In this document: piece by piece, positions 1 through 64,000 of the stretch
Position numbering within the stretch: position 1 is the first letter of the stretch
Layout of the letters: each line of letters opens with the position of its first letter
Source of the DNA: Panopea generosa
Taxonomy: Eukaryota; Mollusca; Bivalvia; Adapedonta; Hiatellidae
Reading direction: 5' to 3'
NCBI GenBank assembly: GCA_029582155.1
Contig: CM055895.1
Span: 61,977,078-62,041,077, forward strand
Length of the DNA: 64,000 bases
Position numbers and translations under genes: made by a program
Notes under the pieces: model-generated
What the model saw: the letters and a program-made list of their open reading frames with translations, nothing else
The model's database searches: none
Told to the model about the DNA's origin: nothing

Positions 1-660
1 AGTAGTGTACTAATGTGGATTTTATGAGACTCATCCACAAATTTAATGATCAGCCCTGGAAAACTGCCTTTACAATGGAACACGATGCAAAGCATTGAGA
101 TGTGTGCAAGTGATATATTTCTTTGTAGGATCATCTCAGCCAGTTGTATGCTTTCAAAGGCATAGTCATTGCTGGGTAGATAATGTGCAAGGGCCATTGT
201 GCAGTCCTGCAATGGACTGTAAAAAGGTGGTATGTAACCTGAGCACTCTAGATTGGTGGGAGAATCATTATGTGGCCAAATGTGCTATGTATAGTGGGAT
301 GATGCAGTGGACCCCCGCATCCACCTCACTTGGGTTCAATCAAATGTCTCACAGTCATGCTCATCTTAGTTTAAAACAATCGACCCAGATTGCCTATAGT
401 GTGACACTTCTTAACAGTTTCTTTTTATTTTAAATGAATGATTTTTCCCTACCAGAGGCATGTCCAAAATTACATTAATAAACAGAAGCTCATAAACAGA
501 AGTGTGAACAAATTTGCCTGGCTGGACCTTGAGAAAAAGACACTTCAGAAACTTTGTTTTATGTGTGGACATTTGCAATAATTGTTTTTAATCAAGGGAA
601 GTAACAAATGGATAAATGCAAAACTATCTTTCCTTACTCTAATATATCTTTTCTTTAAAA
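1..660. other. No firm gene; possible terminal exon
   Basis: No repeat is recognised here. An open frame of 112 codons spans 95-433 on the plus strand without recognisable domains. A good acceptor (pyrimidine-rich, ending TTTGTAG) lies at about 128. One frame after it reads DHLSQLYAFKGIVIAG and then stops near 178, and an AATAAA lies near 477. This could be the last exon and 3' UTR of a gene entering from the left, but it is equally compatible with chance. Confidence 0.2.
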
Positions 661-663
661 CGT

Positions 664-870
664 ATATATCTACAGACTGCATAGTCCAGTGGTAGAGAAT
701 TGGACCCATGATTGGAGGGTCATGGGTTCGATCCTCCGCCACGTCTACGTGTGGTGTCCTTGAGCAAGACATTTAATCCACATGTTTGGTATACGTTCTA
801 CCCAGGAAGGCTTCTAGTGTGATTTGTTTAAGCTGTAATAACAATCTAATTAAAATAAATAAATTTAAAT
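664..870 (+). repeat. tRNA-derived SINE, family A
   Basis: The head resembles a tRNA, with an A box (AGTCCAGTGGTAGAG) and a B box (GGTTCGATCC). It is followed by a body containing GTGTCCTTGAGCAAGACA and an AAATAAATAAAT/A-rich tail. Two more copies lie at 11,059-11,279 and 41,131-41,340, all in the same orientation. The body motif is shared by tRNA-SINEs of several animal groups; I do not assign a named family. Confidence 0.85.
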
Positions 871-1057
871 GAAAAAAAAAATTCAATTCCAACATACAGT
901 ATACCTATATCAGTCAGTACTGGGTCAAATTAAGGTATCTAAAATTTATAATATTATAAAGAACCCTTCCAACCGAAACTGCTTTAAAACAAATTGAAGA
1001 TATGCCAGCACTAGGTATTGATTCAGATATATTCTATAAGGTACAACTAGTAAATCT

Positions 1058-1335
1058 GCTTGTTTGAATATTTAGTGTCATGTTTATGCCATCGAGGGCT
1101 AATAGACGATCATCAACCTAACCACTAATTCCTGGGATCTTTAGAAGGCTAACCAGTACTCAAACACACCCATTTCTGCAAGTAACTGATAACTTTGCCA
1201 TTTGAATCAGTGGTGAGAGACAAATGAGAATGAGATGTCATGTTGTATATCAATCATTACAGAGAATGTGGCCAGGCGGAGATTCAAACTCAGGACCCCT
1301 AGAAGAAATGCCAGAAACCACATTTTCACTCATTG
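1058..1335 (-). repeat. tRNA-derived SINE, family B
   Basis: Minus-strand copy of the commonest SINE in the window. The plus-strand text starts with the SINE 3' end (GAATATTTAGTGTCATG, then GCCATCGAGGGCTAATAGACG) and runs through the body to the reversed tRNA-like B box. The A-box end is missing or eroded. Confidence 0.8.
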
Positions 1336-1675
1336 TGATGATTTTACCTAGTGTTCTCAGATACCTCTTTTAATTTTACCCTTATTAATAAGGTTTGACT
1401 CAGTGTCTGTATTATTTTAGTTTTAAGATGTTCATTTCAACCAATTCTGTAGCACATGTCTTTTCAAGTAAACACTTTGCAAATGTCTTAGTTGGTGACA
1501 TTATCAGAAGAACTGTTAAAAAGTATGAAGATATAGTCACATGTACAGATATATTATTCAGAATGTTAGAGGTCTAATAGTTTTGTCTAATGAAAGACTT
1601 GTCATAACTTATTGCATGTAACAACAGCTCTGTGAATCATGTTGATAGAAAGAGGCAGTTACTTGCAAAAAGATG

Positions 1676-1882
1676 TTATTGTTGTTGCTAGGTGTTTAGT
1701 GTTGCTTTCAACAATTTTGTAGTCATAATGTATTGGTGTATACTTGAGACTGTATTCTAAGCCCTGCCACTTTAGAGTATCATGTCGCAAACACATGGTA
1801 TGATACCCTACCCAGTTTTATTATACTGACACTGGGCCAACCAGGCCTAAAACTATGCTCTAAATTCTGACAAAGTGCACCA
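1676..1882 (-). repeat. tRNA-derived SINE, family C (5' truncated)
   Basis: Reverse-complement match to the body and 3' tail of the SINE at 24,670-24,985. Both share the GGGTATCATACCATGTGT block, the CTCAAGTA block, a TTGTTGAAAG block and an ACAACAA-rich tail. The tRNA-like head is absent. Confidence 0.75.
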
Positions 1883-3101
1883 AAAAATTACAGGTAGATT
1901 CCAACAAAATGATTTTTTTTCCATAATATGCAATTAGAGTTTTGCACATATCTAGCAACCATTCTAATACAGAAGGATGATGGGTATTGGCCTAGTATAT
2001 ACAGTTGAATCGGAAATTTTACGATAATCTCCGTCACTCAGTTAAATTGAGAGCTGTTAAATACTTCATTAAATTAATGGGGTTAAGCAAGATGATTGTA
2101 TTCTATGATCAATAATACATAGTCAAAGAAGAGAAATTGATGTAAACTCACAATTCTCAAAATTGGGCATTAAAGTCTGATCTATTTTACATAATGCAGG
2201 ATATGCAGATGTTTGGATGTTTCCAGAATCAGTCAATATTAACTGTTTCATACCATTATTACGGACTAAGCTTATAGATTTATAAATTGCAAATTGGTGG
2301 GAAGGTATGGTCACATGTAAATCTTTATATATTATATATATATATATATACACAGACATTTAAAACAGACATTTTAACCATCTCCTTATTTAGGCTTAGA
2401 AAATGTAAAACATAGAAATACTATAGCTAAAATACAGTTATCATCACATAAACTAGCTATAGAAACAGAATGACATCAAAAAAATTGCAAGAGATCAAAG
2501 AAAATGTTTATGTTGTGATTTAAATGACATTGAAGATGAATATCGTTCATACTTATTTGCCCATTTTATAATGATCTGAGAAAATTATATATACATAAAT
2601 ATTATTTTACTCATCCAAGCATGTTTAAATTTATTAACCTTCTTAATATTGACAAAAAATCAATTTTAAACAAACTTGCAACTTATTATATTAAGGGATA
2701 CTTGTTTAACAGTTTAATGTAGAAAACATGGTATTGTTATTTAAATTTGTATTGAGTTTACACCTTAAATAATTTTTTTATGATTGTTTCTAAATACCAA
2801 GATAACACTCTCACAAAAATATCAAAATATCAACTTAATGAAACGATATTCATATAACACCGTATTTCAACGTATGTATTGATTTTGCATATATGTATGA
2901 CGATGAGCTGTTATGCTTAAGTTTAATAAAATATATGTTCTGTTCTGTTAATTCACATTTAAGAGAGGTAGCGGCTGATATAAATGTTTGACATTCATAA
3001 ATATGTATGTTGATTTCTTTATAAAATAAACATCTTTAGTTACTGGTTATGCCTCTTTAAGTAGATATCTCATTCCTGCCACCAGCCCTTCATCCACATA
3101 T
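1883..3101. other. AT-rich intergenic DNA with one possible minus-strand exon
   Basis: Unique AT-rich sequence with an (AT)n run near 2,330-2,350. On the minus strand 2,322-2,152 forms an open stretch of 171 bp with an AG acceptor and a strong GTGAGT donor, reading like protein (for example KQLILTDSGNIQTSAYPALC). Its phase does not fit the other candidate minus-strand exons and no family is recognised. Confidence 0.25.
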
Positions 3102-3329
3102 TTAACCCTTTTTTCCATAGATACACGTTTTCCTGCACCAATCACAGAATGCCTTTGAAAACAGAGCAGGAAGAGTTCAGATTGCTCGTAACGCGCACTC
3201 TGAACACTTCCTGCACTGTGTTCCACTCTGTCAGTTAATATAAACATAATTCATCCATTCCTGATACGTGGTGAATAATGCTTTCAATTTGGAAGAGTCC
3301 AAGAAAATGGTAATGGAGTAAAGGGTTAA
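3102..3329. mobile_element. TTAA-flanked piggyBac-like MITE, copy 1
   Basis: 228-bp non-coding element with TTAA at both ends followed by inverted termini (TTAACCCTTT... and ...TAAAGGGTTAA). The centre is a palindrome (GCAGGAAGAGTTCAGATTGC against its complement ending CTTCCTGCAC). TTAA target duplication and CCC-type termini are characteristic of the piggyBac superfamily. Other copies lie at 10,501, 35,163, 52,988, 53,439 and about 60,405. Confidence 0.8.
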
Positions 3330-3955
3330 ACAAGGATAACCTCTGCGCTATCCTTCCTTCAGTCTTATAGGCTACCTGTGTTCAACAACTTCTAGTCTCC
3401 TGCGATGATGCGGATGACTGTACCATTTCAAGTGTGAGGATTTCCTTTTGTAGATAAAGATCCCAGGCAATGTATAATAGATCATGTTCACTAGTACAGT
3501 TGACATTTAAACATATGAGAGTATTTTTACCCAGAAAAATAAAAGACAAAACTGCATGCTTTGTGAAGAAAGAGTACATCAAAGTTTATATCCTTCCCAC
3601 ATCCCCTACCCCATGAAATCTACCCTTATATATCTCCTTTTCACCCCATAACAAATCTGCCAATGCAAAATATATAGTTTATCAAGAAGAAATAAGATAA
3701 GTTAGCTGTTCTCTGTTGGAAAAATATTATTGGTTAAACAAGATCCATTCATCTTCCCCCCATTACTTACATTATATTAATACATCATACTGCTTCACCA
3801 TGTGGAATGTGGTATTTAAGGCCAAGGTAATAAGTCCTGCGTTTTATTACTGATATTATGTTTAATGTTTGTATGTTGGTGTTTTTTTCCTGTACTTTTT
3901 TTCCTAACAGTTTTTCAATTATTTAACAGCTGTCAGTGGACAAGATCTGTGAAAT
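3330..3955. other. No recognised feature
   Basis: AT-rich unique sequence. Short open frames occur on both strands, but I see no splice-site pair, conserved domain or repeat. Confidence 0.5.
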
Positions 3956-3959
3956 GGTT

Positions 3960-4290
3960 TACCAGCACCACTCACATCTTATCTCTGCAAGTCACTATTT
4001 ACTTCCCAACATATTCAAAGGTGAGAGATTCATGCAGCATCAAACACACCTTATCTCTGCATGTCATTGACTACTTCCCCACATATTCAAAGGTGAGAGA
4101 TTCATGCAGCACCACACACACCTTATCTCTGAACGCCACTGACTACTTCCCCACATATTTAAAGGTGAGAGATTCGTGGCTGTAGAACACAATTCATGAA
4201 CAATCATCAGAGAGACTGTGGCAGGGTAGGAATTCAAGCTCAAGACTCCACGATTGACCCCTAAATTGGCAAACCGGCGTATTAATAACT
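3960..4290 (-). repeat. SINE family B copy with internal 72-bp triplication
   Basis: The right part (4,165-4,290) matches the minus-strand body and reversed B box of SINE family B. A 72-bp internal segment, corresponding to the family's CTCCGCAAGTAACTGATAAC...GGTGAGAGAC block, occurs three times; the GGTGAGAGATTC motif recurs at about 4,020, 4,092 and 4,164. Because 72 is a multiple of three, the array stays open in one frame and gives a spurious repetitive ORF. Confidence 0.7.
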
Positions 4291-4399
4291 GAGGTGACTG
4301 GAAACAGTATCAATAACGTATATTTAAAGGGTTACATAATTATCCAGGGACAAAATTTTACATTAAATAGCATCAAGTCATAATGATGAAAGAAGACCT

Positions 4400-4575
4400 C
4401 AGAATGTACCTGGTACAGTTGTGTGCAGTGGATAGAGTGCTGGCTCCAGACAAAACACTAACCCTAAACCCTAGCCATTTAACTACCTATTTATGTGCAG
4501 TGGATAGAGTTCTGGCTCCAAACAAAATACTAACCCTAAACCATAGCCACTTAACTACCCATTTGTGCGTGCAAT
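4400..4575 (+). repeat. Two-copy tandem repeat, about 76 bp
   Basis: GTGCAGTGGATAGAGT, GCTCCA-type and CTAACCCTAAACC-type blocks occur twice in tandem. The GTGGATAGAG start looks like a tRNA A box, so this may be a duplicated SINE head. No complete B box is seen. Confidence 0.6.
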
Positions 4576-4974
4576 GACAGCAAATGTCTATGCATCAAAT
4601 ACTAAAGTAATGAAAGAACAAAAACTCACTATATCACAAACAGTGTATTTAATCAGAATATATTGGTATTGTTGACAAGTAGTCAATACAGCATTATTTA
4701 TTCCGAAGTGCATTCCGGATAAATAATAAACAACAGCAGCAGACGTGAAACACATTATTCCCAGATCTACAATGAACGCAGAAGATATAGAAGATTTAAG
4801 TGTAAGACAAATTGACAAAACACAAAATGTCAGCCATATTGGAATATGGTACCTGCTTCAAAACACAAATGTTGCAATTTGTTCAAGTAAAAGCATATAA
4901 CTCTTAAGTTGTTACACTGCACTTCTTGTATTATCTTAGGAAATGCTGTGGTAGTATAATACTATTTGTGACAT
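4576..4974. other. No recognised feature
   Basis: AT-rich sequence without a repeat match, splice-site pair or convincing reading frame. Confidence 0.5.
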
Positions 4975-5270
4975 ACAATAATGACCTTGAGTTCAATAAC
5001 ACCAGTCCGACAATCATTCCAGGAGTCACGAGTTGGAATCTCTGCTGAGCCAATCCCCGTGGTAATGATTGATACACGACACTGCCATGGATTGTCTTTC
5101 GGCTCTCACCATAGTTCATAGTGAGAAAGTTATGAGTTACTTTCGAAGACGGGTGTGCTGGAGTACTGGTTAACCTTTCGGGATCCCAGGAAAGGGTAGT
5201 CAGGATAACTGATCATCTGTTAGCCCTCGATGGCATATAAATGACATTAGTTATTCAAACAAATCAATAA
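4975..5270 (+). repeat. tRNA-derived SINE, family B
   Basis: Degenerate plus-strand copy: a B-box remnant (GTCACGAGTTGGAATC), then GATTGATACACGACA, GAGAAAGTTATGAGTTAC, a TGTGCTGGAGTACTGGTTAA block and TTAGCCCTCGATGGCATA. The head is strongly eroded. Confidence 0.75.
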
Positions 5271-5350
5271 TAATAAATACCATTTAAAATCAAGTTAGAG
5301 CACTATCAAAATGTATCCACAACCCTCCAAAATAATTATTCTATATAAAC

Positions 5351-5769
5351 AAAGCCTGTGTGGTTCTGGCTAAGAATAGAATCACTGTCGATCTCTGCAG
5401 AGGGGTAGAAATCCTCCGAATTGGTGTCATGTTCATTTTATCATTTTTTGTCATGTTCACTATTGTGGTTAAATTATCAGCCCCTGTGTGGTTCCAGGAA
5501 GCCATGAGTGATGGCAAGAATAGGATCACTGTGGCTTATGCATGTTGTAAGAAGCGACAAATTGAGTAATACGATAGAATTTGCTGAAACTCTGCAGTTC
5601 TGCAGGTATCAAGGTTCTTGGTTCATTCTACATATTCATATTGTTGATGTATTTTCTTTAATCTGTACATTAATTTGTTGTTTTTGTACATGAAGAGTGA
5701 ACCTGGAATCTTCCTTCCTGTTGGCGTCGAATAACCTATAATGTGTTGGTACGCCGTAAAACCTTATTC
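5351..5769 (+). repeat. 419-bp retroposon (family F), copy 1
   Basis: Bounded by a perfect 13-bp target duplication (ATTCTATATAAAC at 5,338-5,350 and 5,770-5,782). It starts near GTGTGGTTCTGGCTAAG and ends ACGCCGTAAAACCTTATTC. The copy at 50,347-50,765 is the same length in the opposite orientation, and a third lies at 52,341-52,741. Direct duplications of 11-13 bp fit LINE-mobilised retroposition. A sub-repeat (AAGAATAGRATCACTGT) occurs twice inside. No clear pol III promoter is visible. Confidence 0.8.
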
Positions 5770-5782
5770 ATTCTATATAAAC

Positions 5783-6204
5783 TATCATTTAACAGGTTAC
5801 ACTTCTGCAGACTGCAAATTTATTTTCAACAAAATATTTATGATGTAATATTTTCCAAATGATTTATTTTATATCCAATAGATCTGAGTTTACCTCGTCT
5901 AAAGGTATGTGGGGATAATCAACAATTATGCACATTATAATTTGATTCATGTCTGACTGTATTCATTACACGTTTGACTTGAAGATAGAAAAATGGCCTA
6001 AATCAATTATAAAACAATATATAACATAAATAGCATTTGTCGCAAATACTGGCATACACTTTGTTCATATGAATGTTTTATAATATTATAATATAAAACG
6101 CAAATCATTGTTTCAATGGTATGGATGGATCCTTTGGTTTTGATATTTATTTCACTGTTCCATGTATGCTAGTAATATCTATAATTATACATGTACAATT
6201 TTTT
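5783..6204. other. No recognised feature
   Basis: Very AT-rich DNA without a recognised repeat or exon. Confidence 0.5.
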
Positions 6205-6425
6205 TATTTATTTTTTTAATGGGTTTTAACGCCATTTTCAACACATTTCAGGTTATACATGGCATATTAAGTTTTACTGGTGGCGTCAGACCTCAGACTG
6301 AGCAAAACCATCATACTTCCGCAAGTAACTGGAAACTTTCTCACATAAAGTTTTTGGAGCGAGCAGTACTCGAACCTGCAACCACACGAACAATTAAACC
6401 TGTATAAGTGGTTAAGCCGCCACAT
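6205..6425 (-). repeat. tRNA-derived SINE, family D
   Basis: The plus strand reads the family D 3' end first (GGGTTTTAACGCCATTTTCA, then ACACATTTCAGGTTATA). It continues through CACATAAAGTTTTTGGAGCG to a reversed B box (AGTACTCGAACCTG) and reversed A box (AAGTGGTTAAGCC). The best-preserved copy is at 11,348-11,552. Confidence 0.8.
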
Positions 6426-6434
6426 TTGCTATTT

Positions 6435-6545
6435 CCCATTTTTAAGCTTTCAAGGCAAATTAACCTGTTTTAAGCAACAACCTGTTTTAAAAGACCATTT
6501 TTGCTCCTTCCATTGACTGGCTGCTTAAGACAGGTTTAAGTATAT
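6435..6545. repeat. Fold-back repeat (AACCTGT ... ACAGGTT)
   Basis: Begins near AATTAACCTGTTTTAAGCA and ends near TTAAGACAGGTTTAAG, so its halves are roughly inverted. A related unit occurs at 47,283-47,365. It resembles the small palindromic repeats common in invertebrate non-coding DNA. Confidence 0.55.
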
Positions 6546-6689
6546 GTAAATATATTACCTATTATAAAATGCATTCAGTTAAATTTGAATATTTTATTCT
6601 AAGCAATAATAATACAGTTAGCTTTAATGTTTGACAATATTTTCAGTTCAAAACATTACAGGTTGTTTTTAACATCGTGTTTTGTATAG

Positions 6690-6830
6690 ATCAGAGTATA
6701 ATAAGAGTAGAACCAACAGCTTCAATAAAAACTGGCAAACTTCCTTTTTGGATCAAACTTGGCTCAAACCCACAACCTCAATAGTGAGAAGTGACCAGGA
6801 TATCTGGTCTCCAGGGAGACTCATAAATAT
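6690..6830 (-). repeat. SINE family D fragment
   Basis: Matches the middle and reversed B box of family D (AACTGGCAAACTTCC, GGCTCAAACCCACAACC). Both ends are missing. Confidence 0.5.
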
Positions 6831-7193
6831 TTATAAACACATTTTTAGCAGAATGGTAAAAATAACAAGTCTGGCAGCTTCTACAATATAAGGGTTATAA
6901 CAGGTAATGTTTTTAAAGATGCACTTCCTGTTGATGCAGTCCAAAGTGTTTCCATCTGCTTATGTTTACAATCTTTATAGCAAGAAATGAAGCTTAAATA
7001 TATACATTTATTTTATACTTTGTGCTGAATTATAGATATTTCTCAGTCGATTATTTATGGTAATCCACTGTTTCAAACAGTGAAAATATGAAAAAAAAAT
7101 AATAATAATAATTTAATTTTTTTTTATTAATCCATATCTTATGGCAAAATGAGGTAAAAAAAAATTATGTAAATGCATCAAATAACAAGAAAA

Positions 7194-7330
7194 TTTGTTT
7201 TGGTGTAAGATCAAATGATATTTCATCTTGTGATCACCAAAGATAATATTCTCACTCGTGGCAAGCCACTCAGAATATAACTTTTGGTGATCATTTGCTG
7301 AAATATAATTTGATCTTACACCAAAACAAA
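7194..7330. repeat. 137-bp near-perfect palindrome (fold-back MITE)
   Basis: The left arm TTTGTTTTGGTGTAAGATCA is answered by its complement at the right end, and TGATCACCAAA and ATATTCT blocks are also mirrored. The arms are about 60 bp around a GTGGCAAGCCAC centre. No coding capacity. The single-stranded form would make one long hairpin. Confidence 0.85.
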
Positions 7331-7446
7331 CAAATAAACTCTATGTATATAGAATACAGCAGATATGAGTGATGTGAAACTAAACTGAAATGGGTATCTA
7401 ACAGTCAGACTTTCTTTTTGCTTGCAGCAACATAAAGAATTATCTC

Positions 7447-7524
7447 TCAAACAAATTTTCCAGGGCCCAGAAACATCATGCCAATGAAGTTCAGTTGTAT
7501 GTGATAGAAGAGTGGAGCCTTGAG
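7447..7524 (-). CDS. Candidate terminal exon of the unknown gene
   Basis: 26 codons including the stop, in phase 0 after a CTCCATAG acceptor. Alternative frames and the plus strand (after the TTGCAG at 7,427) are also open, so the strand is not certain. Confidence 0.25.
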   Translation of the reverse strand, partial: LKAPLFYHIQLNFIGMMFLGPGKFV

Positions 7525-10500
7525 CTATGGAGGACAACATGATATTAGTTCAAATATTTAACCTTGGTGCATGAACATGACCTCTAACCTTGAGAAGAAA
7601 ATTAAATATATTATATATTGTAACTAGAGTAATGCACTTTTACAAAAAAAACAAAAATAGGCTGTTGCTTAGGAACTATTTGATATTGAACTTTTGTATG
7701 TGACCTTGCAAATGTATAATCATGTCATTGCAGAACTCACCCACCAGATTTTGGAGATGGACACACGAATGGAGGATAACCTCGAGTTCTCTCCATTGAA
7801 ACCAGTAGGACACAGCAAGTGATACAAAAGCTACAGTTGTGATGCTTCTAGTAATAATTTGTATCAATAAAAGTTATGAAAATATTTCAATCAACTTTGC
7901 AGGTAATGTTCCTGAACATAAAATAAAAATGAAATGAAATATTGCATGAACTATTGATACCAAATGAATTTCTATTAAAATTTAGAGTATTTGATTGATG
8001 GCTGTGTCAAATTCTGTAATTTTTAATTATTCCCACTGGATTCCCTGAAATAAAATCATAAACTTAAAACAAAATCAATATCAGCGTCCATTGTGCGATT
8101 CCAATTTCATCACACAGCGGCAGCCAGAATGCAACCTGGTACCAGGTTTTTCTCAGATTAATTTAGTTGCATGACAAGTAGTTGATGAAGCACATTAAAT
8201 TTTGTTTGTTTGAATATTTAGCATCATTTTTATTCTGTAGTCTAGACCTGTAGACTTATATTGGATCCAGCACCAGTTTGGCTACTTTTCTTTCACCTCA
8301 AACTATAATCTAGACCTGTAGACTTATATTGGATCCAGCACCAGTTTGGCTACTTTTCTTTCACCTTAAACTATAATCTAGACCTGTAGACTTATATTGG
8401 ATCCAGCACCAGTTTGGCTACTTTTCTTTCACCTCAAACTATAATCCAGACCTGTAGACTTATATTGGATCCAGCACCAGTTTGGCTACTTTTCTTTCAC
8501 CTCAAACTATAATCTAGACCTGTAGACTTATATTGGATCCAGCACCAGTTTGGCTACTTTTTCTTTCACCTCCAAACTATAGTCTAGACCTGTAGACTTA
8601 AACTGGATCCAGCACCAGTTTGGCTACTTTTTCTTTCACCTTCAAACTATAATCTAGATAAGTAGACTTATATTGTATCCACCAGCACCTTCTGTATATT
8701 GGCGACTGGTAAAACACATTTTACTTCATCTTTGTTATCTGTGTGCGACTGTAAAAAAAACTCCCGCAATAATATTTGTCTTTGTGGTTTTATTTTACCC
8801 ATGCTGCATATGAGTATTGTATTTGCGGCACTGCGTATAAATAATTTAGTAACAAACAACATGTTAATATCCACTAAAACATTCATTACACATGTTTTTA
8901 TGGGAAGAGGTATCATGCCGTCTGCATGTCTAACAAGTTTTGTATTTCTTCAGCAAGACACAAGCAGATGGTGCTTTTTGAATTATGCTAATATTATCTA
9001 ATGATTTATATATATATATAACTTTGAATTATGATTATAATATATAATGATTTATGATGGCACTTTCAATTATGGTTATATCATAATATAATGATTTATC
9101 ATGGAACTCTTTGAATAATGCAAATATTATATAATGATTTATATATATATAACTTTGAATTTTGATTATAATGTATAATGATTTATAATGGCACTTTCAA
9201 TTATGGTTATGTTTTATAATGATTTATCATGGAACTCTTTGAATAATGCAAATATTATATAATGATTTAGAATGGTACTCTATGAATTATGCTAATATCA
9301 TATAATAATATAGTGATCTTCATAAAATTCTCTTTTCTCTTTTTAACATCAGAAAACAAACATCTGCTATCAATTGAAAAAAAAAAGCATTACAATATGG
9401 GTTGCATAGATTCTTGGGATTTGAACTTGATTAAACATACAAAGACCTGATATGTTGGCAAGTTTAATTTTTGTTGCATGTGAGTGGGGGTTGGGTGGAG
9501 AGCATAAGAGGCTACACAGAAATTGAAGAAGTCAGCACACTGCATCTCAGCATGAGAGTATAAACCCACGGGTACATTATAGCTGATTTATTTCATCTAA
9601 GCAACGAAACATTCATAATAAGTAAATAATAATTTCTTTTGATAACTGCACTAAACAAAAAATCCTTGGCAGCCTCTCAATAAGGATAGTGGGAAACTTG
9701 AATATATTTACATACAGAAGAATGTTGAATGACATGTTGAATGACAATGGTCTTGGTATTTCATCTCATCATATCATGTATCATTTACCATTTATCATTT
9801 ATATTTACCATTTATCATTTATCATTTCCCATCACATTCAGCAAAGTATCCCCCACACCCCTCTCCAGTAATATTTAGCCACCAAAAACATACTTTCCAT
9901 ATTTATTATATTTATACCTATTGTAAATCAGAACAGATAAAGACTGCCTAATATCTGCGGCAAAGGCAGTGTACAGATCATATAAACTAAGATACAGCAA
10001 TCTGGTGTATGAATGAAGTACTTTACCGTAAACCAGGTATTTCTGATGACCGGGTTAACCACATTTTCAACATATTACAGACTTATACATTGTATGTACA
10101 AACCAAAACAAAATATTACTAAATGAAAAGAAAACTAAGAGTATGGCTGTATGCACATAATTAAAAGGTCTTCAGATCTTACTTATAATATGTGACTGTC
10201 AATAACATAGAAATTGCAAATGTAAAATGTCACAAATGTTAGGATTATAGATGGATTATAATTTATTATAGAGGTGATAACATTTCATGGAATGTCCATG
10301 TTGATACATTATGTAATACATGTATAATATTATATAAATTATGGAGACACTATTTGGGGAAACTGCTCAGGTTACAGTATCAGTAGAATTGAAAAATACT
10401 TTTTTTTAAGGGTATGGTGTGGGATTAAAACCAGCACCCTCTGGTATCAGTTACCAACAACAACCTAATTGTTTACCAGGCCTCTGAAATTCTCTTTGGC

Positions 10501-13500
10501 TTATCCCTTTACTCCATAGATACGCATTTTCCCGCACCAATCACAGATGGCCTTTGAAAACAGTGCAGGAAGAGTTCAGATTGCTCATAATGAGCAATCT
10601 GAACACTTCCTGCACTGTTTTCCACTCTGTCAGTTAATATAAACATAATTCACCCATTGCTGATATGTGGTGAATTACTGCTTTCAATATTAGAGGTGTC
10701 CAAAGGCATCTTTATGAAGTAAAGGGATAATTATTTATAACCATCATGTACTATTTGAAGCAAGGACACATTACTAAGATCTTTTTTTCATTAGATGACT
10801 GACTACCTAAAACAACAATTTGTCAAGTGATAAAAACAGTGTTGTAATGTGGAACAAATGGATCTTTTAATGGATGGAAGTTTGACTTGATGTTGATTTT
10901 CTGCCTATCCTCAATTACAATTGTTTTAAGTGTCTAATTATTTTTATCTTCCCGAAAACATTCTAGTACCAGTATGTAAATTTATTTGTAAAACATGTAT
11001 TGGATCTGTCACAAAATATGTGTTAAATTGTATTTATATATTATACATAATATGGAGGAACATGCATAATATGTAGAGGGCACAGTCCAATGGTAGAGCA
11101 CCGAACCCATGATTGGAGGGTGGTGGGTTCTATCCTCTGCCACGGCTCTGAGTTGTGTCCTTGAGCAAGACACTTTTTCCACATTGGCTTAGTACCTAGG
11201 AAGACTTTGAGAGTGATTTGTCTAAGTTGTAAGAACTTGTTTCACAGTCGAAGTCAAATAAATAAGTTTAAAATTAAAAATAATATGGAGGCACACAGGG
11301 AAGATCCAGCATGATGGACAGTCTGTGACTGTGTAACCTCGTGAATTTTATCTCTTTTTTTTTTTAATAGGGTTTAATGCCATTTTCAACACATTTCAGG
11401 TTATATATGGAATATCCAGTTCTGTTGGTGGAGGTAGATTTCTTTTTCACATAAAGTTTTTGGAGCGGGCAGGATTCGTATCTATGACCTTAGAATTGAG
11501 AGGTAAATTATCTTGAGACAGTGCCTTAGACCACTCCACCACGGAGGACCCTACCTCTTGAAATAAAGTATCATAAGTTTTTAATATTATTATTATCATT
11601 TGCTTAAAAACACATAGGAGTGGGGCGCTTTACTAAGTCATTATGGAGGGGGCATTTTATACAAACTTTACGGTATTTCAGACAATACACTGAATTCCTA
11701 CAGTAAAAAGGGAAAAAAAACAATTAGTAAAAAAACCAATTCCAACAGCAAAAAGTGAAGGTTTTCAATGTGTTGCGAATTTCTTATAATGATACTGATA
11801 CAAGAAAAAGACATGGAATGTTGGATATCAGACACATCATTATATAAATCAGATTAGATAGCTGTGATTACCTGCAGGCATTGCCAATTTAAAACCCCCT
11901 CTACTTGATCATGTGTTATCTAGGCCAGAAAAAAAAGAAGCTACCATTCTGTTGTATGTAAAAAAATAGATGAGAGGGGGGTGTGTGTGTGGGGGGAGGG
12001 GGGGGGGGGGGATAGAGTTATACAATGGACAGACTTTCCGCTTGAGATAATGAATTTACACAAATAGGTTTCTAAACATTGTGCTCTCGTAAACTTTTAA
12101 ATAACAATTTTCTGAAATGGATTAATTTAATCTACTGGTATCCAAGTTTGGGTTTAAACATGGCAGGAGAAGGGAAACTTTACATCTGTATAGAACCAAC
12201 ATCCTTCTGCAAGTAACTGGCAAACTTTCTCTGGGTGGGACTCAAACCTAAGACTTTAGTGGTGAGAGGTAAATGATCTTGAAATGAGACCTTAGACCAA
12301 TTAGGACCCTCAACATTAGTTAACAGCACTGGGTCAAACTTGCCATACCTGATTGACAAAAGATTTAAATGAAAGTTCACCACCAGAAATAGCACAAACT
12401 ACAAAGTACCTGTTTGATATGTCCCATAACTTCTGCCTCTTCCACTGACACTGCGGTTGGGTCAAAGTGGAACTGCAACGGAACTCTCTGAAATAAAAAT
12501 AATTAAAATACAGTATATGAAACATTCATATATTTGTTTAAAATTTAACATATCTGTGAATGAGTAACCTGAGCAAAGATTTTAACCCATAACTACAGTG
12601 TCAAAATCATTGTTAAGTTCACAAAGTTGCCACATTGTCAGATAATTAATATTAACATAATGCTCTAGTATTTACATCAATAATAAAATTTAATGCTCTT
12701 ATAAAATCATCCACTCACAATGGCCCATATTATAAAATGGCCCATATAATAAAACTAAGTTCATTTACACGCCACTGCCCATATCATAAAACTTAGTTCA
12801 TCTACACGCCACTGCCCTTATTATAAAACTAAGTTCATCTACACGCCACTGCCCTTATTATTAAACTAAGCTCATCTACATGCCACCGCCTTTATTATAA
12901 AACTAAGTTCATCTAAACGCCACCGCCTTTATTATAAAACTAAGTTCATCTAAACACCACTGCCCTTATTATTAAACTAAGCTCATCTACACGCCACCGC
13001 CTTTATTATAAAACTAAGTTCATCTAAACACCACTGCCCTTATTTAAATTCATCTAAACACCACTGCCCTTATTATTAAACTAAGCTCATCTACATGCCA
13101 CCGCCTTTATTATAAAACTAAGTTCATCTAAACGCCACCACCTTTATTATAAAACTAAGTTCATCTAAACACCACTGCCCTTATTATTAAACTAAGCTCA
13201 TCTACGCATCACTGCCCTTATTATTAAACTAAGCTCATCTACACACCACTGCCCTTATTATTAAACTAAGTTCATCTAAACACCACTGCCCTTATTATTA
13301 AACTAAGCTCATCTACATGCCACCGCCTTTATTATAAAACTAAGTTCATCTAAACACCACTGCCCTTATTTAAGTTCATCTAAACACCACTGCCCTTATT
13401 TAAACTAAGCTCATCTACACGCCACTGCCCTTATTATTAAACTAAGCTCATCTAAACACCACTGCCCTTATCTAATTTCATCTAAACACCACTGCCCTTA

Positions 13501-16500
13501 TTTAAGTTCATCTACACGCCACTGCCCTTATTATTGAACTAAGCTCATCTACACACCACCGCCTTTATTATAAAACTAAGCTCATCTAAACACCACTGCC
13601 CTTATTTAAGTTCATCTAAACACCACTGCCCTTATTATTAAACTAAGCTCATCTACACGCCACTGCCCTTATTATTAAACTAAGCTCATCTAAACACCAC
13701 TGCCCTTATCTAATTTCATCTAAACACCACTGCCCTTATTTAAGTTCATCTACACGCCACTGCCCTTATTATTGAACTAAGCTCATCTACACACCACCGC
13801 CTTTATTGTAAAACTAAGTTCATCTAAACACCACTGCCCTTATTATTAAACTAAGCTCATCTACATGCCACTTCCTTTATTATTAAACTAAGTTCATCTA
13901 CACGCCACTGCCCTTATTTAAGTTCATCTAAATGCCACTACCCTTATTATTAAACTAAGCTCATCTACATGCCACCGCCTTTATTGTAAAACTAAGTTCA
14001 TCTAAACACCACTGCCCTTATTATTAAACTAAGTTCATCTAAACACCACTGCCCTTATTATTAAACTAAGCTCATCTACACGCCACTGCCCTTATTTAGG
14101 TTCATCTAAATGCCACTGCCCTTATCATAAACCTAAGCTCATCTACACGCCACTGCCCTTATTTTAGTTCATCTAAACACCACTGCCCTTATCATCAAAC
14201 TAAGTTCATCTACATGCCACTGCCTTTATTATAAAATTAAGTTCATCTAAACACCACTGCCCTTATTATTAAACTAAGCTCATCTACACGCCAAGCCAAA
14301 ACAGCGTTATAACAAGTTTCGAGTTATGTTGTAAAAAGTTATAATGAAACCGCAACATTGGTGATGTTATACATTTAAAGTATTGCAAGAAGACCTATTA
14401 CAGAACATAAAAATTTCTATGAACAGTAACTGTTACATTTATTTGGTGAATATCTTTAATATTTTATAGTCTTTTTGTCCAATTCCATTAGCATTTTAAA
14501 AAAGTGTTGATTTATAATATAGTTACAAAGAGCCAAATGATTTCGATGTCGACTTCTGTTTTACCAAAATTTTAAATACTTAAAATAACTCAATTTTGAC
14601 TGGTTACTTTAATATTCTTGAATCAATGTAAATGAAACTAATTGCACTTTTTTTGGAGCCAGTCTGAAATCAAGATCACCTTGATGCTTTACTTTGGTTT
14701 AAGTTTTGAAATATATAATGTGCTAGCGGAATAGGAGCCTGGCCCGGTTTCATTAAACATCTCAACTTGTATGGTCATTTAATAGAATATGTGTTCAAAT
14801 AATCATTTAGAAATTTTTGAGTTGAGGATAATCTCAGTTTGATAATGTTTAGTGAAACCATGCCCAGATCACACCATATTCTGGTTCATTAACTAATTAC
14901 CAGTTAATGGTGTGGCTCCCTTTGTGATAAAACATTAATTCCAAAATTTAATGTCAGCAGAGGTGTAATGATTCAAAGAAGCATCGATGGATCGCGATTC
15001 ATCTTTCCGCAGAGATGTGTTTCAGGTGTTAAATGAAACTACCAATAGATCGCGATGCAATGCATTCTTTAGACCTATGCTGCATCATTACGATTGTCAG
15101 ATATCGTGCATTGCAATTCCATTCTTGATGAAACATAAAAAAACTAACTTATACTAACTAACAAAAAAAAAAAATGATTTTGTAAACAAGAGGGCCAAGA
15201 TGACCCTATATTGCTCACCTAAGTGACCTTGAGTCACCCAACTTAAGTAGATTATATGATACATGTACACTCAAAATTCCAGAAAAACAAGATGGGTGAG
15301 TAGTTAGAATTTTGATTTGTTTTGAAGATGTAACAGATGCATAGAAGAGTTGTGCGATAACAATAGTTTCCATGTGCGGATATCTGGATATCAGATATCG
15401 AAAGAAAGTTTTCACTATATATCCATATAAAGAAAACCAGTCTCCCCTCCTGGCGACTATGTTTTTCAACGAATCGCAATCGCTGGAACAAACTTGGTAG
15501 AGGTTCACCCATGGTAAATGTCAGCAAAATTTCATCAAAATCAGGTCAGTAGATTTTGACAAGAAGGCTTTTGAAGTTTTTACTATAGCTGCCTATATAC
15601 TAAACTAGCATCTCACTGTGGCAGTCATGTTTTTTAACAAATCACAACAGCTTGAACAAACTTGGTAAAGGGTCACCCAAGGAACATTTCTGAGAAATTG
15701 TTTTAAAATCAATCCAGTGGTTTCTGACAAGAAGATTTTTCAAGTTTTTACTATAGCTTACTTGCCCTGACCCTGGCGGCCATGTTTTTTGACAAACAAG
15801 ATAGCTTGAACAAACTTGGTAGAGGGTCACCCAAGAAACGTTTCTGTGAAGTTATATCAAAATTGGCCTAAATTTTTCTGACAAGAAGATTTTTTAAGTT
15901 TTTACTATAGCTTACATAGTAAACTAACCCCACCCCCTGTCTGCCATGTTTTTTGACGAATTACTACGGTTTGAACTTGGTGAAGGGTCCTTCAAGGGAC
16001 ATTTCTTTGAAATTGTTTTAAAATCGAGCCAGTAGTTTCTGACAAGAAGATTTTTTAAGTTTTTACTAATTAAACTTGCCCCGCCCCTGGCGGCCATGTT
16101 TTTTGACGAATCAAGATGGCTTGAACAAACTTGGTATAGGGTCCTCCAAGGAACATTTCTGTGAAATTATTTTAAAATCGAGCCAGTGGTTTCTGACAAG
16201 AAGATTTTTTAAGTTTTTACTATAGCTTATATGGTAAACTAACCCCACCCCTTGGCCGCCATGTTTTTTGACGAATCAAGATGGCTTGAACATGCTTGGT
16301 AGAGGGTCACACAACGAACATTTCTGTGAAGTTATATCAAAATTGACCAAGTGGTTTCAGAGGAGAAGTTATTAGAAGCTAAAAGTATACGACGGGCGAC
16401 AGATGATGGCCGACGGATGACAGACAACGGTCATCAGGGGATCACAAAAGCTCACCTGTGAGCCTTTGGCTCAGGTGAGCTAAAAAGAAAGACAAATTAA

Positions 16501-19500
16501 CTAGCTAAACATGTGGCAGATATTACTGAAAACATCTTCTACCCATTAGGTACTATCCCACTATATTTATTTCATCACTCTCACAGTTATAGTGCAGTGT
16601 ATTAAGTTCTGTTGTTCTCGGTTAATAAAGATATTTTAAGTTGCATACGGCATAGTTATTACATACACCTTAGTAAACAATCATGGTGATTGCATAAGAC
16701 ACAGTTTAAAAATCAGTATCTTGATGCGCATTGCATGCGACTTAAATATTGCAATTAGCATCGCCTTTTATTTTCACAAGCAATATGTATCGTGATATGT
16801 ATCTTTCTGAAAATGAAATCTCGCTATACGCATTGCAGATGAAACAAGAGTTGTCAGACAACAAAGCTCGCCTATGGGATAAAACTCATCACTCATGCAA
16901 AGATTGAGATTTGAGGCAAACACCAAAACTTAAACGCAATTTAATGCAAAAGTTTAACCTAGGTGTCTACAGATGACGCCGACGCCGGGGTCATGGCAAT
17001 AGCTCTCCTGGACATTCATCCCAGCGAGCTAAAAAAATGCCAATGCACAGCCCTAAATGACAGTATTGCCATATTTTGGTTGGTGTATCAGTTATGAGTC
17101 AACTGTCTGGATCCCCTTGTGATAAAACATTGATTCTAAAATCTAATGTCGGCATTCCCATATTTTGGTTCATGTATTGGTTACCAGTTAACTGTCTGGA
17201 TCCCCTTGTGATAAAACATTGATTTTGAAATCTAATGATGGCATTCCTATTTTTTTATTCATGTATTGGTTACCAGTCAACGGTTTGGATCCCCTTGTGT
17301 TAAAACATTGATTCCAAAATCTAATGTCGACATTCCCATATTTTGGTTCATGTATTGGTTACAAGTCAACGGTCTGCATTCCTTTGTGATAAAACATTGA
17401 TTTTGAAATATAATGATGGCATTTCTATATTTTGATTCATGTATTGGTTACCAGTCAACGGTTTGGATCCCCATTGTGATAAAACATTGATTCAAAAATC
17501 TAATGTCGACATTCCCATATTTTGGTTCATGTATTGGATACCAGTAAACAGTCTACATCCCTTTGTGATAAAACATTGATTTTGAAATCTAATTAAGTGG
17601 GCATTCCCATATTTTGGTTCATGTATTGGTTACCAGTCAATGGTCAGGATCCCCTTGTGATAAAACATTGATTACAAAATCTAATGATCGCATACCTATA
17701 TTTTGAATTATGTATTGGTTACCAGTAAACAGTCTACATCCCTTTATGATAAAACATTGATTTTGAAATCTAATTAAGTTGGCATTCCCATATTTTGGTT
17801 CATGTATTGGTTACCAGTAAACGGTCTGGATCCCCTTGTGATAAAACATTAATTTCGAAATCTAATAATGTCGGCATTCCCATATTTTGGTTCATGTATT
17901 GGTTTACCAGTCAATGGTCTGGATCCCCTTGTGATAAAACATTAATTTCGAAATCTAATAATGTCGGCATTCCCATATTTTGGTTCATGTATTGGTTACC
18001 AGTCAACGGTCTTGATCTCTTTTGATAAAAAATTGATTCCGAAATCTAATGATGTCATTCCCATATTTTGGTTCATGTATTGCTTACCAGTAAACGGTCT
18101 GGATCCCCTTGTGATAAAACATTAATTTCGAAATCTAATAATGTCGGCATTCCCATATTTTGGTTCATGTATTGGTTACCAGTCAACGGTCTTGATCTCT
18201 TTTGATAAAAAATTGATTCCGAAATCTAATGATGTCATTCCCATATTTTGGTTCATGTATTGCTTACCAGTAAACGGTCTGGATCCCCTTGTGATAAAAC
18301 ATTAATTTCGAAATCTAATAATGTCGGCATTCCCATATTTTGGTTCATGTATTGGTTACCAGTCAACAGTCTTGATCTCTATGTGATAAAAAATTGATTC
18401 CAAAATCTAATGATGTCATTCCCATATTTTGGTTCATGTATTGGTTACAAGTCAACAGTCTGCATCCCTTTGTGATAAAACACTGATTCCGAATTATAAT
18501 GTCGACATTCCCATATTTTGGTTCATGTATTGGTTACCAGTCAACAGTCTGGATCCCCTTGTGATAAAACATTGATTCCGAAATATGACGATGGCATTCC
18601 TATATTTTGATTCATGTATTGGTTTACCAGTCAATGGTCTGGATCCCTTTGTAATAAAACATTGATTCCAAAATCTAATAATGTCAGCATTCCTATATTT
18701 TGATTCATGTATTGGTAACCAGTCAACAATCATAATCCCTTTGTGATAAAACATTAATTCTGAAGTTAATGTCGGCATTCATATATTTTGGTTCATGTGT
18801 TAGTTACAAGTTAATAATCTGGATCCCTTTGTGATAAAAAATTGATTCGGAAATTTAATTATATATCGTCATTTCCATATTTTGGTTCATGTATTGGTTA
18901 CCAGTCAACGGTTTGGATCCCCTTGTGATAAAACATTGATTCCAAAATCTAATGTCGGCATTCCCATATTTTGGTTCATGTATTGGTTACAAGTCAACGG
19001 TCTGCATCCCTTTGTGATAAAACATTGATTTTGAAATCTAATGTCGGCATTCCCATATTTTGGTTCATGTATTGGTTACCAGTCAACAGTCTGGATCCCC
19101 ATGTGATAAAATATTGATTCCAAAATATAATGATGGCATTCCATTATTTTGATTCATGTATTGGTTAACGAGTCAATGGTCTGCATCCCTTTGTGATAAA
19201 ACATTAATTCTGAAATTTGTTGTCTGCACTACCATATTTTGATTCATGTATTGGTTACCAGTCAACAGTCAGGATCCCTTTGTGATAAAACATTAATTCT
19301 GAAGTTAATGTCGGCATTCATACATTTTGGTTCATGTATTAGTTACAAGTTAATAATCTGGATCCCTTTGTGATAAAAAATTGATCCAGAAATTGAATTA
19401 TATCATCATTCCCAAATTTTGGTTCATGTATTGGTTACCAGTCACACTCTGGATCCCTTTGTGATAAAAAATTGATTTCGAAATCTAATGACCGCATTCC

Positions 19501-22500
19501 CATATTTTGGTTCGTGTATTGGTTACCAGTCAACGGTCTGGATCCCTTTGTGATAAAAAATTGATTCCGAAATCTAATGTCGGCATTCCCATATTTTGGT
19601 TCAAGTATTGGTTACCAGTCAACTGTCTGGATCCCCTTGTGATAAAACATTGATTCCAAAATCTAATGTCGGCATTCCCATATTTTGGTTCATGTATTGG
19701 TTACCAGTCAACTGTCTGCATTCCTTTGTGATAAAACATTGATTTTGAAATCTAATGATGGCATTCCCATATTTTGGTTCATGTACTGGTTACCAGTCAA
19801 CGGTTTGGATCCCCTTGTGATAAAACATTGATTCCAAAATCTAATGTCGGCATTCCTATATTTTGATTCATGTATTGGTTACAAGTCAACGGTCTGCATC
19901 CCCTTGTGATAAAACATTGATTTTGAAATATAATGATGGCATTCCTATATTTTGATTCATGTATTGGTTACAAGTCAACGGTCTGGTTCCCCTTGTGATA
20001 AAACATTGATTCCAAAATCTAATGTCAGCATTCCCATATTTTGGTTCATGTATTGGTTACCAGTAAACAGTTTGCATCCCTTTGTGATAAAACATTAATT
20101 TCTAAATCTAATAATGTCGGCATTCCCATATATGGTTCATGTATTGGTGACCAGTTAATGGTTTGAATCTCTTTGAGATGAAAAATTGATTCCGAAATTT
20201 AATTACATGTGTATATCGCCATTTCAATATTTCTACACTCATTTTTGTATTCCATGTATTTCTACTTTTACCTTAACATTATTTTGATATTTTTGCAGAA
20301 AACTTGATTGTCCTTCTGTGAAAGATAAAATTTGACTGCATGGCTTGTTGAAGTTCAAATTCCCATTCCCAATAATCAATATAACAGGGGAAAAGCAATA
20401 CGTTTGTTTTAACGGTTGTGGCTGTTATGTTGCAGTAATAATGTTTTTTGTTACAAAAGGTCTTAGTCGTCTACGGACTTCCTGTTGTTTCAATTACACT
20501 TTTAACACTGCATTATGTTGTCAACATCATGTCAACATTTCCTGATGTGTGGTATTTAATGACAAAGTTCTAGCTGGCACTGTGGCATATTCAATACAAA
20601 CTGTTGGTTCACACCTTTAAAGTCTTGCACAATCAGTCTGCTGACTATATCAGAGACATGCTGGAGGAGTACAGGCCATATAGGGATTTAAGATCCAAAG
20701 TTTCTCTGACATAAGTTGTGCCTAGGACCCGTACAATCCTATATAGAAATAGAAGCTTCCAGTATGGCATTAGTTGTGCCTAGGACCCGTACAATCCTGT
20801 ATGGAATAGAAGCTTCCAGTATGACATTAGTTGTGCCTAGGACCCGTACAATCCTGTATGGAATAGAAGCTTCCAGTATGACATTAGTTGTGCCTAGGAC
20901 CCGTACAATCCTGTATGGAATAGAAGCTTCCAGTATGACATAAGTTGTGCCTAGGACCCGTACAATCTTGTATGGAAATAGAAGCTTCCAGTATTAGACA
21001 TTAGTTGTGCCTAGGATCTGTACAATCCTGTATAGAAATAGAAGCTTCCAGTATGACATAAGTTGTGCCTAGGACCCGTACAATCTTGTATGGAAATAGA
21101 AGCTTCCAGTATTAGACATTAGTTGTGCCTAGGATCTGTACAATCCTGTATAGAAATAGAAGCTTCCAGTATGGCCTTAGTTGTGCCTAGGACCCTAACA
21201 ATCCTGTATGGAATAGAAGCTTCCAGTATGACATTAGTTGTGCCTAGGACCCGTACAATCCTGTATGGAATAGAAGCTTCCAGTATGGCCTTAGTTGTGC
21301 CTAGGACCCGTACAATCCTGTATGAAAATAGAAGCTTCCAGTATGACATAAGTTGTGCCTAGGACCCGTACAATCCTGTATGGAATAGAAGCTTCCAGTA
21401 TGGCCTTAGTTGTGCCTAGGACCCTAACAATCCTGTATGGAATAGAAGCTTCCAGTATGACATTAGTTGTGCCTAGGACCCGTACAATCCTGTATGGAAT
21501 AGAAGCTTCCAGTATGGCCTTAGTTGTGCCTAGGACCCGTACAATCCTGTATGAAAATAGAAGCTTCCAGTATGACATAAGTTGTGCCTAGGACCCGTAC
21601 AATCCTGTATGGAAATAGAAGCTTCCAGTATGACATTATTTGTGCCTAGGACCCGTACAATCCTGTATGGAATAGAAGCTTCCAGTATGACATAAGTTGT
21701 GCCTAGGACCCGTACAATCCTGTATGGAATAGAAGCTTCCAGTATGGCCGTAGTTGTGCCTAGGACCCGTACAATCCTGTATGGAATAGAAGCTTCCAGT
21801 ATGACATTAGTTGTGCCTAGGACCCGTACAATCCTGTATGGAAATAGAAGCTTCCAGTATGACATAAGTTGTGCCTAGGACCCGTACAATCTTGTATGGA
21901 AATAGAAGCTTCCAGTATTAGACATTAGTTGTGCCTAGGATCTGTACAATCCTGTATAGAAATAGAAGCTTCCAGTATGGCCTTAGTTGTGCCTAGGACC
22001 CTAACAATCCTGTATGGAATAGAAGCTTCCAGTATGACATTAGTTGTGCCTAGGACCCGTACAATCCTGTATGGAATAGAAGCTTCCAGTATGGCCTTAG
22101 TTGTGCCTAGGACCCGTACAATCCTGTATGAAAATAGAAGCTTCCAGTATGACATAAGTTGTGCCTAGGACCCGTACAATCCTGTATGGAAATAGAAGCT
22201 TCCAGTATGACATTATTTGTGCCTAGGACCCGTACAATCCTGTATGGAATAGAAGCTTCCAGTATGACATCAGTTGTGCCTAGGACCCGTACAATCCTGT
22301 ATGGAATAGAAGCTTCCAGTATGGCCTTAGTTGTGCCTAGGACCCGTACAATCCTGTATGAAAATAGAAGCTTCCAGTATGACATTAGTTGTGCCTAGGA
22401 CCCGTACAATCCTGTATGAAATAGAAGCTTCCAGTATGACATTAGTTGTGCGTAGGACCCGTACAATCCTGTATGAAAATAGAAGCTTCCAGTATGACAT

Positions 22501-25500
22501 AAGTTGTGCCTAGGACCCGTACAATCCTGTATGAAAATAGAAGCTTCCAGTATGACTTTAGGTGTGTCTAGGACCCGTACAATCCTGTATAGAAATAGAA
22601 GCTTCCATGCTGCTCCTAGTTAATGGAATGCTCTTCCCACCAACATCTGAGATGCTTCTCAACTGAATATGTTCAAAAAGCTGTTTTTATATGAAATATG
22701 ATATGAACTTTCTGGATGTTTTAGATTAATTTGGTGTTTTATGGAATTGAAAAGTTTTATATACTTCAATGACTGTCTGTTATTTTTGTTATGTTTTAAC
22801 CAGGCCTTCTAAAATTCCAAAATGCAAATCGGTCCAGCTTTTTTACTACAGTAAGAATCGCACTTATTAAAAAAAATCACTAAAATTGCCTTACATTATG
22901 CCTTTACATGTATGCATACCCCACCCAATATGTCAGCTGCATCATGTTTTTTCTCCGTTTATTTATTAATAGGGAACGATTTCAAGTTTATTTGTGTATT
23001 ATTTATAACATACTTCATCACAATGTGTACATTTTAATGAATGACATTATGTTTCCGCTTTACTGAACAATTTTCATTATATTAAAAATGTTCAATCGAA
23101 CCGGAAGTGTTGCAAGTTCCGGAAGCGGCGTGAAATAATCACCGTGGAAACCAATGTAACAGCTCAACCACCAAAATAAATCATTCAGAACCTGTCCCAC
23201 ATCAAAACAAAATCGGTCTGGGTTTTATCACTTTCATTAATTAATGTCATTTATTTTATAATTTAAGTGTTTTTTTTAAAAAAATGAAACAAACAAGTAA
23301 CACTGCACGTTTTATCAAATATTTTAATGACGCAAACAATATTCGGTCCGACCGTCCCATCTTTGGCTAGCGGTATATCAAAGAAATTACGGATGCAAAC
23401 ACAGTCTTTTGATGAACCTACAGAACACTACGGGTCACTGATCACACATCGAAGGCATGTTACATAGTGATAGACTCATCTGATACACTCCCCTAAAACC
23501 GTCAATGGTTTAGTCGAAATTGACATCATTTCGCACAGCAGGTGACAAAACAAACGGATTATTGGGTCAAATGATATTGCCGCAAGGCGTATGTCACAGG
23601 TCAGTATGGCATGGCAATAGCAATTTATGAGATTTTATACGACCGATAGAAAATATCTGAACCGATTTTTTTTATTGAACTTTGAAAATATCTGGACCGA
23701 TTTTTTATCAAACTTTGAAATGAAAACCGGTTTTGAACTTCAGAAATCGGTCCAAAAACCGAAAAACCGGCAATTTTAGAAGGCCTGGTTTTAACTGAAT
23801 TGTTAACATAGTATCTTACTTATTCTATGGCTCCAGTGTATTTTTTTTCTAGAATATGCCTGTGTTTTATACAATGTACATACTTTTTGTTCTGTAAAGC
23901 ACTTTTGAACGTATCTTATATAATGAAAAGAATGCTATATAAATATGGTCTAATAATGATATAACAATAATAATAATAACAATGGATAGAATGTTGGCCA
24001 CTCCCGACAGAAGTTGCGGCTCTGATCCCAGGCTTGTTCTCAATGGCTTTTCAAAAACAACATTAAGTACTTTAACCTGAGCCTTCTCTGACCTTTTCAA
24101 AAAGAACATTCAGAGATATGACTTCAGTTTCATGACCCTTCAACACATAAAAGATATATAAAACTTATCCTAGAACTGACAAGAGCTACGAGTACTGGTT
24201 CTCTTCAGAAAATGGACCTGAGAGCAGTTCACAAAAGCTGTGAGCTGCCTTCACAATCAAGCTAAAATAAATCAGAAACAAGAGACCCAAGAGGGCCTAA
24301 GGATGCTCTACTGTCTCATAGTAGCCATAGCACTTTTTGAAATTCTCCTATGCAATGGAAACATCAGGGTGGGTCATTATTAACCCTAGGGACACGTTTT
24401 GAACAAATCTAACAAACTATTTTAGTCATCATTACTATATAAACATTTTGAAAATATATTGAGCCATTCATGAGAAGAAATTTTTTTAATTTTTGAACTT
24501 TTTTTAGTAACAGTGGCCATCTTGAATTTAAAATAAAAAAAATTCTTCTGTATAGTCTTCTATGCAATAGAATCATCAATGTAAAGTTTTAGTTTAACTG
24601 GCCTAGTGGTTTCAGAATAAATGGAAAGAAAAAGAGAATTTTCTGTTTTCCAATAGTATCCCTATGTAATGGTCTAGTGGTAGAGCGTCCGCCTCACATG
24701 CAGAAGGTTGTGGGTTCGATCCCCGGCCGGGTCATACCAAAGACTTTAAAAATGGTACTAGAAGCTTCCTCGCTTGACGCTCAGCATTTAGAGGAGAGTT
24801 CTAGGTCTGGTCAGCCCGGTGTCAGTATAATGTGACTGGGTGGGGTATCATACCATGTGTCTGCGGCATGATACTCCAGTGTGACAGCGCTCAGAATACT
24901 GTCTCAAGTAGACACCGTCGCAATATGACTGAAAAATTGTTGAAAGTGACGCTAAACACCATACAACAACAACAACAATAACATGTAAAATTCTAAGTCC
25001 CCTTACAGGGCCCCTATAAATTTTAGACCCTAAATTCTTATCTGCAATCAAAACCCAACACATAGGGATAATTTATGCCAAATATGTACAAATCTGATAT
25101 ACCGCTTCTTAAGAACACGATTTTAGTAATTCTCAATTTTTACCCTTTTGGGGCCCATCCTGAGCCCTTAAGACAGTGGAACCCAGTCATTTTTACAAAT
25201 TTTAACCTCCTTCACCAAACAATGCTTTTGTGAAGATAAAGGCAAAATTATTTCCATTAAAAAAAAAAAAATTAATAAAAATATTATATTGACATGTCTC
25301 CCATAAGTGAACCATCGGGCGGGGTCATTTTTAACACTAGGGACACCATTTGAACAAATCTAACAAAACTATAGTTGGTCATCATTACTACATAAACATT
25401 TTGAAAATCTGTTGGGCCGTTCATGAGAAGAAGTTTTGGACTATTTTTAGTAATGGCGGCCAACTTGAATTTCAGATCGAAAAAAGAATCTTCTGTATAG

Positions 25501-28500
25501 TCTCCTTTGCAATAGAAACATCCATATGAAGTTTCAGTTTAATTGGCCTAGTGTTTTCAGAACAGATGAAAGAAAAAGAGAATTTTCTGTTTTCCATAGT
25601 ATCCCTATGTAATATTCTAAGTCCCCTTACAGGGCCCCTATAAATTTTAGCCCCTAAATTCTTATCTTCAATCAAACCCCCACACATAGGGATAATTTAT
25701 GCCAAATATGAACAAATCTGACATACCGGTTCTAAAGAAAACAATTTTAGTAATTCCCAATTTTTACCCTTTTGGGGCCACTCCTAACCCCTTAAGACAG
25801 TGGAACCCAGTCATTTTACAAATCTGAACCTCCTTCATCAAACAATGCTTCTGTGAAGATAAAGGCAAAATCATTTCCATTTAAAAAAAAAAAAATATTA
25901 TGACATGTGTCCCCTAATTGAACCCTCGGAGGGGGATCATTTTTAACCCTAGGGACACCATTTGAACAAATCAAATAAAACTATAGTTGGTCATCATTAC
26001 TTCATAAACATTTTGAAAATCTGTTGGGCCGTTGATGAGAAGATTTTTTTAAGTTTTTGACTATTTTTAGTAATGGTGGCCATCTTGAATTTCAGATCTA
26101 AAAAAAAAACTTCTGTACAGTCTCCTTGCAATAGAAACATCCATGTGAAGTTTCCGTTTAATTGGCCTAGTGGTTTCAGAGAAAGTGCTGCCAACAGACG
26201 ACAGATGTCAGACGACAGACGATGGACATTGCACCATTGCATAATCACTTCTGGCCTTTGGCCAGTGGAGCTAAAAATGAAAAACCAAGAAACAATTTGC
26301 GTTTGTTGACCTTAGACATTACAATTTAAATGCAAAGTATCGAGTAGAAAAACAATTGGTCTGACATACAAAAAATGAATAAATGAATTACAGTTTTACA
26401 GTCTTTCAACACATTACAGATTACATGATGCCAACAGGAAGGAAGATTCCAGGTTCATTCTCCCCATAGATGTATAAAAACAATAAATGCATTAACATAC
26501 AGATTGGAAAAAAAAAACCCATATCAATTGCAAAAATCAATTAATACATGAGCTACGTGGTAATTTTTTTCCCATCATTCATTTGCCAACTGAAACCATC
26601 CAAAATTAGTCAATTCTGAAAGAGGGGATATTTTGTTTTTATTTGATCAGCTGACCAGCATGCTGTGAAAATATACACATGTCTACTTTATATTGACAAT
26701 TATCACCAAGTTTTAAATGAATCCCACCAATAGTAAAGGAGGAGTTAGCCTGACAAAGGTAAGATGTATTGGATGAACAGATGATGAACATTACTGTTGT
26801 GGCGCTTTGCTTTTCTTTGAAAAGAAAGAGGACAATAACAATGCACTGTTTTGTGGAAGATAAATTTCGAAGTTTCTACTCAGAAGAACTAAGAAGACAA
26901 TACAGACCAAATATAAGAGAAGGAACAACAGAAGCATAAGCCTTACCTATGGTCTCAGAACAGTAAGTTAATCAGTTAAGTTATTAACACTCATTTATAC
27001 ACTAAGAACATTAATATTCATTAATACACCAAAAACATTACCATTCATTAATACATCAAGAACATTAATATTCATTAATATATCAACAACATGAATAATC
27101 ATTAACACATCAGGAAACATTAACATTCATTAATACATCATGAATATGAATATTCATTAATACACCAAGAACATTATTATTCATTAATACATCAACAATA
27201 TGAATAATCATTAATATACCAAGACCATGAATATTCATTAATGCACCAAGTACATTAATATTCATTTATAAACCAAAAACATTAATATGTATTTATAAAC
27301 AAAGAACCTTAATATGCATTAATACACCAAAAACATGAATATTTATTTATAAACCAAGAATAAATTCATCAATGGTACCATTTTTAACATTTCAATGATA
27401 CATCAATAGTACAATGTGTAAAAGTATCACTGATATCATTAGTGAATACATCAATGAATCATTTGTTAACTAGTCAATGACACCATTTGTTAACTAGTCA
27501 ATGACACCATTTGTAATCTCATCAATGAAACCATTTGTTAACTTGTCAATGACACCATTTGTTAACTAGTCAATGACACCATTTGTAATCTTATCAATGA
27601 AACCATTTGTTAACTAGTCAATGAAACCATTTGTAAACTAGTCAATGACACCATTTGTAATATCATCAGTGAAACCATTTGTTAACTAGTCAATGAAACC
27701 ATTTGTTAATTAGTCAATGACACCATTTGTTTACTAGTCAATGACACCATTTGTAATCTCATCAATGAAACCATTTGTTAACTAGTCAATGAAACCATTT
27801 GTTAATTAGTCAATGACACCATTTGTTAATTAGTCAATGACACCATTTGTAATCTCATCAATGAAACCATTTGTTAACTTGTTAATGAAACCATTTGTTA
27901 ATTATTCAATGACACCATTTGTAATCTCATCAATGAAACCATTTGTTAACAAGTCAATGAAACCATTTGTTAATTAGTCAATGACACCATTTGTAATCTC
28001 ATCAATGAAACCATTTGTTAACTTGTCAATGAAACCATTTGTTAACTAGTCAATGACACCATTTGTAATCTTATCAATGAAACCATTTGTTAACTTGTCA
28101 ATGACACCATTTGTTAATTAGTCAATGACATCATTTGTAATCTCATCAATGAAACCATTTGTTAACTTGTCAATGACACCATTTGTAAACTAGTCAATGA
28201 CACCATTTGTAATCTCATCAATATGTCATCAAATGTTGGCATTGACTAGTTAACAAATGGTGTCATTTAATAGTTAACAAAAAAATTGTTTTTGTCAATA
28301 AAACTAGTCAATGACCCCACTTGTTAACAAGTCAATGACACAAATTGTAACCCAGTCAATGACACCATTGGTTAATTAGTCAATGACACCATTTGTAATC
28401 TTATCAATGAAACAATTTGTTAACTAGACAATGACACCATTTGTTAACTTGTCAATGACACCATTTGTTAACTAGTCAATGACACCATTTATTAACATGT

Positions 28501-31500
28501 CAATGACACCATTTGTTAACTAGTCAATGACACCATTTGTAATCTCATCAACATGTCATCAAATGTTGTCATTTACTAGTTAACAAAATTAATGGTGTCA
28601 TTGATTAGTTAACAAAAAAATTGTTTTTGTCAATAAAACTAGTCAATGACCCCACTTGTTAACTAGTCAATGACACAAATTGTAACCCAGTTAATGACAC
28701 CATTTGTAAGATCACTCTGAAATTGACACAATTCACAAAGGGCTATAACAAAAAGAAAAAGAGCACAAATGCAAACGCCAAAATGGTTTTGCACATTTGC
28801 AAGACAACTTTAGTAACACAAAATAATTTCAAAAAGTTGAAATTCAAAATATATCACCTGTGCACCTTTCTGTACTCAACACAAGAAATTTCAATCTTTA
28901 AATTAATAAATTCAGACACTTCAAAATGAATTTTTATCTTATATTTCATGTCCTTTTTACATTGATTGCTAAAACTCATATGTCTTGATACAAATCAACC
29001 TCACTATGTATATATAAGTAAAGCATAAACAGAATAAATGGACTTGCTACAGGATATTAACAAGACTGAGCCTGAAAATGACTGAACCCAGGCCACCCTT
29101 AAAAACTGTCTGTCTGTCTGTCACTTCCAACCGCTACCATTTTGTAGTGAGCAGGAAGGTATTTTTTTTTAAATCAGAGAATTTTTTTTAAGGACACATA
29201 AATTAAAATGATCGAGGATTTTTTGAATGAACACCGAACATATTTTCTGACAGGCGGGATTGTTGTGGGTCGGCCGTAGGTTGTAAACAAACAATAATTT
29301 AGCCTCCACTGCTACACAAGCCTGACATGTTACATCAAGTCCATGTCCCATAAGCCTCATTTCGTCTGATATTGTATTTTTCTAGCCTTAAATAATGACA
29401 GTAAAAAAAGATGTTGTTGCTTTTCTTAAATAGGCTTTAATAAAAAATTTAACACATTACAGTCCAGTTTTCTTGGCGAGAGAATATCTCGAAATGAATT
29501 TGAGTAGAACCACCGTCCTTCTAAAAGTAAATGACAAACTTTGACACATAAAGTTTTAGAACCTGAACTATAACCCCAAACCTCTGAGCAGTGTGGAAAG
29601 TTACAAAATAAATATCATCTAAAAAGTTAAATTTTAATGGTGGGACACCATCTAACAAAACTCAGTGGAACAAAACCGCAGGTAACTTTGCTTTAAGACA
29701 TTTTTTTTAAAAGTCATTATCTAAAACATTAAATTTTATGATTTTTTATTTTCTTCCACCTATTGTGAAATAACTGTTTGATCTCATAGATCTTTCCTGT
29801 ATATATTTATTAGTAATTTTACTGAAACCCACTTAATTATACAGTCAACGCTGCTTAGTACAATGGTTTGAAGTGGATCTTAAGCTGTTCATTTACATCC
29901 TTATAAAAGAAACAATGCAGCTGTGCAATTATAGAACTATTGTTGTCAATAATTTCCATATTTTATGGACGAAAACCATTTTTCACAAATTTCATATATG
30001 ATATAAAGTGTAAAATATATTCTAATTTCATCTATTAAAAATGTTTCCTTGAATTTTTTACATTCAAACATGTAACAGATAAAAATTCCAAGGAAATATT
30101 TATATTTACTGAAATACTAAAAACTGGTATAAGCCTCTAGTTTGATTAATATATTTACATTAATAATTTCTTAAAGGTAGTATATCTGGAAAAACGCTTT
30201 AAATGTAAAAAAAACCACATTATGTTTAAAATGGATACAAAAACATCTCACTATTATTAATAAATAACATCCAAATAGTTTGGTATGTAAAATCCGCCAA
30301 AACATAACAACATTGATATTTAAATTAGAGTGGTAAACTTAAAACAAAATCCCTATTCTAAAAATAGACAACACTTAAATATTGCCCGACAACCTGAATG
30401 TCGACATTCAGACTTTTTCTAAGATGAAACACTTTTTGGTATGTGTAAACCTGTATTACTGATCAAATCAAATCAAAATACTTCTTGTGACCCATTTAAT
30501 ACCTCACAAAATATGGGAAATCTATTTTAGTCTAACCTAGGCACGTAGACCAAAATAGGAAATCCCAATTCAATATCTTATTTTGGCATATTTGGCAAAA
30601 CGTGGTCAGTGAGTATATAAAGGCATGATATATTGAGAAAAAAAATGTTTGTTGCAAATATTAAATTTACTCCCTTTAAGTATGAAGCTTCAGACAGCAA
30701 TATTTGATGATTGATTCTCCATTGGGTTATATGTTTTATAGGTGTAAATATTGATTTGATGCACCAATTTTAGTAAAACCTGCTTTAACATTGCCAATGA
30801 GTATATAATTATGTACTAGAGCTTCATTACTATAATTTACTAATGTTGATATTGTTATGAAATTTCAAGACATGCTCAGTATATATATTGTACTTTTTAT
30901 TTCATTGACATATATTCAAATTAACTTGACCTTGACCTTAAATGCCACTGCTACGTATCTGAGTATCCATGTTGCCGATCGGTGACATTGGCAATTGGTG
31001 GTTGATCGCCAAATGGTGACATTGGCAACAAAAGACTTAAGTTTCTTAGTCGTATATTATATAAAGCACTTCACTGTTAAATGTCATTCCATATCAATGA
31101 TTCCATTTACAAACAATGCAGACCAAGATGCACATGCTAGTAACTTGTTGTCTGGGTCTGTCTTGTTTAGAACTCTAGCGCAAGTGGCCAACGTACCGTC
31201 AACTTCACTACCACCAAGCTTCTATTTTTTAATACACTGTAATCTTGATAATCTTTAATAGTACAGTATAGTACAGCCATCAGTATGGAAATCAACAGGA
31301 CAGTGTTCATCTTTCAGTTGCACATATCTGTATTTTTACTTAAAAGGCAGTGAATCAGGAAAAATAGCTATTTACATGTATACGGTAAATGATTCGAAAC
31401 TTCAAATTCACCATAATGTGACCAATAAAACAACGATATACATTTTGATCGGAAATTAAATAAACAAGAAGCCCAAGAGGGCCTGAGGACGTTCTACTGA

Positions 31501-34322
31501 CTCATAGTGGCCATAGCACTTTTGACATTTCACAATATTTACCATCTTTTGGGGTCCAACTTATGGATAAATACCCCCACCACACCTATACTGAACAAAA
31601 ACTTAACTGCAATGAATAGGAAATACTTTAAATTCCCATACTATTCATCTGTAAAACAAATATATAGTCCTTGTACAGAACTCAGCCCCTTGATTTGACT
31701 TCAATCATCCACTCTGAGGGATTTGTTATGAACAGAAATGCTTTAGATTTTAAAAAGAAGTTTTTTTTTGTACACATGGATGCGAAAATGAAAATAATCA
31801 GTTTTCTCTATAATATTCCTATGTAAAAGTAAAAAACACATTACAGGGCCCCAATATATCCCAGCACCTTGATATGTAGACTCTTTAATCCTTGCTGATG
31901 TAGGTATTTATATCAAATATGAACTAGTTTGACTGAAAGGTTATTTGGAGGAAGCTTTGTGATTGATTGACTGATTGATTGAATATTTAGCATCATTTTT
32001 ATGCCATCAAGGGCTAACAGACGATCAGTTAACCATACCACTGTTTCCTGGGATTAACCAATACTCGAGCACACCCCATCTCCGCAAGTAACTGATAACT
32101 TTCCTACTTAAATCAGCGGTGAGAGACTAATGATAATGAGACACAATGTCGTATATCAATCATCTCAGAGGCTGTTGCCGGGCGGGGATTTGAACTCATG
32201 ACTACTGGATTGATACTGGGACGCATAACAGACTGAGCTAATCGGGCCCGGAAGCTTTGTGAAAAGTCCCAATTTTAACCTTATTGCCCCACCCACCCCC
32301 TGGCCCCTTATGGAAATTCCGTTTTACAACAGTATCCCTATATTCAACTCAAAACCCCCTTACAGGGCCCCTATAAATACAAGACCCTTGATTTGTACAA
32401 ACTTTAAACCCATACTCATTGGGATAATCTATATCAAATATGAACAAATTTGACTGACCAGTTGTTGAGAAGAAAATTTTCGAAAATTTTCTATTTTAAC
32501 CCTTTTTTTACCCACCCTGGCCCCTTATGGAAAGCCAATTATCATTATAGAACCAAATCTTATTTCCTTTCAATAGATGATACTTCAGAACTCATATTGA
32601 ATAATAATTTTGCCTAAATAGATGAAAAAATGAGAGTTTTCTGTCCACTTACAGGGCCTCTATAAATATTAGCCCCTAAATTCATATCTGCAATCAAACT
32701 CCTACACATAGGGATAATGTGTGCCAAATATGAACACATCTGACTTACCAGTTCTTAAAAAAAAAAAAGATTTTTGTAATTCCCAATTTTTATGCTTTTG
32801 GGCCCCTCCTGACCCCTTAAGACGTTGGAACCCAGTTATTTTAATAAATGTGAACCTCCTTGACCAAACAATGCTTCTGTGAAAATATAGGCAAAATCAG
32901 TTCCTTTTTTAAAAAAAATAAATTAATGTTTATTATAATGACATGTGTCCACTAATTGAACCCTCGGGGTGGGGTCATTTTTAACCCCAGGGACACCATT
33001 TAACAAATCTAACAGAATTATAGTTGGTTATCATTACTACATAAACATTTTCAAAATCTGTTGGGTGGTTCATGAGAAGAAGATTTTGTAAGTTTTAGAC
33101 TATTTTTAGTAATGGCAGCCATCTTGAATTTCAGATCAAAAAAAGAAACCTTCTGTATAGTCTCCTATGCAACAGAAACATCCATGTTAAGTTTGAATTT
33201 AATTGGCTTAGTAGTTTCGGAGAAAGTGCTGCTGACAGACGACAGACGACAGACAACGCACCATATCCTTAGCCCTTATGGCCTTTGGCCAGTGAGCTAA
33301 AAATGAATGATACGCAACTAATTATCATTTATAATTAAAATTTAAATGATTAGAAACTTCAAAACCACCATAATGTGACAAAAAAACAACAACAATACTT
33401 TTATTGGAATCGCAAAATTGAAATGGAATTCCATTTCTAAAAATAAACATTACACATGCAATGCATGATAACCTTCCCCTCATCATTCAAACTCTTTCTA
33501 AGACCATCCGATCTCACCAATATATAACCAATATAATAAACCAGATCAACTGTAAATCAATCTGAAGTAACATGACTCACTTAATACATTATATATTAAG
33601 GTTAACAATTTTAAGCATTAAAACTATTTTAATTTAACAAGAGTGCATAGGCAGAGTTAGGAAATCCCTATTCAATTATTTTGGTATGCTTTAATTATCC
33701 AGTCTACCTATGCAACAAAGGTTCAATGAGTATGTCTAAACATGAACATGGCATATTAGATAAAGATGTTATTTATTAAATCTAAAATAACCCCCCCCCC
33801 CCCCCCCCCCACCCCCACCCCCCTGATATACTGCCTTTTAATATGTCAATATTAAGGGGGGGGAATCTAACGTAATGATTTAAGATGTAACGAATAGTAG
33901 TTTCAATAAACAGAAACAGCAGGTCTTCCTGGCTAGCTCTGCTGGCAGAGCATCTGACTATCAAGCCAAGGGTCTTGAGTTCGAATACCTGCCACTGGCC
34001 ACAGTCTTCGTGATGAACGAATTATGACATTAAGTCTCATTGTCTTTCATCCCTTATCACTGTTTCAAGCGGGAAAGTTATCAGTTACTTTCAGAGATGT
34101 GTGCTCGAGTAGTGGTTAATCTTCAAGGATCCCAGGAAAGAGTGGCTAGGTTAATTGATCAGTTTTCAGTTGTTGTGGATTATCCTAATTCCAGGTTGCA
34201 ACAAAGACATAGTGATTAATAATAATTAACAACAAATAGTTAACAAAATGCTAGATATAAAATATTTTAAATACCTCTGGTTCTTGAAGGATGAAGTGAA
34301 CGTTGCCATCCCCTTCAGCCAT
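7447..34322 (-). CDS. Putative four-exon gene, family unknown
   Basis: Four minus-strand segments join in phase 0: 34,322-34,275 (start codon, MAEGDGNVHFILQEPE, then GTATTT donor), 12,487-12,410 (TTTCAG acceptor, RVPLQFHFDPTAVSVEEAEV..., GTACTT donor), 7,830-7,741 (CTGTAG acceptor, LLYHLLCPTGFNGENSRL..., GTGAGT donor) and 7,524-7,447 (CCATAG acceptor, LKAPLFYHIQLNFIGMMF..., TGA). The sum is 97 codons. The first two exons are the more convincing; the last two are also open in other frames and on the plus strand. A minus-strand AATAAA lies near 7,128. No domain or signal peptide is recognised. Intron 1 would be 21.8 kb and hold most of the window's arrays. The gene could instead continue elsewhere or be chance. 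Confidence 0.35.
7741..7830 (-). CDS. Candidate internal exon of the unknown gene
   Basis: 30 codons in phase 0 between AACTGTAG and a strong GTGAGT donor, with a branch-point-like TTACTAG upstream. The plus strand also has a 50-codon frame here (about 7,671-7,826, ending in TGA, AATAAA near 7,866), so a plus-strand terminal exon is the competing reading. Confidence 0.3.
7835..8205. other. No recognised feature
   Basis: AT-rich DNA with no repeat match. A short fragment of SINE family B 3' end (GAATATTTAGCATCATTTTTAT) lies immediately to the right, at about 8,209-8,235, and abuts the next array. Confidence 0.5.
8239..8690 (+). repeat. Minisatellite, 68-bp unit, about 6.6 copies
   Basis: Unit begins TCTAGACCTGTAGACTTATA and contains GGATCCAGCACCAGTTTGGC. 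Early units are nearly identical; the last two carry small insertions and substitutions, so the array decays rightwards. Its left edge abuts a SINE family B 3' fragment. Confidence 0.95.
9000..9300 (+). repeat. AT-rich tandem repeat, compound unit of about 130 bp
   Basis: Blocks TATAATGATTTATNATGG, CACTTTCAATTATGGTTAT and GAACTCTTTGAATAATGCAA alternate and repeat two to three times, with (TA)n runs between. No coding sequence. Confidence 0.8.
9301..10500. other. Intergenic; short ATCATTTACC-type repeat at 9,770-9,835
   Basis: Apart from a 10-bp-period repeat (ATTTACCATTTATC) at about 9,770-9,835, nothing is recognised. Confidence 0.5.
10501..10730. mobile_element. TTAA-type piggyBac-like MITE, copy 2
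   Basis: 230 bp with inverted termini TTATCCCTTTACTCCAT and ATGAAGTAAAGGGATAA; the flanking tetranucleotides are single-base variants of TTAA on both sides. The centre is an almost perfect palindrome, 24-bp arms around ATAAT at about 10,562-10,614, which would extrude a hairpin. Confidence 0.85.
11059..11279 (+). repeat. tRNA-derived SINE, family A, with target duplication
   Basis: Flanked by a perfect 12-bp direct repeat, ATAATATGGAGG, at 11,047-11,058 and 11,280-11,291. Contains the A box (GTCCAATGGTAGAGC), B box (GGTTCTATCC), TGTCCTTGAGCAAGACAC body and AAATAAATAAGT tail. The duplication shows retroposition. Confidence 0.9.
11348..11552 (-). repeat. tRNA-derived SINE, family D (best copy)
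   Basis: Read on the minus strand it starts GGGTCCTCCGTGGTGGAGTG, an acceptor-stem and A-box-like head. It then has GATACGAATCCTGCCCGCTC as B box, a short body, and ends CCTATTAAAAAAAAA. Length is about 205 bp. Confidence 0.85.
11985..12013 (+). repeat. G-rich homopurine tract
   Basis: (GT)n followed by a nearly pure G run interrupted by one A. Slippage-prone and potentially quadruplex-forming. Confidence 0.9.
12140..12310 (-). repeat. SINE family D fragment
   Basis: Contains TTCTGCAAGTAACTGGCAAA, a reversed B-box-like GGACTCAAACCTAAG and a reversed head ending TTAGACCAATTAGGACCC. The 3' end is lost. Confidence 0.6.
12410..12487 (-). CDS. Candidate exon 2 of the unknown gene
   Basis: 78 bp, phase 0 at both ends, between TATTTCAG and CAG|GTACTT. 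GC content is clearly above the flanks. The product RVPLQFHFDPTAVSVEEAEV plus six residues is acidic and helix-compatible; no family recognised. Confidence 0.5.
12727..14296 (+). repeat. Minisatellite, 38-bp and 31-bp units, about 43 copies
   Basis: Long unit ACTAAGCTCATCTACACGCC plus ACTGCCCTTATTATTAA; short unit lacks the ATTAAACTAAG part (TTTAAGTTCATCTAAACACC plus ACTGCCCTTA). Long and short units alternate irregularly, and blocks of about 240 bp recur (13,400-13,540 resembles 13,640-13,780), so larger segments were also duplicated. Confidence 0.95.
14297..14873. other. No recognised feature
   Basis: AT-rich sequence between two arrays; no exon or repeat recognised. Confidence 0.5.
15184..16486 (+). 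mobile_element. Helitron-like element H1 with tandem core
   Basis: Starts AACAAGAGGGCCAAGATGAC and ends in a perfect hairpin, GCTCACCTGTGAGCC-TTT-GGCTCAGGTGAGC, followed by TAAAAA. The middle has about five core units of 148-167 bp, each with ATGTTTTTTGACGAATCAAG, AGAGGGTCACCCAAGGAACA and TTTCTGACAAGAAGATTTTT. The left flank, tandem core of about 160 bp and 3' hairpin match the plan of bivalve pearl-type non-autonomous Helitrons; assignment is by structure, not by search. Confidence 0.65.
16843..17037 (+). mobile_element. Helitron-like element H3, short form
   Basis: Starts AAACAAGAGTTGTCAGACAAC, where GTTGTC...ACAAC can pair, and ends GACATTCATCCCAGCGAGCT followed by AAAAAAA. Same terminal plan as H1 but without a tandem core. 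It lies close to the right end of the hAT-like element. Confidence 0.55.
20231..20575. other. No recognised feature
   Basis: Short unique segment between the 88-bp satellite and the LINE remnant. Confidence 0.5.
20714..22602 (+). repeat. 57-bp minisatellite derived from the LINE ORF, about 33 copies
   Basis: Unit contains GTTGTGCCTAGGACCCGTAC, AATCCTGTATGGAATAGAAG and CTTCCAGTATGACA. In the LINE frame it encodes VVPRTRTILYGNRSF, exactly the motif missing between the flanking ORF pieces. Units are 57 bp (GGAATAG) or 58 bp (GGAAATAG); runs of 57-bp units stay open on both strands and give repetitive spurious ORFs. A stretch of more than 300 bp from about 21,041 recurs nearly unchanged 806 bp later. 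Confidence 0.95.
22801..23787. mobile_element. Non-autonomous hAT element, 987 bp
   Basis: Flanked by a perfect 8-bp duplication GTTTTAAC (22,793-22,800 and 23,788-23,795), which fits the hAT target pattern nTnnnnAn. Termini are inverted: CAGGCCTTCTAAAATT at the left and its complement at the right; inside, ATCGGTCCAG and its counterpart are also mirrored. No transposase frame is visible. It interrupts the 3' UTR of the LINE. Confidence 0.85.
23996..24275. other. Degenerate sequence, possible SINE remnant
   Basis: ATGGATAGAATGTTGGCC and GGCTCTGATCCCAGG resemble decayed A and B boxes of a tRNA-derived SINE. No other supported feature. Confidence 0.3.
24276..26278 (+). mobile_element. Helitron-like element H2, copy a, 620-bp internal repeat
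   Basis: Starts AACAAGAGACCCAAGAGGGCC and ends CTGGCCTTTGGCCAGTGGAG followed by CTAAAAA; the TGGCC/GGCCA pair forms a terminal hairpin. An internal unit starting near GGGTCATTTTTAACCCTAGG occurs at about 24,370, 25,320 and 25,935. The first spacing is longer only because a family C SINE is inserted in it. The GACGACAGA-rich stretch before the right hairpin is shared with H1. Confidence 0.65.
24670..24985 (+). repeat. tRNA-derived SINE, family C, nested in H2
   Basis: Head GGTCTAGTGGTAGAGCGTCC with B box GGTTCGATCCCC; the anticodon-like loop reads CAC. The tail is ACAACAACAACAATAA. It splits CCCTATGTAA from AATTCTAAGTCCCC, which are adjacent in the sister unit at about 25,605, and leaves ATGTAA on both sides as a short target duplication. 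Confidence 0.9.
26410..26500 (-). repeat. Fragment of the 419-bp retroposon (family F)
   Basis: Matches its 3' part in reverse: GATGCCAACAGGAAGGAAGA, TTCCAGGTTCATTCT and TTAACATACAGATT. The rest is missing. Confidence 0.6.
26501..26989. other. No recognised feature
   Basis: AT-rich unique DNA. Confidence 0.5.
26990..27360 (+). repeat. AT-rich tandem repeat, about 28-bp unit
   Basis: Degenerate units of ACATTAATATTCATTAATAC plus ACCAAGA, roughly 13 copies, running directly into the next array. Confidence 0.85.
27361..28712 (+). repeat. 24-bp minisatellite with inverted blocks
   Basis: Unit TCAATGACACCATTTGTTAA plus CTAG, alternating with TCAATGAAACCATTTG and TTTGTAATCTCA variants in two- to four-unit higher-order patterns. 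Two blocks (about 28,208-28,300 and 28,552-28,640) contain the unit in reverse orientation (CTAGTTAACAAATGGTGTCA) and share the novel spacer AAAAAATTGTTTTTGTCAAT. Confidence 0.95.
28713..29412. other. Intergenic; short (CTGT)n at about 29,107
   Basis: No gene recognised. A (CTGT)4 microsatellite lies at about 29,107-29,122. Confidence 0.5.
29413..29600 (-). repeat. SINE family D, degenerate
   Basis: AGGCTTTAATAAAAAATTTA, ACACATTACAGTCCAG and ACACATAAAGTTTTAGAACC follow the family D order in reverse; the tRNA-like head is eroded. Confidence 0.6.
29601..30224. other. No recognised feature
   Basis: Very AT-rich sequence, no exon or repeat match. Confidence 0.5.
30225..30640 (+). repeat. Unclassified dispersed repeat, copy 1
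   Basis: About 420 bp that recurs at 39,043-39,470 and, more diverged, at 33,340-33,760. Shared landmarks are ATTTAAATTAGAGTGGTAAA, TCTAAGATGAAACA, TGTAAACCTGTAT, a TGACYCAT...TCACAAAATAT block and GTCAGTGAGTATATA. There are no obvious termini, so the family is unknown. Confidence 0.65.
30641..31461. other. No recognised feature
   Basis: AT-rich. An 87-codon frame at 30,995-31,258 lacks splice signals, domains and repeats of its own and is not called. 31,387-31,450 resembles 33,343-33,420. Confidence 0.45.
31462..33304 (+). mobile_element. Helitron-like element H2, copy b
   Basis: Starts AACAAGAAGCCCAAGAGGGC and ends CCTTTGGCCAGTGAGCTAAA, with the same internal blocks as 24,276-26,278 (TTACAGGGCCCCTATAAAT, GGAACCCAGTTATTT, AGACGACAGACGACAGACAA). 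It carries a family B SINE with target duplication. Confidence 0.65.
31962..32249 (-). repeat. tRNA-derived SINE, family B, nested in H2b
   Basis: Flanked by a perfect 12-bp duplication, GGAAGCTTTGTG, at 31,950-31,961 and 32,250-32,261. On the minus strand it begins GGGCCCGATTAGCTCAGTCT, passes the B box and ends in a short ATTCAATCAATC tail. This fixes the true ends of family B at about 288 bp. Confidence 0.92.
33340..33760 (+). repeat. Unclassified dispersed repeat, diverged copy 2
   Basis: Shares TTTCTAAAAATAAACA, CATTCAAACTCTTTCTAAGA, ACATGACTCACTTAATACAT and TTCAATGAGTAT in the same order as the copies at 30,225 and 39,043. Confidence 0.45.
33789..33822 (+). repeat. Poly-C tract
   Basis: A run of about 20 C followed by ACCCCCACCCCCC. 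Length is unlikely to be reliable in assembly. Confidence 0.9.
33928..34205 (+). repeat. tRNA-derived SINE, family B, diverged head
   Basis: Head CTGGCTAGCTCTGCTGGCAG AGC-like A box and TTGAGTTCGAATACCTG B box, then the family B body (GCGGGAAAGTTATCAGTTAC, GTGCTCGAGTAGTGGTTAA). It ends just short of candidate exon 1 at 34,275. Confidence 0.75.
34275..34322 (-). CDS. Candidate first coding exon of the unknown gene
   Basis: Start codon in a good context (AAAATGGCTG), 16 codons MAEGDGNVHFILQEPE, then a GAG|GTATTT donor. It joins in phase 0 to the exon at 12,410-12,487. Confidence 0.5.
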
Positions 34323-34330
34323 TTTGCTTT

Positions 34331-35162
34331 TATCAACAACACAAAACTTGAAAAACTAAGTATATTTAGGTGAATCCTTCCATGGGACAGTGAAATCCTG
34401 CTCTTGGGTTACCGGTTTCTGAGAAGACAAAATAGAATGCAAAAGTTTAAGTAGTAGTTTAGATGTTCAGGCCATCCTAAAAAAAAAATTGTTTGCTGCG
34501 CTCCAACCCAGTATTTTCCATGTGGGTACGTAGGCAGCTATTTCATTTTATCCAGATTTGATATTTCAGTGTCATTTTTACCAAAATAAAGTTCAGAGAT
34601 CATGTTAAAAAATTTGCTCTTTGTAAGTCAATAAAAATAAGTTTTGATATCTGTAATTTGAGTAGGTAGGTAGGGCATGGTATTCAACCACTTTCTTAAG
34701 AACAACCTTGTCTTTGAGGGAGGCGGGGAGCATTAGTGGTGGCCAGATCTTGACCAAAAGTAAGGATTATTGTCTTATCAAGGAAATTTTTATGATTGTA
34801 AGTTAGACAATCAAACAAGTCGATAATCCAATCATCAATCTATGCTGATGCCAGTTCTACCATTTCCCTTAGACAAGCTGACAATCTCTGAGTAAACACT
34901 ACATTGTATTTACTTGGACACATGAACTAAAGTTATTCTCCTCACAACAGTTCAATTGAACATTAAATAATCGCCCAATTATTGAAGAAAAAAAAGGTGA
35001 CGAGTGTATATGAAATAAAAAGTCATTTGTCACATTTTTGCATTAAAGGGCAAAAATTTTAAATCATTTTTTAGTTTAATCCTTTCTTTTTAGTTTCTAA
35101 TAAAATTTCTAAGAAATCACAACATTTAAATAATCTGTTATTTGCTCCATGTGTGTAAGGCC
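34331..35162. other. No recognised feature
   Basis: Unique DNA upstream of candidate exon 1. No promoter motif that I would defend. Confidence 0.45.
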
Positions 35163-35251
35163 TTAACCCTTTGCTCCATAGATATACATTTTCCCGCACC
35201 AATCACCGAAGGCCTTTGAAAACAGTGCAGGAAGAGTTCACATTGCTCGTG
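35163..35251. mobile_element. TTAA-type piggyBac-like MITE, left half only
   Basis: Begins TTAACCCTTTGCTCCATAGA and follows the family to ATTGCTCGTGAC in the middle of the central palindrome, where it stops and is followed by AATAAATAAATAA. Breakage at a palindrome centre is a common fate of such elements. Confidence 0.75.
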
Positions 35252-38200
35252 ACAATAAATAAATAATTTACCTACCAACTTACCCTATTTGTATTTCCAT
35301 GTATTAGGAACCACACTATTAATTTATTAAGGCCTAAACTGTTTTATTTTTATTGGTTGATATCTTGACGGAATCTTGCATTAAAAATGCATAATATAAC
35401 TCTGTTTTAAAACTCAAGTTTTCTGGAGAGACATTTTTTCAGTGGGTCATCAGTCATTCCTGAAATGTATCTTCCATTCCCCGTGAAAAGGAGTAATATC
35501 CCTGTTATGTGAAGTGTCATTATTTACAGTTATGATTTTTTTAAATATTTTACAGATATTGACAGAGCAATCTAATATGCATATGCATATTTTAACATAA
35601 ATGTTTCTGTTATCATCGGTGAACTTTTACAAAGATAACTCTTTGAAGCCAGGAATAAAACAACTGCAGTATGTAGAAATAACATTTACCTGTATAAATT
35701 CTTACTCACCAGACTGATCATAACTTGCAAGTGGACAATAAATCCCTGATACACCAGTTGAATGTATGAATTGGTTTACATATGCATAAAATCATAGAAT
35801 GTTGAATTTAATAATAGTCATCAATTTACAAAAATTTCAGACAAAATGTATTCAAATTCATTTCTTTTGTTTACATGACTTGGAAAATGATCTAGGGTTA
35901 TTTGATGTAAATTGATTTTGTCATTGAAGTGTATTCCTTGTATACCTAATACGAGATATACCTATTACCGCGAATGTTCGTTTAATAACAATATCCCAGA
36001 CATGCGCTAAGCTCAAACTTCCATTAATGTCAGCATTTGTTTACATTTCATACTGGCAACTGTTTATTACTCAGCTCACTTTAGTAACTTTATTACTGTT
36101 TATTATTGATACCATTATTTACATGAATGACAAAATTTTAGACTCGCGGTAATAGGTATGACCAGTATAAATTCTAAGTCACTTGCAGCATCTTTGCCAA
36201 TGAAAATAAAGCTTACCTTGATTTATTTCACATGTCCAGTTCATTTAAAAGGCATCACCAGTCTGTTAGTTTGATATTTTTAGGAAAGACATTGAACAAT
36301 AAAGCAACTTTATGAGCTCTCTTCTTGGTATGAAACATGTTTTATTTCTACTTCTGTAATATTGATTTTACAGAAGGTTAAGTTTTATTCCCTTGTACTC
36401 TTTATTGTTCCCCATTTTGTAGTGCATATCAAAGGGTGTTGTCAAATAATTTGATATTTTTTTATTTGATCGTCTGCTAGTCTCACCCCCTATTACAGCG
36501 ATTAAATGAGACTACCCATTCTGAAGTCTGCAACAATAATCATACAACTTCATCTGATAATTCTTGAGTAAATATGCAGAAATATAATAACAAAGTTTTC
36601 GCTAACCACTTATATCCAAAGTGTTTAAGAATATTCTCAGGAATTGGTTTCACTAAAAGAGCAATCATTTCACGTAGAAGACCATATTATACAAATATTT
36701 CTTGAAAGTAACATTTTTTTTTGTTTGTTTTCTTCAATCTTATGATATACGTACATTTCATCTCGCTGAAATACATTTGTTGGCGGGGATTTTTTAAATG
36801 TCCTGCCAGTCTCCCTAACCAAGAGAAGAGCAACATGACAAACATGACACACCTATTTCATTTAACATGTTCGCTTAAATTAAGCATTAACAACAACCAA
36901 TTTTTACCTGTTGAAATGTAAAATCCTTTGCTAATTGTAAGTTTTATTTTATATCTGCAGTTTACAAAACTGCAAGTTGAGTTTTTAATATTCCGTAATT
37001 TTTGACAGTTGCAACATCTATTTCAGGAAATTAAGACGTTTTTTATTTGAAAATATACTACATCTATTCGTGAAAGAATATTGTTCTCTAATGGGCTGAA
37101 CTCAGCTTTTCAATAACAAGGATATGACCAGAGACATGTAAATCACGATGAAATCACAAAACAGATGATTAATAAAAGCAAACTAATATTTTAAAATATC
37201 ACTTAACTACTCATGTTATGTCGCTACGTGCAACTGCACATATGACAGATTGTGACTCTCGGGCAAATGGAATTAACGGTACACAGGCATTCTTTGCACG
37301 AGGTGCAAAGACGTGTTTTCTTTGAACTTACTTTAGACAGAGACATATAAACACTTAATGCTATTAAGTAACTGTTTTAAGGTAATAGGTCAAATAACAA
37401 CGTCGCCCTGGTCAGATAATTGACATTTTCAAAATAATCATTTAAAGTTGCCTGTCTAGCTTGCCTGGCTGTGTAACTCTGTCTGCTTGTCTGTAGCCTG
37501 GTTAGATATGGCTTGAAAGGGTCGCTTTTTATTATTTGGATATATGATCTTCTGTCCATCTTTAAAAGACTCCTTAGGTACGTGCAGTAAGTCGCACTAG
37601 CCTTCCTGCTGCATCGACCAATAATAATAGGTTGCACGTGTTCGTCTTACCGTGACCACTATTACATATCTCCATCGTAACAGTTATGTCCAAAACAAAA
37701 ACAAAACAAATCTGCAGCATGTGTCTGGGCTCAAATACTTCACTGGTTCAAGATATACAATTATAAAGGGAAAAGAGCATACCTTGACCAGTGTTTTTTT
37801 AATCCAATGCGTTTGTGATACCTATCAATTTCTAGAGAAATTATATGCTAACTATTCACCGACCAACCGTTCTGAAATGACACAGAATTGACCAGAAAAC
37901 TGGTATCAGCATAAAATTTTCAGTGGTGATTTCTAAAATACTGATCATTTAATACATGGTAGGAAAAATAAATCACTGCAATACAAAGTACTGAAAAAGA
38001 AAAACTAAAGTTTTATTTCTACCTCCTTCATCTGTAGGTTAGGAATACTCAAAGGAGACAAAAGTGGTGTGAGTCTTGTTGATGTCTTTGTGCGTGATGG
38101 AATCATTTTATTTTATTTTAATTTATAAAAAGAAAGGCAAGGTAATGCGGGGAAAATAATTTTTTGGCGTTTCCCTTGTAATAATGACATATTTCTGATT

Positions 38201-39042
38201 TTTAAAATAGTATTGATACCTACATGTTCGTTCTTTAGTTAGACATGTTCCTTATTGATCATGATCCATTACGATTTGTGTTTTTTTTTACAAGTTTTTG
38301 TGTTTATATAAGCATTCCTTGTATGCGATAAATTGCGATATTGACATATTATAATAATTGTTCTTCATCTTATTCTATATAGTAACCTAACCACTTGGGT
38401 GCCTCACTGTTTGAGTCCAATATTTAGGTAAGTGCTGTGTCCGAGCACTTGCATGTTTTTTTTGGTGTGTGTTTTTTTCCAAATATTATGACTGTGTGAT
38501 AAGATTGTAACTTAAGCAAGAATCCATTGAAATAATGGATTGAGGGGGTGGGGTCTCGATTAGAAACACTCTGAATATAGATGAATGACGCAACCAGCCA
38601 TTCAAAATAGAGAAGGCTATTTCCCTATCTGAGCAAGGAAGGTCCGGAGGCGTGAAAAAATCATGCGCTTTAATGCTTTATCATTTGATTTTTTTATAAC
38701 TTCTGAAAATTTCGAATACTGAGTCACTAAATGCCTCAAAATCATTTATTCAGTAAAGCCTTAATTTACTTTATTGCCTTTTCTTCTTCATTAATGTATA
38801 TTGACTAAATTCAAATATAGGAGAAACAAACGTGCTAATTCTATACTGCGCATCTCCAGGGAGACACCTGTTAAATGTATGGAACAAATTAAACAAGGTT
38901 TTTCGAAATATCTTAAATAACGCTTTCAATAATACTGTCTAATTTATGAAAGTTTTTTATAGCATGTGAAACGTAATTATTTTAAAGGTATCAGGGAAAA
39001 GACGCGATAAGAGTTCTTAAAAAATAAAATAATTATCAAAAT
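35252..39042. other. Mostly unique AT-rich DNA
   Basis: Apart from the MITE at 35,958-36,159, no repeat or gene is recognised. An 86-codon minus-strand frame at 37,637-37,377 (SDPFKPYLTRLQTSRQSYTA) is arginine-rich and lacks recognised domains. An uninterrupted 66-codon frame at 36,721-36,921 is likewise unsupported. Confidence 0.45.
35958..36159. mobile_element. MITE with 16-bp perfect terminal inverted repeats
   Basis: ATACCTATTACCGCGA at 35,958-35,973 is answered by its exact complement at 36,144-36,159. It is 202 bp with an AT-rich non-coding interior. No convincing target duplication, so the superfamily is open. Confidence 0.65.
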
Positions 39043-39470
39043 GGATAAAAAGTCTCTCATTATCATTAATAAATATAAACCGAACAGTTTAGTATGTCAA
39101 ATCCACCAAAACGTGACAAAATCTATATTTAAATTAGAGTGGTAAAGTTGAAACCATTCTAAAATAGACAGCATTTAAATACTGCTTGGCGACCTTCCAT
39201 TGTCATACAGACTCTCTCTAAGATGAAACAAGTTCTACTACGTGTAAACCTGTATAACGATCAAATTGAAATGAAAATGAAATCATGTGACTCATATAAT
39301 ACGTCACAAAATATGTTGCAATTTTAAGCGGGGAATCTATTTCAGTCCATCTAGACGCGTAACCCACGTTAATTAAGGAATACGTTTTCAGTGTGTTATT
39401 TTTGCATGTTTCAATATTGCAGATATCAATTTACGGGGTCAGTGAGTATATATACACATGATAAATTGGT
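39043..39470 (+). repeat. Unclassified dispersed repeat, copy 3
   Basis: Matches 30,225-30,640 over its whole length with insertions; keeps TCTAAGATGAAACA, TGTAAACCTGTAT, GTGACTCATATAATACGTCA and GTCAGTGAGTATATATA. Confidence 0.65.
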
Positions 39471-40977
39471 GGGAGATGCTGTAAAAATATATAAACGGAA
39501 GAGCGTTGACAGGCCGTGACTTCGTATCCATATAAACTCATGTACAAATATATACACAAACTCATATATTATACGTTATAGTCAATATAATATTTGTATT
39601 CAATATAGTTTAGCATTTGATCAAACTATAAAGGTTCAGAAGCAATATATCTATAACGACTTTAATTTTATTAAAGTGCAAAGTGTTTTCACTGTTTGTG
39701 GTCTATATATATATATATATATTCAATTTTAGGTAATTCATAAAATTAACACAAGCTGGATCCATTTTTTATATATAATATTTATTTCCACTACACATGG
39801 AGAGACACTGATGTTGTTTCTGATAAATCTTGAAGCAAATAATTGTTTCCTAAAATTATGTGGTTTTAATATACACTGGAATTATTGTAGCTTTGTATCT
39901 TGGCTTATCTTGAAAAGCAGTTAAGATATTTTGGTAAAATTTCTAATATGCATGTTGGAAAGTTCTTTTCCCCTTATTTTAGTGCCGTTGGCGTTACATG
40001 TATTATAAGCATGTCATCTGTCTTTTCCATTAGTAAAACTACATTGCTTTTCTGTCAAGTTTGGAAATGTTATGGTATACAGTGATCTTTTAATTGATAC
40101 TTTAACCTTACTTTAACCTTACACCATAATTATATTTCTTTAAAAACATTGAAAAGATAATAATTCACCATGTCCGCCCATCATATCATTTATTATGGAA
40201 ACAAGCATTATGAATATTTTCCGAAAATTGTATTTGAATTAATAAGGCAATAAACATGTACCAACCACCTGCTCAGTCAAAGTTCACAATCATACCGGTA
40301 TCATGTACACCATTTGCGGCTATTAGATCTCATTAAAACAGCGATTAAGTATATTAATTGTTTAAATGTCTCTGATTGAAACAGTAGGTCTCTATAGGTA
40401 TCTTTGGACAATGTTATTTCAGGCATGGTTGACGTTGTCATATAAATGCATCAAAATATGTGGTTGTGAAAGTTGTCTTGGTATTTTTTGGAAAAATCCC
40501 ATACGTACTCAACTGGGTCAAGGTCATTGAGGCCGAGATGTATCACCTTAAATGCTGCAAATGGCGGATATATGCAATGTACTGGCCGATACAATTATGA
40601 AATTGGACTTTGCGGGTTGTGCTTTTCAAAATGTTGTTAAATGCTAGCTTATTACTGAAAATTTTCTGGGAAAAAATGGTCAATTGTAAATTGCAGATTA
40701 AAGTATAAAATTTACAAACTCATGTTGACGAAATATCATAAATCCAGGTGACTGATTATGAAAGTTAAGTTGCATTTATGTACAGCTCAGTGAAACTATG
40801 GAATCTTTTACATAGAAACCTGGTAAACGTAGATACAGCTCCCGAAAATATGGGAAACTCTGCTTAACGTTTTTAGACGTTTTTAGATATCCAGGAAATA
40901 TTAGAAGCCTGCTAAAAGTAGCCTATACTGGACGGGTTCTACTTCTAATTTTATACTTATTAATAAAGATTGATTTT
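39471..40977. other. No recognised feature
   Basis: AT-rich DNA with a (TA)n run near 39,706. No exon, RNA gene or repeat recognised. Confidence 0.5.
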
Positions 40978-41130
40978 AACAAAGTGCTAGTTGAAAAAAA
41001 GGCTGCTATTTTGGACCACGAGTTCCAGTCAGTTTACACCGAGGAAGACACTACTTACATAGAGATGTTTCCGGACAAATGTGTTAGTCTGCAGGACATT
41101 AAGATTGGAAGAGGTGGAGTGAAAACGCTT
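40978..41130 (+). mobile_element. LINE reverse-transcriptase ORF fragment
   Basis: The frame reads LVEKKAAILDHEFQSVYTEE, DTTYIEMFPDKCVSL, QDIKIGRGGVKTLL. This is the conserved stretch just before the fingers of the reverse transcriptase in many non-LTR elements (KAEILNxxFxSVFTxED ... GVxKLLxxL). It is cut off on the right where a family A SINE begins. Only about 50 codons remain. Confidence 0.7.
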
Positions 41131-41340
41131 TTGTGTGGAGCGCGTGGTCTAGTAGTACAGCTAAGAACCCATGATCGGAAGATTTTGGGTTCGATTCTTC
41201 GCCGCGGCTATGTGTGGTGTCCTTGAGCAAGTCACCTTTTCCGCATATTGTACTGGTTCTACCCAGGAAGACTTCGAGCGTGATTTGTCTAAGTTGTAAG
41301 AACTTGTTTTATAATCAAAGTAAAATAAATAAGTTTAAAC
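41131..41340 (+). repeat. tRNA-derived SINE, family A
   Basis: Head GCGTGGTCTAGTAGTACAGC, B box GGGTTCGATTC, body TGTCCTTGAGCAAGTCACC and AAATAAATAAGTTTAAA tail. Directly adjoins the LINE fragment. Confidence 0.85.
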
Positions 41341-41577
41341 TTAACTATTGTGTGATATTAACCCACAAAAGGCAGCAGGTCCCTTAGTAATTACTATAAA
41401 GACAAGTTCGTGAGGCTCCGAATACATCCCTATATTCGTTTTTAAAGGCTCATTAAACTTCCGAAATGGTCGAAATATCAACCTGGAAAATTTAGCTCCT
41501 GAATCCATAATTTTTAACGCCCACACATGGTCATTATAATGAAATAGTGATTGTTAGTCATAATTATAAGGAAGAAG

Positions 41578-41830
41578 CAGAGGCCCTTTTCACTAAAGTT
41601 CGCAAGTTTACCAACTTGTTAGTGTAAAATTTGAAGTTACAAAAAGTAATCGCTTACTTATTTAACAATCTTCTGCAAGGACTCACTTTCTATATAAATC
41701 TTTGTATTTTGTAAGCATTAAAAAATATTCCGCTTTCTAAAATTTGCAAAAATAATGCGCAAATAAAACGTTCCTGGATGTCATAATGAGTTCGTACGAA
41801 GACTAACGAATGTTAGTAAAAGGGCCCCAG
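41578..41830. mobile_element. MITE upstream of RPS2
   Basis: Left end CAGAGGCCCTTTTCACTAAA and right end TTAGTAAAAGGGCCCCAG are inverted, about 250 bp apart; GTTCG and CGAAT blocks next to them are also mirrored. AGAAG flanks both sides loosely. It lies about 280 bp upstream of the putative RPS2 leader exon. Confidence 0.6.
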
Positions 41831-42110
41831 AAGTAACAGAGGTCTTTGGACAGTCACTAATAAGCCCCTATACACGAAAAACAAGCCTATCTCATGTCCT
41901 TATCAGTTTACTTATGGTTTAACCCCAGGAAAGGTTTACAAAAATGCAATTTAATCAGGTACTATACTTGTGTACATTTAAATAGTAGCCATGGTTTTAA
42001 TTCTGACGAATCATATCGCTTCTAGTTGGTAACAAGAACAAGGCATAAATAATGTTCAACTAATCAAACCTTTCCGGATATCCGAATTTTACTCAAGACT
42101 TCGAAATTAT

Positions 42111-42133
42111 CTCCCTTTCCAAATAAAAATCAC
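42111..42133 (+). promoter_or_regulatory. RPS2: Probable RPS2 leader exon with 5' TOP tract
   Basis: CTCCCTTTCC starts a pyrimidine tract of the kind that begins ribosomal protein mRNAs (TOP). It is followed 13 bases later by a consensus donor, CAC|GTAAGT (intron from 42,134). A matching acceptor, CCATTACAG, ends at 42,334, two bases before the RPS2 start codon. The transcription start itself is inferred. Confidence 0.5.
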
Positions 42134-42336
42134 GTAAGTGGGAGACGTGCTTATTTAGCTTCGCAATAAAATCCATAAATATCAATGTCATCCTTTCCCT
42201 TAAACACTTATAATTGTAATAAATAATAGTTTATATATATATTTAGAACGTTTAATTGATAATCAGGTTGTTAACGTTTCAACTGGAGTGCCGATTAAAA
42301 CATTGAAATGTGCAAAATCAAAATTCCATTACAGCA

Positions 42337-46530
<4,194 letters not shown>

Positions 46531-46591
46531 ATGCAATAAGACTTTCTTTTGATTACCTTGTTGTAAAGTAGTGCTCTTGAATGAAAATTAA

Positions 46592-46602
46592 AATAAAATA
46601 AA
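46592..46602 (+). terminator. RPS2: RPS2 polyadenylation signals
   Basis: Two overlapping AATAAA hexamers 62 bases after the stop codon, giving a short 3' UTR as is usual for ribosomal protein genes. Confidence 0.8.
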
Positions 46603-46676
46603 AAAAATGACGACTTATTAAATTGCTGGCACTTGTTTCGTTTTTCAAATCTAAAAATGCTTTTTTCAATCTCGTG

Positions 46677-47220
46677 AAAATCAGATCAACTTTAGCTTCA
46701 ATGCTCTACGCACAGTAGAACTAACGACCAGGCATAGGAGGTCACCTCTAATTGACCTTTCGTGTAATTAATATTCATAGTTCAGTCAATCGCATTAATC
46801 ATTACATTTGTAGTAAATTGAAATTGACAGCATGACGTCGTTAGATACACTCGAGAAAGAGAAATTACATATAATACACTTGTCAATCACATAGTTCTGT
46901 TTCCTGGGTGTGGATTTGGCCATCCTGATCGTTGCATAAATAAAAAAATGTCCGGGTATTGTCCCATATTTCTAAAATTTCTGAAAATTTTTACGTGTAA
47001 CTTTGGGTACAGCCATGATGTTTTCGTTGTAAAAATTAACGCATGATAATCCACATTTTATTGCTTAATATAGATTTTACTTCAGTAAAAACACTTCTAC
47101 TTTCACGTTCAAAATCTTGAAAGCAATGCTCTGATTGGGTGGTCAGTCTGAGGTGACCCACTATGTATGGCCATCAGATCTTCTTTGAAAGTGTACTGAA
47201 GCTAAAGTTTATCTGATTTT
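46677..47220. mobile_element. 544-bp element with 24-bp terminal inverted repeats
   Basis: AAAATCAGATCAACTTTAGC TTCA at the left matches the reversed right end (AAAATCAGATAAACTTTAGC TTCA) with one difference. Inside, GAGGTCACCTC and GAGGTGACCC lie in mirrored positions. There is no coding frame and no clear target duplication. It begins 146 bp after the RPS2 stop. Confidence 0.7.
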
Positions 47221-47282
47221 AACAAGATTGTTTTTTTACGAGTTGTATACCTGTTGCTATTGGATATCTCGATCTTATAAAA

Positions 47283-47365
47283 TGAGTGAACTAAGTCTAA
47301 CCTGTATTAAGCAGCCACCTAAGGGAAATGGCCAAACTGGCTGCTTAACAGAGGGTCCATATTTT
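47283..47365. repeat. Fold-back repeat related to 6,435-6,545
   Basis: AACCTGTATTAAGCAGCCAC and AAACTGGCTGCTTAACAG are mirrored around GGGAAATGG. Confidence 0.55.
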
Positions 47366-48420
47366 TACAGAGTAGTCCTGATGTTTATTGAGACAGATAA
47401 AGTGACCACACATGATGGTAGATGTACCATGCCTTAAGTTGTACTGGGGGTAAATGAAAAAATTCCCCAGAACTGACACTCTATTATGTAGAAGTTTATT
47501 TAAATAAATAATTTATGTTGTAAAATTGAAAATCATGTTTCAATTTCTGTATGAATTTTTCATTTAGCAGACTCCTTACAACCAGTAAACAAGTGCAGCT
47601 CGTATTCGTCGATTATCTCTCTGTTGGGGACACATTCTGATTCTGTGTTTTATCGACACCTTTTCCAAAAATTTAAACGTTTAATTTAAAGTCAACACTT
47701 TCTTTTCGCAGCAAATATTGTGTACGATATGCATCAAGTCAATTGTATAACGTTTTTCCATTGCATTCGCACCTGCTTTCAAAGCTGATAAAATTTAATT
47801 CAATTATAGTTTAAACAAGACCAATTGTAATTATCGTTTTGATCTTACCCAGTTCCATAATTGTGCATAAACACCTCTGCCAGTGAAATTTGCTTCCAAT
47901 ATGTTTACACGCGACATAAATCTAAATAAATCTACCGTAAACACATGCGCTTGAACAGTCATGTACCCAGTCAATCTCGCTATTCTATTTGCTTATTAGA
48001 CCGTATATATATACTCTCGCTCTGGGTAAAGTGGTGTGTTTTCATAATAGAATCGAAAGGGATAATTGATTGCGGGATTATGCAATTTGATCGGAATAGC
48101 GGCCAGCCAAAAGATGAAAAAAACTGCCATATATACTGTGAAATCGTTAGGGACTTGATTTTGTTGAAAACGATTTTTGTTTTAGTGTGATCTTTGAATT
48201 CAAGTATTTCTATTACATGACATGCTTTAATTACTGACCTGTACCAGTATAGTCACTGCATCTACCAGCACATGCAGTATTAAATACTCCGCATCATGGG
48301 GAGATGTGTCAATTATGAGTTTTGATAAAGCTTGTGAGAACAATTGGAGAGGATGTGTCCTTATTTGAAGGTATTACTAGGTCAAGACCAGTACAAATTC
48401 ACTCGTAATTAATATTTATT
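47366..48420. other. No recognised feature
   Basis: AT-rich DNA. An 81-codon frame at 47,945-48,190 has no supporting splice site or domain. Confidence 0.5.
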
Positions 48421-48433
48421 CCTGAAAGATATA

Positions 48434-48712
48434 GTCGGGCCCGATTAACTCAGTCGGTTACGCGTCGACTATCAATCCAGGGGTCGTGAGTTCGAATCCC
48501 CCGCCCGGCAACAGTCTCCGTGATGATTGATATACGACATTGTGTCTAATTATCATTCGTCTCTCACCATTGATTCAAGTGGGAAAGTTATCAGTTACTT
48601 ACGGAGACGGGGTGTGCTCGAGTACTGGTTAATCCCAGGAAACAGTGGTTAGGTTAACTGATTTTCTGTTAGCCCTTGGTGGCATAAAAATGACGCTAAA
48701 TATTCAATCAAA
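48434..48712 (+). repeat. tRNA-derived SINE, family B, full length
   Basis: Flanked by a perfect 13-bp duplication, CCTGAAAGATATA (48,421-48,433 and 48,713-48,725). Head GGGCCCGATTAACTCAGTCG, B box GAGTTCGAATCCCCC, body to AAATATTCAATCAAA. This is the best-preserved copy, so probably among the youngest. Confidence 0.95.
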
Positions 48713-48729
48713 CCTGAAAGATATAAAAA

Positions 48730-49324
48730 TACAATATAGACCTAATAGGTTATGCTGGAAGTCTGAAGTGTATTTATTTGCACACACATTTTCTCTTAAA
48801 GTCAAAGGCCTGAATGGCCTGGGGGAAGGTTCACTCATTCGCTTTTTTTTTCTATCACGTCTTTAATTTCTTGTCAGATTATAATATACAGATATATCAA
48901 TGAGCTGAAATAGATCTAAAGACAGATGAAAGAAAGTTTTATTATAAAGAAAAATTATATTTGAATTAAAAAAATATTTTCATTATAACAATGGTGTATA
49001 TACTGAAGACTGGTGTATATACTGAAGACGGATGGTGACAGCCTGTACCACTACAGAATATTGTAAAAACTGTTTTACATTTACATTCTTATAATTAAGT
49101 GTTTAATGCGATATGCATCACTGATTATGATTATTAACAGTAATACATCAGTTAAAAGTAGGATTTTAAAACAGCAGTTTCAAAATAATTGTTAAAATAC
49201 TGCCAACAGACTTTCAGTTTTTGAATTTTGGACATTTTTGTGTTATGTGGAAATACTTGATAACTATGGGTAAACGGGATGTTTTCAAAACATAAACGCT
49301 GAAAAGAAGATAAAAGCATCAAAT
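48730..49324. other. No recognised feature
   Basis: AT-rich. A 16-bp unit, TGGTGTATATACTGAAGAC, occurs twice near 48,991-49,030. Confidence 0.5.
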
Positions 49325-51786
49325 AACAAGAGCTGTCGGAAGGACAGCACGCTTGACTATTTCAATGCTGTTGAAACAACAGTTTTTTCAGGAAATAAGT
49401 ACCAAATGGAAAACCTCAATTTAAAATTAAGCTACAATTATTGCTTATCTGTTAAAAATAAATTAGCAAAATAAGTCATCAACACTAATATTTTCATTAT
49501 CAACAAATAAGTTTTTGAAAACAACAAAGTGAATGGATGGCTGGTATTGTCTTAATATTATTTGATTCAGCATTTGTCATTTGTTACATTTGTCTATCAA
49601 ACTTTAAAATTGCTTTATATATTCATTAACCATTGGTGACAAATAACCCAAATAGGTGTACCAATACCAAACTTAAGGCACACCATGTACATAATATATT
49701 GTAAAAACCATAAATACTTCAATTGTATGACTAAAATAATATTAATTGGTCAAGCATATCAAGAAATACTAATTAAACATTACCTTAAATAATTCCAGCA
49801 AGAATTTAAAATATAGTGTAAGCTATAGTTGAGATGATCTTCTGTTTCAAGATAAGTTTATCAATGTTTTACATGTGTAATACAATTATGCACTACCTTC
49901 AAATCATATGGTAATATACTAGTTCTTGGTAATGGATCTACAGTCTTGTTCCAACACATACAGTTTATCAATGCTTGGTATCTTTCTAGAAGTTGTTCAG
50001 TTTTATACATGTATACAATAAAGGCCTATGCACTTCACATCAGAGGGCAATATATCGGTACCAGTTCATGAAAATGGATCTATAGTTGAAATAATGTTGT
50101 ACTAGCATGCACAGTTTATCATAGCTGGATACTCTTTCATGATGGTGAAGAAAAAAATTTAAAGAAATTAAAACTTTCATGAAAATAAAAAAATCTAAAA
50201 AAAAAGATTAAAAAATTAAATTCGAGTTTCAGGTGTTCGGTAAAAAAATATTTTTTTACGTTTTCCCTACATAACACTATATAAAATGTTTACCCCTTAG
50301 GGTGGACCAATTTTGCCCACAGGGTTATGGTTTTGAACAAATTTGAATGAATGAGTAGGGTTTTACGGTGTACCAACACATAGGTTATTTGACGCCAACA
50401 GGAAGGAAGATTCCAGGTTCACTCTACATGTACAAAAACAACAAATTAACATACAGATTTAAAAGAAATACACCAACAAATGAATATGCAGAATGAACCT
50501 AGAACCTTGATACCTGCAGAACTGCAGAGTTTCAGCAAATTCTATCATATTACTCAAAATTGTCGCTTCTTACGACATGCATGAGCCACAGTGGTCCTAT
50601 TCTTGCCATCACTCATGACTCCCTGGAACCACACAGGTGTTGATAATTTAACCACAATAGTGAATATGACAAAAAATGATAAAATGAACATGACGCCCAT
50701 TCGGAGGATTCCTACCCCTCTGCAGAGATCGGCAGTGATTCTATTCTTAGCCGGAACCACGCAACTGAACAAATTTGAGAGGGGACCACAAACTGGGTCG
50801 ACCCTATTTGTCAAACATCTAAGCTCAATGCCATGTATTACAAACTTTTATCTGTTAAAAAATAAACTTTCTAAGTCTAAAAGGTAAATAATTCTGCCAA
50901 AATGCAATCAAGAGATATGATTCTGGTCTCTTATAAGTTTCCTAGACAGTGCTGAACACACATGTGAAGTTTCATTCATGTCCAATGATAGGTTGATGAA
51001 ATAAGTACCTGCAAACAACTTTAACCAAATTTTCAGTCTGAAAACGGCCATAACTCTTTAACCTGTTAAAAATCTCTAATTTTCTAAGTCCAAATAACTT
51101 TATAAAAATGCAACCCAGAGTTATGGTTCTCATCTCTGTGCATTTTGTTGATGATGCTGAACACACATGAAGTTTAATTCATATTCAATGATAGGTTGAT
51201 GAAATATGTACCTGCAAAAAACTATAACCAAATTTTCAAAGTCTTAAAATCTATCCATAATTCTGCCAAAATGCAACCAGAGATATGGTTCTCATCTCTG
51301 TGCATTCCAATTATGATGCTGAACACACATGTGCAGTTTCATTCATATCCAATGAATGGTTGTATAGATATTTTACCTGAGAAAAAAACTTTAATCTGAA
51401 AAATTAAGTCCAAAAAGGGCTATAACTATGCCAAAATGCAACCCAGGGCTATGATTCATGTATGTGTGTTCCATTGATGATGCTGAACAAATATGTGAAG
51501 TTTCATTCATATTCAATGAGTGGTTGTATCGATATCTTACCTGATAAAACACTTTAACCCGAAAAATTAAGTCCAAAAAGGGCCATAACTGTGCGAAAGT
51601 GCAACCCAGAGTTATGGTATCTCTGTGTGTTCTATTAATGATGCTGAACACACGTGAAGTTTCATTCATATTCAATGAGTGGTTGCATAGATATCTTACC
51701 TGATAAAAAACTTTAACCTTGAAAACCAACACCGACACGAGACAAGTAAAATAGCCCCCCTATTCTATGAATAGTTTAGCTAAAAA
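49325..51786 (+). mobile_element. Helitron-like element H4 with tandem core
   Basis: Starts AACAAGAGCTGTCGGAAGGA CAGC, in which GCTGTC and GACAGC pair, and ends CCTATTCTATGAATAG, TTTAGCTAAAAATGA, in which CTATTC and GAATAG pair. The right half (50,890-51,720) has five to six units of about 150 bp sharing ATTCATATCCAATGA, GATGCTGAACACACATG and CCAAAATGCAACC. A 419-bp retroposon is nested inside. Confidence 0.6.
50347..50765 (-). repeat. 419-bp retroposon (family F), copy 2, nested
   Basis: Perfect 13-bp target duplication TGAACAAATTTGA at 50,334-50,346 and 50,766-50,778. Exactly the same length as the copy at 5,351. On the minus strand a frame reads AKNRITADLCRGVGILRMGV then FILSFFVIFTIVVKL and DGKNRTTVAHACRKKR, nearly the same as in copy 1. 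Confidence 0.9.
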
Positions 51787-51789
51787 TGA

Positions 51790-52329
51790 GAAAAAAAACC
51801 GATAATAATGAACATGAAGATGATATCAGATATTAAAGTCCTGAACTCAAAGTTACAATCAAAAGTTAAATCCAAGACCTCCATATCCTGACACGGTATT
51901 GTGACATTCATTTCTCATATATAGGCGCATGGTGGTAATTTTATGGATTGCCCTACCCATCTGAGAAAGTCTACATTGTTGCAAGGGAGTGTATATATTG
52001 TATATAGCAGAGGGTATATTCTAAGCCCAATCACACATGACATCCTCCAGTTGATACATTTATTATATAAAAGCCACCTCAGAAAGAAATGAAAATATAA
52101 TTGTTGTATACAAAACATTAAACCTGTCACAATGACTTAATACAATACCGGGTAAAAACAAAACAATTCACAAAATCTACAGCAAATTTTAGTTACAATT
52201 TCATATCTATACTATAAATGTTTCCATCGAAAATGGGTACCCCCGTTCTATAATAATAAATTTTACCACAAATTACCCGGTAAATAAAAGGGTCATAACT
52301 CCTGTAACTCCTGCTTAACTTATATTGAA
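51790..52329. other. No recognised feature
   Basis: Unique AT-rich DNA between two repeats. Confidence 0.5.
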
Positions 52330-52340
52330 CAAATATTGAA

Positions 52341-52741
52341 TGAATGGGATTTTACAGCATACCAACACATAGGTTATTCGATGCCAACAGGAATGAAGAT
52401 TCCAGGTTCACTCTACATGTACATAAAAAACCGAATTAACATACAGATTAAAAAAATACATTAACAAATGAATATGCAGGATGACCCTAGAACCTTGATA
52501 CCTGCAGAACTGCAGAGTAACCATCGTATAACTAAAATTGTCGCTTTTTATGACATGCATGAGCCACAATGATCCTATTCTTGCCATCACTCATATGGCT
52601 CCCTGGAACCACACAGGGGTTGGTAATTTAACCACAATAGTGAACATGACAAAAAATTATAAAATGAACATTCTGAGGATTCCTACCCCCCTGCAGAGAT
52701 CGACAGTGATTCTATTCTTAGCCGGAACCGCATGGCCTTGG
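52341..52741 (-). repeat. 419-bp retroposon (family F), copy 3, 401 bp
   Basis: An 11-bp duplication CAAATATTGAA flanks it (52,330-52,340 and 52,742-52,752). Slightly shorter than the other two through small internal losses. Confidence 0.88.
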
Positions 52742-52987
52742 CAAATATTGAACTTGTACTTTATAATTGAACAGCAACACATGAAATGTTTATTAAATTA
52801 TATATAGTCCCTTTCAAATGTTATTAATTGGAACAATTAAGTTAAAAAAGGGCCATCACTCTTGTATTTTATAATTATTCAGCTTCACACAAAATATAAA
52901 TTAAATCCATAGACCCTTTCAGAAACTATTGACTGGAAACTAATTTGATATCTGATGCATGAACGCATGAGCAGACGGTGGTAATGC

Positions 52988-53210
52988 TTTACCCTCTACT
53001 CTATGGATACCCTTTTTCCCGCACCAATCACAGAAGGCGTTTGAAAACAGTGCAGGAAGAGTTCAGATTGCTGGTAACGAGCAATCTAAACACTTCCTGC
53101 ACTGTTTTCCACTCTGTCATTTAATTCACCCAATAATTCAAAAGTCTTCTATATGATGGAAGGTGTCTATATTAGGTGTCCAAAGGCGTCTATATGAAGT
53201 AAAGTGTTAA
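52988..53210. mobile_element. TTAA-type piggyBac-like MITE, copy 3
   Basis: TTTACCCTCTACTCTATGGA at the left and ATATGAAGTAAAGTGTTAA at the right; central palindrome retained (GTTCAGATTGCTGGTAACGA GCAATC). Confidence 0.8.
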
Positions 53211-53438
53211 TGTCCCTTCACCATTCTTCATGGTGTAGGCATAAAAAATGGGCATCATTAGACTTCATTGGACAATAACATGGTGTGCAGTCACCTGTAC
53301 TCATCAATATTACGTAACATAAAAACCATTAATTAAAATTCTCATTTTGGTTTGACTAAAATTACTGAACGGAAACCTCAGTTTGCACAGCTGATGGCAT
53401 AACTCAATAAAAATCAACCAATTATAATGGGTATTGTC

Positions 53439-53642
53439 TTAACCTTTTGCTCCATAGATACGCATTTTGCCGCACCAATCACAGAAGGCCTTTGAAAACC
53501 GTGCAGGAAGAGTTCACTGTTCAAGAGTTCCTGCACTGTTTTCCACTCTGTCAATTCATATAAAAATAATTCACCCATTGCTGATATATGGTGAATTAAT
53601 GCTTTCAATTTGGAAGAATCAAAGAAAAGACTTATGGGTTAA
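53439..53642. mobile_element. TTAA-type piggyBac-like MITE, copy 4
   Basis: TTAACCTTTTGCTCCATAGA at the left, TTATGGGTTAA at the right. The central palindrome has collapsed (GAGTTCACTGTTCAAGAGTT), as expected after hairpin-mediated deletion. Confidence 0.8.
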
Positions 53643-53759
53643 CCTAAGTGTCACAACCATTGTTTAAATAACTGAGATAGCAATGAACAAGAAAACAAAT
53701 AATAATGACAATATTGCAAAGCAGTAATAACATTATTCCAACTGCCATATTCCTATACA

Positions 53760-54051
53760 TGATTGATTGAATATTTATTACATTTTTTATGCCATCGAGG
53801 GCTAACAGATGATCAGTTGACTTAACCACCGTTTCCTGGAATCCTGGAAGGTTAACCAGGACTCGAGCACACCCCATCTAAGTAAGTAACTGATAACTTT
53901 CCCATTTGAATCAGTGGTGAGAGACGAATGATAATGAGACGCAATGTTGTATATCAACCATCAAGGTGATTGTGGCCAGGCAGGGATTCAAACTCACGAC
54001 CCCTGAATTGATAGTCAGACTCGGTAACGACTGAGCTAATTGGGCCCAGCT
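53760..54051 (-). repeat. tRNA-derived SINE, family B, full length
   Basis: 11-bp duplication ATTCCTATACA at 53,749-53,759 and 54,052-54,062. Lies just downstream of TMEM220 in transcript orientation. Confidence 0.92.
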
Positions 54052-54235
54052 ATTCCTATACAAATATATATGAATCAATACAAATTTATACAATAATATA
54101 CAATTAAAACAGTAACATATATCAGATTTGGTTGGCAAGTTCAGCTAACGTCTCAATACGTAGATATATATTTTACATAAACCACAGTAAATGGCATATT
54201 TCAAAAAATATTCTGAGTCACATTTCGAGATATAT

Positions 54236-54383
54236 TCATTTAAACATCCCATTGCAATGCCCTAGGCGAGTATGCCAGTCACTAATAAAGCACATTGACC
54301 AAATGAACAGTGGCAAAATCGTCAAGGTAATGGTCATCAAGAGGAGAGCACCCATCATGCCTTTACTGGAAACAGCAGCTGGT
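54236..54383 (-). CDS. TMEM220: TMEM220 coding exon 6 and stop
   Basis: After TTATTGCAG it completes an arginine codon, then PAAVSSKGMMGALLLMTITL and the rest of the last helix, ending GMFK and TGA. Matches the human [20 protein letters not shown] segment in spacing and hydrophobicity. Confidence 0.9.
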
Positions 54384-57300
54384 CTGCAATAAGAAACACA
54401 TCCATTAATACTGAACATAAATACCAATTTTCTGGCGTCTAGAACATTCATACTTTCACAACATTTACTAAATTCTTTATTCTCAGCAAAGACCAGATTT
54501 ATATGAGCATTGCTACTTGTAAGTTGGTTCTGTATCCGATTCTTGGAGTTTTTTTAAATGAGTTATGATGTCATTTTCAATTTTACACATTACAGGTTAT
54601 ATTACATATCCAGCAACTTTATTGGTGGAGGAAGAACTCGGATTGAATCTATACAGAATTACTGTCTTACATTAAGGAACTGGTAAACTCTCTCATATAA
54701 AGGTTTTGGACTGAGCTGGGTTCGAACCTACAACCAATGAGAAGTAAATGATTGGGAGACAATGTCATGAACTCTGTCACATGTAGAAGATATGGACAGA
54801 CAACTTAAACAGCATAAAGCAGAAGTGAATTTCTATATGAGATCTTGTAATAATAATAATAATGAAAAATAAATAAAAATAAAGTAATTATTTAACAAAT
54901 CATTTGAACAAGTCGATCTTCCATGAGGCCCTCAAATATCTGAAGTATTGCTGCCCATGTTTGGGGGGAAAATGAAATTTCAAAAGCAGAAAATTTGATT
55001 TTCCTGAATGTTTAGTAAACTAACATGTACAGATCTGTATATTTAACCCAGTTAAATTCCAAAATCACCTAAACCTGCAACTCCCTTTGCTGCGCCCCTT
55101 CTCAGCTTCTATGCCCATATGATGATTATAACATCATATTTAGAGACATCTCTACCATTTTAAAGGTAACAGAGTAAAAACTTTTCTTTTTTATTAAATA
55201 GAAATATCTCACCTTCCAATGTTTGTGAATCTACTAATACCTAACCATGTTATTATGATCAGCAGCCCTCCCATCTCCCTGGAACATACAATATCATTGG
55301 TTAATATAAAATATATACAACATAACTACAACATCAACTTGGTATACCAGTAATTCGATGATGATTACGACTATCAATTAGGTCAGATTCTTAACGCCTC
55401 GCTAAGCAGCTACGCCCTCTTATGAATGAAGGCAACACGATTCTAGTCAAATGTAAATCAATTCGAAATATTTTCAAAATGGTTCATTTGGCTGTGATTT
55501 CTTGTGCTGCAGATGGCACAGCATATACCGTAATCAGAAAGTGATTTTTATTTGATTTCATTTTAGGACTGTCTTAAAAAAAACATCAGGTCAATCCACC
55601 AGTAATTGTGCATATTTATGAGCAAATGTATTCTGATTCTGAAAAATATAACTTTAAAAACATATTGTGGAACTCCTAGACATTATTACATAAAGAACAA
55701 GGAGCAAAATTCAACGGTGTAGTGAGACCAAATTGTTGATTATGTATACTGACCTGTCCTTGAGGTGACCATTTTCTCCATATAAATTATGTAACAGTAC
55801 TAGTGCTACCCAATTAGCTCAGTCGTTAGCACATCTGACTTTCAATCCTGGGGTCATGAGTTCAAATCCTCGTCTGGCCACAATCTCTGTGATGGTTGAT
55901 ATACGACATTAAATCTTATTATCATTTGTCTCTCACAATTGATTCAGGTGGGAAAGTTATCAGTTACTTGTAAAGATGGGGTGTGCTCAAGTACTGGTTA
56001 ACCCAGGAAACAGTGGTTAGGTTAACGGATCTTTTGTTAGCCCTCAATGGCATAAAAATGAAGCTAAATATTCAATCAATCAATCAATATCTAATCTTCA
56101 ATAAGGACGGGAATAAAACAAAAATATACTCCTATCATATTGTGATCAGATTTATTACCTGCATACTTCATGTTGCAAAGGGTTTTCTAATCTGTTTCCC
56201 ACTGCTTCAACAAGTAACATTATTTGGTAAAGACCCATTGCACAGCATAATGTGAAAAATACCACCGTGCATATTTGCCACAGATTTGTACCTGTGGAAG
56301 AAACATATCTTTTAAAATCATAGATAATATGTAATTAAATTTTGTAGCAATATTTGTAGAATTTACTTGTCTTCTAAGATGAAATTAATGATTTAGTAGA
56401 TGTCTTGAAACAAAGCCAGAAACAAACGAGGTTTTACTGTAATACTGATGGCTTGTTTAATTAGATACCCACCTTCTTAATGTATACTTGTTCATCTTAA
56501 CTCAATTGTAAAATCAATTTTGTAAATCCTTCTCCAGTATGTTTAGTGGGTAGAAACAGTATGTTTGTTTCTTAAAAATCACAAGATTGAGTCTGAAATC
56601 GAACCTGCAACTTCTGGCATGAGCGGCCATATTTACACCACTGTCTCACCACTTCATGGTCTCATAAGTAACTTAAAATAAGTACCTTCTAATACAACCA
56701 AATACTGCTATGGGACGTAGGTTGGTCATCTTAAAAGTGCAGGGCTAGAAATTGATACGTTGGTCTGTGATCTCCACCAGATTTTAAAAAAAAAAATGTA
56801 AATGGCCAATGGTGCATTCTCAGGGGGTTTGTGTATATTTTTTCTATACAAAACATATTGATTACTTATGCATTAATAATTTTTTATTATTATGGCAAAA
56901 AATGCAAGCCTGGGCCTGTAGTACCTACGTATAGCTATGTCGGTAGCTATGACAGGTTATGAATGATGGAAACAACATCTGCTATATAAACATTAAGATA
57001 AACAGTAAGAACATTTGAGATTGATAAAATTTGACTACAGAGCAGATGTCATCCTATAAATAGATAAGATATGAAGCACTGATGAACACTTAATCCATTA
57101 TATAATGACATGTGGTCAGTTTCTCTAAGAATATAAAGGTGAGATTTTTCTAATTAAAAATGTCAAACTCTCCAACTTGTTACGCATTAAATGACAACAT
57201 ACAAGATGATCAATGTAAATGAAGTTTTAGCATTGCAAACATTTGAGTTGAGGAAAATCTCAAGTTGAGATGTTTAGTGAAACTGGGGAGTTTAATTGTG

Positions 57301-60300
57301 GATTTAGACCTCAGGTGTATACATGTATAAACAATTAGACATTATCCTGAGAAGAATTGTCAAGGCTCGTACTAAATTCTTTTATGTACCTCACCTGATG
57401 AATTTTAAACTATCAGGCACTAACATGGTATTCACTATATCTCAGTACATTGTACATACCTGCTAATGAAACCTTGATATTATCTCAATACATTGTACAT
57501 ACCTGCTAATGAAACCTTGATATTATCTCAATACATTGTACATGCCTGCTAATGAAACATTGATATTATCTCAGAACATTGTATATACCTGCTAATGAAA
57601 CCTTGATATTATCTCAATACATTGTATATACCTGCTAATGAAACATTGATATTATCTCAATACACTGTCCAAACCTGCTAATGAAACCTTGATATTATCT
57701 CAATACATTGTACATACCTACAAATGAAACCTTGATATAATCTCAGTACATTGTACATACCTGTTAATGAAACCTTGATATTAACTCAGTACATTGTACA
57801 TACCTGCTAAGAAATCTTGATATTATCTTAGTACATTGTACATACCTGCTAATGAAACCTTTGATATTATCTCAATACATTGTACATACCTGCTAATGAA
57901 ACCTTGATATTATCTCAATACATTGCACATACCCGCTAATGAAACCTTGATATTATCTCAATACATTGTACATACCTGCTAATGAAACCTTGGTATTATC
58001 TCAATACATTGTACATACCTGCTAATGAAACCTTGATATCATCTCCATACATTGTACATACCTGCTAATGAAAACTTTGACATTATCTCAATACAGTGTG
58101 CATACCTGCTAATGAAACCTTGATATTATCTCAATACATTGTACATACCTGCTAATGAAACCTTGATATTAACTCAGTACATTGTACATACCTGCTAAGA
58201 AATCTTGATATTATCTTAGTACATTGTACATACCTGCTAATGAAACCTTGATATTATCTCAATACATTGTACATACCTGCTAATGAAACCTTGATATAAT
58301 CTCAGTACATTGTACATTCCTGCTAATGAAACCTTTGATATTATCTCAATACATTGTACATACCTGCTAATGAAACCTTTGATATTATCTCAATACATTG
58401 TACATACCTGCTAATGAAACCTTGATATTATCTCAATACATTGCACATACCTGCTAATGAAACCTTGTTACTATCTCAATACATTGTACATACCTGCTAA
58501 TGAAACCTTGGTATTATCTCAATACATTGTACATACCTGTTAATGAAACCTTGATATAATCTCCATACATTGTACATACCTGCTAATGAAACCTTGATAT
58601 AATCTCAGTACATTGTACATTCCTGCTAATGAAACCTTTGATATTATCTCAATACATTGTACATACCTGCTAATGAAACCTTTGATATTATCTCAATACA
58701 TTGTACATACCTGCTAATGAAACCTTGATATTATCTCAATACATTGCACATACCTGCTAATGAAACCTTGTTACTATCTCAATACATTGTACATACCTGC
58801 TAATGAAACCTTGGTATTATCTCAATACATTGTACATACCTGTTAATGAAACCTTGATATAATCTCCATACATTGTACATACCTGCTAATGAAACCTTGA
58901 TATTATCTCAATACATTGTACATACCTGCTAATGAAACCTTGATATAATCTCAGTACATTGTACATTCCTGCTAATGAAACCTTTGATATTATCTCAATA
59001 CATTGTACATACCTGCTAATGAAACCTTTGATATTATCTCAATACATTGTACATACCTGCTAATGAAACCTTGATATTATCTCAATACATTGCACATACC
59101 TGCTAATGAAACCTTGTTACTATCTCAATACATTGTACATACCTGCTAATGAAACCTTGGTATTATCTCAATACATTGTACATACCTGCTAATGAAACCT
59201 TGATATAATCTCCATACATTGTACATACCTGCTAATGAAACCTTGATATAATCTCCATACATTGTACATACCTGCTAATGAAACCTTGATATTATCTCAA
59301 TACAGTGTACATACCTGCTAATGAAACCTTGATATTATCTCAATACAATGTATATACCTGCTAATGAAACCTTGATATTATCTCAATACAATGTATATAC
59401 CTGCTAATGAAACCTTGATATTATCTCAATACAATGTACATACCTGCTAATGAAGGCTTGAGTACCAGTGGTGCAGATAAAAATGCTGGGAAAAGGTAGA
59501 TTGGCTGAAATGGATGAAAAATATCAACATTTTCTGACATATCTAATCTCACACACAATGCTGCATCTAGTAGTAGAGCTTATGCTTCATATGCAGAAGG
59601 TCGTGGGTTTGATCCAAAGACTTGAAAAATGGTTATAGAAGCTTCCGCGCTTGGCGCTAAGCATACAGATGTTAGTTCTAGTTCTGTTCAGCCTGGCGTC
59701 AGTATAAAGTGATAGGGTGGGGTATCATATTATTTATTTGTGTCATGATACTCCAGTGTGGCAGCCCTCAGAATACTATCTTAAGTAGACACTGTTGGGA
59801 TATAAATGAAAAATTGTTGAAAGGGAGGCTAACCACCATACAACAAGCAATAACTTTATTTACACATTTATTTCTTGTTTTTACTGATATTCTCAAAATA
59901 AGTTTAACAAATATAAATGGCACCAGTATTTAAGAATTCAGTCAATATAAATAGATACACACAGTTTATTTAAACAGCATTAAATCTTCAACTGCCTACT
60001 AAAATAGAACATGTGCACAGCGCTCCAGATAAGCTTTTCTTCAAATGAGTATGTTACCCTTCAATTAGTATGAAATGCTTATTTTCAATTCAATTTTCAT
60101 TTAAAACAAACTAACCAACACTGAACTTGAGAGTAATCAATGCTTATTTTACCCCTTTATTTAAATTTCAATGCTTAAATACCCTTAAATAGTGCTTATC
60201 TGGAGCACTGCTGTGCACATTACATGTATGAAAACTGAATGCAAATTCTCTTTTTGTTTTATTTGATCAATTACAATGTGAATGCAAATTCATCTAGAAA

Positions 60301-61826
60301 TATAAGTGTAGTAATGAGAAAGGATGAATGCTCATATACACTAGTAAAGAAGCAGGTGTATCAAACAATAATGTAGAAGATTTTCTATTTGAGGATGATA
60401 TAAATTTCCATAGATTATAAGATATACGTTTTCCCGCACCAATCACAGAAGGCTTTTGAAAACAGTGCAGGAAGAGTTCAGATTGATTGTTACACTTCCT
60501 GCACTGTTTTCCACTCTGTCAGTGAATATAAACATAATTCACCCAATAATTCAAAAGCCTTCTATATTAGGTATCCAAAGGTGTCTATATGAAGTAAAGG
60601 GTTAAGCCAAATTTTAGGAGTATTTAAAATGCAAAACTTACCATCCACATATACCAATCATCATCATTTAACTGCAAAACAAAGACAAAATGTATAAGAA
60701 TTAAAGTCTAAATTATAATACCTTCCTTCATTTTCCCTTCTTTTCTTGGTGTTCATTTCAAATATTCTCTGTCATTATATGCCTTACAAAGATTTTCTGA
60801 TTGATTACGAAAAAAAAAAAGAATTTACCAACCTACCTACCCACCCCTAAATGATGCGAGTTGGAAGTGGCAAACAAGCAATTTTCTAAAGGTGACCTTA
60901 AGTTCATGTACAATCCTCCCTGTGTATACATGTTTATTTTTTAAGTCTGTATTACTATATGTATATCAAATGCAATGATAATAGACAATACAATACTCAT
61001 GTTCATATATCAAAGAAACTTTGACAATACTCCAACAGTTATACTTTTTTTCAAGGCTAGAATAATATATATGAAAATGATTGATGCTTAGACAAAAATG
61101 TCAATAATTCACAACTCATGCATAACAACTTTATCAAAATATCTACATGTATATAAAAAATTATGTAACAGGATGAGAAATGTAGGCAGCCAGTCTGGGA
61201 CTTGAACTCAAGACCTTTCACTTACAGGGCGAATGCTCTACCTGCTGAGCTAGCCGCACTGCATCCATACTATTCTCTTCAAATAGGTTACTTACACACT
61301 TTGACATATACCCGTACAAATATAGACTTAATCTTATTCAATCTTGTAAAGAATAGATGAACTTGATTTATTGGAGTTGTGCTGGTCTAGTGGTTAGCAT
61401 GGTTGCTCCAAGATCAAGAGGTTCCAAGTTTGGTTCCAGTTTGGGTCACATCCATTTTTTTAAAACATAATCCCATAATGCCTTATTTGAGTGAAGTGCT
61501 GTAAAAGTGTGCAATCCTTTGGAGGGGATTTAAAGCAGTTGATACCAAGCAGAGTGTCATACCCAGTGTATGTAAAATATCTGAATGAACTTGTAAGCTG
61601 ATAAGCAATTCAAATGCCTGTAAACCCTTCCCAGGAAGTGAGGCTTTCTATGATAATCAATTCATGAAAGAAAGGTTAGAAGAGACCAATACAAAATATC
61701 ACTCACATTAGCGACAGCAGCCAAGACAAAGAAAACTGTCATTGTTAGGTTGACACCTTGCCAAACATACATGATTGCAGATTTTTGTTTGATGTTTGGC
61801 TCTTCTGGAGATTGGTCTCGAATCAT
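54236..61826 (-). CDS. TMEM220: Transmembrane protein 220, six coding exons
   Basis: Exons in transcript order: 61,826-61,707, 60,671-60,642, 59,504-59,444, 56,291-56,159, 55,278-55,213, 54,383-54,236; all GT-AG and phase-consistent; 185 aa (human about 160). The N-terminal part has VWQGVNLTMTVFFVLAAVAN then LNDDDWYMWM, matching human FFALAALVQVNDPDAEVWV. It continues PIYLFPAFLSAPLVLKPSLA, GTNLWQICTVVFFTLCCAMG, a loop with LQHEVCREMGG, LLIIITWLGISRF and MGALLLMTITLTILPLFIWS, then a WHTRLGHC tail. Four or five hydrophobic helices are expected. The molecular role of the family is poorly known. Intron 3 holds a 2-kb array derived from its own 5' splice site. The first 20 residues are less conserved. 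Confidence 0.92.
54548..54775 (-). repeat. SINE family D in TMEM220 intron 5
   Basis: TTTTCAATTTTACACATTACAGG, CTCTCATATAAAGGTTTTGG and the reversed B box GGGTTCGAACCTACAACC are in family order. Degenerate at both ends. Confidence 0.75.
55213..55278 (-). CDS. TMEM220: TMEM220 coding exon 5
   Basis: 66 bp: acceptor TGTTCCAG, EMGGLLIIITWLGISRFTNI G, donor AAG|GTGAGA. Corresponds to human [20 protein letters not shown]. Confidence 0.92.
55806..56095 (+). repeat. SINE family B in TMEM220 intron 4
   Basis: Head CTACCCAATTAGCTCAGTCG, B box GAGTTCAAATCCTCG, body and ATTCAATCAATCAATC tail. Inserted antisense to the gene about 60 bp from exon 4. Confidence 0.88.
56159..56291 (-). CDS. TMEM220: TMEM220 coding exon 4
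   Basis: 133 bp: acceptor TTCCACAG, GTNLWQICTVVFFTLCCAMG through to PLQHEVC, donor CAG|GTAATA. Aligns with human [20 protein letters not shown] and ILHEEEGRE. Confidence 0.92.
56292..57439. other. TMEM220: TMEM220 intron 3, unique part
   Basis: No exon or repeat recognised between exon 4 and the 43-bp array. Confidence 0.5.
57440..59443 (-). repeat. 43-bp minisatellite made of TMEM220 exon 3 donor copies, about 46 units
   Basis: On the transcript strand the unit is AAGGTTTCATTAGCAG, GTATGTACAATGTATTGAGA, TAATATC. The exon 3 end and its donor read CAAGCCTTCATTAGCAG|GTATGTACATTG followed by the same bases, so the first unit is the real exon-intron boundary (16 exonic and 27 intronic bases). 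Almost every unit keeps CAG|GTATGT. Blocks of seven or eight units (spacing about 303 and 347 bp, marked by the TACATTCC variant at 58,313, 58,615 and 58,962) show later larger duplications. Confidence 0.95.
59444..59504 (-). CDS. TMEM220: TMEM220 coding exon 3
   Basis: 61 bp: acceptor CATTTCAG, PIYLFPAFLSAPLVLKPSLA plus one base, donor GCAG|GTATGT. Corresponds to human [20 protein letters not shown]. This donor is chosen among about 47 copies because the frame meets a stop seven codons further on and the human alignment continues directly into exon 4. Confidence 0.9.
59562..59855 (+). repeat. SINE family C in TMEM220 intron 2
   Basis: Head TCTAGTAGTAGAGCTTATGC, B box GTGGGTTTGATCC, body GGGTGGGGTATCATA and ACCATACAACAAGCAATAA tail. 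More diverged than the copy at 24,670. Confidence 0.85.
60013..60217. mobile_element. hAT-like MITE, copy 1, in TMEM220 intron 2
   Basis: Termini CAGCGCTCCAGATAAGC and (reversed) CAGTGCTCCAGATAAGC; 205 bp, AT-rich, non-coding. Flanks TGTGCA on both sides suggest a decayed 8-bp duplication. A relative lies at 63,146-63,396. Confidence 0.65.
60405..60605. mobile_element. TTAA-type piggyBac-like MITE, copy 6, in TMEM220 intron 2
   Basis: Right end ATATGAAGTAAAGGGTTAA is intact; left terminus is replaced. The palindrome is partly lost (GTTCAGATTGATTGTTACAC). Ends 37 bp from exon 2. Confidence 0.75.
60642..60671 (-). CDS. TMEM220: TMEM220 coding exon 2 (30-bp microexon)
   Basis: Acceptor TTTTGCAG, ten codons LNDDDWYMWM, donor ATG|GTAAGT. 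Phase 0 on both sides. Matches human VNDPDAEVWV, the family's most recognisable motif. Confidence 0.9.
61193..61262 (-). repeat. tRNA-like sequence, SINE head or pseudogene
   Basis: Minus strand GCGGCTAGCTCAGCAGGTAG AGC A box, an anticodon loop reading TGT, and GAGTTCAAGTCCC B box. The acceptor arms do not pair, so it is not a functional tRNA. Confidence 0.6.
61379..61500 (+). repeat. tRNA-derived SINE head
   Basis: GCTGGTCTAGTGGTTAGCAT A box and GGTTCCAGTTTGGGTCAC B-box region followed by a T run; body follows but has no second copy here. Confidence 0.55.
61707..61826 (-). CDS. TMEM220: TMEM220 coding exon 1
   Basis: 40 codons from the first methionine to AAVAN, donor AAT|GTGAGT. The exon extends 17 bases upstream to an acceptor (CTTTTCAG, exon from 61,843), so a non-coding leader exon lies further up. 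Confidence 0.9.
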
Positions 61827-61900
61827 GCTACTTCAAAAAGTCCCTGAAAAGAAACATGCATTGATAGAAGATATTAAAATATGATATTTAGCTATATATT

Positions 61901-62912
61901 AAACAAGAAATGTCACTGTTAAGTGTCACATTGTCCCACAAATGGTCTGTGAAAATAACAATATATTTTATAATTGATAGCAATGTATCTATGAACATTA
62001 AGAGTAATGGACTGACGTTTTTAGACAAGACATGCAATTTCATGTTTTTTTTTATACATAAAAGTGTGACCTAGACCTCTGTGTAACTTTGACCTTGGAA
62101 TCTGAAGTAACGGTCTTGGTATTTCTACAGGTAAATGCAGGTGACACATCATCATGACATGTTGATTACTTGTGTCCAGCTTCTTTAAAATCTTTCAATG
62201 TAAGACAGTTACAGACCAGACATGAAATATCAATCAAACCTAAAGTGTGACTTTGAGGTAAGGTTCTGGGTCTTAATGCGACAAGCCTTTATGTCATGTT
62301 GTTCAATTAAGCTAAGTGATTTTGAAATCCATCCATGTATGATAAAGTTATAGACCAGATGTGAGATCTCAATCTGACTCAAGGTGTTGTCAAACAAACT
62401 CAAAGTGAGACCTTGACCTTTGAGGTACGGGTCTTGGTCTTGCGTGCGACATGTCGTCATGTCATTCTGATCAATTGAGCCAAGTTAAAGATGAAGTTAC
62501 AGACCAGACACAAACTATGAAACAAACTGAAAGTGTGACATTGAGCTTTGAGGAAAGGTTCTGGGTTTTACAAGTGACACTTCATCATGTCATGTTGATC
62601 AACTGAGCCAAGTGTTTTTTTAAATTTATCTATAGGTGACAAAGTTACAGACTGGACACATCTCAAACAGACTGAAAATGTTGTCAAAGTTAAATTGTGA
62701 CCTTGACCTTTGAAGTGGGAATCTGGGTGTTACTCACAACAAGTTGTCATGTTATGTTGATCATTTGTAGCAAGTATTAACAAAATCCATCCATGCATGA
62801 CACATTTAAAGGCCGGACACGAAATACAGGACAGACAGATTGATGGAGAGACAGACAGACACTGCAATTACTATATGCCATCCCAAAAGTTTGTGGGGCG
62901 GTGGCATAAAAA
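61901..62912 (+). mobile_element. Helitron-like element H5 in TMEM220 intron 1
   Basis: Starts AAACAAGAAATGTCACTG and ends ATGCCATCCC...GGGGCGGTGGCATAAAAA, whose ends pair. Core of about five degenerate 150-bp units with TGACCTTTGAGGTACGGGTC, TGTCGTCATGTCATTCTGAT and AAAGTTACAGACCAGACAC, then ACAGACAGATTGATGGAGAG before the hairpin. Confidence 0.6.
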
Positions 62913-63145
62913 CAAGAAATACAGATTTGTTGAAAAAAACAACAAACCGAGTGATAACTGATGTCTAGTGTAAACAAACTGATAAATGAGCGGAACATAT
63001 ACTATCTGATAAATTTCGATCCTTACATTTTGGTTATTATCAAGAACGGTTCCTTTCGGAAGTTTAATAGTGCTATAATAACTAACTCCATGTAACATGT
63101 AAACGTATGAGAAATTACCAGTCCAAGAGAGAGCATGGTTATCAG

Positions 63146-63396
63146 TGCTCCAGCTTAGTTTTTTTTCAAATTATTATTTTAATAATTAAATTCGTATGCA
63201 ATTCTTATTTTCAAAATGTTAAGGGTAAAATTAAACATTTTAATCAAATTGTTATTTAAGATAAACCAATCAACACTCACATTGTCAGTATCCAATGCGT
63301 ATTTGATCACTTAGTTTAAATTTCAATGCTTTAATCAGAAACTTAAATGCTTTATAAATATAAATACAAATAGTGCTTATTTCGAGCACTGGATTA
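63146..63396. mobile_element. hAT-like MITE, copy 2
   Basis: Termini CAGTGCTCCAGCTTAG and (reversed) CAGTGCTCGAAATAAGC, AT-rich 250-bp interior containing AATTTCAATGCTT as in copy 1. The 8-bp flanks (ATGGTTAT, GATTACAT) are only partly alike. Confidence 0.6.
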
Positions 63397-63661
63397 CATA
63401 GTAAAATGAATAATGCTCAATAATGCTCAAGGTCAAACTGTGAGATTTGACAGTAGGAGAATTATATTAACAATTATGGCAGTGCCAAATTAACAACTTT
63501 TATAAAATAATGACAGTGCTACAGCATAAGGTGCACATTTCTGTCCAAAGATATCACTTAAAAACTATTCTACAAACTATGACAATACCGAAAATAACAA
63601 TAGAAGTCATCTAAATACCCATATCTACACACGGTACACATATTCGACGGTTAATTGTTAC

Positions 63662-63740
63662 CTTGTAGTAATACACATGCTTTTCCGCACGAAATCCTCC
63701 CACATCTGTCATTTTCTCATATCTTTTTTTTTGTTTACAT
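63662..63740 (-). promoter_or_regulatory. TMEM220: Probable TMEM220 leader exon with overlapping uORF
   Basis: On the minus strand a GC-richer block ends TACAAG|GTAACA, a good donor (exon end 63,662). It carries an ATG at 63,712 reading MTDVGGFRAEKHVYYYK. Joined to the acceptor at 61,843 this frame continues GLFEVA and stops in an ATGA that overlaps the TMEM220 start. The 5' limit is not visible. Confidence 0.45.
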
Positions 63741-63741
63741 T

Positions 63742-63755
63742 TTCCACTTCCTGTG
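63742..63755 (-). promoter_or_regulatory. ETS-type binding site
   Basis: CACAGGAAGTGGAA on the minus strand, about 30-90 bases above the putative leader exon. CAGGAAGTG is the ETS/GABP core common in promoters of broadly expressed animal genes. Confidence 0.4.
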
Positions 63756-64000
63756 CATTGTAATTGTTATGCATATCGTGATAATCACACAAATTAAATT
63801 CTTCAGTTTTAACAAGGAATAGAGAAGGAAAGGCAATTGATTGTGATTTTGTAAAAGCTCGCGTATTCACGCAAAATATCGCAATATCTTGTTCTTAAAT
63901 ATCTTAACTTCCATTCATCCCAGGAACACAAATCAAAATTCCTAGATTGCAGAATGAAATTCTCATCAAAATTTTGATTACAAAATTTGTAAACTGCAGC

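Follow-up and report, generated by a model that had tools for sequence, protein, structure and literature searches.

The window, which is the whole 64,000-nucleotide stretch of Panopea generosa DNA that was analyzed, contains a gene for TMEM220 on the minus strand. Six coding exons between 61826 and 54236 join in phase to give an open reading frame of 185 codons. The encoded protein matches the Pfam family TMEM220 (PF15071) with an E-value of 1.1e-20 and a score of 74.6 bits, above the curated cutoff of 27, and the same domain is common to all 17 of the protein matches listed. The best of these 17 matches is 71% identical and is therefore not the product of this very gene; at that identity, the best named match belongs to the clam Mercenaria mercenaria. 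The elements of the gene and of the tandem repeat at the end of its third exon are given below in window coordinates.

61707–61826, minus strand: coding exon 1 of TMEM220, placed by alignment to homologues, with the first ATG picked as the putative start
60642–60671, minus strand: exon 2, 30 nt, phase 0
59444–59504, minus strand: exon 3, 61 nt, phase 1, ending in AAGCCTTCATTAGCAG, placed by protein alignment
56292–59443, minus strand: intron 3, 3152 bp, of which the array makes up 64%
56159–56291, minus strand: exon 4
55213–55278, minus strand: exon 5
54236–54383, minus strand: exon 6, including the stop codon
57438–59461, minus strand: 43-bp minisatellite (TRF: 46.9 copies, 93% matches), in which the authentic donor unit is followed by 46 donor-like ones
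59436–59446, minus strand: authentic donor of intron 3, CAG/GTATGTAC, copy 1 of the array
58288–58893, minus strand: two adjoining identical blocks of seven units (units 14–20 and 21–27), a sign of recent block duplication

The junction between exons 3 and 4 (join at 56291) is free of gaps in the alignment with all 17 mollusc homologues. At the end of exon 4 the protein reads HEVCREMGG, with a cysteine in a nearly invariant column where 16 of the 17 homologues have glycine; no glycine is visible in the remaining homologue, and the cysteine is a possible odd residue. A tRNA-like match to Rfam RF00005 (34.6 bits; 61187–61255, minus strand) lies in intron 1 and is possibly a tRNA-derived repeat. 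Nothing beyond this one tRNA match was obtained when the region 54000–62500 was scanned with Rfam.

Structure of the 43-bp Array

The minisatellite begins inside the last bases of exon 3 (exon end at 59444), which places the array at the 3′ end of that exon. The 5′ splice site of exon 3 is thus amplified in tandem, as the initial annotation had proposed, with 47 units that comprise the authentic junction and 46 intronic copies. The donor positions extend from 59443 (authentic) to 57459. Unit length was scored for 46 units and is 43 bp in 36 of them, 44 bp in 8, and 42 bp in 2.

The donor 9-mer is CAGGTATGT in 35 of the 47 units, CAGGTATAT in four, and CAGGAATGT in three; CAGGTATGC, CGGGTATGT, TAGGTATGT, CAGGTTTGG, and CAGGCATGT each occur once. 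The GT dinucleotide is kept in 43 of the 47 units and lost in four, and most units therefore carry a canonical donor. The description of CAG/GTATGT as present in almost all units was slightly generous, given that the full consensus is found in 35. The weaker donor GTATAT occurs in four units only, at 2–3 (59357–59400) and 43–44 (57588–57631), near the edges of the array, as if GTATGT had spread through the interior and left an older form at the margins.

The end of the exon is identical to the repeat unit over its last 11 bases, and the similarity extends to 18 bases, starting from TCAAG, with two mismatches. At these two positions CC precedes TTCATTAGCAG in the exon, and GT is the usual pair in the units. 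The exon end does match the unit, as had been noted; since identity covers 11 bases and the wider similarity 18 with two mismatches, the division of the unit into 16 exonic and 27 intronic bases is a choice of frame.

Origin and Turnover of the Array

The CC that distinguishes the exon from the repeat belongs to the codon of a proline that is invariant at the end of exon 3 in all 17 mollusc homologues (18 aligned proteins when this one is counted). It is absent from all 46 intronic units. The exon end is therefore likely ancestral and the repeat derived, and the exon 3/intron 3 junction is most likely the source of the array; this direction is based on protein conservation and one codon, and past the proline the exon end is less fixed and shared only in part, with KPSxA in 5 of the 17 homologues. 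The reverse order, in which the array came first and the exon end was copied from it, is disfavored by the same two observations. Upstream of TCAAG the unit has no match to the exon, which prevents an exact reconstruction of the duplication that founded the array.

The exact 17-mer of the junction was found at a minimum of 27 places in the 1.474-Gb assembly (39 contigs), and all of those listed lie within this array. The unit therefore looks local, and the exact 17-mer matches listed do not place it at the other loci expected of a dispersed satellite family. An origin from a dispersed repeat or transposon was also considered and rejected; outside the array, 279 kb of DNA yielded only two matches to the unit at E ≤ 1, of 15 and 27 bases.

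A variant containing ACATTG is shared by units 1, 2, and 3 and by no other unit, from which it appears that the junction copy itself joins in the turnover of the array. In addition to the identity of units 14–20 with units 21–27, units 8–12 are identical to 16–20, units 8–13 to 23–28, and units 29–30 to 38–39. These identities indicate that the array was copied in blocks, and recently.

Coding Outcome and Donor Strength

Splicing from the authentic donor gives a protein of 185 amino acids. The initial annotation had expected that the choice of a downstream donor would trigger decay, since 43 is not a multiple of three and read-through meets TAA. Both premises are correct, and splicing from any of the 46 later positions (including the four that lack GT) is predicted to bring a stop after codon 77 of 185 because the TAA lies within the first repeat.

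The units were also said to be equal donors, and this holds for the 35 of 47 that share the authentic 9-mer and hence the same computed pairing with U1. The computed energy of this U1 duplex is −8.0 kcal/mol, compared with −11.8 kcal/mol for the ideal CAGGTAAGT. The corresponding values for the donors of exons 1, 2, 4, and 5 are −5.2, −8.8, −8.1, and −9.6 kcal/mol, respectively. What had been called a strong U1 target is therefore moderate relative to the ideal and within the range of ordinary donors of the same gene. The nearest competitors of the authentic donor, copies 2 and 3, carry GTATAT with a computed energy of −7.2 versus −8.0 kcal/mol.

Variation among the Donor Columns

When identical units were collapsed to 22 distinct ones, the nine donor columns varied 1.11 times on average, against 1.18 times for the remaining 34 columns. 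In this set 24 of the 43 circular 9-base windows, counting the donor's own, are no more variable than the donor window, and the column variation of the 22 distinct units thus reveals no conservation specific to the donor. Selection for the donors is not borne out by these values. Without collapsing, the 46 units give 1.44 for the donor columns versus 2.06 elsewhere (rank 13 of 43), a count in which copied blocks receive extra weight; it leans mildly toward donor conservation and is not extreme. Homogenization is enough to explain the uniformity of the donors. The predicted fold of the RNA containing exon 3 and approximately eight units was unremarkable, with a z-score of −1.73 and 7 of 100 shuffled sequences folding as well.

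Minisatellites in the Genome

The genomic background was sampled as 20 stretches of 10 kb spaced regularly along 11 contigs, 200 kb in total including 5 kb of N. Arrays were defined by a period of at least 20 and at least four copies. In this small sample, where arrays are clipped at the ends of the stretches, 26 arrays cover 46,408 bases, or 23% of the 200 kb, and 13 of them are 1 kb or longer. Up to 187 copies per array were found within one sampled stretch. By the same definition the window contains nine arrays that cover 18% of its length. Extrapolation gives roughly one array of at least 1 kb per 15 kb. As a rough estimate, if the genome is assumed to have 200,000 donors, 43-bp units seeded at random would strike one of them several hundred times ahead of any selection. 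With minisatellites at 23% of the sample, some exon ends would therefore be struck without selection or any special cause.

Proposed Explanation and Its Alternatives

The array is probably a minisatellite that arose from the exon 3/intron 3 junction, is actively turning over, is neutral or mildly harmful, and leaves the first donor dominant. It would have formed by tandem duplication out of this junction of TMEM220 in a bivalve whose genome is extremely rich in minisatellites. Each new copy adds a donor-like site because the unit holds the last exon bases together with the donor, and CAG/GTATGT would persist because block duplication homogenizes the copies rather than because the donors are selected. 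The first copy is probably the main donor in the transcript, since it is the only one that completes the 61-nt exon seen by exon definition. A slip to a later copy would lead to the stop after codon 77 and to removal of the transcript by nonsense-mediated decay, and the array would therefore be neutral to mildly costly. Two observations count against this explanation. The 35 identical donors form a strong set of competitors, and among equal 5′ splice sites preference can go to the one closest to the 3′ splice site. The donor columns of the uncollapsed units are also somewhat less variable than the rest, as described above.

In an alternative explanation the array regulates expression. A share of the transcripts would use the later copies and be decayed, the copy number would set the output of TMEM220, and length variants among individuals would tune it. 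The stop shared by all 46 later positions and the 35 identical donors among 47 are in keeping with this proposal, as is the recent rearrangement of the array, which is hence probably variable in length. The donor columns of the distinct units bear no sign of selection, however, and copies 2 and 3 are computed to be weaker than the authentic donor, though copies 43 and 44 share their GTATAT. We regard such regulation as unlikely. The same judgment, very slightly less severe, is given to a splicing valve tuned by copy number, in which approximately 34 identical donors would compete with the authentic one, loss through nonsense-mediated decay would follow array length, and the dosage of TMEM220 would be heritable and fast-evolving; in a wider form of this reading, splice junctions may be amplified repeatedly in a genome with approximately one-fifth of its DNA in minisatellites.

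The later copies might instead assist the authentic donor as pseudo-5′ splice sites, with U1 bound downstream strengthening the definition of the short exon 3 at sites that are themselves uncut. By computed energy, most units could pair with U1 no less stably than the authentic donor. A precedent is found in exon 11 of PAH, where U1 bound just downstream stimulates the natural 5′ splice site, as described in the excerpted text of PMC5933811. The PAH variants in that excerpt are at +17 and +20, whereas the nearest copy in the clam array lies 43 nt beyond the authentic donor and, with GTATAT, is among the weaker ones. Together with the lack of donor-specific conservation in the distinct units, this makes a supporting role of the copies improbable.

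Recursive splicing had also been suggested, in which each TTTCATTAGCAG/GTATGT would act as an acceptor and then as a donor and the intron would be removed stepwise. An AG lies directly before the donor position in 45 of the 46 intronic units, and such a path would preserve the reading frame. The pyrimidine content between −20 and −5 averages 55% in the 46 intronic units, within the range of 50–81% of the five acceptors of the gene itself (81, 75, 62, 50, and 62%). A competing AG is present at −5/−4 in 42 of the 46 intronic units, however, and only 5 of the 46 have a yUNAy motif in the stretch from −50 to −12, whereas all five acceptors of the gene itself have one within −50. Steps of 43 nt would fall below the usual length of introns, and the intron amounts to only 3152 bp. 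The suggestion is therefore weakly founded; the units may see weak use as acceptors, and we consider stepwise removal very improbable.

The remaining proposal, that the array is a U1 sponge protecting a long intron from premature polyadenylation (telescripting), is the least credible, because intron 3 is short at 3152 bp, its donors are not specially conserved in the distinct units, and intron 2 contains six AATAAA signals in 1137 bp and has no array; in its favor, ATTAAA at 57296 and AATAAA at 56888 are less than 0.6 kb from the array end. The portion of intron 3 downstream of the array contains ATTAAA, AATAAA, and ATTAAA (one AATAAA and two ATTAAA).

Comparison with Known Systems

The repeat unit of the minisatellite in human IFI6 is 12 bp in length and stays in frame, and slips among its units can therefore be tolerated. 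As with the clam array, it is a minisatellite at an exon end whose units offer splice donors. The IFI6 minisatellite is reported to supply more than one splice donor (Turri et al. 1995, as cited in PMC4526556), and according to the excerpted text of PMC4526556 two downstream repeat units serve as donors, which leads to three mRNA species and different isoforms. In contrast, the clam unit of 43 bp is out of frame and meets an immediate stop, and there are 46 intronic units, whose use as donors is hypothetical. In principle the clam array could work as that of IFI6 does, with later units that would be ruinous rather than a source of isoforms.

Two further precedents concern duplication at splice boundaries. 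In the case described in the excerpt from PMC4974935, a duplication over the intron 1/exon 2 boundary made a new intron. As in the clam, the tandem duplication runs across an exon/intron boundary and takes splice signals with it; unlike that case, the clam has tens of copies of a 5′ boundary inside one intron and no sign of a new intron. In human duplicated genes, variable internal tandem repeats are found at exon–intron boundaries, with an average of four 30-bp units, half of them coding (PMC2812944, in the portion available). Those repeats resemble the clam array as minisatellites that alter exon–intron structure, including the activation of cryptic splice sites, and differ from it in that the clam has approximately 47 units of 43 bp that are noncoding past the first. 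A literature search on tandem-donor arrays, related duplications, recursive splicing, and bivalve minisatellites returned no further tandem-donor case within the terms and collection searched. The clam array is a clean and extreme case of the known kind of donor-bearing minisatellite, with IFI6 as its closest precedent, and does not represent a new kind.

The locus is a natural experiment on how the spliceosome picks the right 5′ splice site among identical ones at 43-bp steps. Because the clam array cannot tolerate slips, the strength of a preference for the first copy could be measured directly in the RNA. Approximately one-fifth of the sampled sequence is minisatellite, which suggests that such genomes may often face this problem of donor choice.

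Other Donor-Bearing Arrays

A search for the tandem-donor pattern (gap of 20–110) in 279 kb that includes the window returned two arrays, and the reversed control returned none. In the background sample, a 65-bp minisatellite at C3:20009649–20010531 (13.6 copies) contains 11 copies of CAG/GTAAGT on the minus strand. The 160 bases before its first donor hold stops in each of the three frames, and one frame is open for approximately 17 codons up to that donor, so that a short exon is possible there. The similarity of part of this stretch to window positions 6325–6386 (75% across 64 bases) suggests a dispersed repeat. As a second instance of junction amplification this array was rejected, since no coding exon is evident, and it is counted as donor motifs inside a minisatellite.

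Both strands of 12 other arrays in the window were scanned, and two short arrays with approximately one strong donor-like 9-mer per unit were found, neither of them linked to an exon. The first, at 3963–4175 on the plus strand, is a 72-bp repeat of three copies with AAGGTGAGA three times, each as AAG/GTGAGA, and could be a small donor array or a product of chance. The second, at 51105–51725 on the minus strand, is a 164-bp repeat of 3.8 copies in which CAGGTAAGA occurs twice and CAGGTAAAA once. Two more of the 12 arrays have one or two scattered donor-like 9-mers, compared with 35 in the 43-bp array. Elsewhere in the window, at 42337–46500 on the plus strand, lies a candidate gene with an RGRGR-rich start, which from its protein we take to be that of ribosomal protein S2.
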